A stretch of 64,000 nt of DNA, from contig NC_134025.1 of the NCBI RefSeq assembly GCF_964204645.1, positions 18,570,001 through 18,634,000 on the forward strand, read 5' to 3'. Source of the stretch: Tubulanus polymorphus. Taxonomy: Eukaryota > Nemertea > Palaeonemertea > Tubulaniformes > Tubulanidae. A model generated the notes under the pieces. It saw only the letters and a list, made by a program, of their open reading frames with translations, ran no database searches and was not told where the DNA came from. Every line of letters begins with the position of its first letter. Positions within the stretch are counted from its first letter, which is position 1. Positions 1-64,000 of the stretch are shown one piece after another. Made by a program: the position numbers and the translations under genes.

Positions 1-1140
1 AAAGATCAACCCAAACAAATCACCTGGATCTGGCATTCATACATGCATCCTAACAGAATAGGTAGGAGAAATAGCCGATCCACTAAAGATACTATTTCAA
101 AATTCAAGTAGCACAGGCACTATACCCCAAGACCATAAAAAGGACAAACCACTGCAATCTACAAAAGAAAAAGGTAACAAACACAAAGTCAATTATTACA
201 GACCGATAAGTCTTACTTTGGTGGTTTGTTAAGTGCTTGAAACCATAATATGCAGCATGGTCATTGACCACTTACAACCAAAAGGTTTCCTTTTGCCACA
301 ACAGAACGTATTCATCGAGAAAAGATCATTAGCGACACAGTTATTCGAATGTACGTACGACTGGACCAACTTCATTGACCAAGGAAAAAAAAGTCAACGT
401 TTTATATACAGACTTTAGAAAAGCATTCAACAAAGTGCTGCATCAAAGATAACAACTCAAATTGTCCAAGTACAGGAAATCTGGTAACTGCCTTAAATGG
501 ATTCAATGCTCCTCAACTGAGCGGCTCCAAGGCGTTTGATTTAATAATGATTACTCAAGCTGGAAAGACCACCCATGTTCCTGGTGTACATAAACGACAG
601 CCCAAATGTTATTTCCTGTAGAACAAAAATGTTTTGCTGATGATGCTAAATTGTACTGTGCATATAATCTGCACAAGACAGTAACACATTACAAGAAAAC
701 ATTTATCACCTACAACACTGATGTAAAAAAAGGCAACTCGAGGTCCACACTGATAAATATCACGTCCGCCATCTTAAACTAAACAACAATTTGAATGCCT
801 ACTACATTCTTAACGAAGGTGGTACACAGCAACATATTCAGATCACCCTGCATGAAAAAGATCTAGTGTTATAATCGAGCACAGCAAAGTCGTTGTAACA
901 AGAGCGAATAGAATCTCAACCTTATTAAGCATACATACTCAACAAGATGACTTTCAAATATCTGTATACGGCACTTGCCCGACCAATACTTGAATATGGC
1001 ACGGTAATATTTGACCCAAAACTTCAAATGTTAATTGACAACCTTGAAGCTGTACATCAACGAGCAACTAAACTACCCAGACCGTTAAGAGAACTAAAGG
1101 CTGGCTTATGTCGACAAGCAAAGCAAGGCCTACTGAACTG
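1..1140 (+). pseudogene. Decayed non-LTR retrotransposon (LINE) reverse transcriptase, fragment A
   Basis: Broken remnant of a LINE pol gene; no single frame is open for long. Translating across frameshifts shows RT hallmarks in the right order: a NYYRPISLT motif near 190-215, LETIICSMVIDHL near 240, an FxKAFxKVLHQ-like segment near 415-445, FADDAKLYCA around the catalytic site near 635-660, and the thumb motif LYTALARPILEYGTVIF near 960-1010. The family reverse-transcribes LINE RNA at a nicked chromosomal site; this copy cannot. The left end runs off the window. The C-terminal part is interrupted at about 1141 by foreign sequence and resumes near 1545. Order and motifs support a Jockey/CR1-group element, but I cannot fix the clade. 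Confidence 0.85.
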
Positions 1141-1544
1141 GAGATCGGCGATAATTTCGGTCTAACTGTAAAAATTAAAGGTTTTCAAGGACATTGTCTG
1201 CCAACCTTTCAAATTTAAAGACTCCCACTGACTTTCCCAGCACAAAACAAGGAATTTAAAACCGCTACATTACCGACCCTTGGTGCAAGGTGCCCGTTCA
1301 CACCAAGTGAATAATTCAAAGCTAATAATTCAAAGTAACTTGAATTTATTCTTGAAATGCTTATCATGTCACCATCTGAGCTGGTGCAGGGAAGCAACTT
1401 TGGAGGATCTCATATCCCGCTAGTCGCAGTTGCGTCGGTAGGAGTCGGCAGGCGTCGCGTAGCTTGCCGACATAAGCTAGTTTTATATACCATGAAGGTC
1501 TCTGTCAACTCTTACCAACCCGTGCCCACAGAGGAGTATGTGGC
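1141..1544. repeat. Insertion in LINE A carrying repeat Q, copy 1 (1147-1310)
   Basis: These 404 bases separate two parts of the LINE A pol sequence, so they look like a later insertion. Bases 1147-1310 (164 bp) match 52881-53044, also 164 bp, in the same orientation with only scattered differences, so this is a dispersed repeat. The remaining part (1311-1544) has no partner that I can see in the window. No terminal inverted repeats or target duplication are evident. Confidence 0.6.
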
Positions 1545-1830
1545 GATATGATTAACACATATAAATATCAAGTTCAACGTAACCGATATACCCTTCGAGC
1601 TATCCAAAGACCAGAATAGAGGTCATTCATAGAAGCTAGAAAAGAAACATTGCTACACCACTTCTTTGGTATATGCCTCATTAACACATGGAATAGACTC
1701 CAAGAACAAGTAGTGACAGAGCCATCCACAAACGCATTTAAGAACCGTTTAAACAGATAACACCGAAAATACACACAACTATCAAGCAGCACCTTAATAA
1801 CTAGGCCTGTCGCTGCCACTATCTATTGAC
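1545..1830 (+). pseudogene. 3' end of LINE A pol (C-terminal region)
   Basis: After the insertion the LINE reading resumes: GDMINTYKYQ near 1545 and NTWNRLQEQVVTEPSTNAF near 1685-1730 match the conserved C-terminal tail of Jockey/CR1-type pol proteins, usually read as W-N-x-L-P-x-x-V with the element's stop just after. A stop and non-coding 3' sequence follow, then a trinucleotide microsatellite. It is one locus with the fragment at 1-1140. Confidence 0.7.
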
Positions 1831-1899
1831 ATTATTTGCAAAATTAAGCGACCAAAGCGCTACTGAGCCCAATTAAATTAGCCCAATGCCTGTAATACA

Positions 1900-1900
<1 letters not shown>

Positions 1901-1938
<38 letters not shown>

Positions 1939-1966
1939 ACTGCTACTACTACTACTACTACCACCA
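1901..1966. repeat. CTA/CTG trinucleotide microsatellite
   Basis: A run of CTG units flanked by CTA units, about 22 trinucleotides, about 75 bases beyond the LINE A 3' end. Simple-repeat tails are usual at the 3' ends of several LINE clades, so it may be this LINE's tail or grown from it. Confidence 0.9.
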
Positions 1967-2438
1967 TTAAAGGTCGTCGGGTAATTCGTAGGAATTTCAG
2001 GGATGTGCTTCAATGGATGACTATTCCTAACAACATTCTTTTTTGTTGTTTTAACCCGGTAACTTTTTCTTTACGCGAGATTGATTCATAATACATTACT
2101 ATACGCAAATTTGAAATGGACCAATGGAATGTTATATTTCTGTCTGAATTGAACACTACATTTAGAAGCTGATTGCAGTCAAGTTTTTGAAACTATTTCC
2201 AGGCTGGAAAGAGGAAAAGTAATGAAAGTCGTTGGACTAAAGGGATGCCGGCGGAGAGCCCCCCTAACCCTTCATTCACAACGGTCAGTGCATAGATCAA
2301 CGACTTACGTTTAGGGTCCAGGGACAACAAGCCCAATTGGCGAAATGCTTGTTGATATGACTTTCAATATTTTTATGCCCTGGGCCCGGATTTAAAGACC
2401 AGTTTTAACTATAACCTGGGGGTAACTCAATTGAAAAA

Positions 2439-3127
2439 TTAATACCTGTCTATAAAACTGGCCCCACTAAATCCACTGCAGTTATCGCAGAGATTACTCT
2501 TTATGTTATTAACTGTTCTAATAAGTTTAAGCTTTGCTTTGTCTTCCTCAGCCCTGTCAATATCATTACTTGGGAACTCAACGTTCAAAGGTGCAAAAGA
2601 TGCACAGGTGCAATGATTTATTCGATTTGCCATCCAGGCGAAACAATTGGTGAATTTCTGACCTCTTTGAGGCATGTTTATGTCCATTGCAAGGCAATTG
2701 TCCTCAAGCATTGTCACAACCATACAAGATACTAGGGCTTTGAAACAGAAACCTGAAGTACCCATCTATCCCCCTTTATCATCTGGAGGTCCCAAAGCCC
2801 CTGTGGCTGACTGCAGAGTCTATGAAATGGGTAAATAGAGCTGGTTCAAACGTTGAACTACCCTGAGCTGTCTGCTGATAGTTGCATTGGTATTCACTAC
2901 CAGAAAGAGGTTATGGAGACTGATAGGGACTACGTGGTCACATCTTTTTTTCCCACATGGAGTGGTTAATACATGTAGTTTAAATATATATACGTGTAAA
3001 TATATGTACACAACACGCATACCTGATTTCATTGTCCTTAGTGTTCTGTATTTTCTTCTCTTCTGACTGATTTCATCATTGTTCTCTTTCTTTCTCTTCC
3101 ATCCCTTCTTCAATTTTGCCAATGAAA
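2439..3127 (-). CDS. Two candidate exons of an unidentified protein-coding gene
   Basis: Minus strand. The upstream exon, 3127 to 3023 (105 bp), has a TGTTTCCAG acceptor and a CAG|GTATGC donor and encodes a very basic Lys/Arg-rich segment. The downstream exon, 2737 to 2439, has a TTCTGTTTCAAAG acceptor and runs open for 98 codons to a stop; it is rich in Cys and holds the motifs MLEDNCLAMDINMPQRG and NDIDRAEEDKAKLKL. The first exon ends in phase 1 and the second begins in phase 1, so they join in frame. That match, with good splice sites, is the main reason to call a gene. I do not recognise the family. The start and any further exons would lie to the right of 3127, where I see none. It could still be an old transposon ORF. 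Confidence 0.4.
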
Positions 3128-3639
3128 CTGGAAACATATATTCGGTGTAAGGTGCAATTTGAAAAATACTGATTAACATATTACTGATCATTTCCTGGAT
3201 AACTAGGGGTCCAGGGTCACCATGCCTAGTTGGGAAGTGGTTTGGAAATGCTAAAAAATCTGAGTGTATCAGTATTCAAACACAGCCTAGTGAATACATA
3301 CAGAATTATGAATACAGAATACATACAGGCTATTACAGTGCACAATGGCAAAAATAACGATTTTCTGTTTTTGACATGACATAAAAGTTTAAAGCCTTTT
3401 CTTCCTAAATATACAAGGATTATTAAAAAATTCTACATCTAAATGGTCTAATTGTTAGTTTTAAGATGCCTTTTCTTAATGAGCTATTCATTTAATTTGT
3501 TAAAACATTCAAAGTTATCGGTCTATTTCACTAATCGTAGTTTCGTAACCCATTTACTGATGTGCCTAAATCGGGTATTGAATGAAAGCTAAGAAGTAGC
3601 TGAAAAACAGCGTAGAAATACAAATAACATTATCGAAAT

Positions 3640-4511
3640 GGAGAATAGTCAACACGAAGAAACAACTTGCTCAAGTTCAGAGTGACATCTACTTCCTCAC
3701 AAGATGCAAGGAGTCCAACATCGTACGGCAAGGACTGAGAATCACGAATCCTTACGCAACACCTACCATACCCAGTATTCCGAAATACTCTGCAAGATAT
3801 TCTCGAAGGAGCTACAAAACCATCTCATCAGTGTCATGTACAGCAAGCAGCGGCAGATTAAGAATCAACTCCAACTACTACTCAATGATCACCAACTTAA
3901 CGACACTCAGAGAACCGCTATCGAATCCACAGCCAACTGAAATCCACGATCAACACATGAAGTCAGCACTTCATACCAAAAATAGAAAATTCGACAAACT
4001 GAAACAACTAGAACCAGCCAACACTACTACCAACTACCAACGTTGTCAATCTGTCTACATACGAACCATCTCAAGTCGAACTAAATGTACTCTCCAAAGG
4101 TCTAAGCTTTTGTCACACCAACAATATCGACAAAGTTCAACTCTGCGGCGACATGGAACAATTTTCCAGACGCCTCCGCCTCAAAGAATTCTTCCGCAGA
4201 AAGAATACTATCGACACAGGAACCACTACACCTCACAGCATCGACCAGAAACAGAAACCACCACAGTACAAGCTGATACCGAAAACACGCCTTACACACA
4301 GATCACCAGTTCAGGTACCACAGACACCACACTAAGTGATAATCGCAGACTACCTGTACCCGCACTCAAGACTCAATCCAGTTGGTCTCCCCCCGAAGGT
4401 CGCAACACTGAGCTCGATCTTTACATCACTAGCTTCAGAAACAGAGTCAGATCAGAAATCATCAACACACCACCTAAAATTCAATACAATCTCACTACAG
4501 CAGAACAATAA
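3640..4511 (+). pseudogene. Penelope-like retroelement (PLE), N-terminal part
   Basis: Decayed 5' part of a PLE open reading frame, read across at least two frameshifts. Family-typical segments appear in order: IYFLTRCKESNIV near 3690, VELNVLSKGLSF near 4075-4110, EQFSRRLRLKEFF near 4150-4195, PPEGRNTELDLYI near 4390-4430, and YNLTTAEQ at 4487-4510, which in PLEs lies just before the RT core. At 4508-4511 the frame is broken by repeat P, and the continuation lies at 5669. PLE proteins combine a telomerase-related RT with, in most clades, a GIY-YIG endonuclease. This copy is dead. Confidence 0.75.
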
Positions 4512-5668
4512 ATTGCCCATGGGCAAAGTGTGGTTTACCTTGAAAGCTAGAGGTTGTTTGGAATAAGGGCATTGCTTGAAAAATCTTATTAATTCGTGAC
4601 TTCAAAGTTTCACAAGTTTATATTGCATTTTATCTTTCTTAAAGAATTATTTTGTAGTCAAATCAGACCAAAGATATACATTTGTTTAAGGTCCACGTCC
4701 AAAATTCTGTACAGTACAGGTAGGCGCGGCAGGGAAACTATTTTATATTTTCAAAAAAATATTTTTCACAATATGAAAAAATATTCAAATAAAATTCACA
4801 TGATGTCACATATCAGAGGGTCGCTGAATATTGAGTCTTGGAAACGAAACCTGTTCCAATGTATGGCTAAAAACACCGGGGCGTAGCATTAGATTGTTTT
4901 AAATCCTGGAATTTACCACTACAATATTCAGACCTCGACCTATACCTATAGTTTGCTGCTTAGTATTTTCAGGTCACAAGAAATAACAATTTATTACAAA
5001 TTCTATCAAACAGAAAACACAGCGCTCATCTTCTGCTACGATGATTATTCAGCCTGTTATCATATCAAACGTGCACGCGCCAAGCAGCGTTACAGCATCA
5101 CCATATAGTAGTCTGTATGAGCGTGTGTTTGTGTGTGCAACAGTCTAATGTTTAGCACACGTAGAGGCCTTGTGCAGTGAACCTTCGCTTCACTTCAATC
5201 TCAATCAACACAATCACCGGGTATCAAAATTAGACAATACCTATGGCGATATGTGAAATAATTATATTCTCACCAGCAATGAGCAATTAAAATTCGCACA
5301 CACCTTGTCCAAAGAAACGTTCGCCATAAATGGCTTCCCCATTATTATTCTAGTAGCGCCGGAATTCCCCGTATATCCCAAAAACAGCCAATCCCATTCG
5401 CTCGTCGAGACGACGCTCCCACAATCGAGGTCATTGCAATTTTATACGCAAGAGCTAAGAATTTTCCCGCCAAAAACAGTTTTTCGTCGAATTTAAACAA
5501 AGTTGACCATGTCATCGACGGAGGTTCGTCATGTCTTCAATCGCATCGATTATACATCGTTTAACCCGAGAACCAATGAAAAAAATGCTCACATAAAATA
5601 ACGTACCGCGACTTTACATGAATTGGCTCAATGCCAACCTCATACTGCTGATAAAGGTAAACCAAAAA
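4508..5668. mobile_element. Repeat P copy 1: 1.16-kb non-autonomous element inserted in the PLE
   Basis: Sequence starting AATAAATTGCCCATGGGC and ending GGTAAACCAAAAA interrupts the PLE frame precisely between its pre-RT motif and its KPADKG motif. The same sequence recurs at 30153-31253 plus 32385-32515 (split by an insertion) and, truncated, at 33503-33690. Near the two ends lie GGTTTACCTT (4532-4541) and its inverse AAGGTAAACC (5654-5663), a possible short inverted repeat, though slightly internal on the left. No coding capacity is seen, so it would depend on proteins made elsewhere. Superfamily unknown. Confidence 0.7.
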
Positions 5669-6508
5669 GCCATAATCACACGCAAAAACAACGGAGACAT
5701 CATCATCAAACCTGCTGACAAAGGAGGCACCACTGTCATCATGAATCGAAACGACTACATCAACGAAGCACACCGCCAACTTCACAATACCAACTTCTAC
5801 AAAAAACTCGACCAAGACCCCACCAGCCAGTTTACCAAAGAACTCAAACAACTCATCAAACCTCTACCCACCGAATTGAAGAACTACTCGCTACAATACC
5901 AGCTGATCTGACACCGGGCACCTTCTACATTCTCCTGAAGATACACAAGAAGAATAACCCGGACGCCCAATCATCTCCAGCATCGGGACTATCACCGAGA
6001 ATATATCTGGCTACATAGATCATCTCCTACTTCCACACCACAGATTTCATCAACAAACTCGCAAACATCAAAGACCTCCCAGCAGACACCCTACTCGTCA
6101 CTATGGACGTCACAGCTCTCTACACCAGCATACCACATGAAGATGGACTCACCGCAATTTCCAGAACCTAACCTAACAACGAAAACTCACAGACCATCAT
6201 CGATCTCACCAAGTTTGTACTCAAACACAACTACTTCAAATTCAACGGATCGCTCTACATCCAGACCAAGGGTACAGCTATGGGCACCAGAATGGCCCCC
6301 CAATACGCCAACATATTCATGTCTGTCATTGAAGAAGACTTCCTCAAAACACAGCAGCACTCGCAACTTTTATACAATCGCTTCATCAACGACGTCTTCA
6401 TCATTTGGACGCATGGGCTTGAAAAACTACTTGAATTCCACAGAAACTTCACCAACTTTCATCCAGCCATCGAACTCAGTCGACTCTGTTTATTTTACTT
6501 TGATTTAG
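5669..6508 (+). pseudogene. Penelope-like reverse transcriptase core, inactive
   Basis: Continuation of the PLE frame after repeat P. Clear PLE RT signatures: IIIKPADKGGTTVIMNR near 5700-5745, [12 protein letters not shown] near 6113-6150, GTAMGTRMAPQYANIFMS near 6272-6325, and RFINDVFIIWTHG near 6380-6420. The last should hold the paired catalytic aspartates (I-D-D-V/I-F); here the first is Asn, which would abolish catalysis. Frameshifts occur near 5910-6130. Similarity stops abruptly near 6490-6508, so the thumb and any GIY-YIG domain are missing. With 3640-4511 it is one element. Confidence 0.85.
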
Positions 6509-6666
6509 TTTAATTTTGATTTATTTCTCTTTGATTTGTTTCAGTTTGTTGTTCCTTAATTAATTAATTATCTACTCACTCACTTAGTTATTAATTATCA
6601 TGTCACTCATTATTTATTTGTAATTACTCTTCTCACTCAGTTCTCTATAATTAGTGTCAGTCTACC

Positions 6667-6674
6667 TATAAATA
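6667..6674 (+). promoter_or_regulatory. Possible TATA box
   Basis: TATAAATA lies about 160 bases upstream of the ATG at 6828 in an AT-rich stretch. Such matches occur by chance in DNA of this composition, and only the position ahead of a reading frame argues for function. Confidence 0.2.
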
Positions 6675-6827
6675 CTGTTGTTTTCCCATTGACTCTACTC
6701 TAAAAAACATGGTTTCCCATCGAATTCAATGATTATCGCTCGTACAATCTGGTTTATTTCGTCGTTTTAATTACAAAGTAATGTCTCTTTCTAAAGAGCA
6801 ACGAACATAGCGAACTCTCTTAATAAA

Positions 6828-7100
6828 TTGATGAGTTGTAACCTTCAATCTGTAGCTGTAAATAGTGAGTGGATGACTCTGTTAGAGGATTATTTCGTCA
6901 ACGATTGTCAGGACATTCCTTCCTCGTCGTCTGAAGAAGATTCAGACAATGAATTATCTGAGATTGCAGTCGAACAAAACTGTGTAAATAGTAATGTAAA
7001 TAACTCGCAATGTTCCTCTTTTAATTCCGTGTCAACTCTGGATGCTACTCCGCTTTCGTCATCATCAAGTAGGCCTAGGTCGAAACAGTTACAAAATTAA
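6828..7100 (+). CDS. Short Ser/acidic-rich ORF, unidentified
   Basis: A 90-codon reading frame with a run of serines followed by Glu/Asp residues (IPSSSSEEDSDNELSE, about residues 31-46), then Asn/Ser-rich sequence and a closing Ser/Arg/Lys segment. The composition resembles the disordered acidic N-terminus of some transposases or nuclear proteins, but no domain is visible and I do not assign a function. It starts about 320 bases after the truncated end of the PLE. It could be a first exon, because no downstream continuation is found in the next 400 bases. Confidence 0.25.
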   Translation: MMSCNLQSVAVNSEWMTLLEDYFVNDCQDIPSSSSEEDSDNELSEIAVEQNCVNSNVNNSQCSSFNSVSTLDATPLSSSSSRPRSKQLQN

Positions 7101-7109
7101 GGCGATGTT

Positions 7110-7500
7110 AACCTAGCTGCGGCCGCTGCAATTTCACTGCCGCTGGTTAGCCCTACATGTAATCGGCATTTATTAAGTGATGGCAGGATTTTTACAAGCT
7201 ACAATGCATATATGATCTTAGACCATACAAATCTTTTAAGCCCTGCTTGATCTTAAACATTTAAGATTTTTCAATTAATGCTATTTCATGTTTCCATACC
7301 ATTTGATCTATCATTTTCTGAACCTTGTTGTGATTTTTCTATAAGGCTTTTGGCCTTTTCAACGGTTCCTCCTGAAAAATATGTATAAATATATGTAGTA
7401 GAGACTATATTGAGGTAAACAAAATGGAACCTTATTCAAACAATTTGTATAAGTGAAAGAAACGAAAGTGAGATGATGCTGGCTGGTAAAGATATTTCAA
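7110..7500. other. No recognised feature
   Basis: AT-rich sequence. I see no reading frame, repeat partner or structure here. Confidence 0.5.
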
Positions 7501-7506
7501 AAGTTC

Positions 7507-8096
7507 TCAGTATCTAGATATTTTCATAATCTGACCGCTTGTATTTCCACAGATACTAATGGAACCATCTGGTGACTTGACATAAACAAACACCTGGCAT
7601 TTACTTTCAACCAGCTTGTCAGCCTTAGAAAAAATACAAAAAAATTAGTGTACAGTTAAGAGTGTATAGATACACACATTGAATAAAGGCATAAAAAATC
7701 CATGACTTGCTTAGAATATGACTAACCATAACTTCCAGATCTCGCATGTAACGTGGAATGACACCCAACATCATTTTCCTTTTGAAGCTCAGCGTATGAT
7801 CTTCTGATTTTTTGGCTGTAACTTTTTGGTCATTTTCATCATAACTATCAATTGATCCGATGGTTTTGGTGGCTTTCGCATTTGTCTCTTTTTCTTGGCA
7901 CAGTATCTCCTGCTCAGATGATTCAATTCTCTGAATTTCTTTTGAACCTCCCCTGGATTTTGCATGAAGTGTATGATAACAAATTTCCTCTGGTGGCAGC
8001 TGGTTCCATAAAATGGTGATAATCTTCTTTTTCGCTGGGATATCTTGACATAAAATACCATATACAACATGTATTATTCGACCAAATTTGTAAGCA
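7507..8096 (-). CDS. Two-exon reading frame without an early ATG, unidentified protein
   Basis: Minus strand. The first exon, 8096 to 7737, is open for 360 bp, begins after a CCTTAG acceptor-like site and ends at ATG|GTTAGT. An intron of 113 bp follows. The second exon, 7623 to 7507, has a long T-rich tract ending TTTTTTCTAAG and runs to a stop. Both sides are phase 0. The joined product is about 158 residues, including ILWNQLPPEEICYH, an Asp/Glu/Lys-rich middle, LGVIPRYMRDLEV at the junction, and VFVYVKSPDGSISICGN near the end. I do not recognise it. It lacks a start here, so an upstream exon is expected to the right, where later insertions lie. It may be a host gene or a transposon ORF. Confidence 0.45.
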
Positions 8097-8164
8097 CTAA
8101 GGCATATGTTCAGTTATAATGCTTAAAAGGTGATTGCCTATGTAATGAGAGATGATTTATACAG

Positions 8165-8460
8165 GCAATTGGTAGGGTTCGAACCTGATGGCATCGCTAC
8201 ACTCAGCCACGGCACGAAACCCTGCCACATTCGACTGGGTGCGCAAAGTTAGCTGCAGAAAAGTTGTGGTACCGATTAGATTGCCCCTTGTATAGTTGCC
8301 GAGACAAACCTGACCAAAAAAACATTAAAAACCCGGGCTAAAATAAAACAGGATATCTGGTTGGCTAATAATGACTTCATTTAAGCTGTGCATTGTAGCT
8401 GTGCATTTGGGCTAGTGTGGCAGGGTTAAGTAACGTGCCATCGGGTTACTGCTGGGGAGG
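8165..8460. mobile_element. Foldback element with tRNA-like ends, copy 1
   Basis: The left arm (GGGTTCGAACCTGATGGCAT at 8174 and following) and the right arm (GTGTGGCAGGGTT onward to 8460) are degraded inverted copies of one tRNA-like module. The middle contains the shared segment AAACCCGGGCTAAAATAAAA. Related copies lie at 46540-46783 and 55004-55275, the last with the best arms. The module includes an RNA polymerase III B-box-like GGTTCGAATCC in its intact form. No coding capacity is seen. Confidence 0.6.
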
Positions 8461-9344
8461 ATATGATTGTAAGTGGGCTAAAAAAGAACCAGGGCTACCA
8501 ACCTTGAAAAAACCTTTCAGGGACATTAAGATTTTTTTTCAGGGAGCAGACACATTTCTCAGGGACATTCAGATTTGAGCATAGTGCTAGGGACTTATCA
8601 TATACTCCCAGGGACAAAATTTTACAGAAGAAAAAAATCAGGGACAATTTGATGACACTCAGGGACTCAACAAACAATTTGACAAACAAATGCATTTCTG
8701 AGCTTCTGAACACAACTTTTATTGAAAATCATTACAAGAATTAGTTGCAGACTTCCATTTTTTCATAACTAAGAATAGAAGTAACACAATTAATTTCAAC
8801 AATTTTGAAAAAAAATACAAAATATTTGTTTTTTGCGTACAGTCGAATAATTACATTGTAGTTAGTAACTTTGCATCAAGCATCATCATCGTCATCATCA
8901 CCACCAAGCCCACAACATGCAGCCGATTTACATTTTTTAAGTAATGCCGATGAACATTTTCTATTATAACATACACCCTCATTTTGGTTTAGGATCATTA
9001 GACTTTCTAAAGTACTGACTGACATGCAACTTCTAAAATTGGTTAGGTTTTTCCGAACTAAGCTAAACAGCCTCTGACAGGCAGAATTACTATTTGGAAT
9101 ACACATAATACCTAACATAACCTGAGCCAACTTAGCATATTCTAGAGCCCCTTGTGGCTTCATCAACTGTTTTAAATCTGAGACCATAAATAATCATTAC
9201 GATGATTTACATCATCTATGGGAGGTAATTTTGGCAAAGTTTCTTCCACCAGATACATATTAAATTCTGATTCAATTTCATCAATATTCTGATTCAATTT
9301 CATCATTACTACAGCTTATGCTGCCAGTAACTTCACGCCTACGG

Positions 9345-9650
9345 CGAGCGCTGGAGGCGCGAAGTAATGACGGGGGTCAGAAAAATTTGATTTTTCACAT
9401 CGTCTCAGAACATTTTTCAGCAGTTTTAACATTAAAAGTGCACTCAGATAATCAAACAACATGGTCCGATGTTTTACCGTTAACACACTGCTGGTTCCAA
9501 GACAAGTCAAGATGCTCATCATCTATTAATTTGCATAAGAAAAACAATGTAGGCGGGGCCAAAAGCCATTTTTCATAACTACACACGAGCAACACTCGGG
9601 AAAAAAATCTATAATTTAGATACATATATCCACAGACACATGGTCATGAT
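9345..9650. repeat. Repeat B copy 1, inserted in the hAT transposase gene
   Basis: The segment from GGCGCGAAGTAATGACGGGGG through CAGACACATGGTC matches 44675-44995 with short indels, for example an extra TCTTGGGGTCCTCCCCC stretch in the other copy. It sits between the C-terminal and core parts of the hAT reading, so it arrived later. No coding potential; type unknown. Confidence 0.7.
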
Positions 9651-10927
9651 TATTAATCTTTTTCAACAAAAAATTTTAGGAAATGAAGGTATAACCTTGT
9701 AGTATATGATTGTAAGTTTACCATAGCTTTATTCTTGTGCCCTTTTGTAGCAGCATTCTCAACTGCTTCTTGGGAATCAGTATCAGTCTGCTTTTTAAAG
9801 AAATCTAATAAAGGATACCATTGCTCTAGTACCCAAGTTGCAGTTTGCTCTAATGACAACCATCTGGTCGGTACATGCTAGTCGTAAACGGTCAGGACCT
9901 TTTTCAAGGTAATAATATACAGCCACAAAGAAAGCATCAGACTCTATTTGTAATTCTTTACAACCCCAATATGCAGACAGATGAAACCTATGACAATTAC
10001 AGCCGGCTAAATACAAATTTGGAATTTGTCTAAGTTACCGACCATACACACCTTTGTTGGTACCTACCATTGTGTTAGTGTTATCAGCAGAAAAAGCCAA
10101 ACAATTTTTAAGTGGAATGTCATTAGAATTTAGAGTTTCAGTAATAATCTTAGCAATATTTTTACCAGTTGAATGGCCTACACAGTCCACAAGTGCCAAT
10201 GTTTCATTTTTAATTAATCCATCAGCAATTCTATTCACAACAACTGGGTATACCTTTTCTTTCCGTCCTCTGTCATTTGAGCCATCAGTGCTTATGGAAA
10301 AGGGACCACTTTGCATGTAGTTAATTGAACGTTTTTATGAATCTCTGGCCAACTCCTTTGTTATGTATCCAGCCTTTGTTCTTCCACATGAAAAATTTCT
10401 AATCATGTCTCTGACTTTTGAATTTGAAGGGAACATTGCCCTCAGAAGAGAACCTAAAATAGAAATTTAACCTTTTTATTTGTTTAAATAAAACAGATTA
10501 CAAGTGATAATAAATTGATTAACAATTTCCTTTTACTATGAAATTTTAAAGGAAGCTGATCAATTGATAATAGTAATCAAAGTTTGAAATTAAAATCTAT
10601 TTGAATTTGAAATATCATATCTTATTCATAGTAATGATTTGTTGTCACAACATATTATCTGCTGTATTAAAATCTTTCAATGGGGAGTTTTTAAATCTCA
10701 AACTCTCAGATTTTGCTGAGTTTATTTTGAAAAAATTTTTTTCAGTAACTATCCGATAATAAGTCTTCTAAGTACATACAGCCATTATATCTCTAGCACA
10801 ATGAGCTGGATGCCGCTGATAAAAATTTGTTTACATTAGCTGAACCAGATTCACCGCTAATGAGTGTGCTGGCCTACTCGATTTTTACACGAGCATAGCT
10901 GCAGGTGAATCATCACGAAACAAAATG

Positions 10928-10956
10928 TCAAGTGTTGCCAAGGCTACCAGGCATAC
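10928..10956. repeat. 29-bp direct repeat, copy 1 (second at 11672-11700)
   Basis: An identical 29-bp stretch beginning TCAAGTGTTGCCAAGGCTAC occurs here, in the hAT intron, and again at 11672-11700 near the element's right end, both on the plus strand. The 744-bp spacing spans the first transposase exon. It may be a subterminal binding-site repeat or the trace of a duplication. Confidence 0.7.
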
Positions 10957-11801
10957 AAACAAGCTCTATAAGGTTCATAGAAAGCCAGATAGATGGCATA
11001 GTAGGCACTCTTCTAACCACTGCGACCTGACTTCATAACCCGCAAAATCTCAAGAGTACAACGACTGTGTCGTCTGGTCACACCCCGCATTGATTGAGAA
11101 TTTTAAAACAAAATAAGATTTCATTTCACGAAATCAGATTCAGATTGATTTTAAAATCATTTCATTCACTAAAAATAGACAAGAACTTTAATAGGCATAC
11201 TTACCAAAATGATCAGCAGCAGACAAGGAATATTGTGTTCCACTAAAAATTCCCAAAATAAAGATTCAGCTCTGATTAGATCCAATGAACAATCAGATGT
11301 AGATGATTGTGTGAAACCCATATCCATTTTTTTTGTAAGATTTTTCTTAGGGATTGATAATTCAACATGCCGCTTCGTTTTAACATGCCAACTACAATCA
11401 TAGCGTCCTCCGTGTGAAATAGTAATATCGCAGTGACAGGCAGTGCAACTTATGTATTCATCCCCTTTGCTAGATCAAACTAACACTGGGAATTCACTTG
11501 TGTATTCCTTTCGATATTGACATATCCGCTTCTTTACAACTTGAACATTATTATCCGTGTCAGACAATGACAATGACACCATGATTGTTCAACGCACGCG
11601 CTCAATGGCACACGCTGAACACTATAACCATAGCGCCCATGCTATAACCGGGAAGTTGTATTGATCGAACATCAAGTGTTGCCAAGGCTACCAGGCATAC
11701 ATCGACGCGTGACCTCATTCGCTTGTAGATAAAAACACACCTTGTAAGAGTCAACGGCACAAGTCCCCGCGAAAACGGGATGGTTGGCAGCTTTGAAGAA
11801 C

Positions 11802-12500
11802 TAACACAGTCAAGTCACTTACGCAGGAAGTTTTGATGTACCTATAAGCTTAATTACATACCAAGAATAGTGGACAGTAAAATATACCAACAAAGTTTTA
11901 AAGTAATTGCACATTGATAATATGTCAAAGTTTTGTAACTGGAAAATCTGGAAAACTTCATTTATGATTGAGTATTATGGGATTGTCTTATCCGTGGACC
12001 TACCATGGTGACAATTACAGATGTCCATTTTAGCCACTATTTTTTGACATCAAGAAAGCTGACTGGTGTAGTTCATGGACCTAGTATGTAGCACTCTCAA
12101 GGAATTCAAATGTCTGCCATGGCAGCCAAATTTGAAGAGCAAGAAACTTCAGAATCTTTTCAAAAGGTGTTATAAGTGGAGATGTAAATTATTAAGCCCA
12201 TTATGTAAACCAAGTTCAAAAGAAATTGCATGCTACTTCATGTGTTTAGACAAAGTTAAGAAGTCCGCTGTGGGGGCCATATTAAGAGCTAGAAAGCTTA
12301 TTTTCCTCAGGTTTCTTCCATGGACCAACGATCTTTCAAGGAAACTGCACATTATTTGAAGCTTGTGGAGTGCTAACAGCGTACAACGCACGCTGAGCAA
12401 AATAGAATGTTGCGGTGACAATTTTGATCAAAAGGCATGTCATTGGAGTTTCTTAATTTGGGAGAGGTCTATAGGCTTTGAAAGGGGAATCTTCAGGATT
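11802..12500. other. No recognised feature
   Basis: A 94-codon plus-strand frame at 12075-12359 has no recognisable motif and low-complexity codon use; I treat it as chance. Nothing else is seen here. Confidence 0.4.
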
Positions 12501-13540
12501 GTACTTTCAAACTACCGTAAAAACCGGCGTATAAGTCTACCCGCCATATAAGTCGAGGTCGATTTTTAGGCCTAAAATTCATGATTTCAACATATATCCG
12601 CCCTATTAGCCTAGTCCCTTCCTCGGAATAAATCTTTCGTCAAGAATTTTTCAGATACATGATATTTGACTGCAGAACATCAACGGAAATGAAGAACCGA
12701 TCCTGGGGAAATCCCAGTACCGGTAAATGGAAAATGAAGATTAGAACTGAAACTCCGAAATGAATGATATATGAATAAAAGTTATACTATCGCGATGTTA
12801 ATACCGACACTCGGTATTATATGAATTTATATGTATAGTTGTATGAAAATTAATAATAAAACTAGCAAGTGGTGAAATAGTTGTTTATTTAGCAAACCGC
12901 GGTAATTTAGGTAATGTTAAATCGGCACCACAAATTGTGCACGTTAAATATATCAATCACATACCGGTACCTTAAATGATTGAAATTAGATTAAAGAATA
13001 ACTTGTCTTACAACAATCTTGTACTTTCAAACTACCGTAAAAACCGGCGTATAAGTCTACCCGCCATATAAGTCGAGGTCGATTTTTAGGCCTAAAATTC
13101 ATGATTTCAACATATATCCGCCCTATTAGCCTAGTCCCTTCCTCGGAATAAATCTTTCGTCAAGAATTTTTCAGATACATGATATTTGACGGCAGAACAT
13201 CAACGGAAATGAAGAACCGATCCTGGGGAAATCCCAGTACCGGTAAATCGAAAATGAAGATTAGAACTGAAACTCCGGAATGAATGATATATGAATAAAA
13301 GTTATACTATCGCGATGTAAATACCGACACTCGGTTTTATATGAATTTATATGTATAGTTGTATGAAAATTAATAATAAAACTAGCAAGTGGTGAAATAG
13401 TTGTTTATTTAGCAAACCGCGGTAATTTAGGTAATGTTAAATCGACACCACAAATTGTGCACGTTAAATTTATCAATCACATACCGGTACCTTAAATGAT
13501 TGAAATTAGATTAAAGAATAACTTGTCTTACAACAATCTT
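12501..13540. repeat. 520-bp perfect-period tandem duplication of the pogo left end
   Basis: Unit 1 is 12501-13020 and unit 2 is 13021-13540. They align without indels at an offset of exactly 520 and differ at about eight positions by eye. Each unit contains 14 bp of outside flank (GTACTTTCAAACTA) plus the left terminal inverted repeat and about 500 bp of 5' non-coding element sequence, so the duplication happened after insertion. Confidence 0.9.
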
Positions 13541-15677
13541 GTGATCATCACATACAATTAACTAAGGGACTAAAGGCTAATTTAAGTGTATTGTTTCCAT
13601 GCTGTGAACCGGCACTATTAAGATAATGTAAAATTTGAAGCACTGAAAGTTTACTAATTTTACTTCCAAGAATACAGTTCACTGTAATTAACCAATAGAA
13701 ATCAAGAATTTGATGCAACATCGCTCTCGATAGCGCAAAATCAAATAAAAAGCCCCGGGGCAGGGGGAAATTCAAACAGTATTCAAACAACGTCATCAAC
13801 TATCAATCATGAGCCAGCAACTGCGAAAAAGAATGAAATACGATGCCAGTTTCAAACTGAAAGTGATCGAAGCAGCGAGAGAATCAAACAACAGTGTAGC
13901 AGCCCATCAATTCTGCATCAACGAAAGATTGGAGAAAGGCGGAGATGTCCCTTAAAGAAATGCCGAATAATAAATGTGCAAACCGTGGGCAAAATCAGCG
14001 TAAAAGGCTGAAACTTGAAGCCGCAATTACCGCATGGGTCCATTCCTAAAGGCAGAGCGGCCACATCATAACACGAGCACTGATAAGGCTGAAATCCCTC
14101 CAGTGGGCCGAGAAGAATAAACAGGACAGCGCCGACTTCAAAGCAACAGCCAGCTGGTGTGCCTGATTCATGCGGAGAGAAAATCTAGTGCTTCGTCAAA
14201 AAACCAAAATTACGCAAAAGCTACCAAAAGATCTAGACGATAAGATCACGCAGTTCCAGTCGTTCATCATCAAGCAACGGAAACTGAAAGATTATGACAT
14301 GGCACACATCGGCAATATGGATGAATCGCCGATGTTTTTCAATATCGTTGGAAATCGAACCGTTAACATGAAAGGCGAAAAACGATTCTTGTTAAGACAA
14401 CTGGGCAAGAAAAACAACATTTCACTGTCGTTCTCGCTTGTCTCGCTGATGGCACCAAATTACCACCGATGGTGATTTTCAAAAGAAAGACTCTGTCAAG
14501 GGATAAATTTCCCGCTGGCGTTGTCATTCATGTCCAGGAAAAAAGCTGGATGGATGACGCTGGATGCGTTTAAACGGTTGGATGAAGTGTTGGGCCGTCG
14601 GCTAGGTGGATTATTAAAACCAAACTCATTATTAGTTTGGGATATGTTTAAATCCCATCTAACGGATAATGTGAAGCAACATTTAAAACCGCTTAAACGT
14701 TGCATGGCGGTTATTCTGGGTAGTTTGACATCCGTACTACAACCACTCGACATTTCTTTGAATAAACCATTCAAAGACCAAATTTCGGAAAAAAAGGAAC
14801 GAGTGAATGGCTTCAGGGCAGCATTCTTACACACCTGCAGGAAATATGCGCGCTGCCTCTTTACCGACAGTGTGTCAGTGGGTAAAAGGATGCCTGGGAT
14901 TTAGTCGACCAAGCAATCGTAGTCAAATCCTTTAAGAAATGTTCAATTGCGAATGCGATGGATGGAATGGAAGATGACATGCTTTGGGATGAGGATGACG
15001 ATATTCCTCTCAGTGAATTGCGGACCGCGGTGAATGATGAATCTGATTAAAAATCTATTCAGATCCGTATGATGATAGCATTCGAACCGATGAATGGGAC
15101 CTACCGTTTGGTGGCGGAGCCCGTTCAGACAAGCAAGTGTCATGTCTGATTGGATGAACAACCATTGAGTGATTGTGATTAGTGCTGGTGTTAATTATGA
15201 ACTATTGTATAATGTGATTGCCTGTGCTCGTAAATATTGTAATTGATTCTGGTTCCAATAAATAAGTTTTATTATAATGAATTACTTTCTTTGTTGGAGT
15301 TACCGGAATATTTATGGGATTCGAACACAATAGGAACGACTATCCATAAATCGCGTGCTACTCGTCCGATTCATTTGCCGATTAAATTTTCACAAATGTA
15401 TTTCCTTTATTTGAATAAATATCATAAAATTGATACAAAAAATGATTATGAGAAATACGGTGACGAAAGGACGATCGCTTATATGGTTCACAAACATGGC
15501 GGCACTTGATTAACAACTTCGCCAGTCCACATCGTATAAGCAAATACTTCGTCGATGAACTATTTCTCGTGACCTTAAAATACTAGTAGAAAACTGTACT
15601 CGGCGTATAAGTCGAGGTAAAAAATTCAGTGGTAAAATCATTGGTTAAAAACTCGACTTATACGGCGATTTTTACGG
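12515..15677 (+). mobile_element. pogo/Tigger-type DNA transposon
   Basis: The left terminal repeat CCGTAAAAACCGGCGTATAA begins at 12515, and its inverse ends at 15677 with one or two differences. TA at 12513-12514 and 15678-15679 is the two-base target duplication expected for Tc1/mariner/pogo elements. The element is 3163 bp including the extra 520-bp left-end unit. It contains a frameshifted pogo transposase. A shorter relative with similar ends lies at 45553-46446. Confidence 0.9.
13809..15050 (+). pseudogene. pogo/Tigger transposase, inactivated
   Basis: Starts MSQQLRKRMKYDASFKLKV, the helix-turn-helix (Brinker/Psq/CENP-B-like) DNA-binding N-terminus, followed by a second DNA-binding region (QWAEKNKQDSADFKA, near 14100-14150) and a DDE/D catalytic core: GNMDESPMFF (first Asp, near 14320), LLVWDMFKSHLTDNV (second Asp, near 14630-14680) and SVLQPLDISLNKPF (third Asp, near 14735-14775). 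It ends with the acidic tail DDDIPLSELRTAV before a stop at 15048. Breaks include a frameshift near 13935, stops near 14048 and 14165, and frameshifts near 14450 and 14570. This family cuts and pastes DNA at TA sites. The copy is dead but all three catalytic Asp codons remain. Confidence 0.9.
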
Positions 15678-15910
15678 TACTTAAGAAATCTTTTGTAAGA
15701 AGTGCTTTAAAAGGACAGGTTAACAATTTTGATTGTCTGGTTAGGGAGTGTAATTGAGCAACTCACAGTTGAGAACAATTATTTTGGGGAAAGTCATGTG
15801 TGTGAACGAAAAAGATTTCCCTTGACATGACTCGACTCACCACTAGTTGAGAGAAATACAACAATCTATTTCTCACGACTCAGTGGAAGAATGAAGAGAA
15901 ATCTAGCCAA

Positions 15911-15950
15911 TCAACATGCGGTATATTCACACAAATATACCGCATGTTGA
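15911..15950. repeat. Perfect 17-bp inverted repeat with 6-base loop
   Basis: Arms at 15911-15927 (TCAACATGCGGTATATT) and 15934-15950 are exact inverses around the loop CACACA. It could extrude as a cruciform or form an RNA hairpin. No coding sequence or terminator context explains it. Confidence 0.9.
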
Positions 15951-16282
15951 TAGATCCTCTGACACCAGGCATAAGCAATCTAAGTTTGACCGACAACTGC
16001 GTTCATTTTATCTTATTCGTAAATGTTTTTGATTTCATCTTTAATTATGATTTCTTGTTCATCTATCTCTGGGTAATGGCACTGCCGTATCTATGTTCAG
16101 CTGGAGTTGTGTGCGTGTGTGAACAAAAATTTCAGTTCGGATAACTTCTAAATTTCTCAGTGAGAAACACACTAGACGTATTGGCCCAACTAGAGGGGAA
16201 ACTAGAGATTCACGCCAAGCAGCGGAAAGCAAAAATGGCCACGCGCCGCATTGTGGCAATGTAGAATATGTGTATGCATTCA

Positions 16283-16430
16283 ATTATTTCAGCTGTTAGG
16301 GTTCAAGGCACAATATAGTATATGGCGATGTGAAGAAATGTTATTGCCACAGTGAAGCTCGTGAGGAACTGTCCTGATTGAGTGTACAGCAGTCAAAAAC
16401 ATATAGATTGTCTTATAATAATACTTACTG
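16283..16430 (+). repeat. Repeat R copy 1 (inverted partner at 20820-20965)
   Basis: TTCAGCTGTTAGGGTT, then AAGGCACAATATA, TATTGCC(A/G)CAGTGAAGCT and CAGTCAAAAACATATAGATT occur in the same order in reverse complement at 20820-20965. The two copies are moderately diverged. Type unknown. Confidence 0.65.
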
Positions 16431-16767
16431 TCTGCACCAGTCTACTACTTCTATTGCAAACAATGCATTATTCAATGAAGCACTCATGCGACAAGACAAT
16501 AGCTGCATCCATCAGGGTCATGGAATTCATAAGTGTCATAGGCAATGAAAGGAGCCTCGGTGATCTTGTTGAAACTTTTTACGCTTGCAAATTGCTGACC
16601 CGGGTTCGGATACTGCTCTCTATTTTCACTAACCCTTTTCTCCACACTTTCCTTGGATTTTCTAAGTCGCACGCCGCAGTTATAATGCTGAATTGGCAAA
16701 ATAGCGTTAACATGAATTGTTAAAGCATTGGCAAAATATCACCTGCCAAATTGACTGACAATGATCG

Positions 16768-16809
16768 TTGTGATCTGTGTGCAGGCAAAAAGATGCACAC
16801 CGATCACAA
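16768..16809. repeat. 16-bp inverted repeat with 10-base loop
   Basis: TTGTGATCTGTGTGCA at 16768-16783 and its inverse at 16794-16809 match at 15 of 16 positions. It lies about 180 bp upstream of the second PLE remnant. Function unknown. Confidence 0.7.
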
Positions 16810-16989
16810 TACTACGGATCAACCCCTAGCTGCCAACTGGAATTCCAAAAATTCCCCCCGAAATTCATCAAAACTTACTTTGATTTGAAGTGAGCGCTCA
16901 GGTTCATTCTCGAGATATTGATATCGGAGGATGTTGAAGTGAATAAAATCTTGTAAAGTGTAAAATCTTTGAGAGAAACAATTTAAAAA

Positions 16990-18050
16990 TTACAATCGAA
17001 GCTAATTAGAAGACTACAAACTACCTGGATGTAACCCTTGACTTGAATACCGGTGTATACTATCCATACACGAAACCAGGAAATGTTCCCCAGTACGTAA
17101 AGCGCCAGAAGCAATCACCCACCGTGCATAATCAAAGCAATACCGGAAGGCATTAACAAAAGACTGTCAACAATTTCATCAAATAAGGAGTCATTTGATA
17201 AGACCAGGCACCTATACCAAACTGCATTGGAAAAAAGTGGTTATAATTACCAACTGGACTATAAACCGACAAATGAAAATGGCAGAAAGAAATCAAGATA
17301 AAAAAATATAACATGGTACAACCCACCATATGACATGCGTGTAACCACGAACATAGGTCGTCAGTTCCTTAGAACCATCGACGAATGCTTTCCAACCGTA
17401 CATGTGCTCAAACCAATTTTCAACAGGAAAACTATCGTACAGTTGTATGCCAAGTGTAAAAAATACTACTGACCAGCATAACATAACCAGCATTCCTTGC
17501 AAAACAAGAGCTCAAAATCGCGAGAATAAACCATGTAATTGTAGAAAAAAGGAATCTTGCCCTTTAGATGGTAAATGCCGAGAAAAAGACATAATTTATC
17601 AGACTTAAGAGCTAACCGACGAAAAAGAGGAAACATGCAAAATTTAAACTGCGGTATGCCAATCATAAACAGTCGTTTTCCAAATGAAAAAGAGGAAACA
17701 TGCATTGGACACTGAATTTAAACTGCGGTATGCCAATCATAAACAGTCGTTTTCCAAAGGAAAATATAAAAATGCAACAGAACTGAGCAAATACTTGTGG
17801 TCTTTGAAGGAAAAAAACATCAGTTATGACATCAAATGGAAAATAATGGACAGGCTAACCTGTATTCTAATATTACTAAGCGTTGTTATCTATGTATCCT
17901 AGAGAAATATTTCATAATATACCACAGCCACCAAGCATCATTGAACAAGAGGTCAGAGCTAATAAATACGTGCAGACATGCTAATAAATTTAAACTAAAA
18001 AATGTGTAACAGCTGAGAAATCTAGAGCGTTAAGATGTTTACGACTCATC
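16990..18050 (+). pseudogene. Penelope-like element C-terminal half with GIY-YIG-type endonuclease remnant
   Basis: Read across frameshifts, the segments are [20 protein letters not shown] near 17020-17085, [11 protein letters not shown] near 17155-17185, ITWYNPPYDMRV near 17310-17345, LRTIDECFPTVHVL near 17370-17410, KPCNCRKKESCPLDGKCR (Cys-rich motif, near 17530-17585), [20 protein letters not shown] and [20 protein letters not shown] near 17715-17850, and [19 protein letters not shown] near 17942-17995. This is the RT thumb, Cys motif and GIY-YIG-like nuclease tail of PLEs. The RT palm is absent, so the copy is 5' truncated, as is usual. It has a small internal duplication and a ribozyme-like motif downstream. 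Confidence 0.8.
17618..17756 (+). repeat. Short tandem duplication inside the PLE nuclease region
   Basis: GAAAAAGAGGAAACATGCA and TTTAAACTGCGGTATGCCAA each occur twice, in the units 17618-17682 and 17684-17756. The first unit lacks about 9 bases. The duplication shifts the frame and repeats the NHKQSFSK coding stretch. Confidence 0.85.
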
Positions 18051-18112
18051 TGTGACTGTGTACCACCTATATTGTACTGTTGGATATGCACTTCAGTCAG
18101 AAGAAAACTGTC

Positions 18113-18143
18113 CTGAAGAATGGAGGCTTTGGTCTCCATGAAA
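18113..18143 (+). ncRNA. Hammerhead-ribozyme-like core in the PLE 3' region
   Basis: CTGAAGA (18113-18119) is followed by ATGGAG (18120-18125), an 8-base loop, CTCCAT (18134-18139) and GAAA (18140-18143). CUGANGA, then a helix II (here six perfect pairs), then GAAA is the conserved hammerhead core. The bases just after, CAGATTTGTA, could give a very short helix III closing on a GUA site. I cannot find a convincing helix I. PLEs are known to carry hammerheads near their ends, and the position, right after the PLE reading, fits. Confidence 0.5.
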
Positions 18144-18199
18144 CAGATTTGTAAAAAATATGTAGTCGTTGTCCTATATTTTATTCATCTATATATATA

Positions 18200-20540
18200 T
18201 AACATATATCAGCACATTATGCAACCAACTCACATCAAAGGTGGATCACCTAATTACAAGGGGTTGTGATGTTGACATAATAGGCCAGATATCGGTGGAT
18301 AAAAATTGGATGTCTGATTACTTTCCGTTCCATTTTGTGTTGAAATGCAAAGACCACATAGCTCAACCACATGTAAAATTAGCTATGAGGAAGTTAAAAT
18401 GGAGTAGATCCGAAAGTTTCGAAAGGATGTGCAGCAAGAGTTTTCTAACGCATCTAAGCAAACTGCAGAATTGTACAATAGTGTTCTGTCTACTCTTCTT
18501 GATGTTCACGCACCTATTAAAATAATGACTGTAGCGTTCAGGAGCAAGGTTCCTTGGTATAATAGGGATGTTAACTTGGCCAGACATTCTCGGAGAACAG
18601 CAGAGAAAGTGGCGCTCAACTAAACTTGAGATTCATCGCCAGATCTACAGAGCAGAACATAATAGGGTTGTTCGAACAATTAAAGTGATTAAAGGGATTA
18701 TAATAATAATCAAATTAGGCACGCAGCAGTTCAAGAACAATTTTAACAGATAACAAACACTCTTTTGAATAATAAGAAACAACTTCTTTTGCCTGATTAT
18801 GTACCTGGAACTGAGCAACACCTCGCAAACATATTTTCACATTTCTCTAACAAGAAGATCGTTGAAATTTATAATCATCTTACTGATGTCTGTTCTTCAT
18901 TCTCAGAACCTTTTGACATTGTTGAAAGTGAGTGTGCGAGGAAAAATAATCTTAATTTGTATGTACATCTCCTGATGACATATGTAAAATCATCAGACAA
19001 TCACCTTCAAAGCCATGTAGCCTTGATCCCATCCCAACTGACCTGTTAAATAACGAGCCTGTTCTCGACATTTTGACACCTACCGTCTCACATATTGTTA
19101 ATCAGTCACTAGGTTTTGGATCTGTATCGGATGTGTTTAAAGAGACACTTGTAACATCATTGCTAAAGAAACTGTCACTGGATGTCAGAGCTGAAAAACT
19201 GCAGGCCAGTATCAACCTTCCCTTTCATCAAAGGTCTTAGAGTGCGTAGTAGAGCATAGGGTACGGGATCACATGTTGAACAATAATCTGTTTGAATCTT
19301 TGCAGTCGGCATATAGGGCTAACCATAGCACTGAGACAGCACTCACATGGGTTTTTATTGATCTTTTGGTAGCTCTAGATAATAAGCAGGTGGCTGGTCT
19401 GGTACTACTAGATTTATTCGCTGCATTTGACACTGTTAATCATTCAGTTTTACTTGATAGGCTGAAAAACCGAATGGGTATCGATGGTTTACCACTTAAG
19501 TGGTTTCATTCTTATCTAGGGAACAGAACCCAACGCATTTCAGTTTCTGTTGCTTGTAGTCTGTCTACAGGAGTTCCCTAAGGCTCAGTACTTGGCCTTT
19601 TACTGTTCAGCATCTATATGGGTCCATTGGGTGATGTCATCCGCAAGCATAATATTCAGCATAAAATAATATATTCAGAATATATATAAGCATGAAGTAG
19701 TTTCCATTTCTTTGCAGATGATACACAACTTTACATCTTTTTTTATCCAGGGGAAACTGCTAGGCTTTAGCCATGCATTAGTGATGTACGGCAATGCACT
19801 GCCAGGAATTTCCTTAAATCTAACAATGTTAAGACAGAATTTTTGCTTATCCATTCGAAACACCAAGCTATATCTGATCTTCCTGTATCTATTAAAATTG
19901 GTGATCACAATATAGTTGCTGTTCCTGTTGCCAGGAATATTGGTGCTCTTGTAGACCAGCATCTAACAATGGAGCATCACGTGAAAGCTGTTTGTAAATC
20001 CTGTTATTTTCAATTACATAACAATGGGTTCATCCGGAAATACCTAACTACTGAAGCTACTACAACCCTAGTCAGTGCTTATGTTGCCTCTCGTCTGGAT
20101 GGGCTCAATGCTATGCTTGTTGGTTTACCACAACCGACACTTTACCGTCTGCAGAAAGTCCAAACTCTGCAGTTCGGCTAGTCTCTCCCATTCCTCGAAG
20201 GGAACATAACCCCTGTGCACCAAGATCTACATTGGCTAAGGGTTCCTGATGGAATAGAGTTCAAAATCCTATTACTTGCATCTAAATGTATCAATGGTTT
20301 CGCTCCACCATACCTGCAGGAACATGTTACTCTGTACACCCCACCGCGAACCTTGCGATCTGCGGACAACTTATTATTGGCACAACCCAGGATTACGCTG
20401 GCCTCGCTTGGAGTTTTCTAGAGCTGCCCCACGACTGTGGAATAATATTCCATGTTATATAAGAGCATTCAGCCGCGTCGCTTTCTTTAAGCGAAGTCTT
20501 AAGACCCTTCTATTTTCACAGGCAGCTGCTCAATAATATT
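18200..20540 (+). pseudogene. CR1/L2-like LINE pol, 5' truncated and frameshifted
   Basis: The order of segments is: end of the endonuclease (CDVDIIGQISVDKNWMSDYF, near 18265-18325), linker (SKVPWYNRDVNLARHSRRTA, near 18545-18605), RT start (LDPIPTDLLNNEPVLDILTP, near 19023-19083), FVLLDLFAAFDTVNH-type fingers (near 19400-19445), a GSVLG motif near 19585, FADDTQLY (catalytic YADD variant, near 19715-19740), SYVASRLDGLNAMLVGLPQ (near 20070-20130), DLHWLRVPDGIEFKILLLA (near 20223-20280) and the RAAPRLWNNIPCYIRAFSR tail (near 20422-20478), ending at 20533. Breaks include a stop before the GSVLG motif and a roughly 45-base insertion at 19650-19695. This resembles the better LINE at 36.0-39.5 kb but is a different, older copy. 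Confidence 0.9.
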
Positions 20541-20819
20541 CTATCCCACTAGCCAGGTGTCAAGTGATCACTTAATTGCAGTGGATACTGGCACTTTAAA
20601 TCTCAAGAATGACAAAAATGAACCTCCAACCGCAGAAATCTGCATTTTTTGAAAAGAATTTCATCCGTGTAAAATAATCTAGAATATTTAGAAATTGCCG
20701 AACGTTCACTTACGGCCTATCTCATTTATTTCACACAATTGTGATTGCTAAAATTTGTTCGTTAACTGCCATTAAGGCTTTATGTTTCATCTGCAATTCA
20801 CTGCAAATAGTTACGTAAC

Positions 20820-20965
20820 TACGCGAATCTATATGTTTTTGACTGTTGTATATTGAATGGAAGCAGTTTAGCTCCACTAGCTTCACTGCGGCAATACCAT
20901 TTCTTTAGTTCATCATATCCTATGAAATATTTATATTGTGCCTTAAAACCCTAACAGCTGAAATT
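20820..20965 (-). repeat. Repeat R copy 2 (inverted relative to 16283-16430)
   Basis: The reverse complement gives TTTCAGCTGTTAGGGTTTTA, then AAGGCACAATATA, then CAACAGTCAAAAACATATAG. It begins immediately downstream of the candidate terminal exon at 20965-21087. Confidence 0.65.
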
Positions 20966-21087
20966 CAGACCATATCTTTTACATTGTGAATATACAAAGT
21001 GTGGCCATCTTTGAGTTCAGCTGCTTGGCGTAATTCCCGCACTGTGACATAACGGCACAGAGTGTGACAAATATGTCCAGCGGTTAA
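20965..21087 (-). CDS. Candidate terminal exon, unidentified
   Basis: An acceptor-like CCTTAAAG at 21088 is followed by an open frame of 40 codons and a stop, beginning LTAGHICHTLCRYVTVRELR and containing AAELKDGHTLYIHNVKDM. The composition is protein-like, but there is no second exon to test it with. It could be part of an old DIRS or other element, since a DIRS fragment lies just to the right on the other strand. Confidence 0.25.
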   Translation of the reverse strand, partial: LTAGHICHTLCRYVTVRELRQAAELKDGHTLYIHNVKDMV

Positions 21088-21234
21088 CTTTAAGGAAAAA
21101 ATTGTGTTAAGGAAAACCCATTCGAAGGTACATTCACTAAAATATATGTCTGATTTGTCAAAATAATTTCTAGGGCGAGTAATTACCAGATGGGTCTCGT
21201 CAACAACTGGTAAAATAACTAGTTTAGTACTGGG

Positions 21235-21740
21235 TAGGTGCATCACACTGCAGGGACAAAGAAGATTGTTCCAGATGTTCTGTCCATGAAAACACAACTC
21301 TTTCCAAAGGAAAGGATTCTCAACAAGGATGCACTAGGCTTAGTGATTCAGAAGTGGGACAGGCCCCTCAAAGACCTGTTTGTGACAACTCTGAACCCTC
21401 AGCTTTCAATGTTTGTTTCTCCGGTACAGGATTGACAAGCCTGGACAGTGCCATTTATTGTTAGATTTCTCTCGTTATTCATCATACACCGATATTGTGT
21501 ATCTTTTCATCTCAAGCCTAGTAGTGGACGCCTCACCCATCCCAGTCTGCTAGGGAACATGTTTCCTCAACACATAATTTGAAAGGTTCAGGGGTACAAG
21601 TGTGGCCTGATTCTGGTAGGGCCCTAGTGGCCTCACCAGCTTTGGTTTCCAGGGATTCTCCAGCTTCTAGTGGACATGCCTCCCTTCTTTCCCAACAGAC
21701 CCGATAACTTCCTCATAATAGCTCAGATACATAATAGACA
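21235..21740 (+). pseudogene. DIRS-type (tyrosine-recombinase) retrotransposon fragment
   Basis: An open stretch at 21238-21435 reads HTAGTKKIVPDVLSMKTQLF, then LVIQKWDRPLKDLFVTTLN, then LSMFVSPVQD. This matches the end of the DIRS/Ngaro RNase H region, usually of the form PG-x-N-x-x-AD-x-LSR, then DLFAT-x-LN, then FVSP-x-PDP. Beyond a stop the reading continues with weak similarity, including PHQLWFPGILQLLVDMPPFF near 21638-21697, the typical segment before the recombinase. No flanking repeats are visible. It is a short dead fragment. Confidence 0.65.
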
Positions 21741-24515
21741 CTGGTGATATTATTTACCTTTCAATTCAAGCATCTTTTCATTCAAAAATGCCAAATAGCC
21801 TATTCTGTGATCAGCATTGCAAATACAAAACTTCTTTGAAATAACTGTATGATGTTTTTTCAGCCATTTCTGGGAAAAAGATGCAAAAAATGAATGAGAG
21901 TAGAGCAGTTTGCTAAGTAGTTTTACATTTCAATTCATATGCTACGAACAGATTCAATTCCAGAGCAATTTCAATTTAAATTTCAAGAGCAGTTGATCAA
22001 TACACACTACCACACTACTTAAATTGCAAATCAATAGAATATTTGAACTTCAGTGAAAAAGCTTTTAGCAGGGGCAGATCTAGAATTCATAGAAGGGAAG
22101 GGGTGAACCTAAAAATCTGAATGGGCACTCAATTTGAAAATGTGAGTGCTAAAAGTGCAAAACATTGGTGCGGGGTCTGGTGACCCTCCCACAGAAAATT
22201 TAGGATAAATGGGGATTTTGCGGTCCTTACAAGGTTCCATTAAGATCTAACCCTTTCCGTACTGGCCATTTTACATGGAATTATACTGAGATGATATTTG
22301 GATAAAACTCGTGTCTCCAGTTAACTTAGCATTACTCAGACAATTAATGTAAAGTTATGATAATCATTCTCATTCGGGGATGCAATAAAGATTGTACATA
22401 TAGAGGGTTCAAATTTCACGACGGCAATCGACGGATTTTCCGACGATGTATCAGTACATAGCCGTTGATGACACTTTGTACCTACAGCTTCAAAATGCCA
22501 TCTATTAAATTTCTTTAAAATGCCGTTGACAATTTCAATCACTGACACCAGATTTTGTCATAAAAATTCTGAAAAGTTTGACATGAAATCGAAAGTTACA
22601 GCAGCTGATGTCGTATCTGTATGCTGTACGGTGCTGCCACCTTGCAAAATTCCTGTGCTAGCACCAACAACTGTAACAAATTATATTTCATAGAAATATG
22701 GTACAGAAATAAAGAACTCGACCATGAACAATATCGCACTGGGGTAATGTTTGATCTGAGTGACCGCTGGGCACCTCAGACTGCACAGATGATAAAATCT
22801 GTTATTTTTGTACTCCACTTCTTCAGCATCAGTCTATGAAAAGATTGAGCAACAATTTTTGCGTTATTTACATCAAATGAAATCCTATTTGCTAATCATA
22901 TCTGTATCTAGGCCACTAGACCTAAGGTACCCCTAGACCTACTGAATTAAAAAAGATAATTGCTATCTCTATTCATCAATACCTTCATAAACAGATTATC
23001 CCTTTCCTTAGTCTATACCAGAGCCGTTCTCGCCGTTGGAATTCAATTGAATATTATCTTTGCACTTCACTGACTGTTAGTCTCCATTTCGCTGCAATTT
23101 TGCCTTTTGTTTTACCACAAAACTTGTCAAAAGTTCATAAAACTTTAAAATTCTCTCACAAAATCTACTGGAGCACCACTTGGTAGAAGTTTACTACCAC
23201 TAGGATGTGTTCAAATGCCTAAGGGTTCGAGTCCTGACATAAAAATCTTATGTTAAGTGACCCCCTTCAGGGAATGGGGTGCGTATGTTTTACTGGCTTC
23301 CTGGAAGGGGTACGTACTGAAAGGGCAAATTGCTGTCTTTTTTAAGATTTAAGGACCACTCAAAGTTAGAATTCCTTGGTCAAGATAATTGACAATGCTA
23401 CCGGGTACTTACAATGCCCAGACTTTCCTTATTTTCAAAAACTTAATATCCTCGCTTATAATCTAATCACACTTCGAAATGACTTATTTTGCATTCAACT
23501 TTAATGATAAAACCCTGCCAGCCTCATTGTTGATACTATTCTCTACAAATTCATCTCATCCAACCATAGCAGCATCTGATTCGAGCATTGCTTTCATTCC
23601 AGCAAATTGACTCTCACGAAAGTAACAAGTTTTTGCATTTACCTTAAGAACACATGTAAACATGCCCAAAATAATCCCCCATACCAAGGTCCAGCATCAA
23701 CACTGCTTGTTGAAAATTGGTATGCAGTTCTAAGGTATCTGCTAAGTGAAAATACAGGCTACTGAAATTGCGTTTGTGCTAAAAATTGCTTTGAGTGTAG
23801 TGTATTAAGGATTCGAATGATTATCGATTGGTCAGACCATTGACATGACATAGGCTATGGCAACGGTGTTAGTGCATGTTACAGCTGCTACTGTAACATG
23901 CATTACTTAGTAACCTTTAGTAACCTTGTTACAACTGCTCTTAGAAATAAAATCAGATCTGAAATTGCTTTGAAAGGTGCGAGTTGAAATGTTCAACTGC
24001 ACTCATAGTTTTTCTTCAATTCATATAGCAAATCGAATCAAAGCGCTTCGATGAGCGATTTGGTCGCGTTGGGTACTCGCGTTGGTGATTTGGCAAATCG
24101 TTGTAGGTGCGTTGCTTAAATAAATGGGCGATTTGATCCGTTGATTCGAGTTGCTTAAATAAAAACGCCTATATAGACATTGACTTGCCTATGGAAACCA
24201 ATTATTCGGCAAGTTTACAGAAAAATACACTATTATTTTAATTGGATATTTTTGCTGAGAATAACCCTGCCTATTGAAATAAATGTAATGGACATGACTG
24301 TAAATAAATCATCATCAAATAAGATGAAAATAGGGATCAAGATTAACCCTTTAGTTACATTCATTTTACTGGCATCAAAGGACTGACCACAGTCCATTAA
24401 TGCCAAACTTGCTGACTTATTTCAAATGTAATCTAAAACTAATGGAATAACTCTTCAACTATTATCTGCTTGCATTGGATTCATCACTCTTTTAAGGGCC
24501 AGCAGCCAAAGGTTT
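21741..24515. other. Mostly unannotated; small repeat traces
   Basis: A hAT-MITE-like end, AGGGGCAGATCTAG, occurs near 22072 with a G-rich stretch to 22170 resembling part of repeat B, but no second end is found. Bases 23783-23865 match 32652-32735 (repeat U: CTTTGAG-GTAGTG-ATTAAG and AGACC). Short frames at 22336-22548 and 22621-22839 have no recognisable motif. Otherwise nothing is seen. Confidence 0.4.
23873..23902. repeat. Perfect 12-bp inverted repeat with 6-base loop
   Basis: TGCATGTTACAG at 23873-23884 and its exact inverse at 23891-23902 surround CTGCTA. It is AT-rich intergenic sequence and the role is unknown. Confidence 0.85.
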
Positions 24516-24893
24516 TTAAAGGGTTTTACTGTATGCCAACAAAATTTCCTTAAAAATCACCTTAATAGTCGATAAGTGTAAGTCAGTGCTTGTCAAAATA
24601 TCAGGATACTGGTCAACAAATGTGTGGCGCAATCCCTCCTCATAGGCCTTTATTAACATAGTCTCTTGTCTGTGTGACACCTTCTCACATTTATATATGA
24701 ATGGAACTTTTGGGGGATTCGATGAAATTTCATTGAAACGTGGATGATAAAGTTTAGTTTCCGCAGAACATCTAATACCAGTCACATCATTTGCAGAATC
24801 TCTCCTGCAGGCTCCCAATGAGACGATATGATTTCCAGATGCACATGCATTGGATGCTTTCAGAGAGTCTTCATTTTTCCATTGACAATTACA
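24516..24893 (-). CDS. Candidate terminal exon, unidentified protein
   Basis: The acceptor CTGCATCTGTTTCAG is followed by an open frame of 125 codons to a stop, starting in phase 0 with CNCQWKNEDSLKASNAC. Features are several Cys residues in the first third, then YKCEKVSHRQETMLIKAYEE and FVDQYPDILTSTDLHLSTIK near the end, which are likely helical. It is longer than expected by chance at this base composition and has a good acceptor. No upstream exon is recognised to the right. It could be a host gene or a transposase fragment; I do not assign a family. Confidence 0.35.
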   Translation of the reverse strand, partial: CNCQWKNEDSLKASNACASGNHIVSLGACRRDSANDVTGIRCSAETKLYHPRFNEISSNPPKVPFIYKCEKVSHRQETMLIKAYEEGLRHTFVDQYPDILTSTDLHLSTIKVIFKEILLAYSKTL

Positions 24894-24899
24894 CTGAAA

Positions 24900-25539
24900 C
24901 AGATGCAGCATATAATACAGTGATATAATACAATTTGACAGGGCCATAGCATCGGGTTATACAGGGGGTAGCAAAATCAATCAAAACAAAATTCTTAATA
25001 TGGATTATACTAAATTTCCATGATGGTGTATGTTTAATCCAGAATCAAAATTAAACGTCAGTAAATGTACTCTCGAGTTGAAGCATTAATGATCCATTAA
25101 GATTTCATTATAGGCTGTCATGCCAAATTCACTGCCAACTGCAGCAAATTTTTAAGACTTTTCTATTGACACAATCTCCATGAAACCCTATACATGTAGT
25201 AATCACACACAACTGCATAATGATCATCATAAATATATACACGTTAGTGAGTTTTCACCAATCACTCAAATAGACTCTCCACGCACATGATGTGAACCTG
25301 GGTACTGAATGATTTCATTCATTGCATAGGCTATACTGTGTAGTTTGTTAGACAATCTACATTTGTAAATTGAACAATTTCCAAGAATCACTGCCCGCTT
25401 TCCCAAATTCACTGCTGTTCTATAAAATTCACTGCTATTCTCGACCATGAATCATTTTTCAATTAGCTGTTTGCAAAAAATCTTAACTAGGCCACACGCG
25501 AGGTGCACTTATACATGCACAGATCAATACCACATAGCA
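24900..25539. other. No recognised feature
   Basis: AT-rich sequence without a supported frame, repeat partner or inverted repeat. Confidence 0.4.
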
Positions 25540-26520
25540 CAGGGTTCGTAGACTTCAGGGCAACTGGAATTCCAGGTGTTTTCCAGGAGAAAAGTGAAAA
25601 ATTCCAAGAGTCATGTCAAGCAAAATATTGCTTATTTAATTGGCCTATCTATAGCCGCGATCACATGAGCCTTTAAACATTGTTTAGTATCAAGTGAGTG
25701 GTTTGGTGTGCTCTCTAATTAGACACGGGCCAAATTTGGCTGGAGCCTGATCCGGGCCATGTCTCTGTGTAATGGCGGCTATTGATTCTGGTCTTGAAAT
25801 ATAAATGTCACTTGCAATGTCGCTATATATATGAAATCAGGTATCCATGTTTATGGTTTTGCATTAACTGAGCTGTGTTACTATTTTACCCAACCTCAGA
25901 TGGTCATGCGGACCCAACTATTTGATAATGCGGTGCTCTTGCTTGCACATCCAAATACGAGGGAACCCCAGGCTAGCATCACTGTTATGATTCTATCATT
26001 TCACCTATTCAAGCTTTATCAATTCAACAGTAACAACAAAAGTAGTACTGTATAACTATTTATTTGAGGCACGAGCTTTCGCTTCTAATGAATAGAAACT
26101 TCATCAGGTGAATGAGTCTCAATTTAACAGTGGTAGTCCTAGACCTGGGTCTACAGTCATTATCTAAATTACACAGTTACAACTAAGGAGTACCTATCTC
26201 GTTTAAAACTTTGAGCGTCCATAATCTACTAGGTGAATAATGGTGACTACTTATTGCCTAATTATGAAGACTTGAGCCAGGTGCTCTATACACTTACTTC
26301 GTATAGCCACCTTCACAAATCATACCTGCACAAACTACACTTAGAAAATGAGACTGACCACGATAATAACTAGAAAATTTGTGGATGACCAAGATCCTAA
26401 AATTCCAGTTTTCCAGGCATAACCCTTAAAGACCCTGAATTTCCAGGAATTCAAGGTCCTGGAATTGATTTTGCCCAAATTCAAGGAAATCCAGGAATTC
26501 CAGGTTGTGTATGAACCCTG
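25540..26520. mobile_element. Non-autonomous hAT-type MITE with 5-bp target duplication
   Basis: It begins CAGGGTTCGTAGAC (25540) and ends with the near-inverse GTGTATGAACCCTG (26520). TAGCA lies directly outside both ends (25535-25539 and 26521-26525). Subterminal sequence on both sides is rich in TTCCAGG/CCTGGAA. The length is 981 bp with no transposase. hAT ends normally start CAGGG-like, and lineages with 5- to 6-bp duplications exist. It carries the ribozyme-like motif at 26077-26107. Confidence 0.7.
26077..26107 (-). ncRNA. Second hammerhead-ribozyme-like motif
   Basis: On the minus strand CTGATGA (26107-26101) is followed by A, the arm GTTTCTA, loop TTCAT, arm TAGAAGC (seven pairs including one G-U) and GAAA (26080-26077). 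Then GCTCGTGC could form a two-pair helix III. The extra A beside helix II is a departure from the canonical core, and no clear helix I is seen. It is probably the 3' tail of a PLE-like retroelement, but no coding part lies next to it. Confidence 0.35.
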
Positions 26521-27049
26521 TAGCAGCGAATCTGTGATGTGCACGTGTGTGAAGAATGAATATACGTGACAGCCCATGGATTCTTCCAAAACAAAATGGG
26601 AGTTCCAACAACAATTAAATAACTAAATTAATTAATAAGCATTCCAATGAAATTCAATAGGGTTAGAGACTATTTATTACTGCATTGAATGTTTTGAAAA
26701 GTTCCGAAGAAATACTAAGCCTTGTTCGGCAGTTATATTGTACCAAAGGAAGAAAGTTTCATACACGTCAAAGTTAAATGTTTAAGACATCTTTGAGTCA
26801 ATGAAAAGAGCAACCTCAGCGGTAAAGCAGGCGCCCAGATCCCATAAACTACCCCTCAATCCATCTCTGATAATTTAGTAAATGAAATCAGTCCCAGAAA
26901 TGGCTGTCCATCGGTGTACCAACCAGTTTCTCAAACAATACCTTACTTAAGGTCATCAGCCATTAAATATGGCTATCTGGGCAGCCATATGACAGACATA
27001 AAAAGCATTGTCACATTCTAATTCGGCTATTTGATACATTCTCTACCAG

Positions 27050-27261
27050 GACAATCTAGCTCATGAGACACCAACTAAGAAAGTAGTCAGGAACATCACA
27101 CTGAAAGACGAATCAGCAGAAATAAAGATTGCACTTTGGGAAAACAAAGCGAAAAAAGCGATTGCACTCGGCGATTCAGTCCGAGTAACCTATTTAAGGA
27201 CAAAATGGGATGATTGTTTCATGAAGTCATACTACAGTCTACTTTTAGAACAAATATTGAG
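27050..27261 (+). CDS. Exon encoding an RPA-like OB-fold segment
   Basis: The acceptor TCTCTACCAG ends at 27049 and a GAG|GTATCT donor lies at 27261/27262; the frame is open throughout (about 70 codons, phase 0 start). The product includes KKVVRNITLKDESAEIKIAL, then WENKAKKAIALGDSVRVTYL. The pattern R-x-I-x-L-x-D-x-S-A-E-I-x-I-x-L-W, then A-x-x-x-GD-x-V-x-V is that of the RPA1-type single-strand-binding OB fold (beta strands 1-4). RPA-like OB folds occur in host replication/meiosis proteins and in some transposons such as Helitrons. No ATG lies near the start, so it is an internal exon. No neighbouring exon is found. Confidence 0.5.
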
Positions 27262-27304
27262 GTATCTTACTATGCTTCCAACAATCATTTTACTTTTCCA
27301 TTCT

Positions 27305-27470
27305 AAACAAGAGGCCCACGGGCCTTGTACCTTCATGACGCAGTAAAAGAAGAATGATTCATTATTCAAAGTTTTATCGAATGATTTACATTGTAACATT
27401 GTAACAAGTTTTAAAATAGTTAAGAGGTATAGGCTATGTGGCGATAATGTTCATTTTCTGTTAATATATC
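27305..27470 (+). repeat. Repeat S copy 1 (partner at 51590-51750)
   Basis: Begins AACAAGAGGCCCACGGGCCT and continues ACCTTCATGACGCA, then TATAGGCTATGTGGCGATAA. The same order occurs at 51590-51750. It leads directly into the 138-bp tandem array, so it is probably the start of that repeat family. Confidence 0.75.
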
Positions 27471-27614
27471 CTTACATGAAAAGATAAGCCCATTTTAGCT
27501 GCCCCAAAGATCACACTACATGAAAAAATGCATCAAGAATTGGAGTAGGCATCGTGCTGAAAAGAAATCCAAGATGGATGGCAACCCTGGTGGTTGAACT
27601 CAATTTTCGATAAG

Positions 27615-28883
27615 CAGACCTGCCAACCTTGTGTCTGACTAAATCAGAACAATTTCATAAATTATCAGTAATTTTTGAAGTTTTTCAGTAACAAGCATAC
27701 AATACTAAAACACTGTTATACTATATAAATCATTTTATTAATCAACGAAAAAACAAATTGTGATTGTCAGAACAATTAATACTGTCATAATTGATTCCCG
27801 GCAAATAAAAACAACAGAGACAAAACCGCTGCAAATTGATTAGCAAATACATCTTTTGAAAATTATCATCTAAATTGTTCAACTTTCACGGACAATTGAA
27901 CATTAATAAGCATAATACGATTATCGTTTCGATAAAGCTGCCGCTGTAGCCTTCTTAGCTTTCTCTAATAATTTCACGCTTGGATCATACTCATGACAAA
28001 CAATGCCTTGAGCTTTCATGATGAGCAAACTTTTCAATGTCTTTTGTCCTAATGAGGCTCTGAAGTCATTTCGATTCTTCCTGATGATGCTAAAAATTCT
28101 CTCGCACTGCGCATTCGAAACTGGTATCAACAACACTTGAAGCATCACGCTATGTTAATATCAACTCCACAGTCTGTACAAAACGAGTGTTTCGAGCTCT
28201 TCGAGGCCTTCATGCAGGGGAATTTAACAGTGTAACTACTCCGAAACGTTTGCGTACCGGTCGGCCTCTTTCTTTTATTTGCTGGTTCATTGTTATTAGG
28301 GTCTTCATCGCTTAAATCCATCAAACCATCGCCGAATTCGTCACGACTTCTGTTGGCAGTCGCCATTATAAGTCACACTAATTACAGCCGAGAACCGATG
28401 CGAATGGTTGGCGAAGGGAGATCGTGTTTGCAAATCTTTTATAATTTACTTTGTTTATCATTGACCAAATAAATAAAGCAGAATCGTGAATTCATAGACG
28501 AATAAAATAACTTCAGTCGGGTTATTGCAAAAAATTCCGCGCTTGCAAGCAACGTTGATATAAGTTACAGCAGATGCGCTGTTGTGTTGTACTGTATAGT
28601 AAGGCGCTCGCGCGGTGTATAGGTTGCCACGGTGACAGCCGGTGCCAGGCGCGTGTATGTCAGCTCACACCAGCGGTCTGTGTACACAAACTGCTCGCGT
28701 GGCGTGCCGATAATCAAATCATCTTTCGTCATTTTTAAAGAATATCGTAACGACGCTAGAATTTTCCGTAGAACGTAATGAAAATAAACTAAAATCGTAA
28801 TTTTGAACACCCAATCGTAACATCGTAATTTGTAATGTCAATCCGTTACGATTACGGGAAAATCGTAACAGTTGGCAGGTCTG
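27615..28883 (-). mobile_element. hAT deletion derivative with 6-bp target duplication
   Basis: The ends are CAGACCTGCCAAC (27615) and its exact inverse ending at 28883. GATAAG lies immediately outside on both sides (27609-27614 and 28884-28889). Inside is a transposase gene lacking its core. A 527-bp relative with the same ends lies at 54037-54563, and the full-length relative at 8490-11795 has similar ends and also a 6-bp duplication. Confidence 0.9.
27921..28366 (-). pseudogene. Internally deleted hAT transposase (zinc finger joined to dimerisation domain)
   Basis: Starts with an ATG at 28366: an acidic, Asn-rich leader with a basic stretch (NKRKRPTG), then a BED-type finger that is cut short after FCTDCGVD. 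Within about 10 bases the reading jumps to the C-terminal hAT domain: VLLIPVSNAQCERIFSIIRK followed by NRNDFRASLGQKTLKSLLIM, ending in an Ala/Lys-rich tail at 27921. The second half of the finger and the whole RNase H-like core are gone, and a stop separates the halves. Such derivatives cannot transpose alone but can be mobilised in trans, and the fresh TIRs and duplication suggest that happened. Confidence 0.85.
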
Positions 28884-29260
28884 GATAAGGGGTAGACATT
28901 TCACATCTCACCAAAATTCTTACACCTAGTATCCTGAAAATGCATCAAGAATTACAGGCCGTTTCGTGCTAGAAATTTAAGATGGCTGACCTGGCGGCCA
29001 TATTTGAAGGCCGATGACCTCCATATACAAAAGGCATGGACAGCTTGACCCTGATCCTCACACCAAATTTTGTGGAAATCCATCAAGAATTGCGGGCTGC
29101 ATCGTGCAAACAAGAAATTCAAGATGGCCACCCCAATGGCAGCCATATTCGATCACCAATGACATTTTTTTACAATAGGGGTGGACATCTCGCCAGACCC
29201 AATCTTCATGCTAATTTTTAAAAAGATTCATCGCAAATTACAGGCGAATTACTGTGGCGC

Positions 29261-30152
29261 ATTACTGCGTCGAATTCAATTCAATTCCAGAGGTCCTGGC
29301 TTAGGCCTATGTAATACGAGTCAATTAAGATTCGACTTTTTGAAAAACCAGCACAGATGCCTATTCAAATCACAAGTAATTAAAAAATTCAGTGCTTCTT
29401 AGTTTGATGTCCCAATTTTCATCGCGCACATGGTTAAAATTATGGTTTAAATCAACGTCTACAACAGCAGAAACCACTGCACCCGCATCTGTCAATCATC
29501 TTAATTGATTCATATACTAAAATGCTCACTATGAAAAAACTACGTGGTGGATCAATCCGGAATTTTTCAGTACAATGTCAACACTAGGTACCTTTCTTTA
29601 AAGGTTTATTTGTTGTATGTCATTTACAATCAGTTATACAGTACTTTATTCATAACTTTGAAGCGGTCAACAGTCAAGCAAGGTCAGTCACGTAGGCCAA
29701 CGATAACACGAAACAGACCACGGTTTTGCGGGTTAAGAGCGTCTCTCCACAAAAATTAGAGGGACTGTAATGGACCATTTGTTGACACTAACCTTTAATA
29801 AGCTTCGTATGGATACAATCAAGATAATTCCTCCCTATAATTCCACTATTCAACGATCCACGCGCAGCTTAAACATGGCGCCGCCATTCAATACGCTAGT
29901 CACGATGTATCTCTACACACATCAAAATCACACTTGAATTACAAGTGATGAGAAACGATCCAAATCTAGCTAGTTGATTGGGAAAATAGCAGCACTATAG
30001 TTCAAAAAAGTTGATAAACCACCTCCAATTGTCTAATCATCTAAAAGCTTTGCCCTCATATGGAACTATTTCTGCCTTATCACAGGTGCACTCTGCCGCC
30101 GTGATTCACGGTCTTACTATTGACATTTTCTAATAATTGAGGGAAATATAAA
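29261..30152. other. No recognised feature
   Basis: A 71-codon frame at 29544-29759 has no motif. I see no repeats or structures with partners in the window. Confidence 0.4.
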
Positions 30153-30694
30153 AATAAATTGACCATGGGCAAAGTGTGGTTTACCTTGAAAGCTAGAGGT
30201 TGTTTGGAGTAAGGGCATTGCTTGAAAAATCTTTTTAATTCTTGACTTCAAAGTTCTAGAAGTTTTTATTGCATTTTATCTTTCTTTAAGAATTATTTCG
30301 TAGTCAAATAAGAACGGAGATAAACATTTGTTTAAGGTCTACGTCAAAAATTTCGTAGGCGCGGCAGGGAAACTATTTATATTTTTAAAAAAATATTTTT
30401 CACAATATGGAAACATATTCAAATAAAATTCATATGATGTCACATATCAGAGGGTGGCTGAATATTGAGTCTTGGAAACGAAACTTCTTCTAAAGTATGG
30501 CCGCAGAAGCTAAAAACACCGGGGCGTAGTATTAGATCGTTTTAAATCCTCGAATTTACCACTACAATATTCAGACCTCGACCTATACCTATAGTTTGCT
30601 GCTTAGAATTTTCAGGTCACAAGAAAATACATACAAATTCTATCTAACAGAAAACACAGCGTTCATCTGCTACGACGATTATGCAGCCTGTTAT

Positions 30695-30844
30695 TGTTTC
30701 GTGTCGTCCTCTATATCAATTAAATCAGTCAAAACGAGAGAGATTAATTCGAACACGTTTATTCTAAGCAACCACCATTTTATAAAGTAATTCTCAAGCG
30801 CCATCTGGCGGTACAAAATACAATTAGATATACATATTGTAACA
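30695..30844. mobile_element. 150-bp solo-LTR-like insertion with GTTAT target duplication
   Basis: Begins TGTTTCGTGTCG and ends TTGTAACA, so it has the TG...CA (TGTT...AACA) ends of an LTR. GTTAT flanks it on both sides (30690-30694 and 30845-30849), while repeat P copy 1 has a single GTTAT at the matching place with no insertion. It includes CGCCATCTGGCGG, a small palindrome. No internal retrovirus-like coding region remains. The orientation is not determined. Confidence 0.75.
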
Positions 30845-31630
30845 GTTATCATCCCAAACGTGCACGCGCCCAGCATTACAGCATCACCATATAGTAGTTT
30901 GTATGAGCTTGTCTTTGTTTGTGCAACAGTCTAATGTTTAGCACTCCCACGCACGTGGAGGCCTTGTGTTGTGAACATTCGCTTCACTACAATCTCAATC
31001 AACACAATCACCGGGTATTAAAATGAAACAATACCTATGATATGTGAAATAATTATATTCTCACGAGCAATGAGCATTTAAAATTCGCACATATACGGCA
31101 CCTAGTCCAATGAAACGTTCGCCATTAATGGCTTTCCCATAATTATTTTAGTAGCGCCGGAATTCCCCGTATATCCCAAAAACAACCAATCACATTCGCT
31201 CGTAGAGACGACGCCCACCCGCCCCCCCCATCGAGGTCATTGCAATTTTATACAGACCTGCCAACTTCACAATTTTTTTGTAGTAACACAATACAATTTT
31301 GATAGTAGTTTTCTTATTTCAGTCAGTAGCAGGGCAAAATCAAACATTCTAGTGATAGTAGCAAATCATTGATTCTCAGTAGCAGCCGAAACGACCAGAT
31401 AATACCAAGAAAAACACGAAATAATGATAAAATTATGTTTGTATTTATTAAAAAATTGATTGTTAAACTCTCCTTTACAAAGAAATATACACACATTAGA
31501 TTTACGCATTATTGCTATTATTGCTATCAAAAAATACCTTTTAGATTTTTGAACATCTTTTTAAAGAGTCATGTAGCATGATCTGATACTGCAAAAGCTA
31601 TGTTGTGTTCGACCAAAAAATTAATAAACA

Positions 31631-32038
31631 TCACCTTCGCCCTAGGGTTACCAATTCGTCTGCTGTTGGAGTATTTGATGTGAAATAGCGAGTGATTTTA
31701 GACGCTTTTGCCTTAGCTTCGTGACTTTTGCTTTCTTCACAATGTTTCCTGACATCTGTCAACCCACCGTGTGTAACAAGAAAATCAAGGTTACAGACAG
31801 TACACAGTGCATAACTATTTGATATTTGAGATGGAACAATGCACGGATACTTGAATGTATATTCTGCTCTGAATTTTTGATTGGCGACACGGGTTTTTTT
31901 ATTCTGTTGTTCGTTACTAGTCCCTTGTTTGGATTTTCTCTTCCTCGCAGTTACTTCACCTTCTTCCGATTTGCTTTCATCATCATCGGAATTCGATTCG
32001 TTTGCCGAAAAATCCAAATCAGACAACGATGCCGCCAT
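31631..32038 (-). CDS. BED-type zinc-finger ORF (hAT transposase N-terminus)
   Basis: An intact 135-codon frame with an ATG. Residues about 10-45 are Ser/Asp/Glu-rich followed by a basic RKRKSK segment. Residues about 58-105 form a complete BED-type finger: AEYTFKYPCI, CTVC (the Cys pair), VTHGGLTDVRKH, then KSH (the His pair). The reading ends 20 residues later (ELVTLGRR) with no catalytic core, so this is a DNA-binding fragment rather than a full transposase. Compared with the finger at 28145-28366 the domain is complete. If expressed it could occupy element ends, which is only inference. Confidence 0.6.
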   Translation of the reverse strand: MAASLSDLDFSANESNSDDDESKSEEGEVTARKRKSKQGTSNEQQNKKTRVANQKFRAEYTFKYPCIVPSQISNSYALCTVCNLDFLVTHGGLTDVRKHCEESKSHEAKAKASKITRYFTSNTPTADELVTLGRR

Positions 32039-32166
32039 GTTAACAGGTGAACACTAAATCCAACCTCCGACTATCACATTTCATGATCGCCATTGATAAC
32101 TGCGCATGCGCACAAACCAAAGACTACCGGTCTGTGGATAGGATTTAACAATGACAAAATTGATGT

Positions 32167-32366
32167 GAGCGTATTCGATTGGCATTCTAACGGAACACCG
32201 GAGTCAAATAAATTTGAGCGTATTCGATTGGCATTCTAACGGAACACCGGAGTGAAATTGATTATGGGCGTATTCGATTGACTCTTCGGCGGAGTACCGG
32301 AATGAGACCGATGCTCGAGCGTAGTTTTTTCACCACTCCCGTAGCACCGGAGTTCTACTGGTTTTA
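32167..32366. repeat. About 50-bp minisatellite, nearly four units
   Basis: Units start at 32167, 32216, 32266 and 32317 (GAGCGTATTCGATTGGCATT, then GGAACACCGGAGT). The first two are almost identical and the later ones increasingly diverged. Confidence 0.85.
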
Positions 32367-32515
32367 CAGGTTCTACTGGTTTTAATCGCATCGATTATAC
32401 GTCGTTTAACCCAAGAACCAATGAAAGAAGTGCTCACATAAAAAACGTGCCGTGATTTTACATGAATTGGCTCAATGCCAACCTCATACCGCTGACAAAG
32501 GTAAACCAAAAAAGC

Positions 32516-32995
32516 GAAATTTCACACTCTGCATTAATAAAATTTAAGTATTAATTCGTTTGAAAAATCTTCGTCTGAACTCCCACCAACAAGTTATAAG
32601 TGGTGACAAGAAAATGACTTCATTGACTCACTACCATGTTATAACCTTCATGACAATAGCTTTGAGCGTAGTGCATTAAGCATACGAATGATAAGTCAAT
32701 CGGCCAGACCGCTGAAATAGGCTCGCTAACGCAGGCCAAAAACGGAGTAGTTTGAAAAATGCGGAATTAAGTAAAACTGTAAGGCAAACTGCTGGCGCAT
32801 CAACATTGTAAAATAGTCAGAACTAATTCAATACTCAATATTGAACTTAATATTGATTATTGATTACCGGTACTTTGTTGGCTGGCCTATTTTAAGTAAA
32901 AATATTCTCATTTTTTATTGATTGAGTTGGCCTACTTTTGAGTACCATTTCACCATAAGGTATTATATATTGTCATTTGCACTAGAACATTCATA
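32516..32995. other. Unannotated, with repeat U copy 2 at 32652-32735
   Basis: 32652-32735 resembles 23783-23865. The rest is AT-rich with no feature seen. Confidence 0.4.
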
Positions 32996-33505
32996 ATGGA
33001 AAGTAATGAGAATATGTATCAGAAACTACTGGATGCCTATAGGGCAGCCCACAGAAGTAAACCAAAACAAATACAATTCTCACAAGCCCAAGCACTGCCG
33101 AATCAATTGAAATATGATAGACAGCTAGTTTTAGCCAAAATTGATGAACTAATGGCGATGTCCGTTAATTTCTGCCAAATTTGCCACGAGAAAAAAAATG
33201 GTCCGTAAATATAAAATCGTATCCCTAAAGCACAATTAACACCAAAATTTTGAGCAGAATTGTGATTTGATTTCTGAAATCCTAAATCTTGTTTTTGCAG
33301 ATTTAGAGGTCCAAGTGGAAGATGACATGGCACCTGCCCAAGTAGGAAGTAATGGACAGAACAACATAATAGGAGATGAATTAAATTCAGTAGAGAAAAA
33401 GATATCAACTCCTGCTCAAGATCGTGTAATAAGTAGGACCAATGATATAAATGCTAAACTGACTGTTTTAAGAGATTGTGGCATGATCCCACAAGAAACT
33501 AAATA
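32996..33505 (+). CDS. Two candidate exons of an unidentified gene, cut by repeat P
   Basis: The first frame, 32996-33208, has an ATG, begins MESNENMYQKLLDAYRAAHR and includes LVLAKIDELMAMS and an FCQICHEKK Cys/His motif. The second exon starts at 33301 after a GTTTTTGCAG acceptor, reads DLEVQVEDDM, then VISRTNDINAKLTVLRDCGM, and runs into repeat P, whose first bases supply the stop at 33504-33506. The second exon starts in phase 1. The donor of the first is unclear; AATG|GTCCGT would keep phase but is weak. The 3' part of the gene is missing or lies beyond the insertion. Family not recognised. Confidence 0.4.
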
Positions 33506-33690
33506 AATTGCCCATGGGCAAAGTGTGGTTTACCTTGAAAGCTAGAGGTTGTTTGGGGTAAGGGCATTGCTTGAAAAATCTTTCTAATTTGTGACTTCAA
33601 AGTTCTACAAGTTTAAATTTCTATTTTATCTTTCTTAAAGGATTATTTTGTAGTCTAAAGACCAAAGATATACATATATGTTATTATTAT
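33503..33690. mobile_element. Repeat P copy 3, truncated
   Basis: Starts AATAAATTGCCCATGGGCAA and matches the first 180 bp of copies 1 and 2, then passes into an AT-rich microsatellite-like stretch (TATATATTACTATATATATA) near 33680-33710. Confidence 0.8.
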
Positions 33691-33710
33691 ATATATTACT
33701 ATATATATAG

Positions 33711-35515
33711 AACCGTTCGACTTTGTATTCAGTTTGATGCTTGGTCACTTGATTTTAGCGATAGTGACAATCTAAGCAGAAGTCCCCAGAAAATGGACGT
33801 ATCAGCCTCTGAGCCTGAGGCTCGAACTATTACGGCAATGTCTATAACATGAGGACCATAAGGTGCATATGGTCGAAGACAGTGTTTAAAATTGACTAAA
33901 TAGTAGTGAGTGGAAGCATGAGATATCAGTGTAATCAGTGAAACCAAATTAACGTTTCCAGGGTTTCTGTGAGGCTGCTTTTTTTTGCCGTTAAACAGAC
34001 ATTTTCCCGAGCCAAAAGTGGTCCTATTTCCTCAAATCCTAAAAAATTCCCTGAGGAATTGTGAAAATAAATCGATATTCGTTCTCTAAAAACATTATAG
34101 TGTTCTTATTTTGGTTTATTAGGGTTTTCTGTTACATCACAGAAAACCCTATTGAGATTCGCGTGTTTCTTATTATTATAATTTTGTCACACTATTTTAA
34201 CTAAAAGAACATAGGCTTTGTTACCTTGCCGCTATTGTCGATACAGTATATTGTATATCGTTGTTGTAGATCGTTCTGCTCACTGAGATCTACAAATACT
34301 CCGCGTGTTTTTTCACGAATCATCGTTACAAAAATTGAGCCCCATTCAATTGGGCAACATGTTTTTCGAGTCGTCATCCCGAAATCAACCCGCAGGCCGA
34401 ACTAATTTATTGCTGCAGACTTCACATTCAGCCGTGGTCTTCAAACAGTAATTTTAACAATAGCCCATTTTCCTCATCAAATCATATTACCGATACACAG
34501 GAAATTTACTACTTTAGATTTTAAAAGCACTGTTGAGCTGTAAACATCAACGAATCGATGTGTGTCACTACGTCGTCGTTCCGGGGATTGGCTGCGAGTT
34601 TCTCCTCATCATGAGAATCAAATCGAGTACAAATTAATTCATTACTACCAGTAATTTGGCTGTGGGTTTCAAGCAGTTAGTTTAACAATACCTATTTTTC
34701 TTTACCAAATTAACCGTGTATTTACTAAGATAAATCTTTAGTGTACCTGGAAGTCGTAGGCCTAAACTAAACACGCCAGAGATATAGCGGAGAAAAGCTG
34801 TTGTGTCGACGAGGTATCAAAATAAAAGAATATATTACTTTATTCAGCCACGGGCTTCAACCTCTATATCAATACCATCCATACTCTATATTTCGTACAG
34901 TTCATACCGATCATTGTCAAATGCACAAGGTATTTACTAAATACAAGTATATAACACACTCCTATCCGTATGCTGGACTCACACTTGACATTCGGAGTAA
35001 GCGTTCCCTGTGGGGGAAAGGAGATCGTTCGCTGTGTCACTTGAAGTGTTGATCGATTTTACGCGACCTTAAGGCTTTAGGCCTACCGGTACTGACCTTA
35101 ACGGTCTCAAACAAACAGTATAATTGTTGCGTTTATTAACGGACTCATTGGATTGAACATCAAAACAAAATTTACGATATTTAGGAGGGTTGTTATTCAT
35201 TAGGCCTACGACCATCTGTCCGGATGTGAGGACTACACATATACATAGGCCTACATAGCATTAACCTAGTAGAGGCTACTAGCCTAAGTTCACTGTAAAG
35301 GAGGAATCAGATTTATTAAAATGCATGTTAATTAGTGATTGACTGGTTCTGACTTGCAACGATCAATCACTATTATAAATTTTATTGCCAAAAATGAAGA
35401 TTTTTTTGAAAATTTCGTCTGAGCGACACAGCTTTATAAGCCAGACTTTTCATTCGATTTTTTCATTATAAATGAAACTGGTATTTCATTAGTGCCTAAT
35501 GACTTAAGCCGGGAG
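33711..35515. other. Non-coding, with weak tandem structure at about 34400-34960
   Basis: Three diverged stretches near 34430, 34660 and 34845 share a TTCAGCC/TTGGCTGTGG, CTTCAA, TAACAATA and ATTTACTAA order, suggesting an old tandem repeat of roughly 200 bp. A perfect hairpin lies at 34120-34151. No supported gene. Confidence 0.35.
34120..34151. repeat. Perfect 13-bp hairpin
   Basis: TAGGGTTTTCTGT at 34120-34132 and its inverse at 34139-34151 surround TACATC. Such AGGGTTTTCTGT hairpins can be the end of a foldback element, but no partner end was found. Confidence 0.85.
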
Positions 35516-35814
35516 AAGGTCGGCCTTGTGACAGCTTGTGACTCACTACGATGCCATTCACTGCGACTGCCAGTGAGGATTGTGTCGCAACGACTCATCG
35601 ACCTACCCTCCCTTGCGACGGATTGCGACTGTCAGCAACGCCAGTCACGAGGAGTCGCACGTGTTCTACTTTCTGCGACGCTACACGACTGTCACAACCG
35701 ACCTACGCGCTCTTGCGACTGGCAAAAACTAGTCGCACACAGTCGCAAACAATCGTATAGCAACCGACTTGCACCGATACTTGCGAGGATTGCATCGCGT
35801 CACAAGGCCAACCT
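35516..35814. mobile_element. About 300-bp TIR element packed with GTCGCA/TGCGAC motifs
   Basis: AGGTCGGCCTTGTGAC (35517-35532) is matched in inverse by GTCACAAGGCCAACCT (35799-35814) with one difference. Between them TGCGAC or GTCGCA occurs at least nine times in both orientations. No coding signal survives scrutiny: the 153-codon frame across it is a by-product of the motif. It looks like a MITE with subterminal binding-site repeats; superfamily unknown. Confidence 0.6.
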
Positions 35815-35844
35815 ACGTCCAGCTTTAAGTTACTGCGGAGCCCC

Positions 35845-35995
35845 AGAAATATCTTTTTTTTGTTCAAAAGACCTTTCGCTTGAAAATTCTTTTTTTGGAA
35901 CAAAATTAATTTCGTTCGAACCAACAATATTCTGTTCAATTAAACCAATTTGAAAAAATCGTTAGAACAAAGTTGAAGAAACTTTTTATAATAAT
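35845..35995. repeat. TTCGTTCGAACA minisatellite, left part
   Basis: Degenerate units of the form TTTTCGTTCGAACAGAAT separated by T- and A-rich spacers. The same array resumes at 39460-39865 on the other side of the LINE, so the LINE lies within it. Confidence 0.75.
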
Positions 35996-38900
35996 AATAA
36001 TAATTTATTTTCTTATAAAGCCCAAGTCTAAAACATAATCATTGTGCTTGACATTAAAAAGAAAACATACATAAAATAGGGACACATATAAAAAAATTTA
36101 CATATTAAGTGGAATACTTGACTAGAAGTTATGACAAATATGTTCGATTAAAAAGAAAAGTTATGAGACTAGTTTAAAAAGATTGAACAGTAGGACTAGT
36201 TTTAACGTGACCAGGAAGCCCATTCCATAATGCTGGCGCCGCACACCTAAAAGCCCTCTCACCAAATTTCCGATTTGACTTAGGTATGACTAGATTTTTG
36301 GTTACTGAATTGGATCTAAGTTGTCGTAATAGAGTATAAACAGTTAAAAAAGATTTTAAATACTGAGGGGCAGTATCATTAAGACATTTATAGACAGTTA
36401 AAAGAATTTTGAACTCTGCTCGACCAGCAATTGGCAGCCAATGTAGATCCATTAGAATAGTTTTAATATGTTCAAACTTTCTAGTTCTTGTTATAAGCCT
36501 TGCAGCATTATTTTGAATTAGTTGTAGGCGATTAACTAGTGTGTTATTGGATCCAACAAGTAATGAGTTTGCGTAGTCCAAACGAGATGTGACCAGAGAA
36601 TTTACAGCAGTTTTACATGATTTATCATCAAGTAGGTTATGTATCTTACCAATAGTATATAAGTGAAAATTCGCAGCTTTACATACATTACTAACATGGT
36701 CAACGAGTGACAAACAATCGTCAAATAAAACACCTAAATTACGAATACATTGAGATGGATAGATCTTTGCACCATCTATAGTAAGAAAAATATCATTAGG
36801 CAGAAGACTCTTAAAATGCGGAGTTCCAAGTATGATAAATTCTGTCTTTTCACCGTTAGCTTTGAGTTTGTTTATGGTTAGCCAATTGAAAATGACACTG
36901 ACTAGTTTATTTAACATATTGAGTGTACTTGAAATTTCAACAAAGCATTTAGGATTAACAAACTTATAAAGCTGTTGGTCATCAGCATATATATGATACA
37001 GAGTAGAAAGCTGACGGATAATCTCTCCAATAGGTAGTATATATAACGTAAAAAGTAGAGGCCCTAAGACGGAACCTTGTGGGATACCACATTTAAGTGG
37101 TTTACTTGAGGAGCTTGATCCCTCGACAACTACAGTTTGAGTATGGTTAACCAAATACGAACGAATCAAATTAAGTACATTGCCATCAAACCCAAAATCT
37201 GATCGAAGACGTTCAATAAGAATACCATGGTCTATTGTGTCAAAAGCTGCCGAGAGATCAAGCATAACCATAAAAACAACTTTGCCATCATCCATACCAG
37301 ATAAAATATCATTGGTGACTCTGAGTAGAGCCGTTTCAGCGCTATGATGTGCAAGGTAGGCAGACTGAAACGGTTCAAAAAGATTATGATTTTTAAGGTG
37401 ATCAATAATTCTAGAAGATATGACCTTCTCAATGACTTTGGACATGAAAGGAATATCAGATACCGGTCGGTAGTTCTTTAGAATTTGGTTATCAAGAGAT
37501 ACCTTTTTTAACACTGGATGAACAATTGCATGTTTAAGTTCATCTGGAAAAACACCAGATGTAATGCATTGGTTAACTATTCTAACAAATACACTAAGCA
37601 TACCAGATGTAGATAAGACTGATTTAAATAAGCCTGTAGGGACTGGATCCAACAAACAGGACTTAGGGGCCATTGACCCAATTATTAATTTACCTAGTTC
37701 GTGATCATCAGTTAAATTTAAATTACTCAATATTAAGGGATTACGTTCTTCAAGCGAAAATAGGGGATCACATTCAACTTTGTCAAGATCACAACGAATA
37801 CTTTCAATCTTCTCTGAGATGTAGAGAAATTTTCAGCTAATTCTACACTCTGACCAGTTGGCAGTTGCCTAGAATAATTATTCAAAAGGTCATTATTTAT
37901 GATTTTAAAGGTTTGTTTTACATCAGTCATTTTACTACAGTAGTATGCAGATTTAGCAGTTTTTTATCATATCGACGACTAAATTACGTTGGTGAATATA
38001 CATATCCTTATGAACTTGAAGACCAGTTTTCCGCCACTGGCGTTCCAGTTTCCGCCGCAATTGACGAGCGGTGTGAATATCTGCACAATACCATTTTGAT
38101 GTGCCTGAGCGTATCTTTCTCTTACGTGTTGTTAACGGCGCATATTTCTCTAACAGGCGAACACCACTGACATTATAGTCCTGGACCAACTTATTCACAC
38201 ATGTAACTGGCTCAACTAATGACGATGCCCATTCACGACCAAAGTCAAGTGTTTCAACAACTCGGAGATTCCTGAAAGTCTGGACAATAATAGGGTTAGG
38301 CGGTTTAGCTAGGTTCAGTTTAGAGAAAACACTATAATGTGGTGAAATAAGTGATTTTTCAACATCGATGTCGTACACAACATTATCCATTAGCCTAGAA
38401 ATCACAAGATCAAGAGTATGACTCTCTATGGGTAGGTCCTTTGACTAATTGTTCAAAACCATAGGCACAAATAATATCAAGAAACTTGCTAACATCAGGC
38501 TTCGTGGGTATATCAATGTGGACGTTAAAATCACCAACTACAACAATCGGCAATTTAAATGAACTAAGCACACTCAGACATAATTCAAATTCCTCAAGAA
38601 ATGTACCAACCGTGAAATGATTACTTTTCGACGGAGGTGGACGGTAGATGATAATGTAAACAACAGTATTCTGTCCAGATTTAACCTCTATCTGCATGAT
38701 TTCAAAAGTTTTATAAGGACCGCGTGGTTTTTGTTTTTCCACATGCACAGAAGTTTTAAAAACAACTCCAATTCCACCACCACGCTTTCCTGTTCCACGT
38801 GGGGAGCTAAAAATGTTGAAACCAGATTCAGACAGCTCAACCAAGGCACGCGAATCATAACATTGTCTTTAATCCATGCATGTTTCAGTGAGGAATATCA

Positions 38901-39459
38901 GGTCAGCATTCTTGTCAATAAAATATTCATTTAGTAAAGTTGCTTTGTTGACAACTGACTGCGAGTTCAATAGCAAAGTCTGAAGGCAGTGATTACTGTT
39001 TGTTGTGGTAATCGGAATATTGACCAGGTTATGCCTATTTATACCAGACTGACCTCTAAAGTAATTACTAGTAGCACGTTTCACTCTAACACCAGCTCTA
39101 CAGCCACGGGTTGTTGGTTTCTTATTGGCAATTCCAAGTTGACAAATAGACTTGTATTAACTAGCTGGTAATCTATCTGTGGTTCCAGTGAACGATTAAA
39201 ATCCAAGTCGGCTTGCAATATATGGAAATGTTAACCCTGCCATCTGTTATCACAACTCCAAACTAGAATTTACAGCTTAAAATCATCCACTTAAAGCTAG
39301 TCCCAGTGATAAAATCCACAATCTTGATAACATTAGATCCAGAGTTAATTAATGAACAATCCCAACATAAAATTCCAATCCAATGTCAAGTATTCCACAG
39401 TTACTATCAACTTTTAGCAGAGACAAATACAAGGTGCAGCTAACGTACAGCGCGACCTT
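35996..39459 (-). mobile_element. CR1/L2-like LINE, about 3.4 kb, 5' truncated or ORF1-less
   Basis: Minus-strand element whose 3' end is an (ATT)n tail after CTTTATAAGAAAATAAATTA (left edge) and whose coding part begins near 39240. It has pol (endonuclease plus RT) but no ORF1. Both sides are the same minisatellite. Least decayed of the CR1/L2-type copies in the window. Confidence 0.85.
36174..39240 (-). pseudogene. LINE pol: AP endonuclease plus reverse transcriptase, four or more breaks
   Basis: Read right to left. A basic KKPTTRGCRAGVRVKR start lies near 39140-39080. The apurinic/apyrimidinic-type endonuclease runs about 39060-38340 (LLNSQSVVNKATLLNEYF, FLTETC, VYIIIYRPP, VVVGDFNVH, SLISPHYSVF; the last normally reads SDH-x-x-V, so the catalytic Asp-His pair is partly lost). 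The RT is a 518-codon frame, 37730-36174, with LKNYRPVSDIPFMSKVIEKV, MLDLSAAFDTIDHG, CGIPQGSVLGPLLF, IYADDQQLY (catalytic YADD), and the end GERAFRCAAPALWNGLPGHV. Breaks occur near 39120, 38850, 38408, 37945 and 37735. The RT frame itself is open, so decay is recent, but the whole ORF is not translatable. Confidence 0.92.
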
Positions 39460-39865
39460 GAAATAATTTTTTTTTGTCCAAACGAAAGGATTTTCGTTCG
39501 AACAGAATCATTTTAATTTGAACAGAATTTTCTTGTCAGAACATTAAGTTTTTCGTTCGAACAAGTATATTGTAAAAAGTTTTTTCTCCGAACCAAAAGT
39601 ATTAAGTATTTCGTTCAATCGAACAGAATTGTTTTCATTCAAACATTCGTTCGAAAAAAATTGTTTTCGCTCAACCAAATTTTTTTGCCAGGACAAAAAG
39701 TTTTTCATTTTAACAATAACATAGCTTTTAATTCGAACACATTTTTTTGTCAGAATGAAGAAAAGTTTTGGTTCAAACAAAAAGCGTATTGTTTGATCAA
39801 ACAGAATTGTTTTCATTCGAACAAGATTTTCTTGTCGGAACATTAAGTTTTTTGGTCAAACAGCA
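39460..39865. repeat. TTCGTTCGAACA minisatellite, right part
   Basis: About a dozen degenerate units with TTCGTTCGAACA or TTCATTCGAACA cores, each followed by AGAATTGTTTT- or AAGATTTTCTTG-like spacers. Frames called here on either strand are artefacts of the repeat. Confidence 0.85.
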
Positions 39866-40330
39866 TGTTAAGGTCGTTTTGGAAATTTACTCGGTCTGGT
39901 ATATTTTGGATTACTGTGTATGTCATTTGTCAGGACATAAAACAGAAGACGACTTAGGATACTACCTTGCGTGACTCCACTAGTTTGACCGACTCATTCC
40001 AAGATGAGGCGTTCCGTGGATTTCGGCTACAAGTTTTCGTTCAGAGATAATTTCTGAGCCATTTGAGCGACCTATCATTGATACTGTTTCCTAATAGCCG
40101 GTTTAGTAATGGCTGATGTTGTGCCTTATCAAATGCTTTGTCGAAATCCACCGTTGAACAGGATTCTAAGACTGTGCAGAAAACCCGTTATCGCTGCTTT
40201 GCAGCTATGTTTTCAATGTAACGATCTGTTTCAATAACAAAATGCGTGGCTGACGATGTAGTTTTAGTAATAGTGCATAGGTCATATCTACCCTCCCTAC
40301 AAAGCATAGTGTAATCGCCCAGACATCCTA
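39866..40330 (-). pseudogene. LINE RT fragment, family N, copy 1
   Basis: The reverse complement reads STVDFDKAFDKAQHQPLLNR, then GVTQGSILSRLLF-type sequence and NDIHSNPKYTR. These are RT fingers/palm motifs (FDKAFD-x-V-x-H, then G-V-x-QGS-x-L-x-x-LLF). 39868-40203 matches 63631-63948 on the plus strand closely, with a few indels. It is in several frames and dead. It abuts the minisatellite at 39865. Confidence 0.8.
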
Positions 40331-41227
40331 CCACCCTATTTTCCATATAGTCCACACCTTAGCCAATGAAACTGTGTTCTCTGTGTGTGTGATGCTTCAA
40401 TGAATGAAGTTCTTGTGACTGGCACTATTACATAGTGGAAGTTTTAATTAGGGCAAAGACCACATGATAACATAAGAATGCACTTAAAGAATGGCTTTCT
40501 TTAAGCTTAACGCCTAATGTGATCGTCTTGGCATGAATACACGCTTGTACGAGTCCATAAAAAAGAAAAGCCTTTTTCCAACTACAAATGTGGACTGATG
40601 GCACTAAGATAGTTGCTGATTGCGTGACAATTGACTGACCAAAAAACCTGTCCGATATGCTAAAGACCCCGAAATATACGCTTCATTAATTTCAATGAAA
40701 ATTGACAAACCATAAGGAAGCTACAGGTCTCAGAATTCAGGCTAGAAATGAATCTTTTCGGGCACACCTAAGGTCACAAGATGGACATAGTGTCTTTATC
40801 TACAGCCAGAGAGGATGAACAATGGCCAAAATTGAATTAAATCACTTTATAGGCTATGCCCAAAGGGGCTTAACGTATAAAACGTGTGAAAGATAGAATA
40901 AGAAAAATAATAAATTTCATTTATAGTTCACATGTTTTTTTTATTTTTTTCATTCAATTAAATGTAACAGGAATGTTTTTATAATGTAGGCCTATATGGA
41001 TGCACAAATCAAGATTATGCATGTGGAAATGCATAAAGATTAAATACAATCCAGTCAATGGTCAAATGCCCATTAATTCATAGTATCCAAGATTTACTTT
41101 CAAAAATGCTTCTCTATATATATGAAGACCTGACAGAAAAAAATTTGTCTTAGATCAAGAATTGAACAACGTGAATCATTCCACTTACATGGTGTGCTAC
41201 TTCAATATTAACTGACTACAGCTCCAT
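40331..41227. other. No gene; weak repeat V at 40690-40800
   Basis: 40700-40790 resembles 46130-46210 (ACAGGTCTCAGAATTCAGGC, then GGTCACA-GATGG), a diverged dispersed repeat. Nothing else is seen. Confidence 0.4.
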
Positions 41228-41998
41228 ACATATAGCTGTGTTCATACGATGATTTCAGTATGGTACTACGCGTTCACATGCTGAAATTATTTGAGGCCTA
41301 CTCATGGCTCATTCAGTTCTGTACTGAAATTTGCTTATTAACCCTTAACCTGCCGGCAGCTTTAATGTTAAGTCCTGTGTGCCAGGTGATTTGTGTGTTA
41401 ATGAAATTATCTCATTAAATCCTCATAACTACCAAACTATTGTATATAGGGCATTGAAACTTCACAATGATGTAGTTTATAGTCATAGCCACGAGATAGT
41501 GCCGAAAAATTTAACTTGTGATTTTTGAAAGAGGAGGTCCACTGGGTGGGGTCATTTTTAGGGGTCAAGCGCAAAATGACCCCCTAGAAAGTCAGAATAC
41601 TCTCAATTTTGTGTTACATTGTCGATATTCATAAATTAAGACTCCGTAGATTACTATATCCATCGTTAAAACCTTTATTATGCTTCTTATTACATTAAAT
41701 GTTCGAATCTTCATTAAAATCCAAAAATATCGAATTTACGGGCCGTTTTTGAGGTCAAAATTCTTCAAAATATCAAAATGAAAAATAACTTCCAGGTTCG
41801 GATTCTCGAGTATTGGCAGTGCCGTGCGTTAAGAACTACGTCTCAACACGCTGCCAGGCGCCTGTGACATAAAAACAAACTTTAAACGCGAGATAGGTCG
41901 GGCTGTCGACTACAGTTGCCTACGGCAAGTTAAGGGTTAAGCACCGAAATCCTGATCTCAGTACAAAACTGAGCTGGCCTGAAATGTGAACACAGATT
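41228..41998. mobile_element. Inverted-repeat element hosting a piggyBac-type MITE
   Basis: Outer ends GCTGTGTTCA (left, 41234) and TGAACACAG (right, about 41987-41995) are inverses. Just inside, CAGTTCTGTACTGA on the left and its near-inverse TCAGTACAAAACTGA on the right continue the symmetry. The centre is occupied by the TTAA-flanked element. Confidence 0.5.
41342..41936. mobile_element. piggyBac-type MITE, 595 bp, TTAA target duplication
   Basis: The left end is CCCTTAACCTGCCGGCAGC and the right end is CTACGGCAAGTTAAGGG, inverse to the left over about 15 bases with few differences. TTAA lies directly outside both ends (41338-41341 and 41937-41940), the diagnostic piggyBac target. No transposase inside, so it is non-autonomous. 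Confidence 0.85.
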
Positions 41999-44674
41999 CG
42001 ACGCTTATTTGGTGTATTTACATCCGCGTAATACGCCATAATTAGCACTAATTACACTTCCCTCCATCGGCACACTGGGTGTCCACTAAAATGGTTTGCT
42101 AAGTGCTGAATTGCCGACATGCCATACGAAAGCAACCGTATTTTGGTGAATTCAGCACCAGCGAAGTACAGTACTTCATAAGCGCCAAATCTCTCGTGAA
42201 CGCGGCTAGTGTCATCATCTATATCCAACAATACATACTAATATGTGAACTCAGTACTCGTTGTGGATATAAAATCTATATAAAGCATTCATTCAAAATA
42301 TTTACGGCGCTTCAGCGATAGCTAGAAAATGTACAACATGAAAATGCACAACATGGTGGTTGAACAACAAGAATCATATAGAATTAACCACTTTTCGAAA
42401 AATACCATAATGATAGAAAATACCTGGGTGGAAATTGCACGGCATTGAAAATAATGAAAACATCAGTCTGAATTTGGTAGATATCGATTATTGGAAATTG
42501 ATAGAAAATGCACTTCATTAAAATGTACAACAAGGAAAATAACCATGAATTTGAAAGAAAAATCCAGTGCCAGAAAATAGCAGGCTAACCAAAACACGTT
42601 TATCGTGTAATAAAACGGTAGCAGCAGTATACATAAATAACTTCAAATTAGTTACCAAGAATTATCATGTAGTGGGGAATAAGGGGAAAGAAACAGTTCG
42701 ATTATTTCAGACATAGCTTTTCTTTTATCAAGGATTGTTTCGGCATTGATCTAATAAAGCTAAGTTCATTGTTGTGAATCTTATCCGAGTGAATCTTATT
42801 AAATGTTTGAAATCAATTAACAGTTCATTAGGGCTATCAAAATCATTATTCTTTAGTGGCACAACACATTAGAATTGTTTTTGCCCAAGATGATGTCAGT
42901 GATCGTGGGATTTCAAAAAAGAAATTCTTTCACATAAATGGCTGAGTAGAAACAGTTATTTATAAATATATCACATTCCATTCTACGTTTTTCAATATTC
43001 TACATAGAAGGCATTTGACCTGAAAGTTTGTTACATTATTCTAAAAGTACTGAAGTTGAAGGTAATATCAGTTATTTTCAAATTTTGACATACAAGTACT
43101 CAGGGAGGGGTAAAATATTAGCCACTGGAAAATCAGAAAATATTGTATGCATAGCTTAAGGACCATAGGTGCAGTAGGATCAATGGAGTAAATTTTAGTA
43201 TTGCACACAAAAATTGCTTTGTTCTCCGATCTGCAGTAATGTATAAAGACGGAAACTTCATGCATAACACCACACTTAGTAAGCGTTTTTAAAGGGTAAC
43301 TGACAACTTTTTAAAGATTTTTCTTCTCTTTAAACTAAACGATAGAATATACAGTAAGGCTAGGTGATTTCAAAATTGGAACAAATTTTTGAATCTAGTC
43401 AGAATTGATGATTTTGATGTTTGGCATCTGTTCGGTGTACACATTGCTTGTGGTTGTGATGCGTGGTTTTGTGTCTATTAATAGAACTACATAACTATAG
43501 GGTTGGCTCAGAAATGATGTCCATAGAAATGAATTGGAAGAAGCTACAAGAGCAATTCAACTTAATTTTATACCTGTTTGGCACTCAAATTCAGCCAAAA
43601 TGCCTCTTGATTTTGAAATTGGATAGGAATCCATTGCATTCTTTAGTAGACAACAAGGAACATGGATGTATAAATCATCATTTTGGATTATCATTTAGTG
43701 ATAAGTAAGATCATGGTTCGATCTAATATCAAGGATATTTTGACTAATGTACTGATGAATTTTAGATGGAATTAGGCGCAGGAATAATTTCAATTCTTTG
43801 CTTGAAATACTGGTATTGGTAGCAGCTTTGGTCATGAACTTAGCATATTTCCTCATCCATCCTATTTTAAAACTTAGAGGTAATGTTTGTGAAAGATTTG
43901 TGCTGTACTGATCTATCAAAACTCCTCTGCAGCCCGAGACTATAGATAGATAGATATGAATCGAAAAAACAGTATTTCTTTGAATATTTGTTGTAAAAGG
44001 GAAATTTATTGAAAGCTTTGAAGTGTTAGTCTACAAACTACTTATATGACATTGAATGAATTTAATTATTCTTTAGTGAGATCAAAATCTGTGAGTGCTT
44101 ATAACACCCTGTAGAAAATGCTCGTGATGCTGAACTAAACTTTATTTAATAGCTTCATGGCAGTCGATTGAAATCTGCATCTTCAATTTGATCCATTTAG
44201 CCTATTAAAATAACTCGTTGATTCTCTAAAATAGGTTTATGCAATGGACAATTATAGCTCCTTCTACCTCCCTGGCCAGTTTCAAAGCTGTAAAACAATC
44301 CGGTATCAAGACAACAGAAAATACACGCAGCTTCCTCAAAAGTCAACGCATTTCTATAGACAGTATTTAGCGATGTAAACAACGAAATGAGATCAAAAAT
44401 CAAGTTACACAATCATAAAATGCATGAAAACTAAACAATTTTTAACAGGACAGTTGATAATCAGTGTATAGATCAATAGAATAATAGAATACATCATATA
44501 AGTGTCAGTTACCCATTAACTTTGATGAATAACATGGTAATCGGCTTTCTTTATGACTCACTAGCATTTGGCAGAACAATCAATACTATGTCAAGGAAGA
44601 TAACAGGGCATCATTAAAAAGGCGGAAAATTTTAAATCACTTAATAAATCAGAAATAACGAATGCCATAGCCGA
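41999..44674. other. No supported gene; repeat T at 43145-43262
   Basis: 43145-43262 (GTAGGATCAA, then CACAAAAAT-G-TTTGTTCTC) resembles 48900-49010, a diverged dispersed repeat. A minus-strand frame at 44197-44412 contains CIFCCLDTGLFYSF and a Cys/His pair and might be an exon, but no splice partner is found. Otherwise AT-rich non-coding. Confidence 0.35.
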
Positions 44675-44995
44675 AGGCGCGAAGTAATGACGGGGGGTCT
44701 TGGGGTCCTCCCCCAGAAAATTTAAATTTTTCACATCGTCTCAGATCGTTTTTCAGCAGTTTTAACGTTAAAATTTCACTCAAGAGAATCAAACAACATC
44801 GTCCGATGTTTTACTGTTAACACACTGCTAGTTCCAAGATGAGTCAAGATGCTCATCGTCTATTCATTTGCATTAGAAAAACAATGTAGGCGGCGTCACA
44901 TTACGGGCCGCAAAAGCCATTTTTCAGCACTACACGCGAGCAACACTCCGGTAAAAAAATCAATAATGTAGAAACATATATCCACAGACACACGG
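44675..44995. repeat. Repeat B copy 2
   Basis: Matches 9345-9650 in the same orientation, from GGCGCGAAGTAATGACGGGG through CAGACACACGGTCGG, with an extra TCTTGGGGTCCTCCCCC segment and an extra GTCACATTACGGGCC segment. No outside boundary or duplication is clear. Confidence 0.75.
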
Positions 44996-45169
44996 TCGGG
45001 CAACGGATAGATAAAACTTTGTTAAACGAAAATGATCGCATTTAAAAATAGATCGGGAAACGCTTTTATGGTCATACCAATCAATCCTTAAGATGCCATT
45101 ATCCTCACCACCCCACCCCAAATTTTTTTTCAACGGATTTGCATCGATCTGAGAAATGATAAAAATTGA

Positions 45170-45361
45170 TTGAAAAGGCGGAAATCCGCCGCACAGCGGA
45201 AAATTATCATCCCTGCTGTGTTCTCTATGTATGTTCTTGGTAAAGACGTCAGTAGGAAAGCCCTTCAGCATCTAGCATTGGATGGTGAAGAGCTTCCCAG
45301 TGATGTCATTATCAAGAAACAAGGTCCAGCATCGATCAGTAGAACAGGGATAAATTCATAG
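45170..45361 (+). CDS. Short frame, possible terminal exon
   Basis: 63 codons. The latter half (SRKALQHLALDGEELPSDVI, then ASISRTGINS) is protein-like and follows possible acceptor AGs at 45244 and 45250. No partner exon and no family recognised; it may be chance. Confidence 0.15.
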   Translation: MKRRKSAAQRKIIIPAVFSMYVLGKDVSRKALQHLALDGEELPSDVIIKKQGPASISRTGINS

Positions 45362-45552
45362 AAATTTTGCACATTTTCTCTTAGTACTTACTCACGCATT
45401 AGAGCTGGTGTACAAAACTTTCCTTATTAATTCCAACCCCTCTAATTTCCATCAGAATGACAAAATATCAGCTGTGTATATCCACTGGTTACAATTTGTA
45501 CCACCAGAAAATTCCACAGAGAACTTTTCTATGAGGATAGGGTACATTAGAT

Positions 45553-46446
45553 CCTAAAAACCAGCGTATAAGTCAAGTTGTTAACTCCCAATTTTACCAC
45601 TATAATATTGGCCTAGACTATGCCAGGTATGTTATTTTTTGACTAGTATTTACAAGAAATCTTTCTCAACAAAGTTTTACAACAAATTCAATGCAACAAG
45701 CAAAATGCCTTGTCCTCTATCGTTATGGATAATATAAAAATGGGGTCCAGGGACCATACCCACTTTGGATGTGGTTTCAAATGCTCAACAATCTAATAAT
45801 CACTTCAATATTCAACACTCCCTGGTGACCAAATACTAAAATCAATTACCCAGAAACCACAATCATAGAAATACTTATTAGAAATATTCATTAAATTATT
45901 GTACTATTCAATGACACCTGGTGACCATATACACGACCAATGACCTTGAAACTCGCCACAATCATAGAACCAGTCATGAGCTACAATTTGCAATTGATTA
46001 TGGTTACAAAATACACATGGTTACAAATTGTATATTATCCAATACTTAACTCCCCTGGTAGCAAGAACAAAGATTCGGTTGATCCAAATTCCCATCACAA
46101 CACCCATCACAAAATTCAATTTAAAATGGCAGACCATTAGGAGGCAACAGGTCTCAGAATTCAGGCCAAAATTGACAAGGGCACCAAAAAGGTCACAGGA
46201 TGGCCATCTTGAATCAGATCGACCCAAATTTTCTTCATGTTTACATGTATGATTCTATTGATTAGCACACAGCAGCAATCTGACTGGTGAGCAAAGGCAT
46301 ATGTCATTAATCAAAATACACTATTCAATAGAACAATTAGCAATACCAATAATTATTCTCAGAGAAATGACTGGACCTATACGTGTGTTATAATCAGGAG
46401 TTTGAAGCCTAAAAATCTACATTGACTCATATGCCGGGTTTTATGG
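45553..46446. mobile_element. Decayed Tigger-like MITE
   Basis: The left end CCTAAAAACCAGCGTATAAG and the right end (inverse) CCATAAAACCCGGCATATGA both resemble the pogo element's end at 12515 (CCGTAAAAACCGGCG). The interior (about 890 bp) has no transposase and includes repeat V near 46130. TA follows the right end. Confidence 0.6.
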
Positions 46447-46539
46447 TACTTTACGAATGGCCTGAAACCTGTATGTTAATACCCCAATATACCACCTCCC
46501 TCAGCAAGTTTACATTCCTGATGTCATCGAGAATCGCCA

Positions 46540-46783
46540 TGGCTCGAAAACCCTGCCGAAGTAACCCAGGTGCGCAGCTACGTGTGTAGCTCAAATATGT
46601 TAATATGAGCAATCAGGAATTGTGTTTTTCCATTTAAAGGTTATCAATGAAATTTAGCAGTTACATAACAGGCAATCAATTTTTGTGCGGCAAACCTGCA
46701 ACCTCAGGCTAGTTAGGCAGGGTTTTGTGGCTGAGTCCAGCAATGCCATCAGGTTCGAATCCCTGCAGAGGGAAGATCGAATA
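46540..46783. mobile_element. Foldback element with tRNA-like ends, copy 2
   Basis: The right arm holds the clearest tRNA-like module of the family: GCAGGG at about 46712, TGGCTGAGTCC (A-box-like), GGTTCGAATCC (B box) and CCCTGC pairing with the first GCAGGG. The left arm (CTCGAAAACCCTGCC, then GTGCGCAGCTACGTG) is a degraded inverse. Confidence 0.6.
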
Positions 46784-46923
46784 AACATACAATATCAACA
46801 ATTCCTAACAAATGTTTAAATTACTACTAAGAAAATATATCCCACTGGTATATCCGGTTAAAATTATATGCAAGGGTGTTCCAAACACTGTCAAGGGAGG
46901 AGGTAACAGTTTATAATTCCATT

Positions 46924-47022
46924 TTAACGACATGTAAATGCTGGCATTCCACTCATTGTTTTCTGTCTCTTCTTTGCTCTCAAGTTTTCGAAAAATTCCT
47001 TGATGTCTTCCTCTCTCACCAC
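46924..47022 (-). CDS. Terminal exon of a host-type gene (unidentified)
   Basis: The acceptor TTCTTTTGTCTGTCAG has a strong pyrimidine tract. The exon then reads, in phase 0, VVREEDIKEFFENLRAKKRQ, then KTMSGMPAFTCR and a stop: 99 bp. It is acidic then basic, probably a helix followed by a basic tail. The exon at 54613-54674 ends in phase 0 and joins in frame to give a continuous helical segment, which is why I treat the two as one gene with a long intron. I do not recognise the protein. Confidence 0.55.
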   Translation of the reverse strand: MVREEDIKEFFENLRAKKRQKTMSGMPAFTCR

Positions 47023-47500
47023 CTGACAGACAAAAGAAATCAAGTCCAGTCAAGCATGATTCATTTATAGTGGTATTGACATAAGATTATAATCTAACAA
47101 CTAGAAAGTAACTTTTAAATAGGACGACGACAGAGAATCGAAATTCAAAGTGGAACTCAGGGTGAAGACGAGTTAGGTTGGTTGCTAAGGCTTACACACT
47201 GTAGTGCTTTTCAAACATATTTGCAAGTCAGGTCCAAACGAAGTTGCACTGTTAGACAAAGAGTTGAACATATAATGCAAGTTTAAGGTATTACAGAGAT
47301 TTAAGGCAAAACGGAGCAGTTAGCATCCCTGCAAGTTTGAAAACTAGAGGGAAAAAGGTCCCGAGGCTCGAAATATTGTAAGCTCGATCAACAAAATCGT
47401 CCTCGGTATGGATTGATATTGCCTTACATACAATTAGAGGGGTTGAGAAACAAGGTATCATTTTAGCCATCGGTGCATGTTTAATCAAAGTTATACTTAC

Positions 47501-47599
47501 CATGACCACCGGATACAGTCTGCTCTCGGCACAATCGCCAAGAACCCATGACATAGGCCAATGACCATGCAGTCCATGGGGTACAAGCTTCACATCCAT
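47501..47599 (-). CDS. Candidate 99-bp exon, two frames open
   Basis: Excellent splice sites: acceptor ACTGTGTTAACAG and donor ATG|GTAAGTAT. The 99 bp is open in phase 0 (MDVKLVPHGLHGHWPMSWVL and on), which would allow it to be a cassette exon between 54613 and 46924. It is also open in phase 1 (GCEACTPWTAWSLAYVMGSW, then RLCREQTVSGGH), which looks slightly like a thrombospondin type 1 start (PWTxWS). The two readings cannot be separated here. Confidence 0.35.
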
Positions 47600-49949
47600 C
47601 TGTTAACACAGTTATTTGAAGCTGTTCACAGACTGAACCATAGGCCAACTGCTAACTGTACCCTTAGGCCCTGGAGCTAGTCAAACGATCGACCAAGTGG
47701 AACAGAATGAATATTTAGCAGCAGTCTCATTAGAATTCTTACATAACATCTTAAAGATTGATTATGGGAATCTTTGACTTGAAAAATGTTTGATAGATCA
47801 AGGAGAATGATACAAAACAACTACGATGAGGGTGTAGGCCGGTTACTGACGAGAAGTTACCTAATCGTTGGTGGTTAAAGCTTATATAATCGGATGGGAT
47901 ATTTGTGAAAATATCCGAACGTGAAACTAATATGGCTACAGTCGAAATTAAAACTAGTTACTGACGAAATTAAGTTACGGCTTAAAGGTTTTAATGGTTT
48001 CACAAAAGGAATTTTTTATAGTAAAAGTTATCGTGAATAATATTTCTTCTGCTAATTCAAGACCTTTTTGATGTAACGAGCATGTGGATTGTAGCCTACG
48101 CACGACCCGGTCTGTAACGCGCATTATCTATTACTGATACATACACAGTGATCGCCGCGTATATAAGGCGATATTGACGCGCGCTCTCATCACTGTGTGG
48201 CAAACTAGATACACATAATCGGGCTCTAAAAACGGATCGCTGACGCGAAAGTCCAAAAGAATTAATGACGATAAATCATTTTACTAGTAATAGTAAGATA
48301 GTTTTCAGCGTTGCTCAACGTACGAGTATCAATTCAACAGCAGCTTATGTTGAATCGATGTAGCACATGTACTCGCCGAGTCCATATCACCAATGCGTAA
48401 ACATTCAATTAATCCGCTGACACACACACCAAGAAAATACGGAAATTTCGGGCAATAAACAACAATACGGAAATAAACAACTCAATTATGGAATAGGCAT
48501 GTAAAGTGCTATTTCAAAAATGTATGCGTGGCACTATCTTAAGCGCGGACTAATTCAGTTTTACCTCTAGACAGGGGTGGCGCTACTTTAGAGTTTCAAT
48601 TCTTTATTTCGGCAATATTTAATTAACCAAATCACAAAAATTCACCATATATGAATTCAACCTTCTATGTTTCATATTTAAGCGACTGTGAAAGTTCCAG
48701 ACGCGTACGTGGCGTTAAACTGACGTTATCGTTTGACGTGACGGATTTCACGATAACAATAGGACGTTTCCTACATACCGTTGTCCTAAAAACTTATTTC
48801 AAGCTAATTCATTTTTTGGAAAGAATAGTTTGAAGATTCAAGTAATTGCAACTTCCCTCCTTAATTTATATTCCTTGGAACTTGTCCCTTAAGTATGTTC
48901 AATAAAGGAACATGGGTCCAGTAGGATCAACTAAATACATAAGTTTTGAACACAAAAATCGATTTGTTCTCGAAGGACAAATAATATAAGCCCCAAGCTT
49001 ACATGAAAACCTCATGTAAATTTCAACGAAGCAAAATTCAGCTCCCCAGAAATTTGAAAATGGATAATGCTTCAAGGGGTTCCTAGGTATTATATTTCTT
49101 AAATTTCCATTTTCAATATATAGAATTGAGTGACACATTAGAATGGTACTGGGTGCGTCAGGAGTCAGGGAGTTGTTAGCAAGATTTCAGAGAGGAAGGT
49201 CCTCAACCAACAGGAATTATTATATTATTCAAGTAAAATTTACTGAAAATATTTTCAACTAGGTTCAACTAGTCTATCCAGCTCTCTACAGCAATTAGAG
49301 GAATAATGGATGATATTTATTATCTATGACTGGATCGAGTTAGCTGATAAGAACAGGTTTGCGCAGCTGTATTTAACTTTATTTTAATTCATAGTTATGG
49401 CAATTAAAAGTTAAGAATACCTTTTTTACGCTCTCTTAACTAACATTAGAGTTAAATATTTTTGCATTGCGTAGTCATGCAAAGTTAAAGATTTTAATAA
49501 GTAACGCAGTTATCAGTCCGAGAACTGGTGAATCCTCAATTTCGCTTGGAGGAGCAACTTCACATCAAGATTCAACGGAATGCAAAACATCACTTCGAAA
49601 TTCAACTGAATGCAAAACGTCACTGAGATTCAACATCGCCGAGACTTGACGCAGAATCAACTTTGATTTCCCTTTGGACTGTTAACTGACTGGTTATTCG
49701 TGGGCGTGGAGCCCGGAAACTCTGCCGTAGTTAATAACTTTTTTATCGTGCATTGGAGACGACGAATTCAATCGTATCGTTCGTGAGGACCGTTTACTTT
49801 TTATCCGACAATTGCGTGCGCACCGTATGTGTTGAACTTTTAACTGTAAATCTGATTTTTCAATTTAGACTTTACTTTAAGTTCGATCTTAATCTTAATT
49901 GATTTTTTAGGTTTCTAATTTCATTTAATTTCTAAATTCTGCAAATAAT
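47600..49949. other. No supported gene; CpG-containing stretch with TATA box; repeat T copy 2
   Basis: 48080-48430 is less AT-rich and has many CpG, with a TATA-like box at 48160. 48900-49010 is the second copy of repeat T. 49565-49635 has a short direct repeat (ATTCAAC-GAATGCAAAAC, twice). No frame carries a recognisable motif. Confidence 0.35.
48160..48168 (+). promoter_or_regulatory. Candidate core promoter (TATATAAGG)
   Basis: TATATAAGG sits in locally GC-richer, CpG-containing sequence (ATCGCCGCG before, CGATATTGACGCGCGC after), unlike the random AT-rich TATA matches elsewhere. A start near 48190-48200 would be expected. No convincing first exon follows, so it may drive a non-coding transcript or an exon I cannot see. 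Confidence 0.3.
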
Positions 49950-51160
49950 TGTTATATTTGTGCATGCTTCACTGAAGATATATATTGTTCATATCCATAG
50001 TTCAAATACTATTTCGTTGTCAGTGTGTCATTTAGGGATTTATTATTCGAACTCACCCACACAGTGGCGATCTTTGGTAAGTGCGGTTACATTCGGAAAC
50101 TATGTAAGTGAGTCCATAGAGGAAGGAGTGGTTTATGACACCAATATTTCTACCAGTACTCGATACATGAATAATATATCTACTCTACAATATGAATGAT
50201 GCTATCCCAACTTTCACGATAATTGGAAATTTCCTGGTTCGCATATATAATGTTCTAACTGCTGTCAAACATGCCTGAGTAACAGATTGACTAGTGATCC
50301 CCAATCTGATGGATGTCCACACTACAAAAAGCGTAAACATTGCTTCCAATGTTACAAATCTGACCATACCGAATGTGATTGACCTCGACTCAATGCAAGG
50401 AACCTGACACGTAGGTCAGATGAGGAACTAATCAACAAAGAACGAGACCCTCGAATGACAACAGCTGTGAAATGGGTCAAGCACCTTAAAACGAAGCAAA
50501 CGATAGAATTTAAGAAGTATTAAACTCAAATATGAGAAATTTCAAGTATCCAAATGGCACTGTAATTTTACAGTCGGGTGCTAATACTGAGAATATCGAC
50601 CAGCTATTATTGAAAGCTGATTCCGATGTTCTTGATCCAGAGTGGTGTCTGCTTTGATTAGTCATCTAGGCATGAATGATGCTGAACATGAATCAAATTC
50701 AGATCACGATAAAATGAACATGACATTTGCTGTAACCAAAATCCAGGAACATTACCTACAAGGGAAAGTATTCTTCCGAAAATAGGGGAATATCCAATTT
50801 TCTTGAGAAAAACGTGATAAGACAATTTGGCTCTCATCAAATTCCCTCTTTGACCACAGCTCTGGCCTATATTGTTGACAAACACTCCAGTCATTTCGAA
50901 CAAGGTCACACAACAGGTGTCTGAGGCATTCCCCATTCTGGTCTAAAAACTAAATGCTAGCTACCAAGCTGTTAGATACGATAATTCCCCATCATCACGT
51001 GAATGTCTACATAGAATCTTTTTTGTTTGCAGACGATAGTAATTTTTTTGTTAGTGATAAGGATCCCTGTAACTTAGAAATCATCCTTCATACAGAACTT
51101 GATAAATTACTTCAATGGTTCAAAGCTAACAGAGTAAACAGACTGCCAGTCTGATGTGGG
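49950..51160 (+). pseudogene. Decayed LINE with zinc-knuckle ORF1 remnant and RT fragment
   Basis: Near 50305-50385 the reading CPHYKKRKHCFQCYKSDHTEC fits a C-x2-C-x4-H-x4-C knuckle whose last Cys codon has become TGA. It is followed by RRSDEELINKERDPRMTTAV (near 50410-50470). Near 50660 is LISHLGMNDAEHESNSDH, and near 51015-51145 FLFADDSNFFVSDKDPCNLE, then LDKLLQWFKANR, the RT catalytic and thumb motifs of CR1-like LINEs. Large parts are missing between them. Order (knuckle ORF1, then RT) and strand agree with one element. Confidence 0.6.
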
Positions 51161-52880
51161 CAAGTATCTATCCATTCGAATTATACGGACACACACTAAA
51201 AACACAAACACACACTAACCAACGCTGGCTAACTGGTCCCAGTTGCTTGTTACTAAGCCAAGAGTGAATAGAGCAAAACTTTTCCAGACTTTACCCAAAT
51301 TAGCAATGAAAATTCAAGTTTTTCATTCAAGAGTGAATATTTCTCCGAATGCCTATGTCAGTTTTTTTTACATTACAGTGTCAAACCCAATTTGAAAGGT
51401 TATATCTAGACGGCTAAAGGGAAAATAACGGCAAACGAATCATTGAGATAGTTCCAGATAACGATTGTAAAATAATACATCCACAGACTCTGAAGAGTTG
51501 ATAGATGCACAATATTAACCAGATCAAATCTATGTGCAACATGAAATTATTTCTCCCCAAACGAAACTAAATATTCAAGCAAGGATTAATTAACAAAGGC
51601 CCCCAGGGCTTATACCTTCATGATGCATTAGAAGATGATTCAGTATTCAAAGTTTAACAGAAAGATTTACATTGTAACGGTGTAATTTTAAAATATTTAA
51701 GATGGTATAGGCTATGTGGCGATAATGTTGATTGTCTGTTGTGGCTTGTCTTTTCATGTAATACCAGACGACCAAAGGTCATGTGCTCTCGAGGTACAGT
51801 TTTTTTATAATATCGATGAAAACATATTACATTGTTCATTCCTCTTACTACTCTTTAAATTATGCGGATCTGTTTGCTTTAACAACTGCCCTCGGCACTA
51901 CGGTGAGACTTGATGCCTCGGACAGTGGTAGGCAGGAACACATCGATTTGTTTTGCTTTAGAGTGAAATATGGCCGGTTATAGGACCAATGTCTATCACT
52001 TTCTAAGACTTTTTAATGATGATTAATAATAATTGGACCAATAACTACTTAAGTGAAAATCGATTAAGTTTATTTCATTCTAAATAATAATTGCCCATTG
52101 GCCAAAAGATTCTACCACAGCCTTATGAAGTGCCGAGATGAGATGATTAGGCAAAGTTCAAATTATCAGTAAGCAATAGGGATGCAAATTGTAATAGTCA
52201 AGTAGATTCGCTCGCGGTTTGAAGAATTAACCATAGCAGCTACATCGGCATGTTGCGAATCCAACGACAGACAGAGCTGCAACACTGCGCCAGATTCTAT
52301 ACTGATAATTTTGCAGTCGAGTAAGACCGATTCTATCGCGACATCAGGTCTGAAGACTGCCACTGCTGCAGCCTCAGCCGGGAATCAGAGCGTTATGACA
52401 AAAGGCGTCCATAATGCTCGTACTCCCCACACAATGCCCATGTAGAGACGGGATCGCTGCGGATAAGCCGTGTCATGCCATGACGATTAGTTGTAGGCCT
52501 ATCCTAAAACAATACTAGTTCACCTGTTCAGTGTTTTCTTTATGCAAATAAGATAAGTATTGCGTAAAATTCATCCGAATAATCGTACACACGTTTTATT
52601 CACCAAAATAAGCACTGGTGCAGTAAAAATCAATTTTAGAATGAAAAATATTTTCAAATTAATATTTCTATTTTCATACATTATAGATTTAGAATACAAC
52701 TTTGGCAAGGAAAATGTGTTACTAAACAGTCTATCCAATGGACTCCGTTGCAGGTGCACGTAGCTGATTGGTTGTTGCGATGCATAGGGAACCATTAATG
52801 AGGAATCTGAGATGCCGACTGTTGCTACGCAATACATCTGCAGTAAATGAATAAAAGCACGACACACTGCCATACAACTC
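51161..52880. other. Unannotated except repeat S copy 2
   Basis: 51590-51750 is repeat S. 52166-52500 is GC-richer and open on the minus strand (VAIESVLLDCKIISIESGAV, then NSSNRERIYL), with no splice sites I trust; it is possibly an exon. Nothing else is seen. Confidence 0.35.
51590..51750 (+). repeat. Repeat S copy 2
   Basis: Matches 27305-27470 (AACAAAGGCCCCCAGGGCTT, then TATAGGCTATGTGGCGATAA) in the same orientation, but without the 138-bp tandem units downstream. Confidence 0.75.
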
Positions 52881-53044
52881 GGCAATAATTTCGGTCTACC
52901 TGTAAAATTAAAGGCTTTCAAGGACTTAGTCTTCCAACTTTTCAAGTTTAAAGACTCCCACTGACTTTCCCATCCCAAAACAAAGAATTTAAGACCGCTA
53001 CGGTACTGACCCCCTTGGTGCAAGGTGCCCTTTCGCGCCAAGTG
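52881..53044. repeat. Repeat Q copy 2
   Basis: 164 bp matching 1147-1310 from GGCAATAATTTCGGTCT to CCAAGTGA. The neighbouring sequence differs on both sides, so these are the limits of the shared unit. The 156-codon minus frame across it is an artefact. Confidence 0.85.
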
Positions 53045-53104
53045 ATGTAGTCATCTGCATATTTATTCACTCTGAGAATATCATTCAAAAATCTTCTTAA
53101 TACT

Positions 53105-53205
53105 ATTGTCTCAGCAAACTTGGATAGTCTTTCAGTTTAGATTTCATATAATTGTACCCTTAAGAAAAAGTTGTTCGTTCAAAATCCTAATACAATCATG
53201 ATAGT
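53105..53205 (-). pseudogene. Decayed duplicate of the exon at 54613-54674
   Basis: The plus-strand sequence CTCAGCAAACTTGGAT, then AGTCTTTCAGTTTAGATTTC through AATACAATCATGA parallels 54621-54720, including intron sequence. Here the frame is shortened by 4 bases, the donor is lost and the last Lys codons end in a stop, so it is non-functional. It lies 1.5 kb from the good exon. Confidence 0.7.
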
Positions 53206-53420
53206 ATTAACTACTCAGTACTATCAACTTCTATCACTTATCAACCCAATACAATGTGAAGTAATCTTGAATACAAAGTTGCCAGATCTATTTTTGTAGC
53301 GTATTTAACCCCATTAATCGGATCTTTCGTTAATTCAATGACTGTAAAAATGGTGTGCTTTGGTTCACGGTAAACATACACGACACGATGCCGACAAACT
53401 CATAGTAGCTCTCTCGTTCC

Positions 53421-53644
53421 TCAAGAGCTGATAAAAAATTGGTTTGCCATATCCTTTAATGAATGACCAGTTGATGGGATATTATTCACTCTTGGATGCA
53501 GTAATCCCTTGACCTTAATTACTAGTAAGGCTGAATGATAGAAACCACAGGGATCCAGATGTGTTATGATAGCAACCATTTGATGCACTGTGGTCATAAC
53601 CAATGGGATACACTTAAGTGCTACAGGTCTAGGCCCAGCCAAGT
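53421..53644 (-). CDS. Candidate terminal exon, unidentified
   Basis: The acceptor CTGTTCCCACCCTTAAG is followed by 74 open codons to a stop, from LAGPRPVALKCIPLVMTTVH through MANQFFISS. Its phase-1 start does not match the phase-0 end of the exon at 54613, so it is not simply the next exon of that gene. It is either another gene, an alternative end, or chance. Confidence 0.25.
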
Positions 53645-54036
53645 CTTAAGGGTGGGAACAGATCTGAATGCAAAAAGCTCATGGAAATAATGAAGTTTGT
53701 CTTTTCAGCTTCATTTTTTCAGTGAAGTCTTGGGCTTATAATGGTCAAGGATCCATTTGAGTAAAAACTATGTATACTTTAAAATGTCCACATCAACAAA
53801 TGTATATTTAAAGCAGGATAAGCATGCAAATATATCAAGAATTATGAATGGGCTTGATAAATCACATTACAGATGGTATGCACATAAAGCATAAGGCAAT
53901 TGCTTAAATGAGTATCTATGTCAAATGTGTACGTGCATAAACATATTTTACCATTTTCAAAATAATGATCATAACCTGCGCAAGAAATGAAATCCATCAT
54001 TCTTGACCGAACACAAATAATACAATCACAACACAA

Positions 54037-54563
54037 CAGACCTGCCAACCCTTTGTCTGACTTAATCAGAAAAATTTCTTAGTTATCAAAATATTTGAAA
54101 TTTTTCAGTAACAAACATGTAGTTATAATATATGACATTGGAGTAGAAAAACCGATCAATTTTACTCGATTTTGGGTAACTCTTCCTTTTCTTTGTAACC
54201 GCTTTGTTATTTGTTGTTAGGTTTTTCATCACTTTGGATGAAATGTTGTTAAATCAATTAAATCATCCCGATCCCGGTCAGTAGCCGCCATTAAAACAGT
54301 CACACTATTTAGAGTCAAGAACCGATGCAACTGGTAGGCAGTGGAAGAATGTGTTCACAAACCTTTTTTTAAAATTCTTTTATATTTGGAAAATAATTTC
54401 TGCTATAAATGTAGCAGAATCATGCTACACAAATTTCATGAGAATCATGTAATGAAAATAAGACTAAAATCGCATTTTTGAACACCCACTCGTAACACCA
54501 TAATTTGTACTGCCAATCGGTAATGATTACAGGAAAAGGAAAATCGTAAAGTCGGCAGGTCTG
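54037..54563 (-). mobile_element. hAT deletion derivative, copy 2 of the CAGACCTGCCAAC family
   Basis: It begins CAGACCTGCCAACCC and ends GTCGGCAGGTCTG, the same ends as 27615-28883. It retains the start of the transposase gene (minus-strand ATGGCGGCTACTGACCGG near 54290) and the 5'/3' non-coding ends but no domain. No clear duplication flanks it, so the ends may have decayed. Confidence 0.8.
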
Positions 54564-54612
54564 CAATAAATTCACATGGTTTAAGAATAATGAATTAAAA
54601 GAATGACCCTAC

Positions 54613-54674
54613 CTTTCCATTCTCAGCAAATTTGGATAAATAGTCTTTCAGTTCAGATTTCATATCATTGTAAC
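54613..54674 (-). CDS. Internal exon of a host-type gene (unidentified)
   Basis: The acceptor ACTTTTTCTTTAG and the AAAG|GTAGGG donor bound a 62-bp exon reading (after two bases) YNDMKSELKDYLSKFAENGK. It ends in phase 0, and the exon at 46924-47022 continues VVREEDIKEFF, giving a plausible amphipathic-helix C-terminus. The intron between would be about 7.6 kb and filled with repeats. Upstream exons should lie to the right of 54720 but I find none before the retroelement at 55978. A decayed duplicate lies at 53105-53205. Confidence 0.5.
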
Positions 54675-55003
54675 CTAAAGAAAAAGTTCTTTGTTCAAAA
54701 TCGTCATAATACAATCATGAAGACAAATCCAGATTTTGAAACAACTCTAAAAATCCAGAGTTCCAGATATATCTGGAACTCTAGCATCCTGGAATAAGAG
54801 AATTTCAGTAAAAGCTGGTTAGAATCGACGTGTAGTTGACAAAACAAGATAAAGCAAAATATATCTCACTTCAAATGGCTTTCTTGCAACTTTGGTGGCA
54901 TGCATTTTATTGATTGAAATGACTGTGAGGCGGACAATTTTACAAACCATACGCATTGTGAGTACCACTGAATTTTTACAAATGAAAACATGTGTAGTTC
55001 CTA

Positions 55004-55275
55004 AAACATCCTCCCTAGGCAGGGATTTGAACCTGATGGCGTCACTACACTCAGCCACGGCACAAACCCCTGGCACACTAGACCGGGTGAGGTACATTTC
55101 AAGGAAGAACTATAAATGGGAAAACCCGGCCTAAAATAAAATGGGATATCTGATTGGCTGATAATGACATCATCTAAGCTGCACGTGTAGCTGTGCACTC
55201 GGTATGGTGTGGCAGGGTTTCGTACTGTGGCAATCTTGATGCCATCAGGTTCGAATCCCTGCCGGGGAGGATGTT
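55004..55275. mobile_element. Foldback element with tRNA-like ends, copy 3 (best arms)
   Basis: The left arm from AACATCCTCCC through GCCACGGCACAAACCCCTG and the right arm from GGCAGGGTTTCGTACTG through GGGGAGGATGTT are inverses of about 65 bp with a few indels. The right arm contains GGTTCGAATCC (perfect B box) and GGCAGGG/CCCTGCC pairing. The core holds AACCCGGCCTAAAATAAAAT, shared with copy 1. The length is 272 bp. No duplication is certain. Confidence 0.75.
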
Positions 55276-55977
55276 CCTGAAAGGGCTAATGGTATGAAGT
55301 GCTTCCTCGATAAATGACTTGTGGTTGCAATCACTGTTTTTGGAATAGACAGTTAATGTCAGAGATTTAAATCGTTTTCTCTGCCGTTAAGGTTGCAATT
55401 ATCTAATTTTTGTATGATTTCCTTCCCAACTTGATTTTTTAATCAATCAAATTAAGTCATCAAAATTTAGCACTGCTAGATATTTCTGAATTCAGTAAGT
55501 TCATGTAATCCTCATTTGGAAAACAAACTTCCCTAATCAGGAACTGTCGATTTGCAGGAATTGTTATAAGAAATGAAAACTAGAGAGAATCTTTCTATGT
55601 GGATGGGTTAGCAACAAGATAATATCAGTTCGATTGAAGACATTCAAATGAATTCTACTTGCAAATACCTAGGCCTCAATCTATTCCCACTGAACAGTAA
55701 GGATGTTCAACTGTTCAAAATTAACAGTAGTTTCAAATGAATCTAATAACGAATCAAAGAATTCGACGCCTGTAAGACCGAGTGAAAGCTGTTCATCCGA
55801 AAGAAGTGGCAGCCTACTCGCCTTGTAGTTACCACTCTAGTGACAACGTACCCAAAACTGAGCAAATCATAGGAACCTTGATGTGTTTATGTTTCATCAC
55901 GAATCGTAGGCACCGTGTTATTGTCTCATCATACACCTTAGCGTCATCACATTGTGCAAGTAGGACACAGAGGTCCA
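55276..55977. other. No recognised feature
   Basis: A short minus-strand open stretch near 55362-55436 (EIIQKLDNCNLNGRENDLNL) could be an exon but lacks a good acceptor. Nothing else is seen. Confidence 0.3.
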
Positions 55978-56164
55978 CAATTCAATTCAATTCAATATAT
56001 CTTTATTGTCCTTTGAGTAATATAAAATACAAGTCAGGTTTTTTTACAATAAAGATGAGAAAAGGGTAACATAAAAAATTTATAGGAAATCATACTAAAA
56101 ACGCAATTGAAAAAGAATAAACATTAGATAAAAAAGGAAATAACAATAACAGCGATCGATTATT

Positions 56165-57851
56165 TACATACGTTGTTCAAAGCCCAACGCGATGAATTTT
56201 CCGAGCGCTTTGGTTAGTTTAGGGGAACACATAATAATTTTGAATTTTTCCGAATTGACCTCATTTTCATGAAGGGGATAATATTCTTTAAATTCCATCA
56301 AAAGGTCTTTCTTGAGCTCCTGTAACTTTGTACATTCAAGTAGAAAATGTAGCTCATCTTCTATTACATTGCAACTTGTGCAAAGTCTTTGTTCTTTTGG
56401 TGTACTGGTATACCTTCCTGTTTCAATGGCTAACTTTTTTGTCCATATTCTTATGGATTCGTTTTGCTAAGTTTCTCTTAGGTAACCATATTTCGCATCC
56501 ATATAGGAGTATAGGGGTTACTAGAGTGTCAAATAATTGGAGCGATATATCAGGGGGGCAATTTTGGCTACCTATTAACCTCTGTACTGCGAACATAGCC
56601 CTACTCGCTGACTTGAATAGTTCCTCTCTAGCTCTTAGGAAACTACCTGTTGAACAAAACATCAAACCAAGATATTTATACTCTTTTACAATATCAACTT
56701 CTTGATTGCCCAGGTAAACTTTAGAATGAATCGGTATTTGTCCTTTCTTGTTGAAAATCATGCATTTGCTCTTTTCAGTGTTAATTTCTAATTTCCATGT
56801 TTCACAGTATTTTGACAATTTATCGAGACATTTCTGGAGACCCCTTTCCGAATTAGACACGAGTACCAAATCGTCAGCGTACAACAAACAATTTACAAGT
56901 AATTCCCCAATGGTGGTTGGATCCCATTCTTCATCAAAAATCGATACAATATCATTCACATAAAGGTTAAAAAGCATGGGGCTCAACACATTCCCCTGCT
57001 GTACTCCAATGCAAAACTCAAATTTATCAGATGCAGAAAATGGTCCTAGTTTTAGACGGCATGTCATGTTTTCATACATACTTTTAATTATTTCATTGAA
57101 GTGACTTCCAATTTCAGATTTTCTTAGTTTATGAATGAGACCTTGATGCCATAAAGAGTCAAATGCCTTCCTGAGATCTATGAAGCAACAATACAATTTA
57201 CCCAAGGTGGACAATTTGGAATCTATGAGTTTTTTTAAAGTTAACTTGTGATCTGTAGTTCTACTTTTTGGCATAAAACCAATCTGATTGGGGGTTATAA
57301 GGTTTTTATTGATAAGGTAATTAGTAAGTCTATTATTGAGGACCTGACAAAAAGCTTTACCCAAACAGCTACCCAGTGTGATTCCTCTATAATTATCTGG
57401 CAGCGTTCTGTCGCCTTTTTTCAGCAGAGGTACAATAAGACCTTCAGACCAAGATGTCGGGAATATACCCTTTGAGTAGACGAAATTGAACAATTTGGCA
57501 AGTGGTTTGATTATGTAGTCTTTGCCATATTTAAGTAGCTCGTTAGTTATTCCATCAAGACCTGAGGATGTACTGTTTTTAAGTTTAGACAGAGCACTGG
57601 ATATTTCTTCTTCAGTAATCCGGTAGTCTAATTCTGTAAAAACATTGTCGGCTCCAGATAAGCTGTCTTCGACAACGTTTTCGTGACAAATTTTGGCAGC
57701 GTTCAGCGACTTAAAGTGGTTGATAAATTCTGTAGAATTTTACAATATCATGTGGTTTTACTAGGTTTTGGAAACATACATCGTTTAATTTATCCATGCA
57801 CTGGCTAGAGAGACCATGTATATTCCATGCACACATATTAAGTAAGGGCAT
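56165..57851 (-). pseudogene. ORF2: endonuclease start fused to reverse transcriptase, internal deletion
   Basis: The ATG at 57851 opens an endonuclease start, MPLLNMCAWNIHGLSS to LVKPHDI (near 57745), which then jumps to the pre-RT linker (NSTEFINHFKSLNAAK) in another frame. Most of the AP-endonuclease, including its catalytic residues, is missing. The RT is open from about 57740 to 56423: SSALSKLKNSTSSGLDGITN, LLKKGDRTLPDNYRGITL, CCFIDLRKAFDSLWHQGLIH, IGVQQGNVLSPMLF, LLYADDLVLVSNSERG (YADD). One frameshift near 56455 separates it from its C-terminus (LCTSCNVIEDELHFLLEC, a Cys/His tail) ending in a stop at 56165. This copy could not make its own nick but its RT may be intact. Confidence 0.9.
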
Positions 57852-57925
57852 TATTATTCCGTTCAGGCAGGAGACTTCTTCCTAACCGGAGGAGTGTTAT
57901 AGACAAATTTCAGCTGGTTATTAAA

Positions 57926-59257
57926 TTAATTATGTATTCTTGGACGGGTAAATAATTTTAGAGCCCGTCTTACACCAGTGGCTAGATTGTTCGCAAATTG
58001 CCTTATACCGTTCTTGTTGTTAATGTGGAGGTCGTCTCTGTAGTATCGACGTCGGTCATTCAGGTTGTCGTGACGGATAACGTAAGCATTTCTATCTGCA
58101 GCTGCGAGCGATTCGAGCGTATAGTTAAAGGTTGAAGACTGGTCACCAAGACTTGGATGGTCGAATCTAGGCGGTATCTGAGAAACAACCAATCGTGTAT
58201 CTGGGAAGTAGAACTTAATTTTGTTCACAAGGCTGACAAAGCGATCTACACAGGTATTGGCACAATGTAGGTTTCGAATATCATTAGTACCAACATGTAA
58301 AACGATGCATGCAGGGTTTTTGCTTCTAATTCTATCCACAACTTGGCCTGCTTCTTTAATTGTATACGCCGTAAAGTTTTCAACCTGGCATTGATCGTTC
58401 ACAAAGCGGTTAGTGTCGATATATCGGATGTTCGAGTCTCCGATGATAAACACGTTATTACTTTGGCGACCCACGCGTTCTGGCGGATTTTTGTTGTCAC
58501 GGATATCACGGTTGCTCTCTCTAGATATTTCCGGCGGATACTTGTCACATCTATTTTCCAATCCATGGCGCCTCTCACTGTACAAGGGGCGCTCTAACTG
58601 ATTGTAATACGTATTGTTGTGAACCTCGCGGTACTTATCTCTTTTGCGGCGCGTTAGCTTATGGACGGTTTTTCCGGCTGGCTTCAATCTAGATTCTTCG
58701 TTGTCCCCGTATAATCCTAGTGACGACGTCGATGATATCGTTGAGTATTTGTCATCAAGGTCGGTTCCTTGTGACTGAAACGTTTGGATGGCCTCAAGCG
58801 ATTTCGAGGCTATATCTTGCAGGTTATCGAGTCTAGTTTCTGTGTTACAGACTTTCTGTAAGATATCACGTGTACGGTTAACACTCAGGTCCGCGATTTT
58901 CTTTAAATGTTCAGTCGTCTTAGCCGTTTCACTCACTGCGACCACTAGTTCGTTGATGTGGTCTACGCGTTTTGTGCAGTCTTCAAGTTTTTGTTGTAGC
59001 TGTTTTATTTGAGAAGACTGTGAGCATTGATTTACCTGCTGCAATATGTTTACCGTTGATTGTTGTATCGAGTTAAACATATTCATTATGTCTTCACCGT
59101 AAATTACTGTCATATCGGTTTGACAACTAGCGTTACGAGTATTCGAAGGTTGTGGCTCAGTTTGGATTTGTGCTTCTGTCTTGTTCGATGCGCAGGCGTA
59201 CCCCAAACTAGCCTCACTGGCCGGCGCTACTGTAAGTTTTTCGACAGGCTGGTGCAT
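57926..59257 (-). CDS. ORF1: coiled coil plus SGNH-hydrolase (esterase) protein
   Basis: Intact, 443 residues, ATG at 59257. Residues about 55-165 are heptad-rich and likely a coiled coil for self-association (IMNMFNSIQQST on, Gln/Leu/Lys-rich). About 195-265 is basic and charged. About 268-435 is an SGNH/GDSL hydrolase: FIIGDSNIRYID with the nucleophile Ser275, VLHVGTNDIR with Asn325 (block III), and YYRDDLHINNKNGIRQFA with the Asp408/His411 catalytic pair (block V). All four blocks that I can check are intact. Esterase-type ORF1 proteins are known in CR1/L2-group LINEs and are thought to bind RNA/lipid or chaperone the RNP. It lies 74 bp upstream of ORF2 and 71 bp downstream of the J-domain ORF. 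Confidence 0.9.
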   Translation of the reverse strand: MHQPVEKLTVAPASEASLGYACASNKTEAQIQTEPQPSNTRNASCQTDMTVIYGEDIMNMFNSIQQSTVNILQQVNQCSQSSQIKQLQQKLEDCTKRVDHINELVVAVSETAKTTEHLKKIADLSVNRTRDILQKVCNTETRLDNLQDIASKSLEAIQTFQSQGTDLDDKYSTISSTSSLGLYGDNEESRLKPAGKTVHKLTRRKRDKYREVHNNTYYNQLERPLYSERRHGLENRCDKYPPEISRESNRDIRDNKNPPERVGRQSNNVFIIGDSNIRYIDTNRFVNDQCQVENFTAYTIKEAGQVVDRIRSKNPACIVLHVGTNDIRNLHCANTCVDRFVSLVNKIKFYFPDTRLVVSQIPPRFDHPSLGDQSSTFNYTLESLAAADRNAYVIRHDNLNDRRRYYRDDLHINNKNGIRQFANNLATGVRRALKLFTRPRIHN

Positions 59258-59328
59258 TTGTTATGAGTCAAACCTTCGCATAACGAACATTGGATCATGC
59301 TGTTCGTGTCCGGCCCGGAGCAGCAGGA

Positions 59329-59913
59329 TTATTTGTCATTCTGCTTTGAAGAACTCACGGATAACGCAGATTGCGATGGAACTTTCTTGAAGATTATCTC
59401 CAACAACTGAGGTAAGGCCTGGCTTAGCCAAACTAAGTAGGAGGAACCCTGAATGTGTAGTTTCGGAGATTTTTTAGTTGATCCCTTATACAAGGTAATG
59501 TGTACCGTTCCCAATGCAATTTTTTGAGTGTCTACATACACACCGCTGAAATGTACGCCATGATCCCCTCTATCGACAGGGTTTCCATACTGCGATCTAA
59601 ATTCCGAGTGAAATAGCTTAATTTTGTCCTTGCAATGCGAAAGATCAATAACGAGTGACTGTGATTTCTCATTTATGTTTATACTTTTGTTTGGAATACC
59701 AATGTTATCTTCCTCGCGGAAGGATCTTTGACGTTTGTCACTGCTTGACGGTGATGAAATATGACTGGTGTACAATATTTCTCGCAATTGAATATACGCT
59801 GCATTCAATTTTTGGAATTTAGAAGTCGAGTCCAGAGAATTATTCCTATCTGGGTGTATTTCACGAGCAAGAGTTAAGTACTGCAGCCGTAGAACATCCT
59901 GTGACGTTGGCAT
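59329..59913 (-). CDS. J-domain-like ORF (ORF0) upstream of the LINE ORF1
   Basis: Intact, 194 residues; an in-frame stop lies just upstream of the ATG at 59913, so the start is well defined. Residues 5-47 read DVLRLQYLTLAREIHPDRNN, then SKFQKLNAAYIQLREIL: helix II, the HPD tripeptide (His20-Pro21-Asp22) and helix III of a J domain, which stimulates Hsp70 ATPase. The usual short helix I is absent. Residues 50-90 are Ser-rich and flexible. Residues 120-178 form a separate module (FSGVYVDTQKIALGTVHITL, then KLHIQGSSYLVWLSQALPQL) with beta-strand character. It shares strand and tight spacing with the SGNH ORF, which argues it belongs to the element rather than to a host DNAJ gene. Confidence 0.75.
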   Translation of the reverse strand: MPTSQDVLRLQYLTLAREIHPDRNNSLDSTSKFQKLNAAYIQLREILYTSHISSPSSSDKRQRSFREEDNIGIPNKSININEKSQSLVIDLSHCKDKIKLFHSEFRSQYGNPVDRGDHGVHFSGVYVDTQKIALGTVHITLYKGSTKKSPKLHIQGSSYLVWLSQALPQLLEIIFKKVPSQSALSVSSSKQNDK

Positions 59914-61378
59914 ATCATAACCACATTATAAATGTGGCTGGAATAAAAATAAATTATCGTATTCATGAATACCAAATCGTAGTTTTTAAATATCTTGAGA
60001 TTTTTTGGTGAAAAATAGTATTTTGCTGATTTAAAGAGAAAAACGTACTTTGACCGTACTGCCATACTGACAATGACGGTGAGTGTTGTCTACTGTTATA
60101 TACTAACTCATACTATGGTCAAGTTTCAGGTTCGCGCTTCATGCACAGCGTATTCCTGGCTACTTATATTTCAGATTTTTTCCGGTTTGTAACTGTTTCT
60201 GTGTATGGGTATTGTCCCTATAGTAGTTACCTCTCTATATAATCTCATAACATTTAGTTTTCTGGGCATTTGCCATTTGAGTTTAGACCATGTGAATCTA
60301 GCCGGATGAAGAGCTGTAAGTTGTATGCAATGTACTACCTCAAATTTTGCCTACTTCTGAAATTCTTATTTATTGAATATGTATTTAGCTGTTGTTCTAT
60401 TTTTTGTAGTTAACTCGTTATCGTTTTCGCTACCGCTCGGCCGGTCATTAAACAGTTTGACATTAAAGCGTTGTCCAGTTGTTGGTCCTTTGTCGCTCAG
60501 TCTCCGACAGTGACTTGAGTCAAGTGATATCCCGATATGACATAAGGCAGGGAAATAATGATTATTTAACAGAATTCCTTCAATTTTTTTCTTTCAGAAA
60601 TGAATTCACTCTTTCTTTCAACAAACTCAGCCATGGTATATGACCACATAATAGCACGAGTAAGGACGTTCTGCTAATGAATTGTTGTTCACAACGAGTG
60701 AAAAATGCTGCACTTTAGCGGCTGAAAACTGGTAAGTAATTTTCGTGATTTTAGAGGAAAAGAGCGGTGTGAATAGACAACCATCCTCAGCCACCCGAAC
60801 TCATTACAAATACGTCTGGATTAGGCGGAAGAACAAGCTCAGGCCTACGAACAAACAAAAACAAGCCATATAACCTGGGCCATAAACACAGAGCGAACTG
60901 CGGACAACAATCCCAGTTGGTCAGCTGAGACTAGTCCTTAAGGTAAAACGAAGTAAAGGTTGAAGGACACAAAAGGCTGCCCGACACACCTACTCCAAAG
61001 CAACTTCCATGAAAGCTACGCAAGATGTCCACATGACCAAACTTGGTGGGAAAAACCCTCTCCCCAGGCATGTCTGGAAAAGAAGAAAGAGATTCCTCTA
61101 TCTCATCTACAATCCAGCACGAGATTGACTCTCGACAAATGTCTGCCTTGACCTGTCACTAAGGCAGGAAAAGGCTATCCGTCAAGGTTAGGCTCCATGA
61201 CCTGCAAGTAACGCTTGAGTGCTCAGACCAGACACAATACCAAACTGGAAGATACTTAGTCATTCTGAGTCAGTGCTTGGATACGCCATTCTTGAGCCAC
61301 ACACGAGGGCTGTTGGTTCTTAGCCAGACACACCGAGCCTCAACAAGACAAATCTATCACCAGGGTCGAAGAATATAT
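59914..61378. other. No recognised feature; probable 5' region of the retroelement near 59.9-60.1 kb
   Basis: 60780-61370 is GC-richer than its surroundings, with several short Pro/Lys-rich frames but no motif. It may be part of an LTR or an unrecognised element. I cannot support a call. Confidence 0.3.
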
Positions 61379-61698
61379 CATGGTTCCCACAGTTATATGA
61401 ATTCAAAATTCCCAAGTATTTCATGGGTGATTTATTAATTTTCCCAAATGGAAATGAACTTATATCGTCATACTACAGTTAACATTTAAGTGGAGACTGG
61501 TTGATAAAGGTGATTTTCAAGAGAAATCACCGAAGAAAGTTGCCCTTGGCAAATGTAGTACGTGAAATGTAAATGAATTTCCCAAATATTTCCCTGTTTT
61601 GAGGAATATTTTTCAAATTCCCAAATATTTCCAAACTGGAAATTATCATTTCAAAATTCCCAATTTTTTCCCAATTTCCCTGTTCTGTGGGAACCATG
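61379..61698. mobile_element. 320-bp MITE with 14-bp perfect terminal inverted repeats
   Basis: CATGGTTCCCACAG at 61379-61392 is exactly inverted at 61685-61698. ATAT lies directly outside on both sides, though the local AT-richness makes this weak. The interior repeats TTCCCAAATATTTCC in both orientations. Probably hAT-like and non-autonomous. Confidence 0.7.
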
Positions 61699-63441
61699 AT
61701 ATACTTCCTTCCAGGACCAAGAATCTTGCAGCCATTGCCAGGCATAGGAGGACGGCCGTCTTCATGGAAAAATACACTGTAGAGATCCATTGGTGATCGT
61801 GACTGACGTCCCCAGGTGAGCGAGTCTCAGGGATTATTACTGATGGCTAATGACTGAGACTTCTTGCTACTCAACTTAGTTGACACTTAGTCACCCGGTG
61901 AATGAGGAGACCGTTCGGCACACTTACTTGCTAGCCGACTCCTCGGATACCCGAGTATTCGCTACGTTAGACCCAACTTCATATTGGAAGGACAGGGTCG
62001 TGAGTCGTAAGTCAGTGTTTTCATTAATCATTTTAGCCATCAGGTCATTTAGTAAAACAGCAGAGTCTCGACTAACTTTGACTGAAGGCCAAAACGGGTT
62101 CATAGTTGGAAGGCTATAGGAAAATAGCCTATGAGCACTGTAAGCACTTATTTCAGACCTAAGTAAGCACTTTATACAAGAAAATCAGGCTAGAAAGTGA
62201 ATTTCACTGCAATTGACTGCTTACCTTATGAAAAATTAACTAATAACTGCAGCAATTTTTAAAGAAATTTGCAATCTTTCAAGCCAGTGACCAAATGCCT
62301 ATTTACTAAACCCTTTAAATTGGTTGAAGTAGGCCTACTGATTTTACCAGCATGAATGAAAGGTTGAAGCAGAAAAGGAAATTTATAATCTTATATTAAA
62401 TTGAAAGGGATCATAGCTTCCTTCTTTGAGTATTTTCCATCTAAAATCTTTGATGGACTGGAGAAAAATAAAGAAGGAAAACTGGATTGGATTGAATTCC
62501 AATGAGAAGAAATCTTACTTTTTTCAAAAGATCATAAAATAGATAACTTATGTCAAGATGGAAATATAAGGGAAAAGTTTGTTTTAAAGTTAGATATAAT
62601 AAATTCAAAGCGGATCCGTGCTCCAAGTGATTAAAAAATCCTATCATGTGTCCCCTTGAACCAAGAAATTTGTATGAAAATTGCATATGATGATTTATCA
62701 TGGTTAGTTGTGGTTTTGGGTTTTCCCTAATGACATAAAACAACTAAAACTTGAACATTAACTACTGGGAACAAACAAAATCAGACGATGCTATATAAGT
62801 TTTTCAAATTTCAGGGCAGTACATATTAAACCAGGACAGCCGGTTACTGTTGAAATCAAGTTCAGCAACTGAGTGAATGTGCCTTTCAATAGTTTCATTC
62901 ATGATAGCTTTTAATAGTAAAACAATTTAGGCCCAAGCTTAAAACATTTTTAAATGTGACACCATGTCTTCGCATGACCATTCGACAATTAAAATGTGGG
63001 TCTGATGATGCATGTCTGTGTGCATGCGGTAAGAACACTAATCTTCTCCGTGGAAACTGTTATCTACTACTACACGTAATTGATACTTTAATGGTAAACG
63101 GTTAACGGCTTATTGCTGACAATGCAATCGACTCGCGTTGTGCACTAAGTATCAAAAATATCAAAATCATCAGTGTTGCAAACTAAATACAAGATAACTG
63201 GGCTCCAGCGATTGCTAACGTAAGGGCATAAAAATGACAGGTTCAATTGATGACACTTAATGCCATCTTTAATTACTTAAGATTAGTTCTCAGCATTGAT
63301 CAAAACACGGATCTTGGGCATGTGGTGATAACCGTGGTGATAACCAAGCTGCACCATCTACACCAAGTACAGAATATATGTGCCAATTTACAGAAAAATC
63401 AGTCCACACAAACAGTTTAAATCGTGTCATAAAGAAACATC
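61699..63441. other. No recognised feature
   Basis: Frames at 61880-62119 and 62441-62743 have no motif or splice support. No repeat partner is seen. Confidence 0.35.
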
Positions 63442-63555
<114 letters not shown>

Positions 63556-63630
63556 TGATTAAGATGCCATGGATGGGTTCTTCTGACGACGAAACCCATC
63601 AAAAACAAAATACGAAATATAGCGGAAAAG

Positions 63631-64000
63631 CAGCGATAACAGGTTTTCTGCACAGTCTTAGAATCCTGTTCAACTGTGGATTTCGACAAAGCGTTAGATA
63701 AGGTACAGCATCAGCCATTACTAAACAGGCTACAGGAAACAGTATCAATGATAGTTGATTACAAATGGTTCAGCAGTTATCTCTGAACGGAAACTTGTAA
63801 CCGAAATCAACAGAACGCCTCATCTTGGAATAAGACGGTCTAAGTAGTGGAGTCACGCAAGGTAGTATCCTAAGTCGTCTTCTGTTTAATGTCCTGACAA
63901 ATGACATACACAGTAATCCAAAATATACCAGACTGAGTAAAGGTGATTTACACTGTTCTCAGGAATAAAGAAAATGTTAGAAAAGGTCTGTCTATGGTCG
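63631..64000 (+). pseudogene. LINE RT fragment, family N, copy 2
   Basis: Reads, across frameshifts, STVDFDKALDKVQHQPLLNR, KWFSSYL, GVTQGSILSRLLFNVLTND and NPKYTR, the RT fingers and palm entry of a non-LTR retrotransposon. It matches 39868-40203 (minus strand) closely until about 63948, where the two diverge. It runs off the window edge. Confidence 0.8.

Follow-up and report, generated by a model that had tools for sequence, protein, structure and literature searches.

Can a LINE carry its own Hsp70 co-chaperone? Esterase ORF1 proteins occur in LINEs of the CR1/L2 group and J domains recruit Hsp70 through an HPD motif. The original prediction for the DNA considered here, a 64,000-nucleotide stretch of the Tubulanus polymorphus genome (the window), joined the two: three minus-strand frames of one LINE, the first of them a J-domain-like frame proposed to be an extra open reading frame of the element. 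The three frames are present and each is matched by Pfam: a 194 amino acid frame containing HPD at 59329-59913 (DnaJ, scoring 30.0 bits where the cut-off is 27.8), a 443 amino acid SGNH esterase frame at 57926-59257 and a YADD reverse transcriptase (RT) frame at 56423-57493. The Pfam match and a genome-wide profile search rule out a chance HPD. Judged by its alignment to better copies, the copy in the window belongs to a J-bearing LINE family and has decayed, its ORF1 protein being split into pieces. Its features, all on the minus strand, are as follows.

55978..59916, minus strand: the whole decayed, 5'-truncated LINE copy (blastn against L009 and L058 is collinear at 91-97% identity and stops at these two positions)
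59770..59916, minus strand: J-domain with helix II, HPD loop and helix III, helix I being lost to the 5' truncation (Pfam DnaJ, E 5.6e-7; tblastn, 96% to the L009 J-domain)
59380..59679, minus strand: X domain, unassigned (96% identity to L009; alignment)
59329..59331, minus strand: nonsense codon, TAA where L009 has AAA, closing the J frame
59236..59340, minus strand: PHD finger remnant, which compared with L009 has deletions of 9 bp and 64 bp
58778..59137, minus strand: match (94%) to the L009 ORF1 stretch taken by eye, with no prediction, as coiled coil
57929..58459, minus strand: ORF1 SGNH esterase domain (Pfam Lipase_GDSL_2, E 1e-7; 94% to L009; motifs GDSN, GTND and DDLH)
57711..57851, minus strand: ORF2 start (endonuclease N-terminus), which stops past the deletion junction at 57739-57741
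56450..57739, minus strand: ORF2 reverse transcriptase region, YADD (RVT_1, E 1.5e-38)
55978..55995, minus strand: (TTGAA)n 3' tail, a kind also found in L058, L063 and L064

The TTGAA tail and the 71-bp gap between the first and second frames are as predicted. The 74-bp spacing proposed ahead of the RT does lead to an ATG, at 57851, but this codon opens the remnant of the endonuclease, which meets a stop after 46 codons, and the RT lies elsewhere in another frame. The gaps had been read as gene organisation, and they are instead the marks of decay. The copy appears as three frames because of 5' loss, the nonsense change, the PHD deletions and a deletion of 1,271 bp relative to L009 at 57739-57741, which removes most of the endonuclease. 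The element was expected to extend to 60100, but homology to the better copies begins at 59916; the first 78 coding bases of ORF1, corresponding to helix I, are missing. The ATG that opens the J frame is an internal methionine, codon 28 of ORF1.

Better-preserved copies contain a single ORF1 frame of 689-712 amino acids, comprising in order a J-domain, the X domain, a PHD finger, a coiled coil and an SGNH esterase, with endonuclease and RT behind. The frame is 712 amino acids long in L002 and L003, which coincide in place with L009 and L010, and 689 in L007, which coincides with L011. These frames rule out a separate J frame; the J-domain is encoded by the element, as had been proposed, but as the N-terminal domain of ORF1. 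The ORF1s of L002 and L007 have Pfam matches to DnaJ, PHD and GDSL, the GDSL match in L002 being below the curated cut-off, and the DnaJ match exceeds the cut-off in all six further copies. In profile comparisons, parts of ORF1 also match known DNAJ and PHD structures. The PHD zinc ligands (C4HC3; C225, C228, C239, C242, H247, C250, C271 and C274) are invariant in the four aligned ORF1s, this region being damaged in the window copy. The esterase motifs GDS, GxND and DxxH are present in L009, L011 and the window copy, and the esterase region has a profile match to 4c1b, an 'ORF1-encoded protein' that we take to be the ZfL2-1 esterase (E 0.0038). With the GDSL match, these features identify a type IV (esterase) ORF1. 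Basic stretches lie between the coiled coil and the esterase, as seen by eye. The X domain gave a best Pfam match to POTRA_2 in one of seven members (E 0.17), a best match to PDB sequences at E 0.2 and, with a weak model (pLDDT 58.6), nothing in Foldseek at E 0.001. A TBP-like fold, considered for this domain, found no support in any of these three comparisons.

Of fifty DnaJ profile matches in the genome, 14 fall within these LINE loci, which lie on several contigs and represent about 12 insertions. In a tree, nine LINE J-domains stand apart from 18 host ones (branch support 100/99). J-X identity between subfamilies is only 43-60% and synonymous sites are near saturation, and HPD is kept at all 14 loci. 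Across 26 diverged pairs pN in the J region is 0.28-0.42 against a pS of 0.64-0.98, with the linker less constrained; these substitution patterns show purifying selection on the J region across several subfamilies. The equivalents of His33 of HPD, Tyr25, Phe47 and Leu57, described in part of a study of DNAJ proteins as needed or likely needed for J-domain function (PMC1906734), are invariant in the seven aligned copies, Tyr25 being Phe in L021; the Leu10 equivalent is retained in most of the copies in which helix I survives (L016, read by eye, has Met). The HPD loop lies between helices II and III, as in DNAJ/Hsp40 proteins including the virus-encoded polyomavirus T antigens (PMC1906734, in part). 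A poor single-sequence model (pLDDT 45) has a helix at 4-18, a loop and a helix at 29-50.

Recruitment of Hsp70 by this domain is plausible. The LINE J-domains differ from the DNAJ proteins described in the same source in being fused to ORF1 domains, in having no visible helix IV and in lacking the basic residues at positions 26 and 27 of helix II. Position 26 is Ile or Leu in 13 of 13 LINE J-domains counted; in the host, 17 of 20 have a basic residue there (three lack it), and position 27 is basic in none of 13 compared with 19 of 20; mean net charge of helix II is 0.25 in the LINE domains and 3.06 in the host. The missing basic residue at position 26 bears more on Hsp70 function than on fold. 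According to passages of PMC1906734, its substitution disrupts function in the J-domains tested, and only partly in Pfj4. R22 persists in all 12 of 12 LINE J-domains and position 30 is basic in 13 of 13. Helix II seems re-tuned, basic at 22 and 30 and not at 26 or 27, and on this pattern the contact with Hsp70 is predicted to be weak, selective or regulated. We consider the chances of Hsp70 recruitment to be evenly balanced.

In the mechanism that we propose, ORF1p would oligomerise via its coiled coil, as proposed for the ZfL2-1 esterase ORF1p, and the basic stretches near the coiled coil may bind the element RNA, again after the ZfL2-1 proposal. The N-terminal J-domain would bring host Hsp70 to this oligomer through HPD. 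Hsp70 could then keep the ribonucleoprotein soluble, or strip ORF1p from it ahead of target-primed reverse transcription, while histone tails may be the target to which the PHD finger steers the complex, and lipids that of the esterase.

The most serious alternative is that the module is J-like and no longer active with Hsp70, serving as a helical hairpin for folding or self-association of ORF1p or as a J mimic with another partner. The helix II residues and charge described above are in its favour, as is the end of DnaJ-profile similarity past helix III, but a hairpin with a purely structural role has no obvious need of H-P-D, which persists despite the divergence of J-X and the near-saturated synonymous sites, nor do the retained R22 and basic position 30 fit well with it. 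We regard this reading as possible, though the less probable one.

A second alternative, that J-X-PHD-esterase is the product of a domesticated gene of the host, present in duplicate, and no mobile element protein, is very improbable. L009/L010 and L012/L013 are indeed segmental duplicates and copy number is low, but the neighbourhood is that of a LINE. Within the stretch read and in the same orientation, the J-domain is followed by X and PHD at 14 of 14 loci, by the esterase at 11, by an endonuclease at nine (called as a match to the L014 endonuclease frame in the right place) and by RT at ten. Copies with different flanks begin at the same base (L011, L015 and L019; likewise L012 and L014), the tails are TTGAA, and L015 has a short candidate target-site duplication, seen by eye. 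In three subfamilies the element starts ahead of the J-bearing ORF1, at distances of 205, 208 and 214 bp from its ATG, and not between 59257 and 59329, the interval separating the esterase and J frames in the window. A host DNAJ gene or pseudogene lying by chance beside a LINE, suggested only by the separate J and esterase frames of the window, can be set aside given the same order at 14 loci on several contigs, the single frame in the best copies and a 5' boundary upstream of J.

The J frame is thus no single-copy sequence, and the copies ahead of SGNH and RT frames that the original prediction had called for are there. A low-copy LINE lineage, with endonuclease, RT and a TTGAA tail, encodes an ORF1 with J-X-PHD-coiled coil-SGNH esterase, and in this anatomy and in the ownership of the J-domain by the element we have very high confidence. 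The RT fits a LINE of the CR1-L2-Jockey type, as does the endonuclease upstream of it, which is probably of the APE type; PF03372 or PF14529 is present in many of the relatives of ORF2 in the database. About 20 loci have an RT of at least 53% identity and ten of them (L055 and part of L061 among these were read) have no J match, presumably through truncation. By inspection, the ORF1-like frame of L053 is of a different kind, and none was recognisable in L052 or L054.

J-X looks gained because two decayed relatives, L066 and L057, have the PHD finger and no DnaJ match; the polarity rests on these two. They suggest a single gain by a LINE whose ORF1 already bore a PHD finger. Against expectation, identities of J-X and RT are uncorrelated across loci (Spearman 0.08, p 0.68, 28 pairs). 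In L013/L014 J-X is closest to L009 (57-60%) and RT is more distant (55%), which leaves room for an exchange of ORF1 or for unequal rates. In a protein database, none of 926 candidates matched ORF1 residues 1-225 at E 1e-3, and the ORF1 alignment found no relative among the 7987 candidates sharing most words; a scan of viral contigs also found none. An RT control in the same database scored 7989 candidates, of which 1538 passed E 1e-10, and identity is 33-42% in the 120 listed; the lineage therefore seems unsampled there, and the missing J relatives say little.

The ORF1 resembles that of ZfL2-1 in its coiled coil and C-terminal SGNH esterase. The ZfL2-1 protein is described in passages of PMC3905857 as running from an N-terminal coiled coil through an arginine-rich motif to the esterase, and the word 'dnaj' is absent from the main text of that paper. 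In an account of ORF1 types the main domains are CCHC, RRM and PHD, and type IV is the esterase ORF1, which in some cases also carries a zinc finger or leucine zipper; PHD or esterase in CR1/L2 ORF1s is modular and partly exchanged, as here, and section 7 names no J-domain among ORF1 domains (PMC4120745, in part). TRAS LINEs have likewise taken up and kept an extra domain, which is a helicase in ORF2 and not a J-domain in ORF1 (PMC5563155, in part). In the literature looked at, we found no description of a J-domain in a LINE, and this one is an addition to the known repertoire of ORF1 modules.

Taken as a whole, the anatomy, a single gain of J-X and the Hsp70 mechanism together form the explanation that we favour by a little. 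Its fuller version is held more tentatively, at somewhat short of even: that the J-domain was acquired once, was joined, together with a new X domain, to an ORF1 of PHD, coiled coil and esterase, and had its helix II re-tuned, giving an ORF1 particle with its own Hsp70 co-chaperone, which would be the first transposon-encoded Hsp40-type function in the LINE life cycle. The finding bears on how LINE ribonucleoproteins assemble, move and disassemble. A self-encoded J-domain under selection in several subfamilies points to a remodelling step in the LINE cycle driven by Hsp70, and opens that step to tests for which a short protein and a single motif suffice. The J-X front is also a hint that ORF1 can be extended at its N-terminus.

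Three frames on the minus strand of the window agree with the original prediction, and each has a Pfam match.

59329-59913, minus strand: J-domain (DnaJ, E 5.6e-7)
57926-59257, minus strand: GDSL/SGNH esterase (E 1e-7)
56423-57493, minus strand: reverse transcriptase, RT (RVT_1, E 1.5e-38)

The first frame had been taken for a separate J-domain ORF added to a LINE, and this is not borne out by better copies. The protein of this frame matched 17 stretches of the genome. At two of these (L002 and L003, the places of loci L009 and L010 below) the match lies inside a single 712-aa frame, which begins MAPPSP and covers the J-domain, a domain without a Pfam name (X), a PHD finger, a coiled coil and the esterase. 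A like frame of 689 aa, counted from its first Met, is found in L007 (the place of locus L011). The J-domain therefore shares one ORF1 with the PHD finger and the esterase. By eye, basic stretches lie between coiled coil and esterase.

Alignment to L009 shows how the window copy came to look otherwise. It starts at codon 27 of the L009 ORF1 and helix I is missing, it has TAA at 59329-59331 where L009 has AAA, its PHD finger carries 9-bp and 64-bp deletions, and it is without 1,271 bp spanning most of the endonuclease. Because of the nonsense change and the deletions, the predicted 71-bp gap is a damaged PHD region, and the ATG found 74 bp past the esterase stop opens ORF2, which is stopped after 46 codons. 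No copy with both ORFs unbroken was found among the 14 J-domain loci.

These loci, found by the J search, are the window and L009-L021. They also make up 14 of the 50 matches of a DnaJ profile search of the whole genome (267.8 Mb), so the J-domain assignment is independent of the window alone. All counts given for this genome are minimum values; a fifteenth locus, C7:11904414, is known from match lists only and stands outside the 14. X and PHD follow the J-domain in the same orientation at all 14. Within the stretch read, the esterase lies downstream at 11 (absent in L012, L016 and L019), the endonuclease at nine and RT at ten (absent in L012, L016, L019 and L021). Two pairs, L009/L010 and L012/L013, are segmental duplicates, and the loci therefore represent about 12 insertions.

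The 5' end of the element lies upstream of the J-domain. The upstream alignment of L011 with L015 ends 208 bp before the L011 ATG, that of L011 with L019 ends at the same base, and the flanks beyond are unrelated in both cases. L012/L013 and L014 have a common start 214 bp before their ATG. The two repeat parts that flank L009 stand beside L011 separated by only a few bases, and this places the L009 5' end 205 bp before its ATG, the upstream part being a match of only 27 bp at 93%. From 5' end to TTGAA tail the L015 element measures about 5.99 kb (contig positions 16924642-16930627), with ATATA at either side as a candidate target-site duplication, by eye. Since the element begins upstream of the J-domain, which is multicopy together with the LINE, two alternatives fail: a single-copy J frame without the LINE, and a LINE consensus starting between 59257 and 59329. 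The J-domain is element-encoded.

Several neighbourhoods were recorded. L012 and L013 (C7:6643500-6653400 and C7:6674000-6683900) lie some 30 kb apart with upstream stretches 97-99% alike; in both, a second LINE faces the J-bearing one in head-to-head orientation, its SGNH ORF1 starting immediately past the 5' end of the J-bearing LINE, which may have inserted into that second LINE. One repeat (286 bp at 96%) accompanies the element ends of both L009 and L011 (L058, L063), the L009 element ending within it and the L011 element alongside, reflecting either a shared target preference or merely a common repeat. Frames starting MVELKEYRIFVDSRKL or MAELKEYRIFVDSRKL adjoin copies at L009/L010 and L016 and are, by resemblance, putative Polinton-like elements. 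At C6:13502904-13524317, on the strand of the L016 J-X-PHD and about 18-20 kb downstream of it, are esterase and RT stretches of the group, an arrangement that a large insertion splitting one element would give.

Among the RT matches listed (114 of 1642 candidates scored), 22 of 116 stretches, about 20 loci, have at least 53% identity; the remainder have at most 46%, forming two groups. Ten of the 20 are J-domain loci, and J searches of the genome gave no match at the other ten. L056, and L055 which neighbours one of these ten, contain the group's esterase without PHD or J-domain, the pattern expected from 5' truncation; with L055 and part of L061 read, the J-less loci are presumed to be 5'-truncated copies. 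Long open ORF2 frames (1,201-1,286 aa) occur in other LINE families, whose RT is 41-43% identical (e.g. C7:9323966, C9:3575208, C5:20011162), so these families are less decayed. Some 4 kb upstream of an RT stretch with 42% identity (C4:17011863) is L066, whose frame begins FKMAPTSQ and soon reaches a PHD, and which gave no DnaJ match; SGNH-like sequence farther on in another frame was seen by eye alone, Pfam giving nothing there at E 0.01. In L057, likewise lacking a DnaJ match, the PHD is followed by a coiled-coil-like stretch. From these two decayed relatives, rather than a rooted tree, J-X looks to have been inserted between a conserved start and the PHD.

The HPD motif is present at all 14 loci. 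Across 26 diverged pairs, pN in the J region is 0.28-0.42 and pS 0.64-0.98 (8 sequences, 28 pairs, two of which, window-L009 and L012-L014, compare near copies). X and PHD give a similar picture, and the J-X linker is under weaker constraint. In a 59-column tree, omitting L010, L012, L013, L015 and L020, nine LINE J-domains fall on one side of a branch (100/99) and 18 host J-domains, chosen from DnaJ profile matches, on the other; it singles out no host gene as nearest. Identities of J-X and RT are uncorrelated (Spearman 0.08, p 0.68, 28 pairs; eight pairs with L020 dropped for too little RT), which argues against strict joint descent. Exchange of ORF1 would fit, and such exchange between CR1 and L2 lineages is proposed in PMC4120745. 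Compared with L009, L013/L014 are 57-60% identical in J-X and 55% in RT, and L011 the reverse (55% and 66%), a possible exchange between subfamilies.

Helix II is unusual. Numbered from HPD as in E. coli DnaJ, R22 is found in 12/12 LINE J-domains, Tyr25 in 12/13 (the other Phe) and Ala29 in 13/13. Residue 26 is Ile/Leu in 13/13 and basic in 17/20 host domains, residue 27 is basic in 0/13 versus 19/20, and residue 30 in 13/13 versus 6/20; mean helix charge is 0.25 (12 LINE) versus 3.06 (16 host). L010 was left out as identical here to L009, L020 is partial, and the 13 rows are not independent cases because several are near copies; the 20 host rows are a selection from 30 genome DnaJ matches. 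The basic helix II residue and HPD form the core of the Hsp70-binding surface, according to PMC1906734. Judged by sequence, the LINE domain retains HPD and its own core, but not the usual positive face; predicted structure models were weak.

Among the papers listed by literature searches, mostly short of full text, none was recognised as describing a LINE with a J-domain. The one 'dnaj' in PMC4120745 was rejected, being a run-together reference ('DNA', 'J Virol').

The PHD finger retains the tryptophan of its WTH motif in 4/4 aligned ORF1s, and its profile matches include the fingers of DIDO1, PHF8 and BPTF, which are readers of methylated histone H3. Esterase and PHD were reportedly described in CR1 by Kapitonov and Jurka in 2003. 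For the ORF1p of ZfL2-1, PMC3905857 reports a coiled coil that dimerises, an esterase and a possibly RNA-binding arginine-rich motif. The copies compared here establish the anatomy, conservation and selection of the J-bearing ORF1. In such a protein the PHD finger may read histones, and the HPD of the J-domain would recruit Hsp70 to a putative ORF1p oligomer.
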